A DNA stretch of 64,000 bases from Apoderus coryli. Taxonomy: Eukaryota > Arthropoda > Insecta > Coleoptera > Attelabidae. The notes below the pieces were generated by a model. The model did no database searches and was not told the DNA's origin. It worked only from the letters and a program-made list of their open reading frames with translations. Numbering within the stretch: position 1 is the first letter of the stretch; every line of letters starts with the position of its first letter. The position numbers and the translations under genes were made by a program. This document shows positions 1 through 64,000 of this stretch, piece after piece. Where the stretch lies: NCBI GenBank assembly GCA_911728435.2, contig OU452199.1:44223004-44287003 (forward strand), read 5' to 3'.

Positions 1-890
1 TCGGGTGTGTTTGAGAATCTCAACATTTTGTCTAAGGATGTCCTGGAATCAGCCGAAATCTGTTTCTTAACAAATAATTTACAATTAAATTGCAACAAAA
101 CTAAACAAATTTGTATTTCTAGTAACCCTAAATTTGCTAGTAATGACTCTTGCAAAATACTAGGCATTGTTGTTGATGCCGGTTTGAATTGGGCCGAACA
201 CGTGAGTAGTAAGCTGCCTGATATTTTATTTGTAATTAGGTAACTCAGAATGGCGCTTTCCTTTGAGGTTCTTAAGTCTGTCTATTATGGCTTGTTTCAT
301 TCGCGTATTGTATTCTTTGGGGCAACTCACCCAACGCGTTACAGGTTTTTAGGCTACAGAAAAAAGCTATTAGACTGTTGGCTGGTGCGGGGCCTATTGA
401 TCACTCTCGTCTATTCTTTCTTGGGTACAGGATAATGCCTTTGCCTTGTGTTTATGTGTATCACCAGCTCATGGAAATTCATGAGCATAAGGATAAGTTC
501 CCTAGGCACGGACAGGTTCATGACCACAATACTCGTTCAGTTGGGATGACCATTGCGCCACGTTTTAGACTTAACAAAAGTCAAAATAACTCGCTAAATA
601 TAAAACTATACAACAAGCTTCCTGCTAGCTTCAAAATTTTAAACCAGAATAAATTTAAAAGAAAAATAAAGGAACTACTCTTAAGTAACTGTTTTTATTC
701 ATGTCACACTCATTTTGAAAATGATGGTCTATACGTCTTGTTGGATTTGAGATAAAATATTTTGAAATTTGTTTGTAAAATGTAACCGTGTAAAGTTGAA
801 TTGTAAATTTTCTATTTGTACGTGCTGTAAATTGTAATTATCAAATTTTTGTAATTGCTACTATGGTAAATAAAGATCTATATATCTAAG
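1..890 (+). pseudogene. LINE (Jockey-like) reverse transcriptase, 3' remnant
   Basis: This is the 3' half of a non-LTR retrotransposon ORF2 that runs in from the left edge. Three frames carry it in order: 7-243 (region after the RT palm, with an N-K-T motif and ILGIVVDAGLNW, the usual 'FLGxxxDxxLxW' block), 250-435, and 378-755 (C-terminal block with HDHNTR, YNKLP and FYS). The order matches the C-terminus of Jockey/CR1-type ORF2 proteins. At least two frameshifts separate the pieces, so it is dead. The tail at about 865-890 (TGGTAAATAAAGATC) looks like the element's 3' end. It resembles the elements at 2395-3491, 48480-49345 and 58319-60209. Catalytic RT motifs lie outside the window. Confidence 0.8.
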
Positions 891-1959
891 ATTAATGAAC
901 TTTTATTGTCAGAATTGGAAGTTATGGATGTGGTCATTTATGTGAATTGAAATACTTACTGATGAAATAGAGCCACAAATGTGTGAAAGGGTCATTGAAA
1001 TTTTCATTAGTATGGTCATGCAAAGGACGCCATCTGTCTGATATTGTTTTTCATTATTAATAGCAAACCTTTCTCTTTCGCGTGAAATAAAAATCAAATG
1101 ATGCTTTACAAAAAATACGAGTTTTTGTTAAAGATCAAAATGAAACCTCTGAAGCTTATTTTTGACTCGTTTTGATATCTCTATTCGAATAAAAATTATG
1201 AATTATTGAAGAAACTTTTAATTTATTTAATTTTCACAATAATCATGCTGACATTTTGAACATAATCACATCAGATTAGTTTACCAAAAACGCCTAACCA
1301 GCCATCAATAATTGTACTTTATGAACACATTTTCCAGGCAAAAAGGCAAGAATTGGACAAAAAATCTCAGGAATATTAAAACTCATATTTCCAATTATAT
1401 TGATGTATCTCGTTTCGCCTTGCCTGAGGTAAATTTGGAGGGTTATCAATTTTAGAAACCGAAACTGTATATGACTACCAAATTCAGCTTCGGAATAATA
1501 TTTGAAATTCTTCAACACGCAGAGTATAATCAAACCGGTGCGGCGGCAGCAGCAGAAGTATAGAGAAAAGTGCCTGGCATCCAATTTAATATTTTAATAA
1601 AATTTCGAGAATCTCTGAATAATATTAATAAAAAATTGAATAGAAAGATGAATCCACCGTATATAATAACGACACTCGTACACATATGACTTTTCTGTGC
1701 GGGATTTAAAATGCGCCTGAACTTCACTAGATATTCCTTATTTATGACTTCTTTCAAAGCAGAAACAGAATACTTAAGAATTCTGCTATAATGTTTCGTG
1801 GAATTCAATACAATTTTATGGGGAAACTGTAGGCTTTTGCAATAGCGAATTCTCGACGCGTTTTTGAATTCTAATTCTGAGGTGACGTTTATGGTTTGTT
1901 TATAGTAATATCTTAAAAAACCAGCTATCATTTGAAGATAAACTTTTATTCAATAAACT
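891..1959. other. No gene recognised
   Basis: AT-rich sequence. Minus-strand open frames at 1294-1584 and 1530-1931 overlap each other, show no motif I recognise and have no splice or start context, so they are not called as genes. Confidence 0.4.
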
Positions 1960-2360
1960 ACGCCATCATCATCATCGATCTGCTCCCAGTTGCTCTTCAT
2001 ATCTAAGCCACACTTCTTCATGTCGATCTTAAGAACATCCTTGTATCTCTTTTGCTGCCCTTTCTGATTTCGTGAGCCGCCCTTAAGCTTACGTGGCCAG
2101 TCCATTGCAGCTGGTGCCTGACGACAATCATGGCCTCAAGCTAGTTGTTTCAGATTCCTCTAGAACAAAGATGTTTGTTCGTCGGTCCTGCCGTTTAATT
2201 CCAAGAATACAATAAGACATCGTTGATGGTACTTTTCTAAATGCTTCCGATAAGTGGTGCAAGACTCACAGATATACAATAGTTCGAACGTCGATGTTAT
2301 GATTATCCAGGACTCTTGTCCTCAGAAGGCCAAACGATGCGCTTGTCCATCTAATCTTGT
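1960..2360 (-). pseudogene. LINE C-terminal remnant (endonuclease-RT type)
   Basis: Read on the minus strand, 1965-2075 gives a basic stretch with RYKDVLKIDMKKCGLDM, close to the C-terminal 'RFKDxxKRDMKxxxI' block of a family of insect endonuclease-reverse transcriptases. The sequence up to about 2350 looks like more of the same element in other frames. No catalytic motif is left. The identification rests on this one block. Confidence 0.4.
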
Positions 2361-2394
2361 TGGGTAAACTGGAGCGATACGTTATGAGTGGAAT

Positions 2395-3491
2395 TCGATT
2401 CGTTTGCTGAGTTCCTATCTCACTGATAGGAATGTTGTAACGATGTTTGAGTCAAAGTCTTCTCAGCCCTTGTTGAGCTCTTGTGGAGTCCCACAGGGCT
2501 CGGTGCTCGGACCTCTATTGTTTTTGATTTTCATTAATGATTTACCGCTACATCTGCCATGCTCTGACCTGACACTGTTTGCAGACGATTCAACTATTGT
2601 CGATGTTGAACTGTCGAGTGATGTTCTGGCCTCAAGTATGATTAATTCACAGTCGAGGGCTGCGGACTGGTTTGCAGCTAACGAACTCTGTATGAATGCC
2701 AATAAAACAGCTACTAAAATATTTACATTACGTGAGACGGATGTTGCTCTTTCTGATGGTCTGGTAAAGTTTTTGGGTGTCACTTTGGACCAAAAGCTAA
2801 CTTGGGCGGGTCATGTCGAGGTTACCATTGCCAAGTTGTCTAAGGTTGTGTTCATGTTGCGAAGCTTGAAGTGTGAAGTATCTTTTAATGTTTTGAAATC
2901 AGCATATTGTGGCCTTTTTCACAGTATGGCTTCATATGCTTTGTCAATTTGGGGACACTCTTGTCATGCTAGTCGGGTATTCGCAATGCAAAGACGAGTG
3001 GTTCGAATAATGACAGATTTAAAGTTTAGAGAGGATGTCAGACCTAAATTTAAAGAATGTAAAATAATTACACTCCCGTGTCTTTATATCTACAATTCAA
3101 TTATGTATGTGAAAAATAATTACAATCTGTACATAAGGCATGATGAAGTTCACAACCACAATACCAGAAACAAAAATGACATTCTTCCTGAATATATGAG
3201 GTTGGGTAGAAGCAGAAATTCTGTAAATTATTATGGTCCCACATGCTATAATCATTTGCCAGATAGTTTGAAAACACTGAGCCTTGCAATGTTCAAAAAT
3301 AGATTAAAAAACTACTTAATTGACCAGGCTTTTTACTCCATTGATGAATTCGATCTCACTGACTTTCTGTTTTGATTAAGTTATATACATTTCTATGTTT
3401 TTATGTTGTGTTATGTAATATTTTAATATTTAATATGACTTGTGTAAACCTTTTTTGGTAATGACATGTAATGACAATAAATAAATAAATA
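2395..3491 (+). mobile_element. 5'-truncated Jockey-like LINE with open ORF2 3' half
   Basis: An open frame of 323 codons (2404-3375) encodes the RT palm and C-terminus of a non-LTR retrotransposon. It has GVPQGSVLGPLLFLIFINDL (around residues 28-47), the catalytic box FADD (about residue 60), the thumb block with FLGVTLDQKLTW, then the C-terminal HNHNTR and FYSIDEF blocks. The first Met is internal: the true protein would start far upstream, and the RT fingers are absent, so this is a typical 5'-truncated insertion with its junction near 2395. The 3' UTR ends in a short (AATA)n tail at 3478-3491. The open frame suggests a fairly young copy, but it cannot move by itself. Confidence 0.85.
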
Positions 3492-4440
3492 ATATGATGC
3501 TGAATTTTATTATGGATATTTGCGTTTGCCGCGAGAATGTTGCCGAGGTCAGACAAACTCTCGATGTTATGTGCTTTGTCAACTTCTTGCAGGGAAGGTG
3601 ACAATAAAGTCATTGACGTCTTTTCCAGCATGAAAACTGAGATAATGGACTGCATGTACAATAAATAGCAGATAAGATTTTTGTGCCTACCCGCTTTCAA
3701 AACTCACAAACCGCCACTGGGTTTGTGATCGTTTATTGCATTGTTTTTTAAAAATAAAATTTCGCCAGTTCGTCCACTTAAACACCGATAAGAACAACTT
3801 GTTTGTTCATTCCTAATGGGTGAACGTTTGTTTTTCGCAAAAGTTAACTTAATAAATGAATGCTGTAAAGAAACTGAACGTTTTGCACTTGAAGCAAATC
3901 CAATTTAACGATAAATAGAACGCAAGCAACTAAAGAACGAATAGACAAAAAAACTGTTTTCAAACATCTGTAAGACAAAAATTGAGAAATAAAAAAAAAC
4001 GTCATAGATAGTGTTAGGTCCAATATATATAGTTATATTATGTATAGGAGCACATTGAATAAATGAAAATCCTGTGCTTTATAAATCCTCATTTAGAGAC
4101 GACTCTATCCTTAATGAATGAAAGTAGTAGCAGCGTTTGTATATATTTAGCTTCCAGTTGAATTAAATTACGCAGGAAATTGGAGTAGAATAAAAGTGAA
4201 GCAGAAGGTGATTTCAAAGAAATAATTGTGAGTGTTGTTACAAAGTGTATCAGACAGCAAAGTATGCGGTTTTATTTTGGTAAAATTGTGTTTTTAAGTC
4301 GGGAAAGCCCTGGACAAAAAGGAAATATAGATCTCTCTATGATTATCGCATGACTTACAGATAAATACAGTTTAATCTGAGGGGCTTTTGTTTGATAATT
4401 TTTACTAAATATAGTAACCAATCAAATTACTTAATTTCAA
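3492..4440. other. Intergenic, nothing recognised
   Basis: AT-rich sequence with no convincing open frame, repeat structure or transposon end that I can see. Confidence 0.4.
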
Positions 4441-5469
4441 GTCGCGTTTTGTGCGACCAGAGAATACGAACTGAATGCTGAAACGAGGTTGCATAATTTG
4501 GCTAATATATTGAAAGATTATGCGGTAAAGATGAGAAAAGCTGACGGAACTGAATATAAAGAAACAACTGTAAAAACAATTTGGAATACTACGAGTAGGC
4601 TACTCCAGGAAAAATACTTCAATGACTTCAAAATTGTAATCGACCCGTTTACCAGTGTGATATTCAAAAATTCGCGAAATGCAAGAAATGCAAAACGTAA
4701 AAGATTACAGCAGGATCCAAACAAACAAAAATACAGTTCATCAAATTTGAGTTCAAGTGATGTGGCTAGAATCATTGGATTATGGATGAATGTACACCAG
4801 AAGGTTTACAATTTTTTTTCCATATTGTAGCTGTTGAGTTAGCTTGGCGAGGTGGTGAACCAGCTGATTGCCATATAAATTATTTCACGATTGAGAAAAA
4901 TAATGATGGAACGCCAACCAACAGAATTGAATACAATCCAATATTCAGTAAAACATGCCAAGGAGGATCGAAAAGTTGTACAAATAGTAAGTGGCTTGTT
5001 CCAAATATTGCAAATGAAAGTGCATGCCTTGTTTGTTAATTCCATAAATTATTGTCCAAAAGGGGGAAAAATATTACTTCCAGTCGCCTATTCTTGAGAC
5101 CAAATCGTTTCTGGAAATCCGAAAGTTACACATGATTTGACAATATACCGGTAGGCAAGAACACAATTAATATGTGGACCAAATCATCCGTGTAAAAAGA
5201 TATCCCATCATTCGAACAGATCAACTGCAGTTAGCCATTTGGCAAATAAAGGAATTCCTGAACAGCAATTAATAAAAATAACAGGACATAGCAGCTCTAA
5301 TTCAATTAAACCGTACTTGAATATTAACCAAGAACGCCATGGTGAAATAATCAACACCATGCGAGGAATTTCTTCAACAGTGGAAATTAACAATCCGTCA
5401 ACTTCAGCAAACTCTTCTTCCAATTTAACATTTACCAATTGTACTTTTCACAACTGTAGTTTTAAATAA
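4441..5469 (+). pseudogene. Crypton-like tyrosine recombinase, frameshifted
   Basis: Frames at 4489-4830, 4782-5039 and 5239-5469 line up as one broken protein. The first part (LHNLANILKDYAVKMRKADG...) resembles the N-terminal SAM-like arm of tyrosine recombinases related to DUF3504. The middle has a 'GLQFFFHIVAVELAWRGGE' block. The last part has KGIPEQQLIKITGHSSSNS followed by SIKPYL, which fits the C-terminal H...Y box of tyrosine recombinases of Crypton type. Serine-rich sequence and a Cys/Asn motif (TNCTFHNCSF) end the protein. The stretch between 5040 and 5240 that should hold the first catalytic Arg and the HxxR box is scrambled. The family is inferred from these blocks; a domesticated Crypton-derived gene is the alternative, but the frameshifts argue against a working one. 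Confidence 0.55.
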
Positions 5470-7100
5470 AAATGAATAATATTTGTTTGATTAAAACTAA
5501 TACATTTTGTATTGAAAATTATTAAACGTCAGATTGACAATCAAATTTTTGATATCTACTAAGTAAAAAATTATCTTATCGAATACTCTTCGGGCCTTGA
5601 TAAATACTCAAAATTTTGTCATAGAGAATCCTTCAAGCGAGGTGCTCAAGGATAATAAAACATACGTGAAACGTTATAGGAAATATTCTGCATTAAGGCC
5701 AAACAATTTCTTCTCGTTGAAAGACTAAAACGGAAAAGGCTGCAAACATTTAAATTAACCAAATCTTAGAGATTATACAGGACATTGTCTGGTGCAGATT
5801 TGACTAGTTTAAAAAGGCATGAGAGATGGTTGTCGGCGACTATTGCTGAAGGATACATTGAAAAATCTCTTAATAATAAAATTGGAGTTGGGCGATCAAT
5901 TCGGAGAAGTAGCCTGCTGTTCGACAGATTTGGCACTACTGACATTTAAAGACAAAGTTCTATGCAGCACTTTCTGAATCATTAGCAGATTTGGGACACA
6001 ACAGTACCGTCTTGGAATTGGACACAAAACAAATAGTAAAACGAAAAAACAAACACCACAAGATAGAATTGGAAATTAAAACGGAGCCACTACTAGCCGA
6101 TTGTTCTAAAACAAAAACAGGAGACGGTTGCTCCTCTAGACGACACTGACATTGACCTTCTTTCCGACGTTTCAGAGGAGGTCAAATGAAATTACAGTAG
6201 TAGCACCCAGCGTCTCCGTACTGTCTAATAAAATAGAACCACTTCCACTCCTACGGTTCGCCAAATGCTACTCCCGTCAATCACCCTTCCATAGAACGTG
6301 ACCATTCAAGCGAGCCCTTAAGGATCCAACAGCACCTGCCGTTCAGAAGCCGTATACTAGGGAGAATGAACAAATACACCACAAAGAAGATATTACAAAC
6401 AATCAACCCAAAATTACATGAAACAAACAAAAACACCTAATAGGCAAATTTCGTTTGCACGAGTGAGCTTTTCATAAAATTTGACCATGGAGGACCTTGG
6501 TTAATTTGTTTCTATCTTCGACAAGAACTTGGACCACCCTGTACATGTTATCCAGCAAATTCATCATTAGTTCAGTTAATGTGCATTTTTTGAATGACAT
6601 AGAAGGTTCGGGTCCCTTATATCATTTCTTTTGGAATAATTCTTTATAAAATCATACCGTGCTTTTGAAATCCCTTGTAAACGCTCGAGAGATACCGCTT
6701 TACATGAATTCTATGTTCTAAATGCAGGTTTAAGGGTATTTTATATAAGTTATTCCCAATCATGTCTTCCCTAAACTTGAATTGCAGAATAATCGTTTTA
6801 TCAGTTATAGTTTTCACATTTGAATGAACAAGTATGTGACGAAAAGTTCTTAACTAATGGTTTCTAGCTGATACGTGACTTTAAGTGTATTGCAACTGTA
6901 ATAAGTGCTCAATTAAAAGATTTTGAGCTTTGAATGTGGAGCTTGTGGTATCGGTTCCTTTAAAATATTAGAGAATATTATAGAACTCCTAATGGAGATT
7001 AACATTCACATAATGGTGAAGTAATTTTGTTATTATATGAAACTAAATAACATGGGCAGTTGATTGTCAGTCTGTGGAATGAAAAACAGGGTGCCACATT
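5470..7100. other. No gene recognised
   Basis: AT-rich sequence without a convincing ORF. A short open stretch near 5780-5930 was examined and gave no recognisable family. A CCACCCTGTACA at about 6534-6545 resembles the terminal motif of the CAGGGTG-ended repeats found elsewhere in the window. Confidence 0.35.
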
Positions 7101-7109
7101 CAAATTCAC

Positions 7110-8225
7110 AGTAATAATAATAATAATTGCTTTATTGCTCAACAAAAAATCTATTTACAGAGCAATCTTACAGAATTACTTAATATTAATAATAACAATA
7201 CAAATAAACCGAAACAGAAAGAACGAAACATCATACATTCAACTTAAATGTTCATTCAAAACACCCAAAACAGTATTTAAGTGATCAAAAAAAATATCAC
7301 TCTCATCGCTTATTAAGTTATATGTCCGACACATTGTGTAGACAGGCGACTTCATCAACAAATTGGTCCTAGATCGGTCGTTATAAAATAAATTAGAAGA
7401 TCTCGAATTTTGCCTTGGTACCAAAAAATCCAACTTTTGCAAGAGTTCAGCGCAATCAATCTTACTATGCAATATATTAAAAAGGAATTTTACTGCATGC
7501 ATTTTTCGTCTTAATTCTAAACTTTGTATTTGACATCTTGTTAACAAGATGTCATACTCTATTCCTCTTTCTGGATATGATCCATCAGTTTTGAAACATA
7601 AGTATTTTAAGAACTTACGCTGAACTCTCTCAACAGAAACATTGTAACAGTTATAATATGGAAACCATATTAAAGAGCAGTATTCCAGCTTTGACATAAG
7701 AAAAGTATAAGGTTCTTATCTCATATTCTCAAAAGATCTGGAATTTCTCACAATGTAGCCATAAGACCTAGATGCACTCAGAATTATGTTATTTATATGT
7801 ATATCGAATGAAAGAAGCTTATCAAAGGTCACACCAAGATCCTTAACGTACTCAGGACGATTTAAAATCGTCTCACCAATCGTATACTCGAAATGAATGG
7901 CTAATTTTTTTCTGGTTTATGACATAACTTTACACTTGGAAGAGTTCAGTTCAAGTTCAGTTTGTTTTCCTCACACCCGCATTGAACCAAATCCATATCA
8001 CGCTGCAAACGATTACAATCGTCAAGATTATTAACGGAATTAAATATTTTCATATCGTCCGCAAAGAGCATTCTCTGACAATTTAGGAGTCCGGCTAAGT
8101 CATTTATAAAAATTAAAAACAATAATGGGCCCAGATTCGACCCTTGCGGAGCACCAGATGACATATGGTATCTTGACGATTTATATCCATTATGGAGAAC
8201 ATATTGGGATCTATTAGTGATATAG
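7110..8225 (-). pseudogene. LINE reverse transcriptase remnant with (TTA)n tail
   Basis: Minus-strand frames 8164-7946 and 7697-7239 belong to one element. The first holds SSGAPQGSNLGPLLFLIFIN and the catalytic FADD box. The second is the C-terminal domain, with LEYCSLIWFPYY, QRKFLKYL, a YPERG block and RSRTNLLMKSPVY. The 250 bp between them is frameshifted. The 3' end carries a short (ATT)n microsatellite tail (plus-strand 7112-7129). The same tail and protein blocks occur at 56744-58287, so both are copies of one family, here called the O family. Confidence 0.8.
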
Positions 8226-9700
8226 GATTAGCGAAACAGATCCAGCTCCAAGCCCAAACACAGTAAGCTTGTTCAACAGAACAGTAAGAAACCTTGAGGC
8301 GAAGATAGGAATCTTGATTCTAACAAAAGTGCTAAGCATGACTTATTGGTATCTTCGTCAATAATTACATTCCGGGCTAAAGACAACTGTGCCTTATGTT
8401 CGGAACAACCCTCGTATTATTAGTTGAACCTAAAGGTACCTTAACCCTATTAAAAATTAAACAAAACTTCTATACAGGTTTTTCCTTTTAACAAAACTTG
8501 CTCAGAGGGTATAAAGTTAAAACTAAAACACTAAAAGTTACAAAAACATTCTCAAAGTTTGCAATTAAAAGGAATAAGAAGTTGTTTGGGTTTTTCTTGC
8601 TTCTTTCTATACAGATACACCATAAATAAGAAGTCGTGTAGCTAGTATTAGTTTGAAGTACATAGTTAACTTTACCGAAGTTGCTATAGGGATACTTAGA
8701 GTAAACGTAAGTAATTTTATTCGATAAGTAACGAAGTTTTTAGGATCAAACATAATTTTGTTAGCCGAGGTGAAAAGGCGTAATATTAGATCACTGGGGA
8801 ATCAGTGAAGAATCACATTGCTTTTAGATACAGGGTGATCAATTACAATTAATTAAAGTTGTAGTTTAGATTAGGACATACCAAATGTGTTTTTTTTTGC
8901 AAAAATTTCTATGGAATGCAAGTCACCATTTCCATTTCACATAAACTGTCAGGTTTTTGGTTGGGTTTACAGCCTGTGACTGCTCCGGAGAAACGAGAAC
9001 GGAGTTAGAGGTCAGGAAGATAATAAGGAATCAACTCTGTTGGAAAAGGAAAAAACATGAGTTAGTTGAGCTGAAGGGGAAAAACGACCACATCTAAAGA
9101 AGAACATTAGTAGCTGTTCAACTTTTCGCAGTTCCTGGTAATATAACTTTGCAGTCTTCACTTTCTTATAACTGAATAGATAAATCAAAGAGAGTGAAAT
9201 TTCCTAAAAACGCCATTATTCTTCTTCTTACTTTCTTACTTCTATTACTTAGAACAAAAACTCGTCTCTTCCATTCTACTATTACGGAGTATCTCTGACA
9301 TACACATACACCAACGAAGTGGTAGTTTTTCGATTTTCCATTCGGCCAGATTAACTCGCGACTTGTTACCTGTCAGACACAATTCCAGCTGCATATATCA
9401 CAGGAAACGAATGGAATATCTTACCATTTACCTACTGTTTCTCTACTTATCTGGCTACGGGGCTAGAATGAAAGATAGTTGCCTACAAAACAAGAAACGA
9501 TTCGCCTACCATGTCCGCCTTAAATTGAATTTTCTTTTAATATTGCTTTACCTGTCAAATTTGACAGGTTTTTTTAAGAATGCTATAAGGTGCCCATAAA
9601 TATTAAAATTTTGAAAAATTTTATTTGAAAACGTTGTTTGATTTTGCACTTTCTATCGAGTTTTAAAATTTAGTCAATCTAAAATAATTTTTCTTTTTAT
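8226..9700. other. Intergenic, nothing recognised
   Basis: AT-rich, no convincing gene. It holds an ACAGGGTGATC at about 8830 and a perfect 20-bp palindrome at 9550-9569. The open frame at 9363-9599 shows no known motif and is probably chance. Confidence 0.35.
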
Positions 9701-9939
9701 AAAATTTTCGCCAGACCCTGTATTTGCGTCAAAATGTGATTTTCATAGTCCAAAGTCTGATGCAACGTAGTTGATGTAATTTAAGACAATTTTCTTTTTC
9801 CGCATTGTAAAAAACCATATGACAAATGGTTCGAAAGTGTATTAAATATAAAGTCAGATATTTTGAAAACAATAATGCAACTTAAAACGAAAATTAACGT
9901 GCTTTGATTATTAGGCTCAAAATATAAATAGTACCCCTA

Positions 9940-10710
9940 TAATCCATGGATTTGGAACATTTTACCTTCCAGGAAATGAGGTCTTTCTGTGCTTTTGTGG
10001 TATTTAATGAAATCGTAATGACAAATTCTAGTTTTCGACCTTGAAAGCCCTCCAATTATACTAAACCCGCTAAATTTTCACCCTTATTCCACTTTTTGTC
10101 AATTTTGACCACCAAGGACAAATGTTACAGCAAAATTTGTTATATACAATTTTAAAGTAAACAAAATTAGCAACAATTTAGTTTTTGCAGGTGCAATAGT
10201 TTCGGAGATACAGCAATTTAAAGATTTGCAAAATTCCCAAAAGTTTTTTGTGTTAGAAGTATTTCGTCTAAAACAAACAAATCAGTGTTATTTTGTTGTA
10301 AATTATTTGGTCCTTAATATTATAGAAGATAAATTTGCCAAGAATGATTCCTTAGTAGTCAATATTGATAAACACTGAAAAAGCTGTAAAAATTTCGATA
10401 ATTTTGCAAAACTCTAAATTGCTGTATCTTAGAAACTGTTTGACCTACACAGACCAAATTAATGTCATTTTTTTGAAAATTTGATTGTCAACAAATTATT
10501 TATAACAATTTTTGCCTTAACAATATTGTTTGGTGGTCAAAATTGACAAAATGTGAAAAAAGTGAGAAAATTTAGCACTTTTAGTATAATATAACAATGA
10601 TCCTGAGGGCTTTTGAGGTCGAAAACTCGGATTTGTTGTTACAACTGTATCAGAAACCACATATCAAAAAAAAAATCAGAACTATCTACCTCATTTCATG
10701 CAAGGCAACA
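9940..10710. repeat. Foldback (inverted-repeat) element, about 0.8 kb
   Basis: The left half (about 9960-10265) is repeated in reverse complement by the right half (about 10380-10700). Matching blocks include TTTTCGACCT...AAAGCCCTC, TTGTCAATTTTGACCACCAA and GATACAGCAATTTA. The arms are diverged by substitutions and small indels, and the centre is about 10266-10380. There is no coding capacity. This fits a non-autonomous foldback DNA element. I could not define exact ends or a target duplication. Confidence 0.65.
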
Positions 10711-11109
10711 CCCTTTTTTAGTACGATTTCCATGAACGTAATGCTTCAAATAAAAATTTCAACTATTGTCATATCGTGGACGTTATCTTTCACTGTATAA
10801 TTGTGGTATTTTCATACTTTTGTATTAATGCTTCATTTCATCATTTTAAATATTCACTAACAATGAGTAACAATGATTTGGGTAAACAGTGGAAACAAAT
10901 CTGTACACATTAACGTAGTCGGTGCAGTAAATTTTTAATAATAAACTTGGACATTGTAGTCATTAGCTTTTAAATTAAAACTCTATTAGGTACAAAAAAT
11001 GAAAATTAAACATGAACATTTATTATAAAAGCATGCCGCTACAGTGTGTGTGTAAATTGCCTTACCCATTTTAAGTTTGAGTTGAAAGAAACTTTGTTAA
11101 TTTTTGTGT

Positions 11110-11196
11110 TAGACGGAAAACTGTTTTTTATTATTATTTTTGCTCAAGGAATCTGTGGTTCACGGATTGACCTCCTTTTTCCGGACACCCTGTATA
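11110..11196. repeat. Half copy of the 713-bp palindromic element family
   Basis: The stretch from TTTTTGCTCAAGGAATCTGTGG to GGACACCCTGTA at 11186-11194, followed by TA, matches the right arm of the palindromic element at 41703-42415. Only one arm is present here. Confidence 0.65.
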
Positions 11197-11237
11197 TTTA
11201 AAAATCGGTTGTGTCGTCCCAACACTTTCCCGACAAG

Positions 11238-11660
11238 TTATAATATAATCTGAAATACATGACCTGCGTAACGAAACAGAATTTTAATAATCATTATTGT
11301 TATAATTCTATTATTTTCAAGTCCTAGTACGACCTTTTCTAGCAATTTTTCAAAAATAGTCGTGTTAGTATGTTTTTGGGTCAGGACTATGTGTTGAGTT
11401 TTATCGGCGTTGATCTTTATTTTCCATATGCGGAAAAATTCTTCCAGCCTCGGCATGTACGTCCGCAAACGCCGGTTAGCAGTGTTCGCTGCAAACGACA
11501 CTGACCGGAGCGAAGTATCATCCGCATAAACCTGAAAATTTGTCTGTGTCTGGGTGCTAGAACAAGTCCTTGCGGAACACCTGCGTTTATGTATCGCGTT
11601 CTTAAAAATGCACTACCCACTCTTACTTGGAACATAAAATGGAATGGAAACTCCATCATT
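11238..11660 (-). pseudogene. LINE RT remnant
   Basis: On the minus strand, 11659-11560 encodes FLRTRYINAGVPQGLVLAP, a decayed form of the conserved G-V-P-Q-G-S-V-L-G-P box before the RT catalytic site. The frame then shifts, and 11501-11350 encodes the following helix plus KINADKTQHIVL, the N-x-x-K-T-x motif just after the catalytic box. Both are Jockey-clade features. The copy is short and frameshifted. Confidence 0.65.
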
Positions 11661-12028
11661 ACGAAACCTCAGAAGCTTAGCACAAAACGACGTTGAATAC
11701 GTTCAATATCTGTAGGATTCCACACAACAGATGCATACTCCAGGTAAGATGCATTGAATAAAGTACCAAAGTTCGATTTTATTGATACATTTCCAGAGAT
11801 AAAGAGACGTAACTTTAGACGCACACTGTATATCTATAACTTAATATATATTTTGCATTTTTTTGCATACAAATTCCGGTATAATTCAAAAACATTTTTC
11901 TGTATCGGTAATGGATATTTTTGTTTATTTATTTTTTAATTTACGAGATTTTATAGTAATGTTGATGATGCTATGTTAAAAGCTGATGTTTAACAATATT
12001 TTAAATAGGAAAGCAAGTGGATAGTATA

Positions 12029-12310
12029 TACAGGGTGTCCGTTAAGTAACAATCATAATCAACATGGTACATTTGTAAAAGAAAAGGTAGCCGAGACACG
12101 TCAGTTTTATTTAGCATTTTTTTAGAAAACTTTCGGATGTGTCACTTTGTGATTAATGAAACAACGAAAATACCTAATTAAATTTGTTTTTGGGAGGACT
12201 ATTTAGAGCAGTTGCTCAAAGTGGGCACCGTTAACGGTTTAGCAATGGGCTAACCTTTTCACAAATGAGCGTTGCACCTTTTTGAATGATCTGCGAAGTG
12301 ATCAATTGCA
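12029..12310 (-). pseudogene. IS630/mariner-superfamily transposase C-terminus with TIR
   Basis: A terminal motif TACAGGGTG sits at 12029-12037, preceded by TA. On the minus strand about 12290-12190 encodes FVKRLAHC and NGAHFEQLL around an in-frame stop. This is the C-terminal signature of a common insect mariner-like transposase family, ending just before the terminal inverted repeat. It ties the CAGGGTG termini in this window to IS630-superfamily elements, which use TA targets. Confidence 0.55.
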
Positions 12311-12439
12311 ATCGCCGAAACGTTGCGTTTAGGAATTACAATGATGAAAACGGAAATAAAAAAAATCAGTAAAAAAAAGGCTATCTACATGCCAAACGAA
12401 ATGGTGCAACAGTATCAATAAAGATAGTTTCTAAGGTCT

Positions 12440-12855
12440 TGAGTGATAGCGTCCTATACCAAACAAAGGCAATTGAAATCTGTTTCCCTAAAGTATTGTA
12501 ATGTGTTTATGAGAACCGAGAACCGAGATATAAAGAAGTTGTCCAACAAGCAATACATTCCAACCTTGCGAAAGTTAACCCTGAATCCGAAGATATTGAC
12601 AATCAATGGGAATCCCTCAAAACCTGCATTCCTTCCCACTGCGAAGAGTTACTAGCACCTTCTAAAAAGATAAATAATGAATGGATTACCCAGGAAATTT
12701 TATTTCTGATGGACCAACGAAGGAAATACAAGAACAACGAAACAAAATATAGGGAAACCCAGAAAAAGATAAGAACAAAAATAAGGGTAGCAAAAGAACG
12801 TTTCTATGAAGAAAAATGCAAGGAAATAGAAGAGCTACAACGCAGATTTGACTTG
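12440..12855 (+). mobile_element. LINE ORF2, 5' fragment (split by BEL/Pao)
   Basis: This is the endonuclease-RT linker of a non-LTR retrotransposon: a Lys/Arg/Glu-rich helix (KYKNNETKYRETQKKIRTK) that runs to ELQRRFDL and stops at the BEL/Pao left LTR. The frame resumes directly after the right LTR at 19475, so this and 19475-21230 are one element. A frameshift lies near 12560-12660. No endonuclease domain is visible upstream, so the LINE was already 5'-truncated or decayed. Confidence 0.75.
12851..12855 (+). repeat. BEL/Pao target-site duplication, left copy
   Basis: ACTTG directly before the left LTR; the same five bases follow the right LTR at 19475-19479. Five bases is usual for BEL/Pao integration. 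Confidence 0.95.
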
Positions 12856-13369
12856 TGTTCCGTGACGTACCAATGTACATATATTTTCTAACATATGATT
12901 GTAATTCTTAATATTTTTATTATAATTGCTGGTAGCTAACCAACGCATTTCTCGAATTCCCCTCGTATTTGCAATTTAGCGTATATTAGTGCAAATTTAC
13001 CTACACACGCATAGTTAATGTTTAAATGAGAAATATTTATCTGTTGTTGTTTTTTTTTGCTTTGTATACTTGGCAGTGGTATGTTTTCGTTCGGCCTCTT
13101 GTAGATGAATATTAGTGGTAGTAGCAGAAGTTAACATTTTCGCTCCCTTTAAGAACAATAATTTGATACATGCTAAGTGTTGTTGTGATTGTGCAATTTG
13201 GTATTGTTATTGACTGACCGCTTGTGACATCTTGGTGGTTGCTGTTGAATTGGATAAGCAGAGCCGGCTCTTATCATCTACCCTGCTGAAGACAAGAAGG
13301 TAAGAGGCCATTATTTTGATATTGCTGCCAAGGTTTCACTAACTTGTTCATTTCGCTTTTACTCAAACA
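12856..13369 (+). repeat. BEL/Pao left LTR (514 bp)
   Basis: Starts TGTTCCGTGACG and ends ACTCAAACA (TG...CA). The copy at 18961-19474 has the same length, and I see no difference between the two by eye, which points to a very recent insertion. It should hold the promoter and polyadenylation signals, but I do not see a clear TATA box that I would place. Confidence 0.95.
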
Positions 13370-13373
13370 TTTT

Positions 13374-13390
13374 TGGTCCTTCGAGCCGGA
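13374..13390 (+). other. Primer-binding site for tRNA-Tyr
   Basis: TGGTCCTTCGAGCCGGA begins four bases after the LTR. Its reverse complement equals the CCA end plus 3' acceptor/T-arm sequence of animal tRNA-Tyr as I remember it. This is where minus-strand DNA synthesis would start. Confidence 0.85.
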
Positions 13391-13709
13391 TTATATAGCT
13401 CATTTGTTGCATAAAATACGCTAAATTTTGTTGTTTTTTTGAATTCAAATAGTAATTTATTAAAATATTAAATTTCATATTTCGCGCATATAGTTTAAAT
13501 TTAAAATATATTTTCAAGGTCTCTGTTTATCGCAAGTCCGAACAAAGTTTTACAGTTTTTTTTTTGTTTTGTTTCGTTGAATTGGTTTAGAACTGAACTC
13601 TCGCACTTTATATTTCGTTTTTGTTTTGAATATTTTTTTTAATACAGTATTCTGTTACCGTGTTTAAAATACTTAGTATTTCGATTTTCGTTTTCAGTTA
13701 ATTATTGAC
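13391..13709 (+). other. BEL/Pao 5' leader
   Basis: AT-rich untranslated leader between the primer-binding site and the gag-pol start, about 320 bp. It probably holds packaging signals, but none can be read from sequence alone. Confidence 0.7.
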
Positions 13710-16700
13710 ATGTCGAACACAAATAAAATCAAACAACATCTAGCATTACGTGATGCCGACGTTTATGAACTTGCTGAAATTAAAACTAGAGCTTTTACTG
13801 CGGTTGAAGATGAGGCTGCACGATCAATTTTTAAAGTTCTTTACAAACGAGTTGCTGTAATTCATGACGATTTTGTTAAAAATAATTCCTCATTGATAGC
13901 GTTATTGGCCACTACTGAAAATCCTGATTTAGAGTTGCATAAAAATATTAGAAATCAATTTGTGATTGATTGTGCAGAAATCGAGTCGATTTATGACAGA
14001 CTTTTTGTTAAACAGACTGTTGTTTTGCCGCCGGAGCCTGCAGGGGAATCAAATCTTCGACATATTAAATTGCCACAAGTCGATATTCCTAAATTTTCGG
14101 GTCTCTATACCGATTATAAAACTTTTATTGATATTTTCGATTCTTTGGTACATAACAATCCAACTCTTTCTAATATCGAGAAGTTTACTCATTTAAGAAA
14201 TTCATTAACTGGTTCTGCGTTGAAGCTTGTTAGTAGAAAAGCTTTAACCGATGAAAATTATGCTCAAGCTTATGCTTCTTTAACTAAAAATTATCAGAAT
14301 AAACGTATGATTGCAAATTCGTATTATAAAAATTTAGATAGTTGTTCTAAATTAAAACCAAATCCAAGCGCGGATGATTTACGTACGTTGGTCGAAATTT
14401 TTGAAGAAAATATTGCCGCTTTTGACTGTTTAGATTTTCCTATTGGGGAATGGGATTTTTTACTTTACCATATGATACTTAATCGATTAGATGATGATAC
14501 TATTTCCAAATTTGAATTTGAAATTTCAACTAATGATAAAGATTATATACCGTCTTTTGAAACACTTGTGAAATTTATTACTCGTCGCTGTAATGCATTA
14601 GATAGTGTTGAAGCTTCGCAATCGCATAGCCTATCTAGAAAGCCAAATGGTAAACCCAACTTCTCTAAATTTACTATCGATAAACAACGTCACTCGTCCT
14701 CTTCATTTTTTGCAAATACTCAATCGGTACCACTTTGTCCCTTTTGCTCAAACTCACATAGAATATATGAATGCCCTGATTTTCATAAAAAATCTACCCG
14801 CGATCGTTTTAGCTTTATTAAGCAGCGAAGTTTGTGTATAAATTGCTTTGGTTCAGGACATTCATGCAAGAATTGTAAATCGAAAGATAGTTGCAAGGTT
14901 TGCAAACAGAGGCATCACACTTTGCTACATTTTGATGATCATATCACTTCTAACGTAAATAGACCTTCACCGCAAAATAGTACCCCAGTTGAAAACATAC
15001 CTTCAACTAGTCAAGGTCATACGGTTACAACGCTTCACGCAACTCCACATATCTCGCCTACTGGTAACAATAGATGTTCATCGGTTTTGCTCTCAACAGC
15101 AATCGTGGAAATTGTTAATTCTCGAGGCACTTATGAAAAGTGTCGCATTATAATAGATAGTGGTTCTGAAGTTAGTTTTATAACACAGAAATGCGCTCAT
15201 AGATTAGGATTGGTCATTTCTCCTACTAATATTGCTGTTAATGGTGTGGGTGAAATGAGATCCTCTACTTCGCTAGGGGGTGTTACATGTACAATACGCC
15301 CAGTAAATAAGCAATATCCTCGGTTCGCCTTTGACGCCTTTGTATTATCAAAAATTTGCACATATTTGCCTCCTCAGAAACTTGATAGTAGGTCTTGGTC
15401 TCACATTTCAAACTTAAATCTAGCAGATCCTAGTTTTGAAGTTCCAAGCTCTATAGATGTATTAATTGGTGCCGAGCTATTTCCCCAAATCTTACTTAAT
15501 GGAAAAATTTGTGGTGATTCTTCACAACCCTACGCTTTGAATACAATTTTTGGTTGGATTTTGATAGGAAAACTTTCGACACATCTACCCTCCCAAATAA
15601 ATACATTTTTTTGTTCGTCAGATCTCAGTAACTTGGACAACACGCTCAAAAGTTTTTGGGAACTTGAAAATGTCCCCGCTGTTAAATGTGTCGCCCCTGA
15701 TGATGCCGCTTGTGAGCAACATTATTCTCAAAATTCTTTTCGTGACGAAACAGGTCGTTACACGGTTGCACTTCCCTTTCGGGAACCTATTCCAAACTTT
15801 GGCGACACTAGGTCATTGGCACTCCGTCGGTTTTTATCGTTGGAGCGCCGTTTGATTATAGATTCTAATCTTTATAGTAGTTATTGTACCTTCATGAAGG
15901 ATTACCTGGACAGTGGACATATGGAATTATGCACAATCGACACCTCAGAAAATTCGTACTTCATTCCGCATCATTGTGTTCTGAAACCTGAGAGTATAAC
16001 TACCAAGCTTAGAGTTGTTTTCGATGCGTCAGCGAAGGTTCCTGGTTATCCTTCTTTGAACGATTCATTATATGTCGGTGAAAAACTCCAAAACGACATC
16101 ACTTCTGTTCTTCTTAATTTTCGGTTTCATGCATATGCCTTTACAGCCGATATAAAGCAAATGTATAGGCAGATTTTGGTGTCTCCAGAGCATCGTAATT
16201 ATCAAAAGATATTGTGGAGATTTTCGCCCAATGACCAAATTCAAGAATTTAAATTAAACACTGTTAGTTTTGGTATTAGTTCTGCACCTTTTCTGGCATT
16301 AAGAACGTTGAAACAACTTAGTGCAGACGAGAAGTTGCACTTTCCTGCGGCGTGCAGGGCATTAGATACAGACGTCTATATTGATGATATAGTGACAGGT
16401 AGTGACTCTGTCGATGGTGCGCTTGCGCTGCGAAAAGAGCTTATTGAACTTCTAAAGGGTGCAGGATTTTCTCTTCATAAATGGTCAAGTAATGATCCAC
16501 AAATTTTGGCAAATTTGTCTGAGGACAATCTTTGGGCTAAAACACTTTCGTTTGATTTGGAAAAGGACAATGTTGTCAAAATCTTAGGCCTTCAATGGCA
16601 CCCTTTGATCGATTCATTTTCATATACAGTCCAACCCTTTAACCGTCCCTGTACCAAACGCACAATTCTCTCAGAATTAGCAAGAATTTATGACCCGTTA

Positions 16701-18905
16701 GGATTTCTCGCACCGCTTTCTGTAGTAGCTAAATTGCTAATGCAACATATCTGGACGCTTGGTCTGGATTGGGATGACCCTACCCCTCCTATTGTGGAAA
16801 ATCATTGGAAGCAATTTAAACAAGAATTACCTCTTTTTGAAAAGTTTAACTTACCGCGCCGTTTGATTGAGAACAATTATTTCTCGTGTGAAATTCACGC
16901 GTTTTGTGACGCCTCCGAAAGGGCTTACGCTTCCGTTGTATATTTTCGTGTTTTTACTGCCTCAAATATTTATAAAACGTTTTTTGTTTGCGCTAAATCG
17001 AAAGTTGCTCCACTTAAACGTGTTTCGCTACCACGATTAGAACTCTGCGCCGCTGTGCTATTGTCAGACCTATTTAAATTTGTTTTAAGTACTTTTGCTG
17101 GAAAAATTCGTTTCACCAAATTTTATGCCTGGTCTGACTCTACTGTTGCTCTAGCTTGGATAAAATCCTCACCACATCGGTGGAAATCGTTCGTTAGTAA
17201 CCGCGTTTCTCATATCCAAGAAAATGCTCCCCCTAATATTTGGCATCATATCTCTTCGACACAAAACCCTGCAGATTGTGCAACTAGAGGACTACTTCCG
17301 TCCGAATTAATCAACCATCCCCTATGGTGGAAAGGTCCTAATTTTCTCAATCAAAGTGAAACTTGGCCCGAACAGCCTGATATTACAAATGAAAATAGCG
17401 CTCTTATCGATAACGAACACAGAAATATTACACTCGCGGTATTCTCAAATTTTGACGCGTTGGATAATCTTTTAGAAAGATTTTCATCACTAAATAAAAT
17501 ACAACGAATAGTAGCTTATGTTTTACGATTTTTAGATAATCTGAAATCTCGAAATGCAACTACTGGACCCTTGACAAATTCAGAAAAGCAATCGGCATTA
17601 CAGGCATTAGTACAGAGAGCTCAAGAAACTGCATTTGCAGACGATCTTTATAAATTAAAACGAGGTAGAGTGATCTCCAAGCCGCTTCGGAAATTAAGCG
17701 TATTTCTCGATACACACGGATTAGTCAGGGTCGGTGGTCGTTTGAAAAATTCTGATTTGGAATATGACCAAAAGTATCCCTATTTACTACCTCGAGTTTG
17801 TCGGCTTACAGATTTAATCATTGAGGAATATCATAAGAAATATTCTCACCCCGGTATACAAACGTTACAATATCTGTTATCACAGAATTTTTGGATTTTA
17901 GCTCCAAAACGGGCAATAAAAAACGTTGTCTCAAAATGTTTAAAATGTTGGCGGTTAAAACCATCCCATTTTCAACCCCCTATGGGAAACTTACCCTTCT
18001 CCCGCGTTTCACAACTGAAAGCTTTCTCCCATTCTGGAGTTGATTACGGGGGCCCTTTCCATATTACTCTAGGCAAGCACAGAGGTGCTAAAACTCATAA
18101 AGCATATATTTGTCTCTTTGTGTGTTTTGCTACTAAAGCAATTCACATAGAACTTGCATCAGATCTAAGCACGGAAGCTTTCTTGGCAGCATTGCGACGA
18201 TTCATTGGTCGTCGTGGTCGTGTATCGCATTTATATAGCGATTGTGGCACCAACTTTGTGGGTGCAAATAAATACATTTCAGATATAATGAAAGACGTTG
18301 CCATGCAAGAATCCATTGATTGGCATTTTAACCCTCCAAGTGCCCCCCATTTTGGTGGCATTTGGGAAAGCGGAATAAAAGCTGCTAAAACCCATCTTTA
18401 TCGTGTTATCGGATCTCAGATTCTCACATATGAGGAGCTAAACACTGTTTTAGTACAGGTTGAAAGTATCTTAAACTCTCGCCCAATCTCGCCATTAAGT
18501 TCTGACCCAACCGATTTGTCGGTCTTATCGCCCGGTCATTTTCTCACATTAGAGCCACTTAGTTGCTTACCCGATCCCGATTTAACCCATTTTAAAATTA
18601 ATCGTCTTGACAGATGGCAGCTTTTACAACGTTTTCAAGCTGATTTCTGGGCCAGATGGCATAAAGAGTATTTGCATACGCTGCAACAAAAATCAAAATG
18701 GACCACTGATTGTCCTGTTAAATTGGGTGATATGGTCATTTTAAAAGATGATTGTTTGTCTCCATTAAAATGGATGATTGGCCGAATATCTGACTTAAAC
18801 TATGGTTCAGATGGAGTAGCGAGAGTGGCTTCAGTAAAAACAAAAAATGGTCTATTTAAAAGACCTTTAGTAAAACTTTGTCCGTTGCCTATTAATTCTC
18901 AATAA
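13710..18905 (+). CDS. BEL/Pao gag-pol polyprotein, 1731 aa
   Basis: A single intact frame encodes capsid-like Gag and all Pol enzymes. Approximate residues: Gag core with LPQVDIPKFSG at 120 (DUF1759 type); Cys/His knuckles at 340-355 (CPFCSNSH...C) and 376-410; aspartic protease DSGSEVSF at 483; reverse transcriptase with VVFDASAKV at 769, TADIKQMYRQ at 812 and the catalytic YIDD at 890; RNase H-like part HAFCDASERA at 1062 and WSDSTVALAWI at 1141; integrase zinc domain (YHKKYSHPG...CLKCW) about 1370-1410; integrase core with Asp in GVDYGG (1443), Asp in YSDCGTNF (1508) and Glu in IWESG (1551); C-terminal DUF5641-like WQLLQRFQADFWARW at about 1635. YIDD rather than YVDD and the DUF1759/DUF1758 arrangement mark it as BEL/Pao. 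The start is the first ATG of the frame. All catalytic residues I looked for are present. Confidence 0.97.
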   Translation: MSNTNKIKQHLALRDADVYELAEIKTRAFTAVEDEAARSIFKVLYKRVAVIHDDFVKNNSSLIALLATTENPDLELHKNIRNQFVIDCAEIESIYDRLFVKQTVVLPPEPAGESNLRHIKLPQVDIPKFSGLYTDYKTFIDIFDSLVHNNPTLSNIEKFTHLRNSLTGSALKLVSRKALTDENYAQAYASLTKNYQNKRMIANSYYKNLDSCSKLKPNPSADDLRTLVEIFEENIAAFDCLDFPIGEWDFLLYHMILNRLDDDTISKFEFEISTNDKDYIPSFETLVKFITRRCNALDSVEASQSHSLSRKPNGKPNFSKFTIDKQRHSSSSFFANTQSVPLCPFCSNSHRIYECPDFHKKSTRDRFSFIKQRSLCINCFGSGHSCKNCKSKDSCKVCKQRHHTLLHFDDHITSNVNRPSPQNSTPVENIPSTSQGHTVTTLHATPHISPTGNNRCSSVLLSTAIVEIVNSRGTYEKCRIIIDSGSEVSFITQKCAHRLGLVISPTNIAVNGVGEMRSSTSLGGVTCTIRPVNKQYPRFAFDAFVLSKICTYLPPQKLDSRSWSHISNLNLADPSFEVPSSIDVLIGAELFPQILLNGKICGDSSQPYALNTIFGWILIGKLSTHLPSQINTFFCSSDLSNLDNTLKSFWELENVPAVKCVAPDDAACEQHYSQNSFRDETGRYTVALPFREPIPNFGDTRSLALRRFLSLERRLIIDSNLYSSYCTFMKDYLDSGHMELCTIDTSENSYFIPHHCVLKPESITTKLRVVFDASAKVPGYPSLNDSLYVGEKLQNDITSVLLNFRFHAYAFTADIKQMYRQILVSPEHRNYQKILWRFSPNDQIQEFKLNTVSFGISSAPFLALRTLKQLSADEKLHFPAACRALDTDVYIDDIVTGSDSVDGALALRKELIELLKGAGFSLHKWSSNDPQILANLSEDNLWAKTLSFDLEKDNVVKILGLQWHPLIDSFSYTVQPFNRPCTKRTILSELARIYDPLGFLAPLSVVAKLLMQHIWTLGLDWDDPTPPIVENHWKQFKQELPLFEKFNLPRRLIENNYFSCEIHAFCDASERAYASVVYFRVFTASNIYKTFFVCAKSKVAPLKRVSLPRLELCAAVLLSDLFKFVLSTFAGKIRFTKFYAWSDSTVALAWIKSSPHRWKSFVSNRVSHIQENAPPNIWHHISSTQNPADCATRGLLPSELINHPLWWKGPNFLNQSETWPEQPDITNENSALIDNEHRNITLAVFSNFDALDNLLERFSSLNKIQRIVAYVLRFLDNLKSRNATTGPLTNSEKQSALQALVQRAQETAFADDLYKLKRGRVISKPLRKLSVFLDTHGLVRVGGRLKNSDLEYDQKYPYLLPRVCRLTDLIIEEYHKKYSHPGIQTLQYLLSQNFWILAPKRAIKNVVSKCLKCWRLKPSHFQPPMGNLPFSRVSQLKAFSHSGVDYGGPFHITLGKHRGAKTHKAYICLFVCFATKAIHIELASDLSTEAFLAALRRFIGRRGRVSHLYSDCGTNFVGANKYISDIMKDVAMQESIDWHFNPPSAPHFGGIWESGIKAAKTHLYRVIGSQILTYEELNTVLVQVESILNSRPISPLSSDPTDLSVLSPGHFLTLEPLSCLPDPDLTHFKINRLDRWQLLQRFQADFWARWHKEYLHTLQQKSKWTTDCPVKLGDMVILKDDCLSPLKWMIGRISDLNYGSDGVARVASVKTKNGLFKRPLVKLCPLPINSQ

Positions 18906-18960
18906 TTTTTTTTTATTTTGCAATAATTAGTTTTAAAATAATATTTTAAGGTCGGTGGTA

Positions 18961-19474
18961 TGTTCCGTGACGTACCAATGTACATATATTTTCTAACATA
19001 TGATTGTAATTCTTAATATTTTTATTATAATTGCTGGTAGCTAACCAACGCATTTCTCGAATTCCCCTCGTATTTGCAATTTAGCGTATATTAGTGCAAA
19101 TTTACCTACACACGCATAGTTAATGTTTAAATGAGAAATATTTATCTGTTGTTGTTTTTTTTTGCTTTGTATACTTGGCAGTGGTATGTTTTCGTTCGGC
19201 CTCTTGTAGATGAATATTAGTGGTAGTAGCAGAAGTTAACATTTTCGCTCCCTTTAAGAACAATAATTTGATACATGCTAAGTGTTGTTGTGATTGTGCA
19301 ATTTGGTATTGTTATTGACTGACCGCTTGTGACATCTTGGTGGTTGCTGTTGAATTGGATAAGCAGAGCCGGCTCTTATCATCTACCCTGCTGAAGACAA
19401 GAAGGTAAGAGGCCATTATTTTGATATTGCTGCCAAGGTTTCACTAACTTGTTCATTTCGCTTTTACTCAAACA
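18961..19474 (+). repeat. BEL/Pao right LTR (514 bp)
   Basis: Same ends and length as the left LTR. The sequence just upstream (AAGGTCGGTGGTA, 18948-18960) is the likely second-strand priming site, although it is a poor polypurine tract. Confidence 0.95.
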
Positions 19475-21230
19475 ACTTGTATAACCTACATAAGAAGATA
19501 AAAGAATTGGCAGGTCTCAGAAAAGGAAAGATTACTACAATCCTCTTAGATAAAAATGGGAAAACACTATCAAACACAGAAGACAAACTGAAGAGATGGC
19601 AGGAATATATAAAAGACCTTTTCGACGATGTGAGAAATATCACATCCGTAGCTAGGGTAGGACTGGAAGACATAGGTCCCGAAATCACGAAGGACGAAGT
19701 CACCCACACACACTAAACAACATGAGCAACGGTAAATCTCCTGGCCCCGACGGAATTCCTATCGACATTCTTAAGATCATAAGTGAACAAGATATGGATG
19801 TCGTGGTGAGACTCTTGAACAGCGTCTATGAGTCTGGAAAACTACCAAAGGAATGGCTCTCATCAGTCTTCATATGTTTACCGAAAAAATCGGGTGCAAA
19901 AGAGTGCAGTGACCACCGTACCATAAGCCTCATGTCCCACACTTTGAAACTACTGTTAAAAATTATACTCAACCGCATCCACCAGAAACTCGATCTGGAT
20001 ATAAGTGACAGTCAGTTTGGCTTTCGCAAAGGATTAGGTACAAGAGAAGCACTATTCGCATTCAACGTAATAGTGCAGCGATGCTTAGATCTTAATCAGG
20101 ACGTATATGCCTGCTTCATCGACTATAATAAGGCGTTTGGCAGGGTCCGCCACGACCAGTTGATGGAAATATTACAATGTAAAAACCTAGACCACCAAGA
20201 CCTGCAAATCATCTCAAATCTCTATTACAACCAAAATGCCATCGTCAAAGTAGATCAACAAAATTCTGGCACTATCTCAATAAAGAGAGGTGTACGTCAA
20301 GATTGTGTTCTGTCACCTATTTTGTTTAATGCCTACTTTAAAGATATTCTAAAAAGGGCAATTGAAAATGACAGTGCAGGAATAAAAGTAAATGGAGTGC
20401 CTATAGTTGTTCTAAGATACGCTGATGATACCGTAATTTTAACGGAAAACCTGGAAGATCTACAAAGAATCATGGACAAACTTGTTCGATATAGCGAAGA
20501 ATACGGCCTTACACTCAACGTAAACAAAACAAAGTTCATGAAAATAACAAAGAAGGCCCAGACTAACAACGAACAGCTAATCGTCAAAGGTGAACCCATC
20601 GAACAGGTAGAGAAGTATACTTATCTTGGAACAACAGTTACTTGTAATAACGACTACACGAAAGAAATAAAAGCACGCATAGAAATAGCAAGGTCCAATT
20701 TCAATAGCATGAAAAGAGTTTTGTGCAATAGAGGTCTAAGCCTAAAACTGAGACTGAGACTAGTTAGATGTTATGTTTTTGCCACTCTGCTTTATGGCGT
20801 CGAGGCATGGACTCTGAACGCAGAAATAACCAAAAGACTAGAAGCTTTTGAAATGTGGCTGTACAGAAGAGTACTGAAGGTGTCATGAGTCGATCGGATA
20901 ACTAACTTAGAAATACTTGAGCGACTAAACATAGAAAGAGAGTTGTTAATAACAATTAAAAGCAGAAAACTGCAGTATCTCGGCCATGTGACTCGTGGAC
21001 CAAGATACGTCTTACTTCAATTGATAATGCAGGGAAGGATCCAAGGTACAAGAAGCGTGGGTAGAAGAAGGATATCCTGGTTGAGAAACTTGAGAGAGTG
21101 GTTTGGATGTTCCTCGATAGAGCATTTTAGAGCAGCTGCATCCAAAATAAGAATTGCCATGATGATCGCCAATCTTCGTCGCGGAGATGGCACCTAGAGA
21201 GAGAGATGAGAACCGATTATCCAAAGAATA
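19475..21230 (+). mobile_element. LINE ORF2, RT and C-terminal part (split by BEL/Pao)
   Basis: Continues the 12440-12855 frame after the duplicated ACTTG. 19477-19716 is the linker, ending in a frameshift at about 19716. 19722-20888 (388 codons) is the RT: GKSPGPDGIPIDILK, ISLMSHTLKLLLKIILNR, GFRKGLGTREALF, FIDYNKAFGRV, GVRQDCVLSPILFNAYF and the catalytic YADD (about 20418). An in-frame TGA at 20886, where the family usually has Trp, is followed by the C-terminal block LQYLGHV..., GRRRISWLRNLREWF and RRGDGT (to 21195). Only one frameshift and one stop separate it from an open ORF2, so decay is modest. The clade (RTE-like or a relative) is not certain. Confidence 0.85.
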
Positions 21231-22300
21231 TATTTCAGAAAGTTCAAAATAAAGGTTCAAGATTACAAAAGAAATAAAAAAATAGACCATGACCAGGAAA
21301 AATTTTTTTACGCATTCTGTTGTTAAATGAGGGGAAGTTTCCAAGCACACCCTGGTATATGCAAACAACCTTTACTAACACAGAAAATTTCAACCGAAAA
21401 ATACGTGTAATTTAGTCATACACTAGTGAAATTCTTTCTTTTCCGTTCTCATTTAGCATCTACTAACAAAACTAGAACAGACATAAATCAGCGGCATGAA
21501 TTTGTTAAACCCCCACAATTTTGTAAAATCTAAAAATGTGCAACAGCGTATAATATATTGCGAATAAGAACAAAAAACACCTACACCGCGGTGGAACTCG
21601 TCAGTTTAGAATTTTTACATATTCAAATTTGGAGAGCGCTTAATTTTCCTACAGCATATTTTATTTCATGTATATATATTTTTTTGCATTTAGATGTATA
21701 GTAAAAGTAAGATTTCTCTTGGGGTAAAAAGCCACACACCACTCGTAAAGCAAGGGGAAATTATTATGTATTTATTTAGTCTGTTGGGACCACGGAAAAA
21801 ATTGTAATCATCATATTTTTTGCCATATCTATAATAATATTTTTAACGATTTTATTTGTGGACCCTTGCGAGTTGTTAATATCTACATATTTTATTATTC
21901 CTCACTGCTGTAATATCTAATGGAAAATGTTTTTTATTTTGTTGACAAATTGAAAAATGAAAATGCGGCGATATCAGAAGACTTTGATGCCGTTTAGAGA
22001 AGTTATTTCTGCTATTGGGTGATTCAATTTGGGTTTTCACATGAAAGTATTAAATAAAATACGGACAATTTGAAGCAATGAAAAAAATTGTATTTGCCCT
22101 TTCAGTATACTCCATTACAATTAGGTATGAAAGGTGATATCTGCTAAATGGGCGCCGCGCTTCAAATGGCATGTCGTAATCCGTTTGTTTATGCGACACA
22201 AATCAGGTTCTATGCCGGCTAATTCGCGTCTGATCTTGAATCATGATATTCTGCTATCCGTTCTTCATTACGCCGCGCCGGCTTCGGTGGTTCAGCGATA
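21231..22300. other. Intergenic, nothing recognised
   Basis: AT-rich sequence after the LINE end. The open frame at 22134-22349 is GC-richer but has no motif I know and overlaps the start of the next LINE fragment. Confidence 0.35.
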
Positions 22301-22309
22301 CGTCTCATT

Positions 22310-22730
22310 TAGAGCTATATTAGCGGATGGACCCAGTGTGTGTCGTTAAATGGAAGCATATCTGAAAGCGTTAGTTTGACAACGTGTGTAGCTCAGGCAT
22401 CTATTTTGTCACCAATTTTATATACGCTATACACGAATAATTTTCCAAGAGCTTTGCAGCACTGTCAAATAAAAATCTATGCTGACGACTAGCAGATTCT
22501 GCACGTTTTCAATAAGGAGGACATGTCGATCGCTGAGGAGTCATTGACTGAGTTGTCGAAATGCCACGATCTCAAAATTAATCCGGCAAAGTCTACTGCC
22601 TTATTTTTCGGCCTTCCTATGGACTCCGATATTCAACTGTCATTTCAAGGAATCTGCATTCAGGTGTCCGATCGGGCTAAGAGTTTGGGACTTGTTATTG
22701 ATAGTGGATTTTCACAGCACATGACCCTGC
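22310..22730 (+). pseudogene. LINE RT remnant
   Basis: About 22345-22490 encodes NGSISESVSLTTCVAQASIL then SPILYTLYTNNFPRAL and IYADD, the pre-catalytic and catalytic RT boxes with the usual GVPQG reduced to CVAQA. The frame breaks right after the catalytic box. 22523-22730 then carries the following helix and KINPAKSTALFFG plus SLGLVIDSGFS. It is a short Jockey-clade remnant whose 3' end runs into the tandem repeat at 22846. Confidence 0.7.
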
Positions 22731-22845
22731 TCTTCATATACCCCCAAAGAGTTAAATCACATGATCGCGGCGGCCAATTGCCGCCGTTGTGGGAAATAAT
22801 GCGGCCTCGAAACTTACCGCGCAACAAATCCATCATTTCTTTAAC

Positions 22846-23350
22846 TGTTTTCGAGAATTTTTGAAAAAACGATTTTAGTTTTTATTTATTGCTGACAATA
22901 TTTTTGCAGATATAAAAAAATGAAAAGCACTTTCTCATTGTTACTTTTTGAGGAGAAAAAGATAGCGTTTTCAAATTTTCACTACGACGTTTCGTTCGTG
23001 AAAAACCATTTTCGAGAATTTTTGAAAAAACTGTTTTTTGCGATTTTAGTTTTGATTTATTTCTCACATTATTTTTACAGATATAAAAAAATTAAAAGCA
23101 CTTTCTCGTTGTTACTTTTTGAGGAGAAAAAGATAGCGTTTACAAATTTTCATAACGACGTTTCGTTCTGGAAAAACGATTTTCGAGAATTTTTGAAAAA
23201 ACTGTTTTTTGCGATTTTAGTTTTGATTTATTTCTCACATTATTTTTACAGATATAAAAAAATTAAAAGCACTTTCTCATTGTTACTTTTTGAGGAGAAT
23301 AAGATAGCGTTTAAAAATTTTCACTACGAGGTTTCGTTTGAAAAACCTTC
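22846..23350. repeat. Tandem repeat, about 171-bp unit, three copies
   Basis: The phrase TCGAGAATTTTTGAAAAAAC recurs at 22852, 23012 and 23183, giving periods of about 161 and 171 bp. The second and third copies are highly similar. Because 171 is a multiple of three, one frame (22920-23369) stays open and encodes a repeated peptide, but this is a by-product. The unit length is near one nucleosome repeat, as in many insect satellites. Confidence 0.85.
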
Positions 23351-23398
23351 ATCAACTTATTTTTTTTAAACGCGACTCTGAATTTTTTATTGTTAAAT

Positions 23399-24290
23399 TT
23401 AAAGCCATTTGCAATTCAGAAATAAATGGTATAATATAACACGCAATGGTGTAAACAAGTTTTCAGTGTTTTTAGCTTTTATTATTTTATCGTCACCTCT
23501 CTTCAGTGTAAAGTCTATCCTCGCTGTCTTGGTTTTATTAAGACACAGGCCGTTAGATTCAAACCAATTTTCAGCAATATCCCGTTTGGTCTGAATTAGG
23601 TTATTGAAACCGGTGGAAGCCTGGAATATTGTGGTATCGTCTGCGTATTTTTGAGATGAGATGGAAAGTCGTTGACATATAAAATAAATAAGAGAGGTCC
23701 TAAAATTGAGCACTAGGGCACGCCAGGTTTCACATAGCGCAAGTCCGATCTGTCCCCCATATACTCCACCAACTGTAGACGATCACGCAAGTAAGATTTA
23801 ATGAAGTTAAGAGCATTTGCTCTAACGCCATATTGGGGAAGTTTACTTAAAAGAAGTGCATGCGAAACACAGTCAAATGCCCTCGTGAGATCACAAAACG
23901 CAGCTGTCAGTACATTTCCTTGCTCCATTGTGGCTATTATTGATTGCACCAATTTTGTCAACGCTTTTTTAGTGGATTTTTGTTTTTGATACCCATACTG
24001 TGTGTCTGAAATTAGTTTGTATTCTCAAAAAAAATTGTATAATCTGTTATTAACCGCTAGCTCTATTGTCTTAGAGAGGATCGGTATAACAGAGATCGGA
24101 CGATAATTGCTCACCCCTCCAGGGTCGCCTCTCTTGAAAATAGGTGTCACTCTACTAAATTTCAATTTATTTGGAAATTGCTGTAAATCGAAACATTTAT
24201 TAATAATTATACTTAATGGTCTAATTAATCCATATCTGGAGTTTTTTAACCAGTGAATTGCCAAGACCGTAAATGTCTTTGGCATTACTT
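23399..24290 (-). pseudogene. LINE RT remnant
   Basis: On the minus strand 24285-24025 encodes PNKLKFSRVTPIFKRGDPG then NYRPISVIPILSK (RT fingers). 23961-23713 holds FCDLTRAFDCVSHALLLSKL (palm, first catalytic Asp region) and a KPGVP block ending in a stop where GVPQGS should follow. 23713-23399 carries a YADDTTIF catalytic box and NKTKTARIDF. It is Jockey-clade, with stops and frameshifts. Its 3' end abuts the tandem repeat at 23350. Confidence 0.8.
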
Positions 24291-25185
24291 TGAGACATAG
24301 ACTCTATGATTTCCACTTAATACTTATAGATGTCTTAAGTCAACAATTTTGCATATTATATTCGAATCAGCTCTCAAATTATATTTTCCATTCTGAAGCT
24401 TGTACCTCAGAACCACACTTCCACATTGGGGCACGAAAAGAAGTTTTTAGGTGATAAATGAGGCGAATAAGGACAAAAGTATTTTTTAACTCAAAGTTTT
24501 CTACAATTAATTGAAAAACTAACAGCTTCTGGACGCGACGAAAGGCTCCGCTAGAAGGATTTTCCTCAATTTCCTCTAAAAGAATGCTAGTTGGTTCCGT
24601 TATCAAATAAACGATCCAAATGGAGTTGTCTTAGAGTGTCACCCAACTTTGAGGTAATTGATTTATTTTCACATACTTTGCCCGCCTTGATTTCATTTAT
24701 GACTTTTGCCAAGCATATACAGTTAACAACTAAACCACTTGTCTTAAACGACAGATATTTTTAACTCAAACAAACTCATATCAAATCTATGCATACATTT
24801 GCCAGGCATGAAAATTCCAATGTGTGTGGATTTCTGGTATTCTACAGTTTTACATTCCATGCCATAGAAGGAGACAAGAAAAGTGGGTCGATCTGCGGCC
24901 CAATTTCTGACAAAATATTACATGAACCGCCCCAAGCGACCATATGAGTCTTCCGCTAATTACGTATATAAGACTATAAGACTAAAATACTAAAACAAAA
25001 CATGACACTTTCGTTAAAGTTTTTTATTCAAAGTTCCCTTCTTCAGATATACAAGCGCTAAAAAAGCACACTTGCAAGGACTTTTTTTTAAATTCCTAGT
25101 TCATAGATTGGACTCCAAACTAATTAAGTTGAACAATCAAAAGTAAAATATAACAATTTCAATGTATTCAGGGCAGGAATCCTCG
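24291..25185. other. No gene recognised
   Basis: AT-rich. The frame at 24379-24606 shows no motif that I recognise. Confidence 0.35.
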
Positions 25186-25191
25186 CTATTT

Positions 25192-25540
25192 CTAATAATG
25201 AATCGAAGCATTTGGGAAGCAGACGCTACCAACTTGTCTCATCGGGATAAGGGTCTCACCGCAGAGAGTATATTCATGAACCACAGGATCCTTCAATCTA
25301 GAAAAGGACGGGATATTACACTTTGATATGTTCAGTGATAGTCTATTACTAAGACACCAAGTGCAGAGAAGGTCCACATCATCTTGAAGCGCCATGCAAT
25401 CATCTAAATTATTCACGATCTGCAAGATTTTAAGATCGTCAGCATATGCAAGTTTGTTACATCTAAATGATTTTATGAGGTCATCAGGAAACATATCAAT
25501 AAGAAGCCTAAATTTGACCCCTGGCGTACACCAAATGTCA
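25192..25540 (-). pseudogene. LINE RT remnant (O family)
   Basis: Minus-strand frame 25494-25192 contains LAYADDLKILQIVNNLDDC, the RT catalytic box plus the following segment, and LNISKCNIPSFSR. It is very close to the equivalent stretch at 7946-8164 (FADDMKIFNSVNNLDDC). Only about 300 bp remain. Confidence 0.75.
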
Positions 25541-26460
25541 GTGCTTACTCAGACTAGGATCGGAAAAGTGTAAGAAGCTGAGAAGAAAAGCCGAAATTAA
25601 TTTTCTAATTTTGTTAACTATAAAAGATGATCTATTTGGTCAAAGGATTTATCATTATCGATATTCCTTGAATCTCAATGCACAATTTATCCTTGTGTGA
25701 TAGTCCGGACCTTCAGAATAAATAAAATCCATCCACTTCGATAAAATCCATACAAATATACAACTCTATCACCTTTTCCTTTGTCTCGCTCATGCTTTTT
25801 TTATTTTATTCTATTTATGGTTGTTGGATGCTATAGCCGACGAAGGGATTTATAGTTTCCTTTATTTTATTTTTTTTTTTACTTTTACCTACATGACCAT
25901 TTTTGGTCCAAATCGGAAAAATAAATCTCACCTAATAAAAGTGTAATAGCACACATGAACCAAGTGGAAACATAATATAGAATATGGACAACGTTATATC
26001 AGTTTCTTTTGTTTATCAGGAAATAATTCAATTTAGGATTTTCAAAGAGAGAAATTAGCTCTGCAAAACACTCAAAAATGGATGACCATTACATTATCTA
26101 GATGCATCAAACAAGAATAACATCACATTCAAAACAAACACTAGTTAATTAATTACAGACCCAATATACTTTCAGGTAACTTTGTGAAACTTCAACAAAA
26201 CCTCAAACGTAATTAATATTTTCCTTTGTAAAGTTGCCTTGTCTTCTTTATTCCCTATCCAATATGCACAAATAGGTAGGTCTACTTTAACAGTATAATT
26301 TGTAACAACGCAAATAGGAAAATGATGGGTTTTCATAAATTTTATGCTTGGACTAATAATTGGTTTAACATCATTTCTGAAATAGATCGCTGTATAAATA
26401 ACTGCGTCAATAATAGTTTGGTTAATGAATAATTAATTTTTATTGTTTTCTTCACAAACT
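25541..26460. other. Intergenic, nothing recognised
   Basis: AT-rich sequence with homopolymer runs; no supported feature. Confidence 0.4.
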
Positions 26461-26986
26461 TTATATAGAGTGTTTCATAATATATGCGCAGGAAAAAAAG
26501 TTTCTATTAACTTACCCTCTAAAATGCATGAAATTGAAAATAAAAATCAGTTTTTTCCGGATATCTCCGGAACTGTTTATCGTACAGAAAACAGCTTTTG
26601 TAAGCATTTTCTACTCATAATAAGATATGTTCGTACAGGAATGTTGTTTTTTTTGGTTAATAATTGGTGAAGATTTTGAAGGGGTAGTGTGTGTTTTTCT
26701 CCCCAATTTCTACGCCACTGGAAAAAGTACGGTTTTGATATATCCATTTGAACCGCCAATGTTTTCGACACAAAAAAGGTACTCCTGGTCATATGCTCTA
26801 GAGTTGACCGTTTTCGAGGAAAATTAACTTGTTGAAAAATAGGGTCAATTTTTAGCTCTCCATATCATATATGTAATATATGTATATATGGAGACTATTA
26901 GTTTCATGAAAAAATTTTTTTTTTTAATTTCACCGGAAATACTTGTTTTTGGTCATTTTATACATAAATAAGTAGTTTTAAAAAAA

Positions 26987-27021
<35 letters not shown>
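26987..27021. repeat. (TGTC)n microsatellite
   Basis: About eight tandem TGTC units inside the 3-kb inverted-repeat element. Confidence 0.95.
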
Positions 27022-28880
27022 ATGCACGAAAACGCAAAAACTACACAACAGATTTTAACCAAATTTGTTACAAAAATACTATTGAACATGGCAAGGAGCT
27101 GATTAGATTTTGGGAAACATTGAGCGTAGGCAAAGGGTTTAAAAGAGGGTTCAAAAATTAAAAAAATTCATAGTTCTTAAACTTATCCGAAATACTGCAT
27201 AATTTTTTACGCATTTAATTGAATATAACCTAAAATATTGAACATAAAATATTAGACTACATTGATGTTCGAAAATAGTGTAAAATGGGGTAAAAAATAT
27301 TTTAAAAAAACGTACTTCATAAACATAGCAGAAATATTAACTAAATATTTATAGCTTTAATAGAATATAACCTATAAAATGTGTCATAAATAACTTACTT
27401 TCATAGGCGTTCGTAATATTGGAAAAGGGGTCAAAACATAAAAAATATATATTTTCTAAACTTATTCGAAATATGGAATAATTTTTCGTAGTTGTGATAG
27501 AATATAACCTAAAAAATGTTACATAAAAGAATTGGTTCACACAGGCGTTCGAAAATAGTATAAAAAAAGGGTCAAAAACGAAAATGCAGTATAACATTTT
27601 TTATTTACATAGGCGTTCGTAAATAGTAGAAAAAGGGGTAAAATAAAAAATAATTAAAATGTATTTTTTTTTATATTTAACTAGTTGAATTGGTGTTAAA
27701 AATACACGCCAAAAAAATTAATGTACCATAGGCGTCCGTGAAAATTCTATAAAAGGGTCAGAAAAAATGTGTATCGGTGATAACTCAAAAACCACTTAAC
27801 GGATTTTAACCACATTTGGTACGAAAATACTACAGGATATTTATATGTGGCGATTAACATTGAGCGTAGGCAAGGGGTTTAAAAGAAGGTTCAAAAATTT
27901 AAAAAATCATTGTTCTTAAACTTATCCGAAATATTGAATAATTTTTCATAGTTGTGATAGATTATAGCCTAAAAAATGTTATATAAAAGAATTGGTTCAC
28001 ACAGGCGTACGAAAAAGGGTCAAAAACGAAAAAAAAAGTGTTTTTCCAAATATAACAGAAAAATTGGCTACTTATATATAGCTTTGATATAAGATAACCG
28101 ACAACATGCAGCATAACAATTTTGTTTACATAGGGGTTCGTAAATGGTAGAAAACGGGGCAAAATAAATTTTATCATAAAACTAAAAAAAATCAATTATT
28201 TTGCGTACAAGAACTTGGCCTAGAAGATCTGAAATATAAAATATGTACGTATAAATAGTGCCTCCAAAGAGAAGAAAAATGAACAAAACCCGATATTTAA
28301 AAAAAAATCCCAATGGCAGCCAGTCGGAAAAGTAGATTTTTCATTTATGTATTTTTTATTTATACTTAGTCTACCACTGACACCCACTATTAATAAACAA
28401 ATAATGGAATATTCTGACAGTCGCCAAATATAACCAAAGTGTCATATTGACAGTTCTTTTAACTGAAATACCCATTATACTATAACACATACGTAAGTAC
28501 GGTCTTATTGTTATGTCGCAGGTGTTTATTTGTCAAAATAATTACAGGTGTAGCGGGTGATGATATTTTTTTTTATTTTTTGTTACTTTATATTGACTTA
28601 CGTTTACTTAAATATGCCAGCGATGAAAAAACTCTCCAAATAAACATTGTAGAGATTTAAGTGCTCTATCATTTGATATGTAACATCGGTATTTTCTATT
28701 AACAACGAAAAAAATATGATTTTTTTAAAACTTTGACAAGCCGCCATTCTGAAATTAGCTCTCCGATTTCAATCGCCAACGAACTCACGCGATTCCATGA
28801 CCTAGCCGATTTTTTAACCAAATTTTGTTTCGATTGGTCAAAAAATGCGGCCTAGAACGTGACGCAAAGTTTCTATATCC

Positions 28881-28913
28881 CATATATATATATATATATA
28901 TATAGATATATAA
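28881..28913. repeat. (TA)n microsatellite
   Basis: An AT dinucleotide run inside the 3-kb inverted-repeat element. Confidence 0.95.
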
Positions 28914-29479
28914 ACTTTTGAACTGAGGTCATTTTTAGGATCCAGGGGTCATAAAATGAAGTACTGCATAAAAATTTTTCAAAATTTCGGTTGTGTCGAT
29001 CTCCTGAATAGTTAGATTTTTTTTAAAAATCTACTAAAAATAGCCGATTTCTAAAACAAAACAAAAATTTGTTAAATTTAGATAAATGACAAAAAGGTCA
29101 TAAAATTATTACTTTGACACTTAAATATTCGTGCCTCGAGGGCAAAATTTATTTTTATAAATTTTGCAATTATGAAATGAACGTTGAATTAGTAGAACAA
29201 ATTAAATTTATTTCAACAGGTTGATTTTGCTCGAAAACGGTCAAATTTAGAGGTTATGACCAAAAGTACCTTTTTTGTGCAGAAAACATTGGCGGTTCAA
29301 ATGGGTATCTTCAAACCGTACTTTTTCCAGTGGCGTAGAAATTGGCGAGAAACACATACACTACCCCTTCAAAATCTTCACCAATTATGAAATAAAAAAA
29401 AACTTTGTTCATATTTTTGGACGAGCTCTCACATCTTGAAGTCCTGCGCATATATTATGAAGCACCCTGTATAAGTAGA

Positions 29480-30640
29480 GATAACTTTTCTTCAGTTTAC
29501 TTTTCCTGAGGTGTTCGGTTCTTATCAAAAAATTTTTTTACACAACTTTTCTAGATTTCTAGATGACAACGACGTTTCGTCACAAATTAGTAACTTCTTC
29601 AGGTTGAACACAATTTTCTAGAGAATTATGGAAGCAAATGTCGAAAGTATCCTATTGCTGTACGAGGGTTACCTTTTATATTTCGGGATTTGGCAACCCT
29701 GGTGTTGCAATCTGGCAACTGACAGCTCTATCGTAAAGTTGGACATTTTTGAAGTTATACGCACTCAGAACGTTTTGACATACGAGCGCTATTTGTGTTG
29801 TTTAGAGTAACTTAAAACATTCATCCCGGTCCAAAAAGAGAATTAAATCATGAACATTTTCGTGCGATTATTATCGTGAGAGGTGATGAATCATTGATTT
29901 ACGCGTATGAACATTGTTAATACATAAGTATTGTTATGAAAAGTTAAAAAAGGGTACGCCTATGGACGGCTGCGGTCAGTATTGACATTACAAAGGGATA
30001 TCGAGTTGTGGTTTTTTATATAATTTTATACTAACTTAGATATTTGGTCAAAATTAACACCCAATTTTCGTCTCTAGTGACGAAACTCACCTTAAGGAGC
30101 GAAATCGAGTATTCGCTGGAGTATGCAGTGATAAAAAGACATCTTCACAACAATAATTCACGTGGTTTATAAAACCTTCTAAATTCTACAGAGCTAAAAC
30201 ACAGTAGTAAAGTTTTCATTCCATTCATATAGCATTGAGAATTTTCTTATTTACGTGTTTCGCTATAGACGAAAAGCTAAGCGTTTTCATAAATCTTTTA
30301 AACGGTAATACCGTGAAATATTCAGAATGTAAATCTTTCAAGCTCGGAGTGTGAGCGGGAGAACTGCAGTTTTGCTGCAGACAAACAACATCGAGATGGA
30401 GTTTTATTAAAGTTTTTCCGCACTTTTTTTGTTGTTATTGTTGTTTGTGTTTTTCATTCTGTTTTCGTTTTATAAAAATTGTGTCCAATCTATTCAACAG
30501 AGATTTGTTTAAAATGGGTTTTATGTAGGTTAAATAAAGTGCAGGATTATTTTTGTTGCGTGGAATATTCAATAATCTCAAGAAATATGAAATTTGTTTG
30601 ATCGCTATCCTGGAGACGGCCCAAACTATACTGCAGTTGT
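29480..30640. other. No gene recognised
   Basis: AT-rich sequence. The short open frame at 29628-29810 has no recognised motif. Confidence 0.35.
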
Positions 30641-30654
30641 AATAGAACATTGCT

Positions 30655-30895
30655 GATTTCATTGATATTGAAATTGAAAACCAGAATATGCTGAATTTCC
30701 TAGACACCACACAGACAATTACATAAAAAGAAAATGGTATACTAAACCAACTTGGTCACAACGATGTAGGTACAAATTACTTGACGAGCCACCCTATGAC
30801 CCACAAAAAAAGTGTAATCATTAGTCTTGCAGACAGAGCAATTAAGCTGTCTGATCCCGAGTATAGAAAAGAAGCCACACTATACTTTGTTGTTG
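30655..30895 (+). pseudogene. Penelope-like element RT remnant
   Basis: In shifting frames the plus strand encodes MLNFLDT, then KRKWYTKPTWSQR and LADRAIKLSDPEYRKEAT. These are the consecutive blocks near the end of the Penelope-like RT domain ('FLDT...WYRKPTxSxRYLNxxSxHP...IIxxLxxRAxKLSDPEFR'). Frameshifts separate the blocks. It is followed at once by a mariner remnant. Confidence 0.65.
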
Positions 30896-30904
30896 TTTTT
30901 TTTT

Positions 30905-31115
30905 AAATCCTCAGGACAATGCACGGGTGCATATTGTGTGTACACATTATAGCAAAAACTTATCAATTGGGATACGAACTGCGACCTTATCCACCATATT
31001 CTACAGATTTAGCAGTTTCCGACTATTTCCTGTTTCCAAACCTGAAGAATTGGCTGGAGATGATTCGGGGCGAATGAAGAGGTCATTGTTGAAACACTCA
31101 CACCACGCAGGTCGG
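30905..31115 (+). pseudogene. Mariner transposase remnant
   Basis: The plus strand encodes DNARVHIVCTHYSKNLSIG, then after a frameshift YELRPYPPYSTDLAVSDYFLFPNLKNWL and part of the next block. These are the second and third catalytic Asp boxes of mariner (HDNARPH... and YSPDLAPSDYFLF). It is a short, dead fragment. Confidence 0.7.
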
Positions 31116-32280
31116 TTGACATGCAAATAGCCCTTCATAATATCATTGTCCTGCACTCGTATATGCAGGGTATATGTATAGGTATGTTAAGGGGAAATTC
31201 CAGACAATGGCGAAGTAGATTCGGCACTTCGTAAAACCCTCATAGATATTGGACTAGCAAAAAAATTATTGCTTGGTTTATACTCATTTTAGTTAATATT
31301 ACAGCGCGTGGTGTTTGCATTTAAAATACAACTATTGTACACCGTTTTGCAAGTTAACAGCACTTTTATTATTTAATATGAACTCAGCAGTAGTTGGTCG
31401 TTAATGTTTTACGGCTGGGTATGTAAACTTTTATGGAGAAGTTCACGTTTGAACATCATAAATACATATTATACAGTGCTTTCACTTTAAAACTTGTCAA
31501 CAAAAGTGTCGTAGTAATAACAATAACCATTATTTATTTCCAACGGGCAATACTCAATCTTATAAGAACCTGGTTGCGTAAACATTTCTTCTGGTTTCAA
31601 GAGAACTTTCGCGAAAACGTGTAAGTAAAGACACATGATCTATACCCCGAGAAGGATAAACATTGTTAATTCCATGTGCTTCATAAAGCGTCTCCGAACT
31701 GATCTTATTTGAGTATTATTTCGCAGATAACCGATGCAAACTCCAGCCTAGATCCTACAAAAGCATAGAATAGCAGCTTTAACGAGAAGATATCGTTAGA
31801 CTGTTGAGAGTTTCTAATGTCAGAATCCAGCATTTGATTAACTTGCGATACTACCTTTACGAAATACTGTGGTTATACATGTTACGGGTAAAGTTAGATA
31901 AGCGAGTAAACCTAGTTTTACCCATGTAAACCACGAAATACCCAAGACTCTTGGGTAAAGTCCAAAATATATTTGGAATTGTACACGTTTCGGGCTTTAC
32001 CCGGGTAAACCGCGTTCTACTTGTATCATTAATTTTTTTCTTCTTTTTCTCATCTTCGAGGAAAATGGTAAATTTGAAGTGATCTGGTAAGAGCCCACCA
32101 GTACAGTACAAGTAGAAATGATCTACAAAGTCAAATAATTTAAATCCATTTTATTTTTATTTTTTCATTTTATTAATTTAACACTAACTTTCCAAAAAGT
32201 GATATTGTATAAACGTGCAAATCAAAAACCAATATAAAATCTCTATATTGATTTCATATGAAGTGTAACCCACACATTTA
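31116..32280. other. No gene recognised; GGGTAAA-rich repeat at 31880-32020
   Basis: Mostly AT-rich. At 31880-32020 GTAAA and TTTACCC motifs recur in both orientations (AGCGAGTAAACCTAG, TTTACCCATGTAAACC, CTTTACCCGGGTAAACC), probably a fragment of a dispersed repeat. The family is not recognised. Confidence 0.35.
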
Positions 32281-32303
32281 ACTATATTATACAAGGTTCC
32301 TTA

Positions 32304-32342
32304 GCCACTGATGATGGACGTGTAGTCCAAAACATGTCTGGC
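32304..32342 (+). ncRNA. Hammerhead ribozyme-like motif (probably Penelope-derived)
   Basis: Order of parts: GCCA, CTGATGA, TGGAC-GTGT(A)-GTCC, AAAAC, ATGTC, TGGC. GCCA and TGGC can pair as stem I, GGAC and GTCC as stem II, and stem III is minimal, as in the type I mini-hammerheads known from Penelope-like elements and retrozymes. GTC is the cleavage triplet. The one core fault is GAAA read as AAAA after stem II, which removes the conserved G12, so this copy should cleave poorly or not at all. A Penelope RT remnant lies 1.4 kb upstream on the same strand. Confidence 0.5.
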
Positions 32343-33335
32343 AACTAATAAGAATTTCAACGTATATATAAAGATCATTTTGTGGAGTAGACGTCGTTTT
32401 ATTCAAATAAGAAAAGTTATTGTTTCGTCTTGTGATGTATAGAGTTTTATTACACAAAAATTTCAGTATTGATAGTTATTTCCATTCAACTCTGGCATGT
32501 TGTGTGGCTATGAGAACAATTTGGCTCAGGTGGGCAAATTTGGAAAAATAGATAGCCACGCATGGGGTTTGTTTAGCTTCATAAGAAATTTTTGTTAAAG
32601 TTCCATCCGGTTGAAGGTAATTATCCTCCCGTATAATTCGGAAAGTGTTTACAACAAACTACCGCGGTCTTTGACGAGTTGAAATTAGATCTAGGAATAG
32701 CCTGTAACCATTTCTGTTTTTAATTATCATCTTTGTGAAATAGAAACACTGTTATTAGTTTGCCATTTTGCTCTTTGCTCTTGTTTCAACGCGCTATTAT
32801 AATTGGATTAAGGTATACAGCAGGCTAAAGGCATATTAAAATCGACTATAAACTTACTTAGGTACTTACTTACAAATCCAGCTCAATTTATAACCGGTAA
32901 TATGTTTTAAATATACATACAAACCCTCCTACCACACACACACTATGCCGTGCCGGTTCAAGAGTAATAAACAAAGCACTTTATTTTATTAACAAAGTTC
33001 ATACACACTTATCACTACTAGTTTTATCTAAAAAAATTGTTTTCATTAAGCACAATGTTCCAATGTAAATACAAACAATAGACTTGTATTCGACGTTGCC
33101 AAATTTATTTTTTCATGGCTAATCTAAAGAAAGCTGAAATCAGCAACTCTGAAAAGCCGTGGATCGATCAAACAAACCCGAATAAAGTTAGACGATTCGT
33201 TAGGAAAAAATTCTATTGAAAATATCAAACTCCAATAGTTTTCATCTACAAGATGTTTCTAAAAAAGCTGGCCAAAATTTGTGAGCGAATTGGGGACATC
33301 TAAAATTGTCATTTTTCGAAAAGTCCTTATTTTTA
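32343..33335. other. No gene recognised
   Basis: AT-rich sequence; the part just after the hammerhead-like motif may be the rest of a Penelope-like terminal repeat. No ORF of note. Confidence 0.35.
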
Positions 33336-33339
33336 AAGA

Positions 33340-33821
33340 TACAGGGTGTTAAAAATGACTGCCTGAGGACCATTTTTTTGAAATATGTTCGAAACGAGTA
33401 AAGACGAATTAACCAAATGTAGCATATCTATTCACCTAGTTAAATGTCGTAAACTGACAGGAAATTGAATAAAAAAGGATGACCATAGGCAGGTAAACGG
33501 GGGGGACCCTTGCCTTAATTATAACCTTAACTTATTTTTATTCATTTGGTGTCAAAAATGTGATAAAATAAAGTTTTCTACATAAAAAAGGCATACTTCT
33601 TTTTTCTCGAAAAACCTAAAGGTTTTCAAGAAATTCAAGTTTGAAAATTTTAGGACAAAACTGGTCCTTACTAAACAGCATTAATAAAATTATTGAAATA
33701 CAGTTTGCTAACGAAAACACCATTTAAAAGGTGTTTAAATGTACATTCTTTCTCTAATTTAACCGATATTCCCGTTTTCAAGATTCCAATGCTATCCCAT
33801 TTTTATCTTGGACACAGTGTA
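33340..33821. repeat. Putative MITE with CAGGGTG-like ends
   Basis: Left end TACAGGGTG (33340-33348); right end CACAGTGTA (33813-33821) followed by TA, imperfectly inverted. No coding capacity. This is the weakest member of the CAGGGTG-ended group in the window. Confidence 0.45.
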
Positions 33822-34480
33822 TATCAACAAAGATTCATCCTATATTTCTTAGTATGACATAGTTTCTAAATCAAACCTTTCGGCAGAACAAAATCTTCAC
33901 GCTTCGCATATAATCAACAACAACTATTTATTCTGATTCCAGTTTAAATACACTTTGATGTTGTATACCTCCTCTTTGTTCCAGCACTATCTCAAATTTG
34001 CAAAGGAAATTGTTGTGAAAAACAGGAACTCATGTAACGTTTTGGTTGTTTTCCGCAATTTTCACGCGGTGCGCCTTATTATTCTTGAAGCATCAGAGAA
34101 AATGTCCAACATAGCAGAACAGAAATGGGTATTTTGTTTCCTGACATTTTTTTTGTTGTTGTCTATTTTTCATGTTAATTTTTTAGAGCAAATGTGCTAT
34201 AATAACACGGTATAGTACGGTTTGCGCTCTTTGTTAATATTTACAACTTCCTGCTAATGTTTTGTTAAATTTGCGCTGTTAAAAGCTCACTCGCGGATAA
34301 TTTAAAATTTTTAAATATTTGAAATGTGGACGCGGTAATACAAAAATATTCTGTCTAGTAAATTTTAGTCCAGTAGCGGCTCGTGAATTTTCATTCAGTG
34401 GGCGCAAATATTATATTTGGATATATTTGTATTTGCGAACTCGAGACGATTAAGACCATTTGAGCTAAATTTTGGTATGA
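33822..34480. other. No gene recognised
   Basis: AT-rich. The open frame at 33955-34215 shows a hydrophobic stretch near its end but no family I recognise, and is probably chance. Confidence 0.35.
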
Positions 34481-34489
34481 CTTTGGGCT

Positions 34490-34972
34490 AGCCCTAGGAT
34501 GAACCCATTAGTTTTTGGTTGAAATCGCTTCTTCAGGTGTCGAAAAACGTTGACCTCTCAGTTTGTTATTTACGTACGGGAATAAAAAGAAGTCATTCGG
34601 TGAGAAGTCAGGACTATACGGCGGATAACTCATCAAATCGATATTTTGGGTGCTCAAAAATGCAGTTGTTTGAGCCGATGTGTGAGAGCTCGCATTGTCG
34701 TGGTGAAGAGTGATCCGTCTTCGGAGGTTGGTTTTCCTGATTTCTTGGAAGACAACTGGCAAACAAATGGTTGTGTACCACTCAGAATTGACTGTTCTGC
34801 GTTGTTCTAGTGGTACAGTTGCGACATGTCCAGTGTTTTCGAAAAAACAGGCGACCATTTGCTTGGAAGTGCTTCGTGCGCGAACAACTTTTGTTGGATG
34901 TGGCTCATCTTGAAGCACCCATACAGTCGACTGTTGTTTACTTTCGGGTTCATTCGCGTAAATCCACGATTC
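34490..34972 (-). pseudogene. Mariner transposase, C-terminal part (split by copia)
   Basis: Minus-strand frame 34918-34508 encodes the catalytic half of a mariner transposase: DEPHPTKV, the second Asp in ITLHHDNASSHTSAQ and the third in YSPDFSPNDFFLFP. From the Asp of HHDN, 34 residues lead to the Asp of PND, the DD34D spacing of mariner. The copy ends soon after RFSTPEEAIS, short of a full C-terminus. The N-terminal half, including the first catalytic Asp (VTGDES), is on the far side of the copia insertion at 37069-37400. Confidence 0.85.
34968..34972 (+). repeat. Copia target-site duplication, left copy
   Basis: GATTC immediately before the left LTR, repeated at 37069-37073 after the right LTR. 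Five bases is usual for Ty1/copia. Confidence 0.9.
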
Positions 34973-35145
34973 TGTTGAAGTTTACACTGTATATATTCAA
35001 GTATTGTTATTTGACATATATATTGTTGTTAAAAATATTGTTAGAATAGATTTATTGAGTTTTGTCACAAGAAGTTTATATTTCTTTTTATTCAAATATC
35101 ATTTCAGAATGTTTAAGTACTAGGGTGGTTTATCGAACTTTAACA
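34973..35145 (+). repeat. Copia-like left LTR (173 bp)
   Basis: Begins TGTTGAAG and ends CTTTAACA. It differs from the right LTR at three of 173 positions by eye, all substitutions. Confidence 0.92.
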
Positions 35146-35156
35146 TGGTAGCAGAG
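35146..35156 (+). other. Primer-binding site, initiator Met tRNA type
   Basis: TGGTAGCAGAG follows the left LTR directly and is complementary to the 3' end of metazoan initiator methionine tRNA, a common primer for Ty1/copia. Confidence 0.8.
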
Positions 35157-35158
35157 CG

Positions 35159-35438
35159 TGGTTCCTTCTTCTCTTTCTCCGTCTCCTTTTTATCTTTAGC
35201 CTCTTTCTTATCATCACTGGTGGATGCTGCAGCAGAGGTACCAGCCTTCTTATCATCAGCACTGGTCGTCTTTTTGTCATCCTTCTCTTCGTCAACTTCC
35301 ATTTTCTCGTCACGATGTCTACGTTCACGATCACGACGACGTTGACGTGCGGCAATACTCAATAAAGCTGTCTGGACTTTCTCGCGTTCCTCACCCTTCG
35401 TTTCTTCCATTGGAGCCGGGTAAGCGTAGAGGCTGGGC
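35159..35438 (-). pseudogene. Rpn2: Captured fragment of 26S proteasome subunit Rpn2 (PSMD1)
   Basis: Read on the minus strand this is one open stretch of about 93 codons: PSLYAYPAP, then EREKVQTALLSIAARQRRR, a Lys/Glu/Asp-rich linker with EKMEVDEEKDD, and a run ending EKEKKEP. Human PSMD1 as I remember it has the same order: FAYPAP, EKVSTAVLSI, a charged linker with EEKMEVDEAE, then EKKKEPEP, just before its C-terminal domain. Rpn2 is the large scaffold subunit of the 19S regulatory particle. The fragment lacks both ends of the gene, has no intron visible in 280 bp, and is joined at one side to the copia primer-binding site and at the other to integrase. It lies antisense to the LTR promoter. 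It is far more GC-rich than its surroundings, as a real host exon would be. Confidence in the family is high; the origin (cDNA or genomic exon) is open. Confidence 0.85.
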
Positions 35439-35444
35439 GAAGTA

Positions 35445-36866
35445 ATGTTAGATAGCGAAGTATGTGAAAGCTGCGTCTATGGCAAATCTCATGTGTTGAA
35501 GTTTGGTTCAAGAGAAAGAGCTAACACACCAGGTGAGCTAATACATTCTGACGTATGCGGACCATTTGAAAATTCCTTCAGTGGTTATAAATATTTCGTC
35601 TTATTTAAAGATGATTACAGTAAATTCCGTTATGTTTATTTTATGAAAGAAAAGTCAGAAGTAGCTATACATCTAAAATCAGTTTTAGCAAAGATAAATT
35701 CTACTGGTTATGTTGTTAAGGAGCTTTTAAGTGACAACGGAGGAGAATTTGTTAATCATTCTGTTAAGCAAATATTAAACAGAAATGGAATTTGCCATAG
35801 ACTGACTATGCCATATTCGCCTCAACAAAATGGATGTTCTGAAAGAGAAAACAGAACATTGGTGGAGACAGCGAGATCGATAATGCATGCGAGAGAAGGA
35901 TTACCTCAAAAGTTATGGGCTGAAATGATTCAAACAGCTGCCTACATTTTAAATATATCAGGTGTTTCAGGTGTTAATAATAAATCACCATATGAAATTT
36001 GGTATCAAAAGAAACCCAAATTGACCCATCTTCGCGTAATAGGAACTATATGCTATGTTCATATTCCAAAACAAAGAAGGAAAAAACTAGAGAAGAAAGC
36101 AACTAAAGGCATTCTTGTTGGATATGAAGGCTATGAAGGTTATAGAGTTTGGTGTCAAGAAACTGGAGAAGTTATGCGATCTCGAAATGTTACGTTTGAC
36201 GAAAAACCATCAAAACTTAGTGAAACAAGATTAAGCCCAGTACATTTACATAACGAACCTGAAGAAATTTCTGAAAGTAGATTAGAAATAGAAAATTCTG
36301 AAAATGAATTTAAAATTACTGTCAAACCTGCTTTATATTTTTTGGGTATCCAAATTGAAAGAAATAGTACAGATGGTTCTATTAAAGTCAGCCAACAGGC
36401 ATATGCTAGAAAAGTATTGGATCGCTTTTCCATGAGCCAATGTAAGCCTGTTAGCACTCCAATTGTGAAAGAAAATGTTCAATCAGGGAAGGATGAAGAT
36501 TCCAGTGTGATTGAAATTTCTTATAGAGAAGCTGTGGGAGCATTAATGTATTTAATGATTGGAAGTCGTCCAGATTTAGCCTACGCTATAGGAGTAGTTT
36601 CTAGATCACTAGAAAATCCTAGTCATGCTGATTTTGTTAAAATTAAAAGAACATTTCGATACCTTAAAGGCACTTTAGACTCTGGTATAACTTATCAACG
36701 CGATGCAAATAAAAACGTTATAGAATGTTTTACCGATGCAGACCACGGAGGTGATGAACTTACGCGGCGATCTACATCTGGAGTTGTATGTATGTATGCA
36801 GGAGGTGCAATATCTTGGATGAGTCAAAGACAATTTCGAGACTGCAAGAACTTCGAGGACGATTGA
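35445..36866 (+). CDS. Copia-like integrase plus truncated RT/RNase H ORF, 473 aa
   Basis: Frame opens in the integrase zinc region (CESCVYGK, residue 7). Core integrase follows: HSDVCGPF (about 35), LLSDNGGEF (about 96) and Glu in NGCSERENRT (about 135), the D,D,E triad. After the integrase C-terminus (GYEGYRVW, SRNVTFDE) the text jumps at about residue 288 from an ENSENE-rich linker to ITVKPALYFLGIQIE, the RT thumb, so the RT fingers and palm with the YVDD site are missing. RNase H begins (CFTDADHGGDELTRRSTSG, about residue 425) and breaks off after SWMSQRQ into unrelated residues. Both deletions left the frame open. The upstream in-frame stop (35427-35429) lies within captured sequence; the first Met is only the first available one. 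Probably no function on its own, though an integrase-like product could be made. Confidence 0.85.
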   Translation: MLDSEVCESCVYGKSHVLKFGSRERANTPGELIHSDVCGPFENSFSGYKYFVLFKDDYSKFRYVYFMKEKSEVAIHLKSVLAKINSTGYVVKELLSDNGGEFVNHSVKQILNRNGICHRLTMPYSPQQNGCSERENRTLVETARSIMHAREGLPQKLWAEMIQTAAYILNISGVSGVNNKSPYEIWYQKKPKLTHLRVIGTICYVHIPKQRRKKLEKKATKGILVGYEGYEGYRVWCQETGEVMRSRNVTFDEKPSKLSETRLSPVHLHNEPEEISESRLEIENSENEFKITVKPALYFLGIQIERNSTDGSIKVSQQAYARKVLDRFSMSQCKPVSTPIVKENVQSGKDEDSSVIEISYREAVGALMYLMIGSRPDLAYAIGVVSRSLENPSHADFVKIKRTFRYLKGTLDSGITYQRDANKNVIECFTDADHGGDELTRRSTSGVVCMYAGGAISWMSQRQFRDCKNFEDD

Positions 36867-36895
36867 GAGTAACCAATACATTGAATAAGGGAAGG

Positions 36896-37068
36896 TGTTG
36901 AAGTTTACACTGTATATATTCAAGTATTATTATTTGTCATATATATTGTTGTTAAAAATATTGTTAGAATAGATCTATTGAGTTTTGTCACAAGAAGTTT
37001 ATATTTCTTTTTATTCAAATATCATTTCAGAATGTTTAAGTACTAGGGTGGTTTATCGAACTTTAACA
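36896..37068 (+). repeat. Copia-like right LTR (173 bp)
   Basis: Same ends and length as the left LTR, preceded by the polypurine tract AAGGGAAGG and followed by the duplicated GATTC. Confidence 0.92.
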
Positions 37069-37400
37069 GATTCATCACCTGTCACGATGTCATAGACGTG
37101 TTTCGAAGCACCGCGATCATAATTTTTGAGCATTTCTTTCGACCAATCGACACGAGCCTTTTATTGAGCGATTGACAAATTCTGTGGGATCCAACGCGAG
37201 CAAATTTTTTTGACAGTCAAATGTTTATGCAATATTGAATGTATGCTGGTCCCTCTAATGCTTAAGGTTGTCTCAATCTCTTGATAGGTCATATGACGAT
37301 CTTGCAATCTCAGTTCGCGCAGAGTATCAAAGGTTTTCGGAACAACAACTGATTTATTATACCTACGTCTTATATACCAAGGAGAAATGTATCAAAAAAA
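37069..37400 (-). pseudogene. Mariner transposase, N-terminal part (split by copia)
   Basis: The minus strand encodes LRELRLQDRHMTYQEIETTL, a helix-turn-helix region, then SRWIPQNLSIAQ, an in-frame TAA, ARVDWSKEMLKNYDRGASKH and VYDIVTGDES with the first catalytic Asp. It continues into 34490-34972 once the copia element and one GATTC copy are set aside. The stop shows the mariner was decaying independently of the insertion. The outer terminal inverted repeat was not identified. Confidence 0.75.
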
Positions 37401-38340
37401 CGCTGCATTCCATACCCTTTTATAATGTAAAGAGGCATGGGAACGGATAGCGATAAATTTATATATTTTACATTGACTTTGGATAGACTATACCTGCTAT
37501 CACTGTATCGCTGTCATTATTAAATCACCTCAATTTGTATTAATTCAAAATACTCCACCAAAGATAAGAAATCGAACAGAGCAAACATCTGCGAGCGTAT
37601 TACCCCCCGAAAAATCAAGCTAAGAGGCCGGTTAAAGTGGTGAACTTGTAGTGTTTTCGCCAGCGCTTAACGTCGTGAAAACAGAAAAATAATTGAGCAT
37701 TGCCCTTCGTGATTTATTTACAAAAATGTATTTGTTTTAATAGGATACTATCCTGATCTACACTAAGGAAATGGGAACTATAAGGTTATTATCAATTTTA
37801 TCCTGTTCGTCTATAGGTAGCCATGAATTTTTAAAATAGAAAGAAAACTGTGGATATTTCCTGGATTATAATAAAGATGGATAACATCAACAATATATTT
37901 CGACGTGATAAGCTGTGGCAGCAAAGAATTACATTCAATATTTATCTAACGCATATAAACAGGTTGTGTATAGTGAGTGGAAAAAAATGACCGGGAATAA
38001 ATCAACAAGGATAGAGTGAACGCGACCCAACAGGTTATCCAGAACGATAAATATTATTCATTCTTTTTCTTTATACACAAAACAGTCGGAAAAAGCTCTT
38101 CAACACATCATAATAATTGTGATTTATTCAGTAATGATTGCGTTTTGGGTTTTTCGTCTATTTTTTTTTATTGCTGAGATTTTTACGAGAATATAACTTG
38201 CCACAATGTAACAACATTAACAAACTATAACTATAAATCTCCTTAAGTAAATTACGAGTAAAGTTATCATTATACAGGGCAGGCAGTAGCGGCTCACAGC
38301 TTTGAAAAATGGTGAAGATCTACTTATGCAAAATGAACAT
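37401..38340. other. No gene recognised
   Basis: AT-rich sequence beyond the mariner remnant; no supported feature. Confidence 0.4.
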
Positions 38341-38862
38341 TGGCTTATTTTTATTTTTTGATAATCAATAAACGTTTATTTTGAAATTTTTTCAAAGTAG
38401 AAATTCCTTATTTTGGTTGGACAACTTTTGTATTGTTTTAGTTGGAATTTATATTTGCTATGGTCTGTACGAAATTTTTATCTATGTATCTATGTAAGAA
38501 TGGTATAGGTAACTGTGTTTCTTGGGTTGATCAGCAAATCTTTTTGAATAAAACTATTTTATGTTATGCCAAGCTTTCGATATATTTTTATATCTTCCTA
38601 TAAATATATATAAAATTTAAAAATATGTTTACCTTAGTATACGATGCAAGTTTTACATTGGTAAAAATAATAAAATTTGTATATTAAAGAACATTAATGT
38701 AAACTTTTTTGTTAACTTTGTAAAATAATGATTAAAATTTAACATTTTTAAGTTAATTGAATTTTTTGTAATTGACAATGACATGTTTATTCAAAAATAT
38801 TTTGTTTAGTTTATTTGTGGTAAATTGTTTTTTAAGTGAAATGTCAAGTTTTTTTATTTAGA
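38341..38862 (-). other. Probable 3' UTR of the Penelope-like element
   Basis: Very AT-rich, downstream of the GIY-YIG stop codon on the minus strand. Its limit is not defined. Confidence 0.35.
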
Positions 38863-39579
38863 TTAAGAAGTAGATTCAAAAGAAATATTACTGTCATCAT
38901 GGGTGTTATTATTAATAGTAAATAAATATGAATATATATTACTGATTTCATTAGAGTCTTTCTTTTTGTTTAACGTATTTTCGGTATTATACATTTCAAA
39001 CATTTCAATGAAAAGTCTTTTATTTTGATTTTGTTCACAGGCAAGGATTTTTACATTATTTAAGTCAGGAAAATGATTTGTATTAATACAATGTTCAGCC
39101 AATGCACAAGTTTTTTTGTTAAGTCGAATATCACTTTTATGTTGGGTAATTCTATCTTTAAAAACTCGGGAAGTTTGTCCGATATATACTTGGTTACAGT
39201 CTGAACATGGTATATTATAAACTACATTAGATTTTTTTAAAATGGAGTCTTGATCTTTAGTTTTTGAATATAAATTGTTAATCGTTCTTGATGACTTGCT
39301 GACAATTTTTAAATTTGGAAGATCTTTTTTTATAATTTTAGTTATTTTTGGGGTTATAAATTTTATATTTGGAAAAGAAATATAAGAAATTTCGTTATTA
39401 ATGTTAGAATCATGGTTGTTTCTAACTTGAACATTTGTATTCTGATTTTCTGGTGTATTGTATAATAATTTTCGTGGATATGAATTATCGAGTAGAATAT
39501 TAAACAATTTTTTGTAGTTCTCTTCTTTGAATTGAGGATGACAAATTTTGTTAATTCTGTTTTTTAACCCTAATACCAA
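38863..39579 (-). CDS. Penelope-like element C-terminal GIY-YIG endonuclease, partial
   Basis: An open 238-codon minus-strand frame. N-terminal residues carry a YPRKLL region and, at about residue 70, the SFPNIKFITPKITKIIKKDL block typical of the RT-to-endonuclease linker. VVYNIPCSDCNQVYIGQTSR (about 142-161) is the GIY-YIG nuclease signature with its Cys pair. FKDRITQHKSDIR (about 164) and the downstream AEHCINTNH and LFIEMFEM blocks complete the domain. The RT domain that should come before it is absent, so this is a 5'-truncated copy, but its endonuclease frame is intact. Sequence at 38341-38862 is likely its 3' UTR. Confidence 0.85.
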   Translation of the reverse strand: MVLGLKNRINKICHPQFKEENYKKLFNILLDNSYPRKLLYNTPENQNTNVQVRNNHDSNINNEISYISFPNIKFITPKITKIIKKDLPNLKIVSKSSRTINNLYSKTKDQDSILKKSNVVYNIPCSDCNQVYIGQTSRVFKDRITQHKSDIRLNKKTCALAEHCINTNHFPDLNNVKILACEQNQNKRLFIEMFEMYNTENTLNKKKDSNEISNIYSYLFTINNNTHDDSNISFESTS

Positions 39580-39639
39580 ATTTTAGAATAGTTTTATTCA
39601 AAGTACACAAGCCTTAGAATTCGCCATGTTTTGCATATA

Positions 39640-40345
39640 ATTCTAGTGATAACTTTTGAACCACTCTGTATAATTTTCTTTATCCGGAAAATTAAAGATA
39701 CATGATTTTTCAACGAATTTTAGTGAACAACATTCTTTTGGCTATAACTCTCAAACGAATAAAGATTTTCCTGTGCAATTTCAGACTTTTTTGTTGCAAA
39801 TTCAATTTACTTTTCATTTTTGATAAAATATTTGTATCATTCCATTTAAGTTTTTAAAGAAAAATCAAAAAAAGCTTAGGCGATGCAAATATCGCCATCT
39901 AGCGGAGCCTCGAAAAACAATTATGATTTGAAATCTTTTTTTTCTTCATCAGCAAGGCTTGAGTTTTTAAACAAAAATTAGATTGATAAATTCGGTTAAG
40001 CCAAACCAAAGTTATACACATTATCATAGGTAAAATTTCGTCCTTCCCTGCTGTCTTTATTTTAAGCCGCACAATAAAAAGTGATACACCAAAAAGATGC
40101 CGAATATCAGTAGCATTACTGTGGTAGTATTGTTTTTCTAACTTATATTGCGAAATTTTCAATAAAAATGCATTTTTCGCATTACTGTATCTATTACGCC
40201 CCCTAGCGGTATAGTTAGGAACTAAAAAACTATTTCCAGCGATATCCCATTGTCGATTTCCCTAAAATAATTTTTTTCCCATTGTCCTACGACTATTACT
40301 TCCTGAGATATGCTACCTGTCCACCCTTAATGGAATGCCCGGTAT
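39640..40345. repeat. Putative non-coding dispersed repeat
   Basis: Carries CCACTCTGTATAA near the left edge and CCCGGTATATAAC near the right, with two similar phrases inside (CGCCATCTAGCGG at about 39890 and CGCCCCCTAGCGG at about 40197). No protein coding is seen. The boundaries and family are guesses. Confidence 0.3.
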
Positions 40346-41570
40346 ATAACAGAGTTTTCAACAAACTACACACTCTATCAATAATTGGGTTCATTTTTAC
40401 AACAACAAAAATATCAAAAAAAAACACAAAAACCGCAACGATATCCTTAAATTATGCTACCCGACACCAACCTTTTTTTTTTTTTCAGAGACACTTGGAC
40501 AGGTCGATTTTGTTTGCGAGTACGACAATCCTGATGAAATGCAACTTCAATCCTTGCAATCCTTTGGAAAGACGCATGGGAAGTTGGACCAGAGGAAAAC
40601 GATATTACTCTGAAACAAAAATAGGTTTTTATGTTTTAAAATATAGATTTGTGTTCACCTTGTACAGATTTTTCTTTTTTTACTTTAATAATTAATTTCT
40701 GTTCAAGACGTTTACGTTAAAGGAAAAAAACTAATTTAATTTTTGCTTCATTTGTCATTAATATTTGTTTACACTTACATTTTTTCTTCCTATTTAGACC
40801 AAAAAGCAATTAAGTTTTTGCGTTTTCACTCATATTTCTCATTTTAAAACGGTTTGCACTAGGCATTTTCTACTAAAAGTACGCATAATAATAATAAACA
40901 GAAGGAAAATTAATGTTTAACATTTTTTTGTTTGTTTGTTCACATTTTAATTAAAAGCTATTTTATGCCTTACTATAATTAAATAGGTTCAAAATGAACA
41001 GGGACTACGACCCATGAAGGTTGTACCAAGCAAGCAAGCCGATGCGTTTACTTCAAAGTTTACATTGTTGATTTGCAATTGCATGACACTCCTGAAATAC
41101 CTTGAAGTTACAGGTATTCTTTTAACACACGAGGAAGCAAGAGAATTGACCACCAGAGAGAACATCAACTTCATGAAAAGTTTGGTGCAACTGAAGAGAA
41201 GCTAAACGACCTAAACGAAAAGCGGCATATTATGGACTACATTGCTACTGTGTAACTATTACAACTTCTATAATTCGCGATGCTTTTAGAATTTTTCCAC
41301 GTTGCCGTAGCTAATCATAAAAACACATAAATCATAACTTTCAAGTTCAATCACATTTATCAAGGTTTTTTCAGTCTTGGCCCTCTACGGGAATGATTGA
41401 GCCTGTAGGCATTTCCTACTATTTTTTGTTCTCGATCGATTCAACACTTTTGCTGTCACAAGTTTCATACACAAACTATCTAAAATAAATTCATGACTGG
41501 TATGATCCAGTAGATATGCCAACGTCATTGCTGAATTCATTAATTGTTATTTGGAGATCGTTTATAATCA
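40346..41570. other. No gene recognised
   Basis: AT-rich. A short open frame at 41014-41205 (HEEARELTTRENINFMKSL) is unusually charged but matches no family I know; it may be an exon or transposon scrap. Confidence 0.3.
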
Positions 41571-41574
41571 TTTA

Positions 41575-41702
41575 TTCTAATTTTTCCAAATTTTGATCAT
41601 TCATCCACGTCTCCATGGCCTTCTCGGAAACGCTTATACGACACATAAACAAATACGGACTTACTAATACTGAGCCGTGAGGAACTCCAGAAGTTGCACT
41701 CA
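41575..41702 (-). pseudogene. LINE RT scrap
   Basis: The minus strand encodes SATSGVPHGSVLVSPYLFM, a decayed pre-catalytic RT box (GVPQGSVLGPLLF). About 40 residues remain. It is interrupted by the palindromic element at 41703. Confidence 0.5.
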
Positions 41703-42415
41703 TGCAGGGTGTCCGGAAAAAGGAGGTCAATCCGTTAACCACAGATTCCTTGAGCAAAAATAATATGAGTTTTGACATGCCATTTTTCATTTTAACCCTC
41801 CATGTTCGATATACAGGGCGTCAAAGTTGAAAATTTAAAACCAATACTTTTAAATAATTCTAGTATTTATTGAGATATTGGATTCAAATTTAATGTGTTG
41901 CTTCAGCATAAAGAGCTACTTCTTTCCAGAGAAGAACACAAAAAAGAATTTCTTAATAGCCGAAATACGGAATATACAGTACCCATTGACCAACCCCCCA
42001 CAAGTTTTTATTACCTACGCCAATGACTTTTAAACTAAATTTTTATAGGTCACTATGTTTTTTGATTATTTTTTAACTCTTATAAAATTTGGATAAAATC
42101 ATTTGCGTAGGTCATAAAAACTTGGGCGGGTCAATGGGTACTGAACATATCGTATTTTGGCGATTTAGAATTTTTTGTTGTGTTCTTTTTTGGAAAGAAG
42201 TAGCTCTTTAGGCTGAAGCAACACACTAAATTTGAATCCAATATCTCAATAAATACTAGAATTATTTAAAAATATTGGTTTTAAATTTTCAACTTTGATG
42301 CCCTGTATATCGAACATGGAGGGTTAAAATGAAAAATGACATCTTAAAACTCATATTATTTTTGCTCACGAAATCTCTGGTTAACGGATTGACCTCCTTT
42401 TTCGGACACCCTGTA
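41703..42415. mobile_element. 713-bp palindromic (foldback) element
   Basis: The left end (TGCAGGGTGTCCGGAAAAAGGAGG) is the near-exact reverse complement of the right end (CCTCCTTTTTCGGACACCCTGTA), and similarity holds almost to the centre: CCTCCATGTTCGATATACAGG, AAAATTTAAAACCAATA and GTACCCATTGACC all recur inverted. The arms are about 340 bp with a short loop near 42050-42080. No coding capacity. The right flank is TA; the left is CA, perhaps a decayed TA. An internal TACAGGGCG sits at about 41815. A transcript would form one long hairpin. Confidence 0.85.
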
Positions 42416-43080
42416 TAGTGTTTGATCGAAAATCTCGCTAGGGTCGATCTTGCCGATACGATGACAGGAATATTAAGAAATTAGCAGATAACCCAGTCGG
42501 AAGTAAGCATCTACTTTGTTCACATGACTTGAGAGACAGTCACTGACGTTTTTTGATTTTTACAGAAAAATATATGCCCAATGCAAGCACTTAATTTGTT
42601 TGGCACCCTGTTGAGTCAATTTTGAACTTTCCAGTGGTATAATAATGATCTCGTATAGTGTTCCAGAAAAACATCCATGAAAATTTAAACTTAAACTTAA
42701 AATTATGATTACTTATAAATTATTGGACAATCAAATCAAATGTTCTCAAAATGTGTAGCTACACCACTGGATAGTAAGACACCACCAACTTGTGACCTCC
42801 CACAAAGTCTTTCCCTTTCGTCCTGAATCTGTCTTGCATGTCGTAATCTTGTCCAGCCATCTTTATATGATGCTCATTTCATTTTCCGGATATATAGTTC
42901 CGGCGTAACGTACCTACTGCTTTTTATATTGTTTTTCCGCTCCTAAACCACTGTTCTATTTTGATGTTTAATAAAAATTTTATTTCATGCAAAATATTAT
43001 TTAATATGCTTGATGCATTCTAAAAATGGTATTATGATTAAATTTCATAATATCAATTTTCAAACACAACATTTGTAACT
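42416..43080. other. No gene recognised
   Basis: AT-rich sequence without a supported feature. Confidence 0.4.
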
Positions 43081-43084
43081 TTAA

Positions 43085-43840
43085 CTTTATTGTCATAAAA
43101 AAATCACAAAAGTTCTTGTAGACAAAGTCATACTTAAAATAATATATAACAAAGACGTATACAAATACAAGCGGACCAACCCAACAAAATCAAAACAAAC
43201 ACTACCACGCATCAGCAAAGTAGTCCTCCAGTGAGTAATAGGCCTTCTCACGAAGAACGCGCTTAACAGCCTCCCTAAATTGCTTGGGATTTTTTACAGC
43301 CGTCAAGTTTGGCGGCAAATGATTGTACATTCTGCGACTGTCATAAAGGAGTGATTTCTTTACCAAGGCAGACCTCGGTATAGGCAAGTGCACCCGCTGA
43401 ACTAGTCTCGTGGGATAAGGGTGACTAGGTGGAGCTGAGCTGTTAATGTTTCTTACATTTTTATGAATAAGACATACAGTTTCTAAAATGAAAAGTGATG
43501 TAAGAGTCAATATTCGGTGTTTTCTGAATAATTCTCTACAGCTTGCAGTAAAATCTGGCTTACACATATAACGAACAGCCCGCTTCTGCAGTGTAAATAT
43601 ACTCTTAAACAAAGTTTGGCTACAAGTACCCCAGAACGCTATTCCAATCGAAGATACGCCTCCACTAAAGAAAAATACACATTTCGTGCAACTTTCAGTC
43701 CAAGAGACCCTGACACAACTCTCAAAGCATAACAGCCAGATGGAACCTTCCTGCCCAACAGTTTAACATGTTCATCAAACTTAAGCTTTAAATCAATTTG
43801 GGATCCCAAAAATTTAACACAATTAGGACACATTTAACAT
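43085..43840 (-). pseudogene. LINE C-terminal fragment
   Basis: Minus-strand frames 43833-43639 (VKFLGSQIDLKLKFDEHV, the post-RT FLG block) and 43612-43202 (FTLQKRAVRYMC, HRILTLTSLFILE, HPYPTR, YNHLPPNL, YYSLEDYF). This is the complete C-terminal third of a Jockey-like ORF2 with one frameshift. A 3' UTR with AATAAAG-like sequence extends to about 43085. The copy adjoins a second, more decayed LINE at 43841. Confidence 0.8.
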
Positions 43841-45060
43841 ATAGTAAAAATAATAGTAATAACCTTGATCTAACTAGATATAGAGGAGAGGTATTAGCAA
43901 ACAGCGCTAGTATTTTGAGTAACATGATATCTAGCGAGATGGTATCCTTTAAATTTAAATTCATAGTTGGATAATTGACCGGTGCTTGTAAATTTATCAA
44001 TGTTAGTACACACTGTACTATGTAAATTGATGATACTGTTAAAATTCCGAGATCTATAAACAGTTCAAAATCTAGCTGACTTAAATGACATCGTTTCTTC
44101 TGCAAAATGAGTATTTCATCCATGCGGCGTGTGTTACCCCACACCACAATAGAATTCACATGCGCAAAATAAAATGATCGCAAATACTTCGCAGTTTCCA
44201 GATCAATAAAGAAAACCTGCATAGCTTGCTTGATACAGTCTCAATCTGTTTTTACCAATCCAACAGCGAGTTGATCTCAACACCCAAGAACCTTACAGAA
44301 GGTTTCTGGACAAGTCAGTCCAGAATCTCACACTGTAGTCGACCTCTCTAGTCGTGAAATGAATGTTATTAGTCTTTTTCAAATTATTACCGGAACAATA
44401 GTTTTGCATTTTGATAACCACTTGCACTCAAATCCTTAATACAATCAGCAGATATTACGGATTCTATTTGTGTGGATATATCCGGAATAAGCAGTGTACT
44501 TCCCAAGAATTGATGACTTAAATGGCTAAGACTTACTTTCTGCGTCCTACCCGCTAAATACGACTCTATCCAATTTATGGATGTTTCCATAATACCAAAG
44601 TTATAAAGTGTTGACAAAATTTGTTGATGGTTCATAGTGTTAAAAGCTCTTCCAAGCTCTTTAACACGTTATGGACAAACTGCACAATAATTGCATCCTG
44701 AGTTGATAAATCCTGCCTAAACCAAACTGATTATGACCAAGACTCCTGCATGTATTCACAAATCCAATAGATCGATAGTAAAAGGCATCCTCAAAAACTT
44801 TCAAGAAAACAGTTTTCAATATTTTTAGGATGCCCTTTCTTGAAAATAGGGTCAAATCTGTCCAGCTTCAATTCTTGTGGAAATTTTCCTTCGAGAAAAG
44901 AACAGTTAACTAAAATAGGTGCAGAATATTCTATTATGTGTGTCAATACAGAGCAAAAGACACCATCCGGACCACTTGAATCCTTACATGTTATCTTCCG
45001 CCAAATTTTACACACCACACTCTCCTGGACAGGGTAAAGGAAAAAGGACATTGAATATCG
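43841..45060 (-). pseudogene. Decayed LINE ORF2
   Basis: Minus-strand pieces in order: 45051-44791 with KDSSGPDGVFCSVL and KLDRFDPIFKKGHPKN (RT fingers), 44635-44387 with HQQILSTLYNFGI and SYLAGRTQKVSLS (palm helix before the catalytic box), and 44222-43850 with RSFYFAHVNSIVVWG and ILQKKRCHLS (C-terminal domain). Frameshifts and stops lie between every block, and no catalytic DD was found. Confidence 0.65.
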
Positions 45061-45303
45061 GAAATTCGTGCTTCAATTGGGCATTATCCGACCGAACAAT
45101 ATTTATCACTGAGTTAACAAAGTAGTCGTTAAAAATTTCCGCTACATGTTCATCAGGTGATGATTATTGATTATTTTCCAGCAGACTCCATCCATTTACA
45201 GGAAATTCACATTACAATTAAGGAATCAATAATAATACGGAATGTGCCACAATATACAAATAAAATATCAAATACCTAAACAATCAAAATCACACCATAC
45301 AAT

Positions 45304-45930
45304 TTATACTAACTCCGCGCAATCATTCACCGACAAAACCAACAACTTGAGGAAGTGACAGTCGCCACAGACAAGATTGAACACCGAACACATGAAGTAT
45401 ACAGGACTCTGATAGAGAACGTTTGTTCTAACTGGCCCTAGAGCAAAAGTAGCCGAACGGCTAGCCGCCAAACGGGGAACTAGAAATCTCACACAACCCA
45501 ACAAGAACGGACCTCCTCATCAAATGTAACCCCCAAAAATGCCTGTTACATTTTGACACATTCAAAAAGTGTCTGTTATTGACACACGAAGAGGAAAGAA
45601 TATCTATACTGCTCTGTAGCGTACATTTAACGAACTGACCGGTTGAAAAATCTGAATGTCATCCGCATAGGCAAATCTACTGCAAATTTTATTGACTCTA
45701 TAAGTCCATTGGAAAATAAATTAGACATCAGAGGTCCTATTTTTGATCCCTGAGGCACGCTGGGCGACAATGGGTAAGCAAAGGATCTAAAACCCTCATA
45801 CTCTACAAATTGCATTCTACCCAACAGGTTAGGACGAAACAATAGTAAAAGCTGATCGTCAACAGCAAAAAATGATCGATCTGTTGAAGACGATCCAATG
45901 CTGAGCAAATATGCTCAGAAAGCACTGACA
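45304..45930 (-). pseudogene. LINE RT remnant (O family)
   Basis: Minus-strand 45908-45627 holds GRMQFVEYEGFRSFAYPLSP and VPQGSKIGPL, the pre-catalytic RT box; 45504-45304 holds FLVPRLAASRSATFALGPVR and NVLYQSPVYFMC, the C-terminal block also found at 7239-7697 and 56921-57220. The middle part, including the catalytic box, is deleted. Confidence 0.65.
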
Positions 45931-46870
45931 GACTATACACACAGGAACGCGACCAGTGTTCCGAGGCCAGTTGAAATTTCAAACTGGAATAAATTTTATC
46001 GTAAAGAATAATTTAAAAACTTTAGGGAAATTACACATAAGGGACACAGGTCTGTAATTATCCACTAAATTGAGGGTATACTTAAGCACAGGCGTGATTC
46101 ACGCCGTCTTCCTGTGAAGCAAGATTCTTGGAGAAAGAGAGGCTACAACTAAAGAGAGGTGAATGGCGAAATTATGCCGATAAAACTAACTGTCGGAGCT
46201 TTTACAAACCCTAGGAAAGAAATGTTAGAAACTCAGTTGGACTTTTCACAAAGCTTCCCTGCTTTGAGGACAAAAGGCATCCGATTAGAACCGATTAGCA
46301 AGTTACCAAAAATCAAATCACTGTCGGTAGAGGTCCAATCTTTTTCAAATCGGAAATAAAGTAAGCCAAATATTGCGGATCTCCTATAAAATTAAAATAG
46401 AGAATACGACAAAATTGCATTCGTCGTCCGAAACATGACCACACCATATTGTTGAACGCCGTGGTCTGACTCTTCTGGGTGTTTGTTAAACAGTTGCGGG
46501 TCTCCTGGGGATACGATTCCCTTAATTGACAAATTCTTTTTGTTTTTCTACCAACAAAATTCCTTTATCCATCGCACATGATTATTGCAGTCCGAGTATT
46601 TTCCATGTTCGCATCTCAATTTTCAATGATTAATTTATCAACAGGCACGTTCGTTTGGTTTGTTGTCGGCTTGCTAATGGGGTGATGGCAAACTACTAAC
46701 TAGCAAGCTAACATTTGAAAATTATAGATTGGATAATATTGATAAGGGTCTGTGATGGGGAATTACGAATAATAATTAGCTAGTTATACAGATAGATTTA
46801 TCTGATTAATAATTATTATTAGCGTTTGCAAATAGCGTAGTTCAATATATCATTTTATCAATATATGACC
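45931..46870. other. No gene recognised
   Basis: Mixed AT-rich sequence; the open frame at 46159-46359 has no known motif. Confidence 0.35.
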
Positions 46871-46919
46871 TGTTGTATATACAGGGAATCCAGTATAAAA
46901 TTGGCCACTATATCCTCCT

Positions 46920-47480
46920 GGGACCCAGATATGTTTTTTTAATCCGATTATTGGACTATCAGATTCCTCGGAACAGCAGTTGTCTTCTTATCTCAATTTT
47001 AGAATGCAGGCAGTCACTTATGAAAGCATAGAATCAACATATTCGCCTATTTCTACAGGAGTACCACAGGGATCTATACTGGGACCTCTTTTATTTACTG
47101 TATACACGTTTAACTTTCCTATATGCGGATGACACTCAATTGTATTTGTCCTTTAGCCCTACTGATTCTCTGCGAGCGTATATCAATGCTGATTTGCTTA
47201 AATTGGGTGAGTTTGCTAAGGCGCATTGCCTTAAGTTAAATCCGGACAAAACTGTTGCAATAATATTTTGTCGGCGAAATGACAGAAATCTTTTTGAACA
47301 GACTTATAATATGTCTTTGGTTTTGGAGGGACGTTGTATACCATTCAGACCAAATAAAAAAAAAACGAATTATAAGAATCTGGAACTACTTGTGAAAATC
47401 TTTAAAACAATTTCTTTCACTTGTAACACACAGAAAGCTCCCCTTACAATTCTGATTCTTGCACCTTACCGAATTTTTTA
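46920..47480 (+). pseudogene. LINE RT remnant
   Basis: About 47050-47140 encodes STGVPQGSILGPLLFTVYT and, after a frameshift, LYADDTQLYLSF, the RT catalytic region. 47140-47360 continues with LKLNPDKTVAIIFC and ends mid-protein. A TACAGGGAATCC motif at about 46878 just upstream may be a transposon end unrelated to the LINE. Confidence 0.7.
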
Positions 47481-47529
47481 GGTCGGAGGCTATTGCCGGA
47501 AGATGTTGGCGCTATCTCTTTATAGTTGG

Positions 47530-48048
47530 CGAATCGCATGCTCTTGGTGAGTCAACTTTACTGCCAGTTATGCTCAACAGAACGACATACGTGGAGGAAA
47601 ATTAGCAGAAATAAGTGCTTGAACGCGTTAGATGTGGTATGGATATGAATAATTGTCCTTAAGAATCCGCCATACAGTACTGTTACTTACATTCAGAACT
47701 CCTACAACTTTTCGAGTAGAAATGCCTGGATTTCCTTCAACTATCTTCAGCACATCCTCTTCCAGCACTACCGTTCTTGGTGTCCGTGGCCTTCCTGTTC
47801 CCCACTTCGTTTTAGTGTGTGAAGCTATCGATGAACGCTTTCGAAACTTCTTCTATCAGGGAAAATCTTTCAGCGAGTCCATAGTCATGTTAAGGTCAAA
47901 TTTCAATGAAATCGGTAAGGAGATATTTGACCTGTATAACTTACAGTGGACTTGGTGGAATTAATCCTAAGATCATGAGGACAATTATTACTGAAACTTA
48001 TAATCTCCAACTACCTATCTACCATTTTTTCTAACTTGACACCTTGTA
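47530..48048 (-). pseudogene. IS630/mariner-superfamily transposase N-terminus with TIR
   Basis: The minus strand from the terminal motif CACCTTGTA (48040-48048, followed by TA) leads to a coding stretch: TGRPRTPRTVVLEEDVLKIV, then NPGISTRKVVGVLNVSNSTV and WRILKDNYSYPYHI, then RVQALIS after a stop. This is the bipartite helix-turn-helix DNA-binding domain of a widespread insect IS630-type transposase. The catalytic half is missing; a LINE remnant lies next to it. Confidence 0.65.
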
Positions 48049-48479
48049 TAATTCAAATTTGTGGTATAGACGTAATTTCATTCTCTAGCTTAAAATTCTC
48101 GTTTAAATTAAACACTATCTGTTCCGATAATGAGTTATCTTTAGATAGAGGCTCCAGTAATTAAGTGAGCCAATTTGTTCCAGCAGTGAATTGTAGTTAA
48201 TTAATTAATTACCGCTCCATTCAATGTAAAACTGTAAATTTCTAATTTTAATAAATTCCAATGCTATTTAAGCGTTAGAAACAAATGGTGGCACGTGGCC
48301 GGAAGAATTTATGTGCTAAATAACACTTAGTTTCACTATTTATTTCTGGACAGAATTTGTAAGTTGAGGTACATCCTATCTGTTTAATAAATTGCTTGTT
48401 TAATTATTTGTGTAAAAGTGATTTATACAATTATTTAGAGAGACTATTTGCACCCTTTGATCTGAACAATTTGTATGTT

Positions 48480-49345
48480 GTGACACTGGCGTTGACTTTA
48501 TACAGTTTGCGGATGATACGACTGCGGTGAAGCTGATAGGGATATTGATCGCTTACATGCCGCGAGTAATGAGGCCCGCGCAAGAGCATGGCCTTAATCA
48601 GTCTAATAATACTGAAGAAATTATGTTCTCATTGTGTAATAATAACGATTCTGATGAGGATCATTGGGTGAGGTTCCTAGGGGGTTACCTTGATCCGAAG
48701 CTAACGTGGGACGCTCATGTCAATTACTTCTCTGGAAGGATATCGTGATCGCAAGGTTTTGACTCAGCCTTTTCTCTATATATTTGAAATTTGTTAAACG
48801 GAACACTCACGTATACGACCTTCTGATAGATAGGGATAGAATTGATAAAGCAAGATATGCGCTTAATTATCATGTTCCAAAGCACTTTAATGCCTTGCCT
48901 AAAAATATGAGAGAGGTCCCATCTAAGGCATTTGTGGTTCAGATTAAATATCTTCTTATTCGTAACTCATTTTATTCTTTGGATCAGTACTATAATTTTA
49001 ACTTTTCGAATAGTGATTTAATCTAAATTGATTTTTGTCATTTTAATGTTGTTTGTTTAAATATGTTGCTTGTTCAATTTTATCTATGTTTTGTTTTATT
49101 ATTTTATATTTGGTTATATTTTAGATTTTTTCTTTTTTTATTTTTTTTTCTTTGCGTTTCAGGTTCTTGATTAGGTTAGTTTATATCAATAATACTGACA
49201 TTTTCTGAATTGTAACATATTTGCGTGTGTTTTGTGTTTTTGCTTTTATTTATTATGTATATTATATCGTTGTATAATTGATATAGTGACGAGTGTAAAC
49301 ATTTATCTATGTATTAGCTCGAAATGAATAAATAAAATGAATAAA
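48480..49345 (+). pseudogene. LINE ORF2 remnant (3' end)
   Basis: 48497-48530 encodes FIQFADDTTAVKLI, the RT catalytic box. 48660-48748 holds VRFLGGYLDPKLTWDAHV. 48784-49026 is the C-terminal block with HFNALPKNMREVP and NSFYSLDQYY. About 500 residues of the domain between them are reduced to a few. A long T-rich 3' UTR ends in AATAAATAAAATGAATAAAT near 49345. Confidence 0.75.
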
Positions 49346-49423
49346 TTGTTCAACGATTCGTTTCAGAGAATCACTGACAATTATTAGAGTGAGAAGAACA
49401 AACAATAACAACTCAAAAACACA

Positions 49424-49621
49424 TCAATAACAACCGAGAAGAGTCATCCTTCTGCTCATGCCTATGACCACATTCCCGAGCAACTGTTGAGGCAGATTAT
49501 CCGAGATCTCGACCAGAGCTGCTGCTGCCTCTGCGAGATTACGAATTGCAGCAGTTCTCGACCTCAATCGTCTATTCCGACGGTCGGTGTTTCGAATGAC
49601 GGAGACACAATTAGCGAGCAT
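49424..49621 (-). CDS. Unidentified GC-rich open segment
   Basis: A 65-codon minus-strand frame rich in Arg, Ala and Leu (RNRRLRSRTAAIRNLAEAAA, then LPQQLLGNVVIGMSRRM). Its base composition is much more GC-rich than the flanks, which is how host coding exons stand out in this window. I do not recognise the family. It could be the last exon of a host gene (it ends in a TGA) or part of a DNA transposon protein. The start codon is uncertain. Confidence 0.3.
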   Translation of the reverse strand: MLANCVSVIRNTDRRNRRLRSRTAAIRNLAEAAAALVEISDNLPQQLLGNVVIGMSRRMTLLGCY

Positions 49622-50139
49622 TGTCTTGCTTCATTTCGAAATCTTTGATAGTGTATGTCAAGGCAAGTCAAGTATTATAAGATCTAGAAATGCGAACACT
49701 GAAGTCATGCTTTGCGTGTTCTGTCGTCCGGTATCGTACTTCATTAAAGTAATTTCTATAAAATCTTGACTTAAATTTTAGCATCAGCTTTCGTACTTAT
49801 TGATATTTTATTAACACCTCCAAACACAAACTTAATAATAAATAATTATTTTGCTGATTCACGATAATTATTATCGATTTCAAATTGTTGATATTACAAG
49901 GGACGAAGAACACTGTGTGTTTCAGCACAGCGTTAATGGATGAGCATTGCAATTCAACATTAATTTGAAAGTAATGGGTTTTCAATTGTCCCGTGAATGG
50001 GCCAACAATATAATATTTACATACTCAATTAATAACTAATGGAAAAGGGTGTCAAAAATATTATGCCAAGAGAGGCAGAAAACAATCACGAGCAATGGTG
50101 ATCTGATTGATTGACTCAATGTACGAACAATACAAAAAC
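49622..50139. other. No gene recognised
   Basis: AT-rich sequence without a supported feature. Confidence 0.4.
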
Positions 50140-50149
50140 AATGTTTTTT

Positions 50150-50300
50150 ACACTTGTGCAGGATGCTTGATGTCGCTGGTAACAAATGAGTTATCCAATA
50201 AAATGTCAACTGGAGAAGATCACAAAAGTCTTATGCACAGTATCAAATGCCTTAAATAGATCGAAGAGTAAGGCCATTGTATACTGCCCATCATCTTCTG
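50150..50300 (-). pseudogene. LINE RT scrap (palm motif A)
   Basis: The minus strand at about 50280-50210 encodes ALLFDLFKAFDTVH, the conserved F-D-L-x-K-A-F-D-T-V block holding the first RT catalytic Asp. Little else survives. Confidence 0.5.
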
Positions 50301-50840
50301 AACATACTGAACTTAATTGATATAGAATTAAATTAAAAATTTTTTTAACTTATCTCTCCCTGTCTAGAACTCAAATTATCCCAGTCCCTCAACCACCTGT
50401 CGCAAACTTTATCTCGCTGAAACAACAACAGCGAATTTTCTATGAAAATGGATGTAGCTATAAGTAATGCAAAATATCCCAAACAAAAACTTTTACTTTT
50501 TTGTTAGTTCATTGTACGTATATAAAATTTTATGTTTGCTGAAAAAGTTTAAGCTTATTTTACCTCCCCATCATCTCCCTGTTGTCTGACGTCGCGCCTG
50601 GAAATCAAAACCAGTTGCCTGGAATATTTGTCCAGAAAGTTTCTAACTGTAAAACTTCACACTTTTTTGCGATGTAATTATTAGAAAATTGGAAGTGTTT
50701 TTTATACACTGTTTTCCAAAATCAACGCAACTATATGTATGAGTTAGAACCACAAAAACATTATAGAGTTAAAATTACTCAGCCCTGCTTCGAACTACAC
50801 TCATTGCATTGAAAATTTGTTTCTATAAATATTGTAGTCC
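50301..50840. other. No gene recognised
   Basis: AT-rich sequence leading into the tandem array; no supported feature. Confidence 0.4.
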
Positions 50841-50844
50841 TAGA

Positions 50845-53700
50845 CGAGCAACTAGAAAAGCTCTTCTGGCCCTAGAAGAGCTAATGTAGACTGTATTTGA
50901 CCTAGAAGAGCTACTAAAATCCATGATGAGCTATTGTGGTCCTAGACGAGCAACTGTAGTTTGAGAAAAGCTCTTTTGACCCTAGAGGAGCTGATGTAGG
51001 CTTTATTTGTCCTAGCAAAGATACTAAAATCCATGATGAGCTATTGGAATCCTAGACGAGCAACTGTAGTTCTAGAAAAGCTCTTCTGACCCTAGAAGAG
51101 CTAATGTAGGCTGCATTTGACCTAGAAGAGCTACTAAAATCCATGATGAACTATTGTAGTCCTATTCGAGCAACTGTAGTTCTAGAAGAGCTCTTCTGAC
51201 CCTAGCAGCGTTGATGTAAGCTGTATTTGTCCTAGAAGAGCTGTAGTGCCACCTTTATTGTAGTTCATCTTTCTTCATCAAAACAACTTATAGTTGGACC
51301 AACGTTTTATTTTTCTTAATAATCAACAATTTACACTTATGATAATTTCGATGATACATGTTTATATACAATGAATACATGGTATTTACATCTTTTTCGT
51401 TTATTAACTAATTATTTCTAATTATAAAGGTGTCTGTATTTATATGGCAATGTACGTGCTAGGTCTAGGTCAGCGCCAAGTGTGGCGCCTTGGATTATGT
51501 TATTGAAAACACAATTGTTTTGTTATGTGTTTTGGATTATATTATTATAACACAATAATTGTTTTGTATTACGTAGATTTGTTATGCCAAGTTTGTTTAT
51601 GTAAGCCTAAGATTAATAGGGTGAAATCTTGGTTAATGCAGGGTGCAAACCGAGTGCACCACAGAGCTACTAAAATCCATGATGAGCTATTGTAGTCCTA
51701 AATCAGCAACTGTAGTTCTAGAAGAGCTCTTTTGACCCTAGAGGCGTTGATGTAAGCTGTATTTGTCCTAGAAGAGCTACTAAAATCCATGATGAGCTAT
51801 TTTAGTGCTAGACGAGCAACTGTAGTTCTAGAAAAGTTCTTCTGACCCTAGAAGAGCTAATGTAGGCTGCATTTGTCGTAGAAGAGCTACTAAAATCCAT
51901 GATGAACTATTTTAGTCCTAATCGAGCAACTGTAGTTCAAGAAGAGCTCGTCTGACCCTAAAAGAGCTGATGTAGGCTGTATTTGTCCTAGAAGAGCTCC
52001 TAAACTGCTTGATGAGCTATTGTGGTCCTAGACGAGCAAATATAGTTCTAGAAAAGCTCTTCTGACCCCAGAAGAGCTGATGGAGCCTGTATTTGTCCTA
52101 GAAGAGCTACTAAAATCCATGATGAGCTATTGTGGTTCTAAATCAGCAGTAACTGTAGTTCTAGAAGAGCTCTTTTGACCCTAGAAGAGCTGATGTAGAC
52201 TGTATTTGTCCTAGAAGAGCTACTAAAATCCATGATGAGCTATTGTGGTTCTAGATCAGCAGTAACTGTAGTTCTAGAAGAGCTCTTTTGACCCTAGAAG
52301 AGCTGATGTAGACTGTATTTGTCCTAGAAGAGCTACTAAAATCCATGATGAGCTATTGTGGTCCTAGATCAGCAGTAACTTTAGTTCTAGAAGAGCTCTT
52401 TTGACCCTAGAAGAGCTGATGTAGAGTGTATTTGTCCTAGAAGAGCTACTAAAATCCATGATGAGCTATTCTAGTTCTAAACGAGCAACTGTAGTTCTAG
52501 AAGAGCTCTTCTGACTATAGAAGCGTTGATATAGACTGTATTTTTTCTAGAAGAGCTACTAAAATCCGTGATGAGCTATTGTAGTCCTAAACGAGCAACT
52601 GTAGTTCCAGAAAAACTCTTCTGACTCTAGAGGCGTTGATGTAAGCTGTATTTGTCCTAGAAGAGCTACAAAAATCAATGATGAGCTATTTTAGTCCTAG
52701 ACGAGCAACTGTAGTTCTAGAAAAGCTCTTCTGACCCTAGAGGCGTTGATGTATTTGCTGTATTTGTCCTAGAAGAGCTACTAAAATCCATGATCAGCTA
52801 TTGTGGTCCTAGATCAGCAGTAACTTTAGTTCTAGAAGAGCTCTTTTGACCCTAGAAGAGCTGATGATGAGTGTATTTGTCCTAGAAGAGCTAATAAAAT
52901 CCATGATGAGCTATTGTGGTCCTAGATCAGCAGTAACTGTTGTTCCAGAAGAGCTCTTTTGACCCTAGAAGAGCTGATGTAGACTGTATTTGTCCTAGAA
53001 GAGCTACTAAAATCCATGATGAGCTATTGTGGTTCTAGATCAGCAGTAACTGTAGTTCTAGAAGAGCTCTTTTGACCCTAGAAGAGCTGATGTAGACTGT
53101 ATTTGTCCTAGAAGAGCTACTAAAATCCATGATGAGCTATTGTGGTCCTAGATCAGCAGTAACTTTAGTTCTAGAAGAGCTCTTTTGACCCTAGAAGAGC
53201 TGATGTAGAGTGTATCTGTCCTAGAAGAGCTAATAAAATCCATGATGAGCTATTGTTGTCCTAGATCAGCAGTAACTGTTGTTCTAGAAGAGCTCTTTTG
53301 ACCCTAGAAGAGCTGATGTAGACTGTATTTGTCCTAGAAGAGCTACTAAAATCCATGATGAGCTATTGTGGTCCTAGATCAGCAGTAACTTTAGTTCTAG
53401 AAGAGCTCTTTTGATCCTAGAAGAGCTGATGTAGAATGTATTTGTCCTAGAAGAGCTACTAAAATCCATGATGAGCTATTGTAGTCCTAGACGAGCAACT
53501 GTAGTTCTAGAAAATCTCTTCTGACCCTAGAGGACCTGATGTAGGCTGTATTTGTCCTAGAAGAGCTACTAAAATCCATGATGAGCTATTATAATCCTCG
53601 ATGAACAACTGTAGTTCTAGAAGAGCTCTTCTGACCCTAGAAGTAGGAAGTGTATTTGTCCCAGAAAAGCTACTACAATCCATGATGAGCTATTTTAGTC
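50845..53700. repeat. Tandem array, 110/113-bp unit, about 22 copies
   Basis: The phrase CCATGATGAGCTATT recurs every 110 bp in the first part (50921, 51031, 51141, then 51677, 51787 and so on) and every 113 bp in parts beginning about 52117, where an AGT is added (AGCAGTAACT against AGCAACT). The 113-bp form alternates with the 110-bp form in blocks, suggesting higher-order amplification. Each unit is itself built from about four variants of CTAGAAGAGCT. No unit encodes protein: CTAG puts stops in many frames. A 422-bp insert interrupts it at 51242-51663. Confidence 0.95.
51242..51663. mobile_element. Solo LTR inserted in the tandem array (422 bp)
   Basis: Begins TGTAGTGCCACC and ends GAGTGCACCACA; the ends are short inverted repeats (TGTAGTGC against TGTGGTGC). 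GAGC lies on both sides (51238-51241 and 51664-51667), and removing the insert with one GAGC restores the 110-bp unit exactly. TG...CA ends with a 4-bp duplication suggest a Gypsy-type LTR left by recombination. Its internal region is gone. Orientation could not be fixed. Confidence 0.8.
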
Positions 53701-54017
53701 CTATATAGAAGTTCTAGAGGAGTAAATATAGTCCTTAAATAAGTGCTGTATTCCCAAAAGAGGAGGTCTTCGAAGTTGAAGTATGTAGTGTGTACAAACG
53801 TTTTCTTCGTTGGCTTTTCTTGAACAGTGGAAAAACTGTATTATCGAAGTTAGAATAAACGCGTTGTTAGTAATAGCATTCTGAGACGCCACTGTCTAAC
53901 TTCAACACACCATTAAGTAAATCATGGAAATGTGTATTTAATTTTATATGTCTGTGTAATTCTCCAACAAAATACATCAAATAAAGCCAGGGATATCAAA
54001 TGTACCTCCTAATTGCA
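53701..54017. other. No gene recognised
   Basis: Flank of the tandem array; no supported feature. Confidence 0.35.
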
Positions 54018-54019
54018 TA

Positions 54020-54795
54020 TACAGGGTTATCCACATTAAGAGTTCACTATTGATAACTTTTTTGTAGTAATGATAGACACAAAATCGTTTAAATTAGCAA
54101 AAATGTAGTAGTTTTGACACTCTGTAAGATAGAGGGTTGAGAAAACAATTGCGCATCGCATTTTTGAGTTTGGACGAAAAATATTTTTTTTTAATGGAAA
54201 CCCCTGAATTAATATGTACAGTGGTATTTTTGCCAAAGGAAAGACAGGGATGAGAACTTCATAACAGATATTGTAAGGGAGTCTAATTTCTCTTATGGTA
54301 CTATCCACAGGATTCTAAAAAATATAATTTGGTTCCTTACAAATATCGATCAGTTAAAGCCCTGCTGGCACGGGATCCAGAGAAAAAATTGTGGGTTTAT
54401 AAAAAAACCAAATGTACAAGGAGAGGCACGAAAATGTTGACCTGTAGAGGATCGGACTATATTAAAGACGTGCACAAAAGTGTAGTGAAGAACAGCTAGA
54501 GCGGCCATTTTAAAAAAAAAATTGAGATAAGGACTAAAATCTTTGAATAATAATAAAAAAGTGGCAATAATTTAAAGTATAGAATTTAGCTCGACAGATA
54601 TCCAATATAATACTAATGTGCATAGGCTGCCCATAAAGGGGTTAAAAAGAGTCAAATTATAAAAAACAAATGGTTATGTGTCAATAGGGCTCGAAATAGA
54701 TTAGAAAAATATGCTATTTTTGAGGAGTGTTCGAAGTTATGTGTGTTCCTATTGTAGCGAATTCTACCTTGCCGTAATATGTGACTCACCCTGTA
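54020..54795 (+). mobile_element. 776-bp transposon remnant with CAGGGT ends
   Basis: TACAGGGTT (54020-54028) and CACCCTGTA (54787-54795) face each other, both flanked by TA. Inside, 54270-54400 encodes FSYGTIHRILK and, after a frameshift, KYNLVPYKYRSVKALLARDP, the helix-turn-helix and following block of an IS630-superfamily transposase. The catalytic domain is missing. It shows directly that CAGGGT-type ends with TA duplications belong with this transposase family here. Confidence 0.65.
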
Positions 54796-55880
54796 TACAT
54801 AAATACATAATAGGCAGTCTGTCAGCCTATAAGTAAGTACCAAATCCAAATATATCTAGAGAACTGATCAATAATTCAAATACATATATTTCATGTGTTT
54901 AACGAATCATACACGAAACACGTACAATATACTACTATGGTCGTGTCTTATGAGAGTTATGGATCGATAGTCGATAAATTTGAAAACATCTCTGGCGTAT
55001 ACCCAAAAATCCATTTGGCACGTGTTAGTCTTAAATCTAATATTTTATGTAGTGTTTTTCATTTTGTGTATTATAGCACACTATCTAGGATCCATTTTTC
55101 TTAACATTATCCAATAAAGCATGACTTGATAATGTACAAGGAGTTAGTAAATGTTAATCAAAAATTCCAATGAAGTTTTTGTTTTTATCAAAAGTTTATA
55201 ATATACATTTATTTACAATGGAAAACACACGTCCTCTCCACCAAAATTTTCAAAAAATGTGTTCTTAATTATTACTGGGACATGTCATCAGCCTTATCAA
55301 AAATTTTAATTAATTATTGTAATATTTAGTTGTTCTGTGAGATTTTTGTATCAGATGTTATTGCGCACTATTGGCCGATAATTGCAAATGTCCTTACAGC
55401 CGATCCATCAGGCTATTTTAAAGTAAATGTTTTAAATTTGTGATCCGTTTTTTAAACCTCTTTAAACGGTCCCATATCAAAATGTCGCCCAGAAATCTAG
55501 TTGGGACAATTGTACCAATCCATTTTCTATTGTTTTGGTTTTTGAACAAGGATAATAAATTACCGAACAGGCACCACTCAGTACTGGCTGTCCAGAGTTC
55601 GTTGTAATTGCGGGGTAGCCGTTATTGGGAAAGTTAGCGAGATCCGGTTTTCACGAAACGTTGCTACTTTTTTTGTGAAACGCACGATGCCCTAATCATA
55701 TTTTGGGTATCACATCATCTAGTTTTCGGTATACAGGGCCGATATCAAAAAAATCACTTTTCGGTCCCCTTTGTATCTGGAGATCAACAGATATTGGAAA
55801 TATATAAATATAATTATTAGTTTTTGGACATGTAAAAAAGTAATAATCTCCAACTTATAACTCAGACAAAAAAGATTGAA
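54796..55880. other. Non-coding, probably intron or intergenic
   Basis: AT-rich. TATACAGGGCC at about 55730 is another single CAGGG motif. If 55890-56230 is a host exon, much of this is its downstream intron. Confidence 0.35.
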
Positions 55881-55889
55881 TTCACTTAC

Positions 55890-56230
55890 CGGTAGAAAAT
55901 CTTCGAAATTGAACCCAACCGGCGTATCCAACGATGTCGGCACATAATCACTCTCCTTCACAGGATCCTCGTCGGGCGTTAATTTATTAATACTACTATT
56001 ACTTTTACTATTATAGATATTCAGGGATTCTATCGGTAAGTCTATTGGTTTCGATTTTGGTTGCTACTGTTGCTCAATCAGTCTCGCACTATTTAATGCT
56101 TTTATTGAATTATTTTGTATATTATTACTTCCTACTAAATTTGTGGATTGTTCTCGGGCACTCATTGCTGTCGTTGTGGCTGTTCTTGAAAATGAATTCC
56201 GTCGAGTTACGTTCCTTATCGATGACAACC
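55890..56230 (-). CDS. Internal host exon with an in-frame TAG (unidentified gene)
   Basis: A 341-bp segment on the minus strand bounded by a good acceptor (ATTGCAG just above 56230) and a consensus donor (GTAAGT at 55889-55884). In one frame it encodes about 113 codons: RNVTRRNSFSRTATTTAMS, a polar Asn/Ser/Gln region ending LIEQQ, a TAG at 56066-56064, then QPKSKPIDLPIESLN and DEDPVKESDYVPTSLDTPVG followed by FNFEDFLP at the donor. Coding GC rises in the second half, and the frame is open apart from the TAG. The reading frame runs on across the stop for 57 codons to the splice donor. I do not recognise the protein; its low-complexity polar character suggests a cytoplasmic linker of a larger protein. 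The stop is preceded by CAACAG and followed by CAACCA. Confidence 0.6.
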
Positions 56231-56743
56231 CTGCAATCCACAAAAATAAATTCCTTATCATTCAACTAAAATTGAAATAAACTTCATAAATCACCTTTGA
56301 TTTGGTTTTTTACAAACGACTAGTATCTGGTCCTTCGGACATGTGATTCACTATACTCAAACAATTTAGCATGTTGTTAATGAGAAATGTGGCTCAGTAG
56401 TTTGTTGACAGTGAGAGTTTTAAGTTTGATGTATTCTCGTGAAGGTTTTTTGTTAGATGAATTTTTACGGAATCAAAAATGGCCAACTCCACAACTTTTG
56501 TTAATGAAACGCCATCAGAGAAAACAATTTACAAACAACGTCGAAAGTTTTACTGAATAAAAAATAATTTTAACAGAGTGTTTTTACAGTGTAGATGCAT
56601 TTTTAAGTACTCCTTCCCATCTGTCTTGGTAATGGTTGTGGGAGAAGCTTCCTGTAAGTAATGATCGCTATTTATTTTATATATTGTACCCAGTAAGTTA
56701 CAAGTGAAATATGTGTGATTTTGTTTAGTTATTTAGTTTTTAG
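56231..56743. other. Non-coding, probably intron
   Basis: Would be the intron upstream of the exon at 55890-56230 on the minus strand. No other exon was recognised here. Confidence 0.35.
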
Positions 56744-56748
56744 GAATA

Positions 56749-56793
<45 letters not shown>
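56744..56793. repeat. (AAT)n microsatellite, LINE tail
   Basis: About 16 AAT units at the 3' end of the minus-strand LINE. The same kind of tail ends the copy at 7110. Confidence 0.95.
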
Positions 56794-56795
<2 letters not shown>

Positions 56796-58287
56796 GCTTT
56801 ATTGTCCAACAGATTTACAAAATCCCTTCACAGGACTATTCCTAGATAAAAAAACTTTATTACATTCATATCACGTTCTAATTTACTAACACTATCAAAA
56901 AAATCTATCAAAACAGTGACTTAATTCATTAAATTTAACATCATTACATAGAGTGGGGATATCAAGAGAACATTAGTCCTAGCACGCTCACATCTAAACA
57001 AACAATCATGTCTAGTCGAAATTCTGGGAATATTAAAGTTTAGTTTTGAAAGAATATAAGAAAAATCCACCTTGTTATGGAGAATATTATACAAAAACTT
57101 TAAAGATGACAAAACACGACGAAGTTCTAGACTCTGCATTGAAAATCGAGATAAAAGAAATCCCTGATCGTATCCTCGAGTTGGATAAGCGCCATCCTTC
57201 TTCCAGACAAAATATTTCAAAAATCTACGTTGTATTTTTTCTAATGACTGCTTATGATATGAATAAAATGGGGACCAAATGATAGATCCATACTCTAATT
57301 TAGAGCGAACATAAAGGGCACTAAGAAGCCATACATACGACTTCCTTCCTGAATTCTGGTTTTAATGTGCTCATTAAATGTGAGTCTCGAATCGAATATC
57401 ACTCCGAGGTCAGTAACCAAGTCTGATCGGGACAAACAAATGCCGTTCAGTGTATATAAATTAACAATGAATTTCTTCTTCCGAGAGACTTTGCTATATT
57501 TAGCGATAGTTTGTTTGTCACACCAGTCGCACAAGTTATTAAGATCGTTCTGCAACGCCAAGCAATCCAACCTAGTTGTAATAGGTTTAAAAATTTTAAG
57601 ATCATCAGCAAACAAAATCTTTCCTGCCTGAATAGTTTCCACTAGGTCATTGATAAATAAAAGAAAAAGCAGCGGACCCAAATTGGAGCCCTGCGGAACC
57701 CCTGATGTCATTGTATAGTCATTGGATGTATGTCCGCTATAATAAACAAATTGACTGCGGCCACTCAAATTGATTTAACTTGTTAACCAACACACCGTGA
57801 TCCATTCTGTCAAACGCCTTCGAAAAATCCGTGTATACCACATCCATTTGACCACCACAATCCAAGGTTTCCGATATCTCTTGTGTAATGTGTGTAAGAT
57901 TGGTAATTGTAGATCTATGATTCATAAATCCATGTTGGACCACAGAGATATCGTTACACAGATTATTGTAAATACGCGCATATAAAATTGTTTCAAATAT
58001 CTTAGAGAAATTCGACAGAATAGACACAGGGCGATAATTGGTTATCTCACACTTATCTCCTGATTTCAAAACAGGAACAACCCTCGCCCACTTCCATACA
58101 TCAGGGTTTTTTTTTTGTTTCTTCAAAATTAAGTTAAAAATGAGTTCCAAAGGTTCCACAAAAGCTCCAATACAATCCCTGACAAGAAAAGAAGGTACCA
58201 GATCGGGACCCGCCGTCATCTTATTCTTCATCTTTCGGCGAGCAGCCATTATATCATCCGATGTGATAGCATTAACATGCGTGGTAG
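56744..58287 (-). pseudogene. LINE ORF2 (O family), main part
   Basis: Minus-strand pieces in order: 58249-57737 with AARRKMKNKMTAGPDLVPSF, KSGDKCEITNYRPVSILSN and TDFSKAFDRMDHGVLVNKL (RT fingers and palm A); 57768-57295 with TSGVPQGSNLGPLLFLLFIN and the catalytic FADD, then DLGVIFDSRLTFNEHI; 57220-56921, the C-terminal block with YPTRGYDQG, SLELRRVLSSLKFLYN and RARTNVLLISPLY. Frameshifts separate them. The 3' end is an (ATT)n tail, plus strand 56744-56793. Its 5' continuation lies at 60210-60690, beyond the LINE inserted at 58288-60209. Confidence 0.85.
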
Positions 58288-58318
58288 TGTTAATGCTATC
58301 ACATCGGATGATATAATG
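58247..58318. repeat. Perfect 31-bp inverted repeat at a LINE-in-LINE junction
   Basis: Left arm 58247-58277 (CATTATATCATCCGATGTGA then TAGCATTAACA) and right arm 58288-58318 are exact reverse complements, with a 10-bp spacer (TGCGTGGTAG). The left arm and spacer are coding sequence of the minus-strand LINE; the right arm is an inverted copy of that target at the 5' edge of the inserted plus-strand LINE. Confidence 0.95.
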
Positions 58319-60209
58319 CTATTGTGTTATTAATAGGCCTGCTGTTGTGTGGAGACTGGTCAAGGATTGGGAATCAACTCCAAATCTCGGGACAGCTGAG
58401 AACTTGACTGCGCATATTTTAAATGACTACTTTACAACTGCGGCTGATGATATCATAAAACAGCTACCAGCCACATCGGTCACTTTTGCGAAATATATGT
58501 CTCCCACTAGAGCTGCTGGATTTAGTTTGAGAACGGTAACCTTTAATGAAGTACGTGAAAAACTATCAGGTATGAAAAACACAAAAAGCTCGGATTGTTA
58601 TGAGTTATGAGCATAATGTTAGGATTATTGGGACTTTAAAGAATCTGCTAGTGGTGCCGCTTACTAAGTTGATAAACCATTGCATTGGTGACGCTGTATT
58701 TCCGGCGGTCTTGAAGGAGGCAAGGATTATTCCAATCTACAAAAATAAAGGATCGGTTGATGATCCCAGTAACTATCGACCAATATCGATCTTGCCAATT
58801 TTTTCTAACATCTTTGAGTCTATTATTAAAAATCAAATAACTGAATATTTTGAACCAAATAATCTCTTTATGCAAGGTCAATATGGCTTTCGTAATAAGA
58901 GATCTACTACTCTTGCAATTAATAACCTTTTGGAATATGTTTCGGATGGCATGGAGCGGGGCTGTGACACCTTTGCTTCCTTTTATGACCTCACTAAGGT
59001 TTTTGACTGTGTCTCACACGAGATACTTCTTCAGAACCTCTCTTACTATAACTTTGATGTTGACAGTGTTGCCTTGGTTGGCTCTTATCTCAATCTCAGC
59101 GATCGTTTTCAGCATGTTTTGTATGGGGGACGATACTCGGAGAGACGAAGGGTTGGACGGGGTGTGCCCCAGAGGTCGGTTTTGGGACCTTTATTGTTTT
59201 TAATATACGTAAATGATTTATACAAATTTCAAGAAGAATCAAATATAATCCTCTTTGCTGACGACAAAACTAGTCTGATTAGATATCGACCAAACGACCC
59301 TTTAGGGGAGTTGGTTAATGCTGTTGAGACTGACATAGGCAATTGGTTTCTGGCAAATGAACTGAGCTTGAATTAGGCTAAAACTCAGAGCATGAACTTT
59401 ACATTGCGTTCTGCGCCTATCGATCTTCAGAGCGATGTTCGCATGAAGTTCCTTGGGGTTCATCTTGATCCTAAATTAACCTGGGAGAGTCATGTTCGAG
59501 AACTTGGGTGCTCGCTGTCCAGGGTCATATATCTGATCAGAATGCTTGCGCAGAGTGTTTCAATCGCCAGTCTGTTGACGGTATATCATGGTTATTTTGT
59601 TTCCCGTATGTCGTATGGTATTTTGAACTGGGGACATAGTTCCCATGCAATGAATATCTTCAAGCTACAGAGGAGATGTTTACGTACATTGTTGGGGCTC
59701 GGTTGGCGTGACTGCTGTAAAAATTATTTTGTTGAACATGGACTACTTACTTTGCCTTCCTTGTACATCTTAAACTGTCTTGGCTACATTCGAACCAATG
59801 CCTCGCATTTCACTCTACACTCTGATATGCATAATTATGGTACGCGAAATTGCAATGACATATTGCCTGAATTTCACTGCATTGAGGACTAGGAAAGGTT
59901 CTGACTCTTATTGTGACAAATTTTATAATAAGTTGCCGTCTCACATAAAGAACCTTGGTGAAGTCCAATTTACCAAATGTATTAAATCATTTTTGATATC
60001 TCAAGCTTTTTATACCTTTGAGAACTATTTCAGAAGCGATATTGTAAGATTTTTTTAGATTTTAGTTTGTTTTATGTTGTTGCTATTTTAATTTGTTTGT
60101 AAGCCTTTCTTTGTTGCTGTAACTTGGATTGTTTAATTTTTGTTCTTTTATGACGTACTATACATGTTATGTAACATAAGATGGTGAAGAAATATATATC
60201 TATATCTTT
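58319..60209 (+). mobile_element. Jockey-like LINE inserted in the O-family LINE
   Basis: Frames in order: 58347-58610 (linker, ending KNTKSSDCYEL), 58600-59376 (RT with KEARIIPIYKNKGS, NYRPISILPIFSNIFESIIK, GFRNKRSTTLAI, FYDLTKVFDCVSHEILL, GVPQRSVLGPLLFLIYVNDL and the catalytic FADD), a TAG at 59374 in LSLN-stop-AKTQ, 59392-59892 (FLGVHLDPKLTWESHV to HNYGTRNCNDILPEF), and 59780-60058 (YNKLPSHIKN, FYTFENYF). One stop and two frameshifts break it. It is 5'-truncated (no endonuclease). The 3' end lies near 60200. Confidence 0.85.
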
Positions 60210-60690
60210 AATATAAAGTGCACGGTCCTGTCCGCTGACATAGCAGATGATGGTAAGAAAACACTCTCGAAATACTCACTAAATGCATCCAAAACCGTCG
60301 CAGGCTGATCACATGTTCTGCCACCATAGTGCATTACATTAGGAATCCTAGATGACCCAGTACGCTGGTGGAAATAGGATCAAAATCCCCTGGGATCAAT
60401 TGTTAAAGTATCCTGAATATTCTGCATATAATTGCGATAAGAAATCCTAATGTCAGACTTAATCAATCTCCGGAGTCTCTTAAACTCTGTATAATATCTA
60501 TTATCATGAGTTCTCTTGAATTTATTAAAATTTTTATCCTTTTGCTTAATATTAGATTTTATATCAGGAGTGAACCAAGCCGGAAATGATCTTGCATAAT
60601 TTTGAATTTACGTACGTGCAAATCAAATACAGCATCGTCAACATCATAATATGGTCAATCTACGTTTTGTGACCCTTCCGGTGATACCGG
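60210..60690 (-). pseudogene. LINE ORF2 (O family), 5' continuation
   Basis: The minus strand encodes PAWFTPDIKSNIKQKDKNFN then KFKRTHDNRYYTEFKRLRRL and, nearer 60250, VLDAFSEYFESVFLPS. This is the endonuclease-to-RT linker that should sit directly before the block at 58249. It is therefore the rest of the 56744-58287 element, displaced by the insertion. Confidence 0.75.
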
Positions 60691-61390
60691 AACTTGATAC
60701 AAACTTTCTTATTTCAAATTGAATATGCTGTATTGTATTGCATTTTTAGATTCCTTATTTTGACAACAAAAATCCCTGCGTTGAAATAATGCATACTCGT
60801 TTATGCTGATATAGCTGAACAAATTTAAATTTACCTAAAAATCCTTTACGTTTAATTATTCCTATTGACATAGAAACTGTTTGAATCTACAATGAACGCC
60901 CGCCCACACGTGAATGCTATCCTAAAAGAGAAAACAAAAACGGGAGAAACCGGATCAGCGTTCGCGGTTGACAAATAGCTCGGAGGGAAAATTATAAATT
61001 TCACGATAAAAAGTTAATTCTTCAAGTCGTCCAATTAAGGAAGTGATAAATATACTTATGGTTAGATGTTGCACACATACAGATAGGTATAGCGAGAATG
61101 ATAAATGGCAAGTGAAATCAGATTAGATTGCAAGATATATTAGGTTTATATTAGAGTAACTTTGCACGAGTGTTAGATAGTGGTTTTAATTTGATTTCGT
61201 GTGCAATTGTGGCGGAATGTTTGGCTAATATTTAGCCACCATACTTACAGAGTTATGGGTCCTCTCTCAATATGCAAAGCAAAGCTTTCAGTAGTACTAA
61301 AGTACTACTGAGAGCTTTACATATTGCATATGCATATTTCAAACTAATTTACAAAATAGTATTGTGACGAATATTAAAATGCTTTTGTTT
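60691..61390. other. No gene recognised; one hairpin
   Basis: AT-rich. Contains a 59-nt hairpin at 61268-61326, described in the findings. Confidence 0.35.
61268..61326. repeat. Imperfect 59-nt hairpin
   Basis: CTTTCAGTAGTAC and GTACTACTGAGAG pair around a TAAA loop, and outer CAATATGCAAAG pairs with CTTTACATATTG, with a 5-nt bulge and two mismatches. It could be a MITE relic or fold as RNA; no known small RNA is recognised. Confidence 0.6.
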
Positions 61391-61394
61391 GGTA

Positions 61395-62320
61395 TAGGAC
61401 TCTATCAATCAAGCCCTAAGAAACTATCCTTAATGACGAATTAGCCACATGTCGTTGGCATGCAGATAGGTCCAATATTCGAATGCTGAGAAGACATAAT
61501 CCAGATAGTCTTTCTTCACTCATGGTAGACCTTAACCAAGTTTTCACCCGTCTTAAGGTACTAAACGATCTTTCAATAATTGTGGCCGTTGTTGGAGATA
61601 AAATAGCAATTGCTTTTTTTGTTACTAGGGAAAAACTCACAATGTTTTTCCAATAAATCGGCGAACTCTAACTGAATATTTTCATTTTTATTTTTCTCTA
61701 TCCACATTTCATCCCATGTTTCACTCTCAGTCTCTAAATTTTCTAAATCGTATACTTTGGCTATGTTAGGAATTTTTTCTATTAATTTCCTATAATCTTC
61801 TGTTACAGTTAACTCTGGATGAAACAGGCACAAAGAAAATGCAATTTCTGTTTCTTCCGAAAATCTTATCTCAATTGAGCGGATAATTGAATCTAGATAT
61901 GGAATAAACAAAGAAACACGGTAATATTCCTCGCAAGACTTCGTTTCGTAATTAGCTCTATAAATTTGATTTGATCCCAGTCTAGGAATTCTTAGTGGAA
62001 TGTCAAATTTATCACCAACCAACAGATTTTTGGAAAATTTCCTTAAAATATTTTTCAGCGTCAGATATGTGATTTTAGTGCAGACAAAAGTGTTTTAATA
62101 TGATTTTTTGCCGAAAGAAGATTTATTATTTTTCCTTGTAGTATGTTGCACACCAGTTCCAATTTAGCACTATAATGTGAAATGATGTGGGGACAGAGTA
62201 TGAATTTACAAGTCGAAACTGCAGCTAATAATTGATTAGCTTTTGATCGTGTCTCTGTGCTGAATTCTATTGAATAAGCCAAATGTCCCAAAGCCCCTCT
62301 TATTTATTCGTAATTTTCGG
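61395..62320 (-). pseudogene. hAT-superfamily transposase remnant (ZMYM1-like)
   Basis: Minus-strand frames 62291-62061 (SIEFSTETRSKANQLLAAVS, SAKLELVCNILQGK), 62022-61573 (DKFDIPLRIPRLGSNQIYR, YYRVSLFIPYLDSIIRSIEI) and 61640-61416 (ATIIERSFSTLRRVKTWLRS then TMSEERLSGLCLL). The last is the hAT dimerisation domain. The order and blocks match transposases annotated as zinc finger MYM-type 1-like in insects. Two frameshifts and loss of the N-terminal half show it is dead. Confidence 0.85.
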
Positions 62321-62580
62321 AAAATATTCTGATGGATTTGTACTTTGAGGACCATCGTGTCACAAAATAATGGGATTTTAGGGACATATTTTGTTCTATA
62401 TGGACTGTCACGAAAACATTTAATAACTTTCTTGATAGAATCGCAGTATCCTGTATATCTTGGATACGGTTTAAATCATTACCACTAAACTTATGTATGT
62501 GATATTTTCCTGTATTTACGTGTTCCAGGGGGGGTCAAGCGCCCCGTCTTGCCCCCCCTTCCGACGGCCATGCCCATAGC
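62321..62580 (-). other. Possible hAT 5' terminal region
   Basis: The GC-rich run CCAGGGGGGGTCAAGCGCC...CTTCCGACGGCCATGCCC (about 62527-62576) resembles the C/G-rich subterminal sequence at the ends of hAT elements of this type. A clear terminal inverted repeat and 8-bp duplication were not found, and most of the transposase between here and 62320 is missing. Confidence 0.4.
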
Positions 62581-64000
62581 AGTATTTACTGATAGAAAGA
62601 TTAAGTTTGCAGGGTCAAATCACAATTAACAATATCCAAAGTGGTTCAACAAAACGGAAACTGCTGCTTTTTCGTTTATAGTTGACGAAATTTCAGGACA
62701 ACCTGTCTGTTGTCTCCCTTGTGCGTTGTAAAGGAGGACACAAGAATCTAAAAACAGAATAGGTATACAGGAAGCAGCAAAGAGTGCCTGCAAGGTGTTA
62801 TTTTGTCAGCGGTGTGTAATAATATCCACTCGTGTGTGTACAGCGAATATTTGCATTCAAATTGTGCGAATTTGAATAAACCTATTATCTTTTGAAAGTG
62901 AGACTTGTGTGCGATGAGGATGAAATGGTTATAATATGGTGAGAAATTGTACAAGACTAACTGGTGGTGGTAATATGGATAATATGAAAACTGTTGGGGA
63001 CGTTATGTGGCATAGGAGTTTGTTGGAATATAGAGATGCGAATAAAATTAGCTTGGTCGTTGTAATTTTCATTTTTTGAATAAGAAATTATATTTATAAT
63101 TCTACTACTTGTGTTTTGCAGTAAAACCCTACATTTTTAACCAATTGGAACTAGCCAGGTCGAGGATCGAGGCGATCGAGTCCCTTTAACAACTTGAAAA
63201 TATCCGTCCCGGCACTGGATTCTCTCCAATGCTAAGAAAGAAGCTCCGTCATTGAGTAGAAGAAACTTGTCCCTCCCTCTTCTTTTTCAAGCTGATAGAG
63301 GTACAACCTCGGTTCAGGTTCAGGATTCAATGTCCGTTGTCCATTCCAGTTTGGGGAAGTAACAGTGGCAGTTTTCGGACTGTCTGTTCACACTCGGTAT
63401 GCTTGTTTAAATACCAACGTTTTTAGTTGGCATTTTCTTTTTATATATCATTTTGAGGTTCAAAATTTTTAAACCCAATTAATAAGGTATAATGCGTATT
63501 GTGGAATCTACACTACTATACAAAGCGCGAGTACTACGGACAACCTGTAGTATACACTGTATTAACTAGCACAATATAAAGATAATAAACACGTTTTGGG
63601 TCCACTGAAATAATTTCTCCACCATCCCTAGGACAATATTATCTATAGAGAGATACAAATTCCTATTGGGTGCTCACCTGCTTCAGGCTGTTTGCGTCGT
63701 TGTGCAACATGTCTGTCTTGCAATATTTAGTTAAATGAGGTTATTAACCAAACGCTCTAAATGAAGTGCTTCAATAATGTAAAGTTTCTCGAAATAGCTT
63801 GGAGAAGGAGCAATAGCCACAGAGATCGTTACACTATGGTTATCTATAATGCAAATTCCTACAAATAGGTTTTAGTGGACAGGAGAGGAATTAACAGAAT
63901 TTATTTATTGAGATATACTCACTACTAACAAATTTAGTTTCTGTTAAATCTGCATCTGTAGTCCGATCGTATATTTTTCCAATAACTGCCAGCTTCTCTT
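62581..64000. other. No gene recognised
   Basis: Moderately AT-rich. 63150-63380 is GC-richer and could hold an exon, but no frame with convincing splice sites or known motif was found. Confidence 0.35.

Follow-up and report, generated by a model that had tools for sequence, protein, structure and literature searches.

A copia-type retrotransposon of Apoderus coryli with an antisense Rpn2 fragment at the end of its primer-binding site

RESULTS

A defective copia-type element carries antisense Rpn2 sequence

In the 64,000-nucleotide stretch of Apoderus coryli DNA that was analyzed (the window), positions 34973–37068 hold a short, defective, non-autonomous derivative of a Ty1/copia-type retrotransposon in which a fragment of the proteasome gene Rpn2 (PSMD1) lies in antisense at the end of the primer-binding site (PBS). 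This chimera probably arose by mis-priming: plus-strand strong-stop DNA of the element would have been extended on Rpn2 mRNA for about 275 nt before it jumped to the minus strand in the integrase region.

The element is bounded by a 5′ LTR at 34973–35145 (TGTTGAAG...TTTAACA) and a 3′ LTR at 36896–37068, both on the plus strand and 173 bp long, with 3 differences between them over 173 bp. The LTR ends (TG...CA) and the 5-bp target-site duplication (GATTC, at 34968–34972 on the left and 37069–37073 on the right) are both Ty1/copia features. An 18-nt PBS (TGGTAGCAGAGCGTGGTT, plus strand, 35146–35163) lies directly 3′ of the 5′ LTR and a purine tract (AAGGGAAGG, plus strand, 36887–36895) directly 5′ of the 3′ LTR, and the order between the LTRs is PBS, antisense Rpn2 stretch, pol remnant and purine tract. 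The original prediction had described a unit delimited by LTRs, PBS, purine tract and 5-bp duplication, and all four features were found.

When the flanks are joined without the element, a mariner transposase frame on the minus strand is restored and reads ...VTGDESWIYANEPESK... across the empty site. The part downstream of the insertion in the transposase direction (34511–34967) was assigned by a Pfam match and the empty-site frame, and the upstream part (37074–37391) by the empty-site frame; a Pfam scan of a 76-aa piece of the upstream part gave no mariner match. This mariner copy has a stop codon further upstream of the insertion site.

Other features of the window

A tRNA scan and an Rfam scan at gathering thresholds gave no matches in the 64-kb window. 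A young-looking BEL/Pao element lies at 12856–19474, with identical 514-bp direct repeats (12856–13369 and 18961–19474) and an open 1742-codon frame containing DUF1759, Pao peptidase, integrase zinc and DUF5641 domains. On the minus strand at 38866–39582, an open frame contains a GIY-YIG nuclease domain, presumably as in Penelope-like elements. An inverted repeat at 41716–42403 has 235-nt arms that are 94% complementary and spaced by 218 nt, and satellite-like arrays with periods of 110 and 113 bp occupy 50742–53696.

Identity, source and copy number of the captured fragment

The minus-strand product of 35159–35437, which had been predicted to match Rpn2, matched Pfam RPN2_C with an E-value of 1.7e-11 (44.7 bits; cut-off 26.8); in PDB it matched chains that carry the name 26S proteasome non-ATPase regulatory subunit 1, with a best E-value of 5.9e-9. 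At E ≤ 0.1, Pfam matches were found in none of 5 shuffled controls and none of 3 plus-strand translations of the fragment region. The fragment occupies 35160–35438 (279 nt, minus strand) and is 95.7% identical (267/279) to an Rpn2 exon of the same genome at C20:8747737–8748015, so the Pfam, PDB and genome comparisons agree with the prediction of Rpn2 in reverse within the element. The predicted antisense orientation stood, and the predicted boundaries, 35159–35438, were refined to 35160–35438, the first 6 nt being common to the element and the gene. An extension of the homology to about 35452, based on a 118-aa translation with an RPN2_C match running past 35437, was ruled out because the comparison with the gene and with native copies ends the fragment at 35438.

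The 12 differences between the fragment and the gene comprise 4 synonymous and 8 non-synonymous changes, as expected for unconstrained sequence. At C20 the Rpn2 frame continues beyond both fragment ends (...MPKLELKSNAKPSLYAYPAP... and ...EKKEPEPNFEILKNPARV...), and a likely splice acceptor, recognized by eye, lies just upstream of the gene stretch; the fragment therefore comes from inside one exon, and for this reason intron loss cannot prove an RNA template.

A search of the 428-Mb genome (129 contigs) placed the fragment at two sites, the element and the one Rpn2 exon (2 of 2 candidates scored), so the chimera is single-copy within this search. Further copies of the chimera had been proposed as a check, and none appeared besides the element itself among these two scored candidates. 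The claim that the unit moved as a whole thus divides: the LTRs and target duplication support integration as a unit, spread of the chimera is unsupported by a fragment found once outside the gene, and mobility is shown for the single event that inserted it. In viral contigs, 18 pattern matches to the Rpn2 piece contained no relatives, and in the plasmid set the piece had no match.

The pol remnant and its deletions

The pol remnant (35439–36832, plus strand) comprises a partial integrase zinc finger, the integrase core, an SH3-like domain, a C-terminal reverse transcriptase (RT) fragment and partial RNase H, all within a single open frame at 35430–36866. Pfam placed rve at residues 28–127, SH3_retrovirus at 188–256 and the C-terminal part of RVT_2 at 289–343, the last of these under its curated cut-off (24.4 vs 31.6 bits). 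Integrase precedes RT, which is the Ty1/copia order, and the best PDB match was 7z0h, labelled Integrase, which we take to be the Ty1 integrase.

Our yardstick for pol was a frame of 899 codons that spans integrase, RT and RNase H, taken from a record that is filed under actinomycete plasmids (L010, NZ_CP115454.1). The remnant is collinear with this frame: the match begins with the latter half of the integrase zinc finger, leaves out residues 330–597 (the RT core) and ends at residue 778. A second record filed in the same way (L011, NZ_CP115302.1) also has a copia-type integrase-RT frame. The two were nearly identical in their tblastn results and in their repeats, and neither showed an LTR pair. 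Our guess is that both represent plant retrotransposon contamination of rhizosphere isolates.

A whole-element search of the genome, in which 40 of 111 candidates were scored and family counts are accordingly lower bounds, gave at least 36 family loci (L022–L057), with longest stop-to-stop frames of up to 1153 codons. Relative to four of these (L022, L023, L026 and L029), the chimeric element lacks about 800 bp of RT at a 10-nt direct repeat (36299–36308, plus strand); a deletion at a direct repeat is a usual mark of template switching. A second deletion, in RNase H (36832–36837, plus strand), removed about 300 bp relative to L022, L023 and L026. Gag, protease, complete RT and complete RNase H are absent or truncated, so the element cannot encode them, and its mobility would have needed proteins from relatives.

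The sequence TGGTAGCAGAGC right behind the LTR is a feature of GalEa elements that also occurs in a second copia family of this genome and so is not diagnostic; it forms the first 12 nt of the PBS and is the PBS described as conserved in metazoan GalEa elements in extracts from PMC5445492. Searches with the pol remnant gave no relative in viral contigs, no relatives among 12 pattern matches in the general genome-contig set and no match in the phage set. The pattern TGGTAGCAGAGCNNGGTT was found in 9 stretches of viral contigs, none of which encoded a relative by tblastn.

Junctions read against native relatives

The junctions were defined by comparison with rows containing an LTR end and PBS. 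In 10 of the 12 rows the native order is LTR, TGGTAGCAGAGCGTGGTTCC and then CAGAAGACTT; the two non-native rows are the chimeric element and a copy designated L024. Antisense Rpn2 at the 5′ junction reads ...CGGTTCCGGTTCCTTCTTC, and the chimera follows native sequence through GGTTCC and Rpn2 from there on. The 5′ switch point (35160–35165, plus strand) is thus a 6-nt overlap, GGTTCC, common to the native element and antisense Rpn2 and corresponding to nt 15–20 behind the LTR, at the PBS end. From the chimera alone, native sequence had been predicted to nt 18 with an overlap of TGGTT (nt 14–18), whereas the relatives extend native sequence to nt 20 with GGTTCC as the overlap. The 3′ switch point (35438–35439, plus strand) is blunt, with Rpn2 ...GGGC followed by GAAG... 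of native pol. The overlaps are therefore 6 nt and 0 nt, and the 3′ junction offers no homology signature for a second jump, which counts against the reading that we prefer.

Breaks at the PBS end in two copia families

We compared 48 LTR-PBS sites, 47 from a pattern search together with L034; the inverted arm of L024 was excluded. They form two copia families (25 and 23 sites) that differ in LTR ends and leaders. The search pattern includes the first 16 nt of the PBS, whose sameness is therefore largely due to selection, and the free test begins at nt 17: nt 17–18 were TT in 48/48 sites, while nt 19 was C in 23 of 25 sites of family A and G in 21 of 23 sites of family B. The families agree through nt 18 and diverge at nt 19, as would follow from renewal of these 18 nt by the tRNA in each cycle. 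Copying of the tRNA commonly ends at the methylated A at position 58, after 18 nt, and nt 19 is presumably the one that faces position 58.

A gap-tolerant scan of the 52 nt behind nt 18 showed that native sequence was left in 7 of the 48 sites, after nt 20, 19, 28, 18, 38, 20 and 55; L072, which has a 1-nt deletion, continues in native sequence and was not counted. Four of the seven departures, in the chimeric element, L024, L081 and L086, fall right after nt 18–20. The binomial probability of this under a uniform distribution is 0.0006, for a window of positions chosen post hoc, and the hotspot rests on seven departures, of which L081 and L086 may be simple deletions. Many other family copies are plain deletion derivatives, which also counts against the preferred reading.

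In L081 (C14:3381198) and L086 (C18:16682568), both of the second copia family, the PBS is joined after nt 18–19 to sequence whose motifs, read by eye, resemble the RNase H and protease regions of copia pol. At another locus (L060, C5:27244980–27245320), two LTR-PBS-leader stretches that belong to one copia family face each other about 200 bp apart, with C at nt 19 in one arm and T in the other. This large inverted copy is perhaps another fold-back product.

A copy with tRNA-like sequence and an inverted PBS

The copy L024 (L024:436–2270; C13:5739235–5741069), the most informative of the four departures, is a recent copia copy with identical LTRs (177/177) and a 5-bp duplication. Its layout is LTR, PBS, 16 nt of tRNA-like sequence past nt 20, an inverted PBS with LTR end, and mid-pol; the inverted arm is exact over 22 nt and overlaps the tRNA-like stretch by its first 5 nt. 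The 16 extra nt fit the T arm and beyond of an initiator tRNA. Compared with the complement of Drosophila tRNAiMet (PMC4506996), the first 22 nt differ at nt 13, 14 and 19. At nt 13–14, in the T stem, the copies compared here differ from Drosophila, and all 48 sites carry GCGTGG. A tRNA-iMet pattern was not found in the general genome-contig and viral-contig sets. This is the layout that would result if a strand copied the tRNA too far, folded back onto the PBS it carried and was then joined to mid-pol, so that a misdirected transfer of the same kind probably happened at least once more in the element's family.

DISCUSSION

In reverse transcription, synthesis of plus-strand strong-stop DNA covers the LTR and a portion of the tRNA primer, after which this strand has to transfer to the minus strand (extracts from PMC3187697). 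It follows from the scheme that mRNA copied during minus-strand synthesis gives a sense insert, and mRNA copied during plus-strand synthesis gives an antisense one. A plus strand that copies mRNA should thus leave an antisense insert that starts at the PBS end, with loss of the intervening sequence, and all three were observed.

We propose the following route. In a virus-like particle from a working relative, plus-strand strong-stop DNA would have started at the purine tract and run through the LTR and the PBS, the latter copied from the tRNA. Its 3′ end (...GGTT or ...GGTTCC) would have annealed to GGAACC in a co-packaged Rpn2 mRNA rather than to the PBS complement, and the mRNA would have been copied 3′ to 5′ for about 275 nt, giving antisense sequence. 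The strand would then have moved, without overlap, to the minus strand at the integrase zinc-finger region, so that everything between the PBS and that point was lost, and integrase would have inserted the product into the mariner copy with a 5-bp duplication. The plus strand as the one that jumped, the mRNA template, the supply of proteins in trans and the rearrangements within one cycle are what we infer from the structure. Divergence was 3/173 between the LTRs and 12/279 between the copy and the gene. These values do not differ significantly (Fisher p = 0.18) and are compatible with capture during the insertion cycle; capture older than the insertion is possible.

Ordinary LTR-mediated capture, in which minus-strand synthesis switched to an antisense Rpn2 RNA and then back to the PBS of the element RNA, appears rather unlikely. 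For LTR-mediated retrocopies, the route described in extracts from PMC5408686 is a template switch between the RNA of the element and a cellular mRNA, and the 6-nt overlap at the PBS would equally serve a minus strand jumping back. However, antisense Rpn2 RNA would be required as a template. Minus-strand switching on mRNA does not readily account for host fragments that lie antisense in LTR elements. Nor does capture from an antisense RNA predict the breaks right after nt 18–20 in several copies or the foldback copy L024, where copying of the primer by the plus strand accounts for the tRNA-like sequence past nt 18.

The blunt 3′ junction would also suit filler DNA from break repair inside an already inserted element, for which genomic DNA could have been the template, as the fragment lies within one exon. 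We consider this quite improbable, since the 5′ break coincides with the PBS end, as it does in three other copies of two families, and the LTRs, target duplication and pol frame are well preserved. That the assembly wrongly joined a copia element to an Rpn2 exon is hardly credible: 12 differences over 279 positions, including 8 non-synonymous ones, separate the fragment from the gene, its 5′ junction is at the molecularly expected position, and breaks at this same position in other copies of two copia families would be unexpected from an assembly error.

Mis-priming of plus-strand strong-stop DNA on mRNA thus remains our preferred reading, and the value of the chimera lies in its intact LTRs, PBS and target duplication, in a source gene and native relatives that can be read from one and the same assembly, and in a break position set by the tRNA primer. 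More tentatively, failed plus-strand strong-stop transfer may be a recurrent and distinct route of gene capture, in which the tRNA-templated 3′ end primes on co-packaged mRNA and gives antisense fragments immediately after the PBS; located where the element transcript begins, these could feed antisense silencing of the parent gene. We regard this as possible rather than probable. It leads to a testable rule: antisense captures should start 18–20 nt past the LTR and show a short match to the end copied from the tRNA. If the rule holds, such events would be a source of loci born as antisense RNA to host genes, comparable to the sex-determination case in Plutella. A transcript from the LTR would carry antisense Rpn2 from about 15 nt behind the LTR, and its pairing with Rpn2 mRNA and a putative silencing effect are possible. 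Among the literature matches listed, none described antisense capture from plus-strand strong-stop DNA; Tan et al. 2016 was outside the scope of that search.

The original prediction regarded host gene capture by copia-type elements in animals as rarely reported. Capture by such an element is supported by the Rpn2 gene and native relatives in the genome; its rarity was not upheld, as LTR-mediated capture in animals has already been described (extracts from the review PMC5408686, citing Tan et al. 2016). Metazoan GalEa-type Copia elements have the same PBS, TGGTAGCAGAGC, directly after the 5′ LTR (extracts from PMC3587641 and PMC5445492), a comparison that rests on the PBS, most of RT being deleted in the chimeric copy. 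The LTR-mediated retrocopies of Tan et al. 2016, as reported in extracts from PMC5408686 and PMC9674220, likewise contain host sequence in an LTR element; they have short overlaps at switch points, where the chimera has 6 nt at one junction and 0 nt at the other. The chimera has the host sequence between LTRs and the target duplication by which such retrocopies are recognized. It differs from the retrocopies as described in those extracts in having an antisense insert that adjoins the PBS and for which a plus-strand step is the best explanation, and in having an overlap at only one of its two junctions. Maize Bs1, a plant element known here by its description in extracts from PMC5408686, is likewise an LTR element involved in copying cellular genes.

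In Plutella, antisense retrocopies are known to lie next to fragments of LTR elements, and the example of Pxyfem shows that retrocopies attached to such pieces can give rise to small RNAs that target their parent gene (extracts from PMC9674220). Pxyfem, the W-linked antisense PxyMasc retrocopies of Plutella xylostella, resembles the chimera in combining an antisense host fragment with LTR-element sequence in an insect and in the proposed template switching. According to the same extracts, Pxyfem is present in multiple copies, extends across exon junctions and produces silencing RNAs, and no LTRs were found for it, whereas the chimera has intact LTRs, a PBS and a target-site duplication and was found in one copy.
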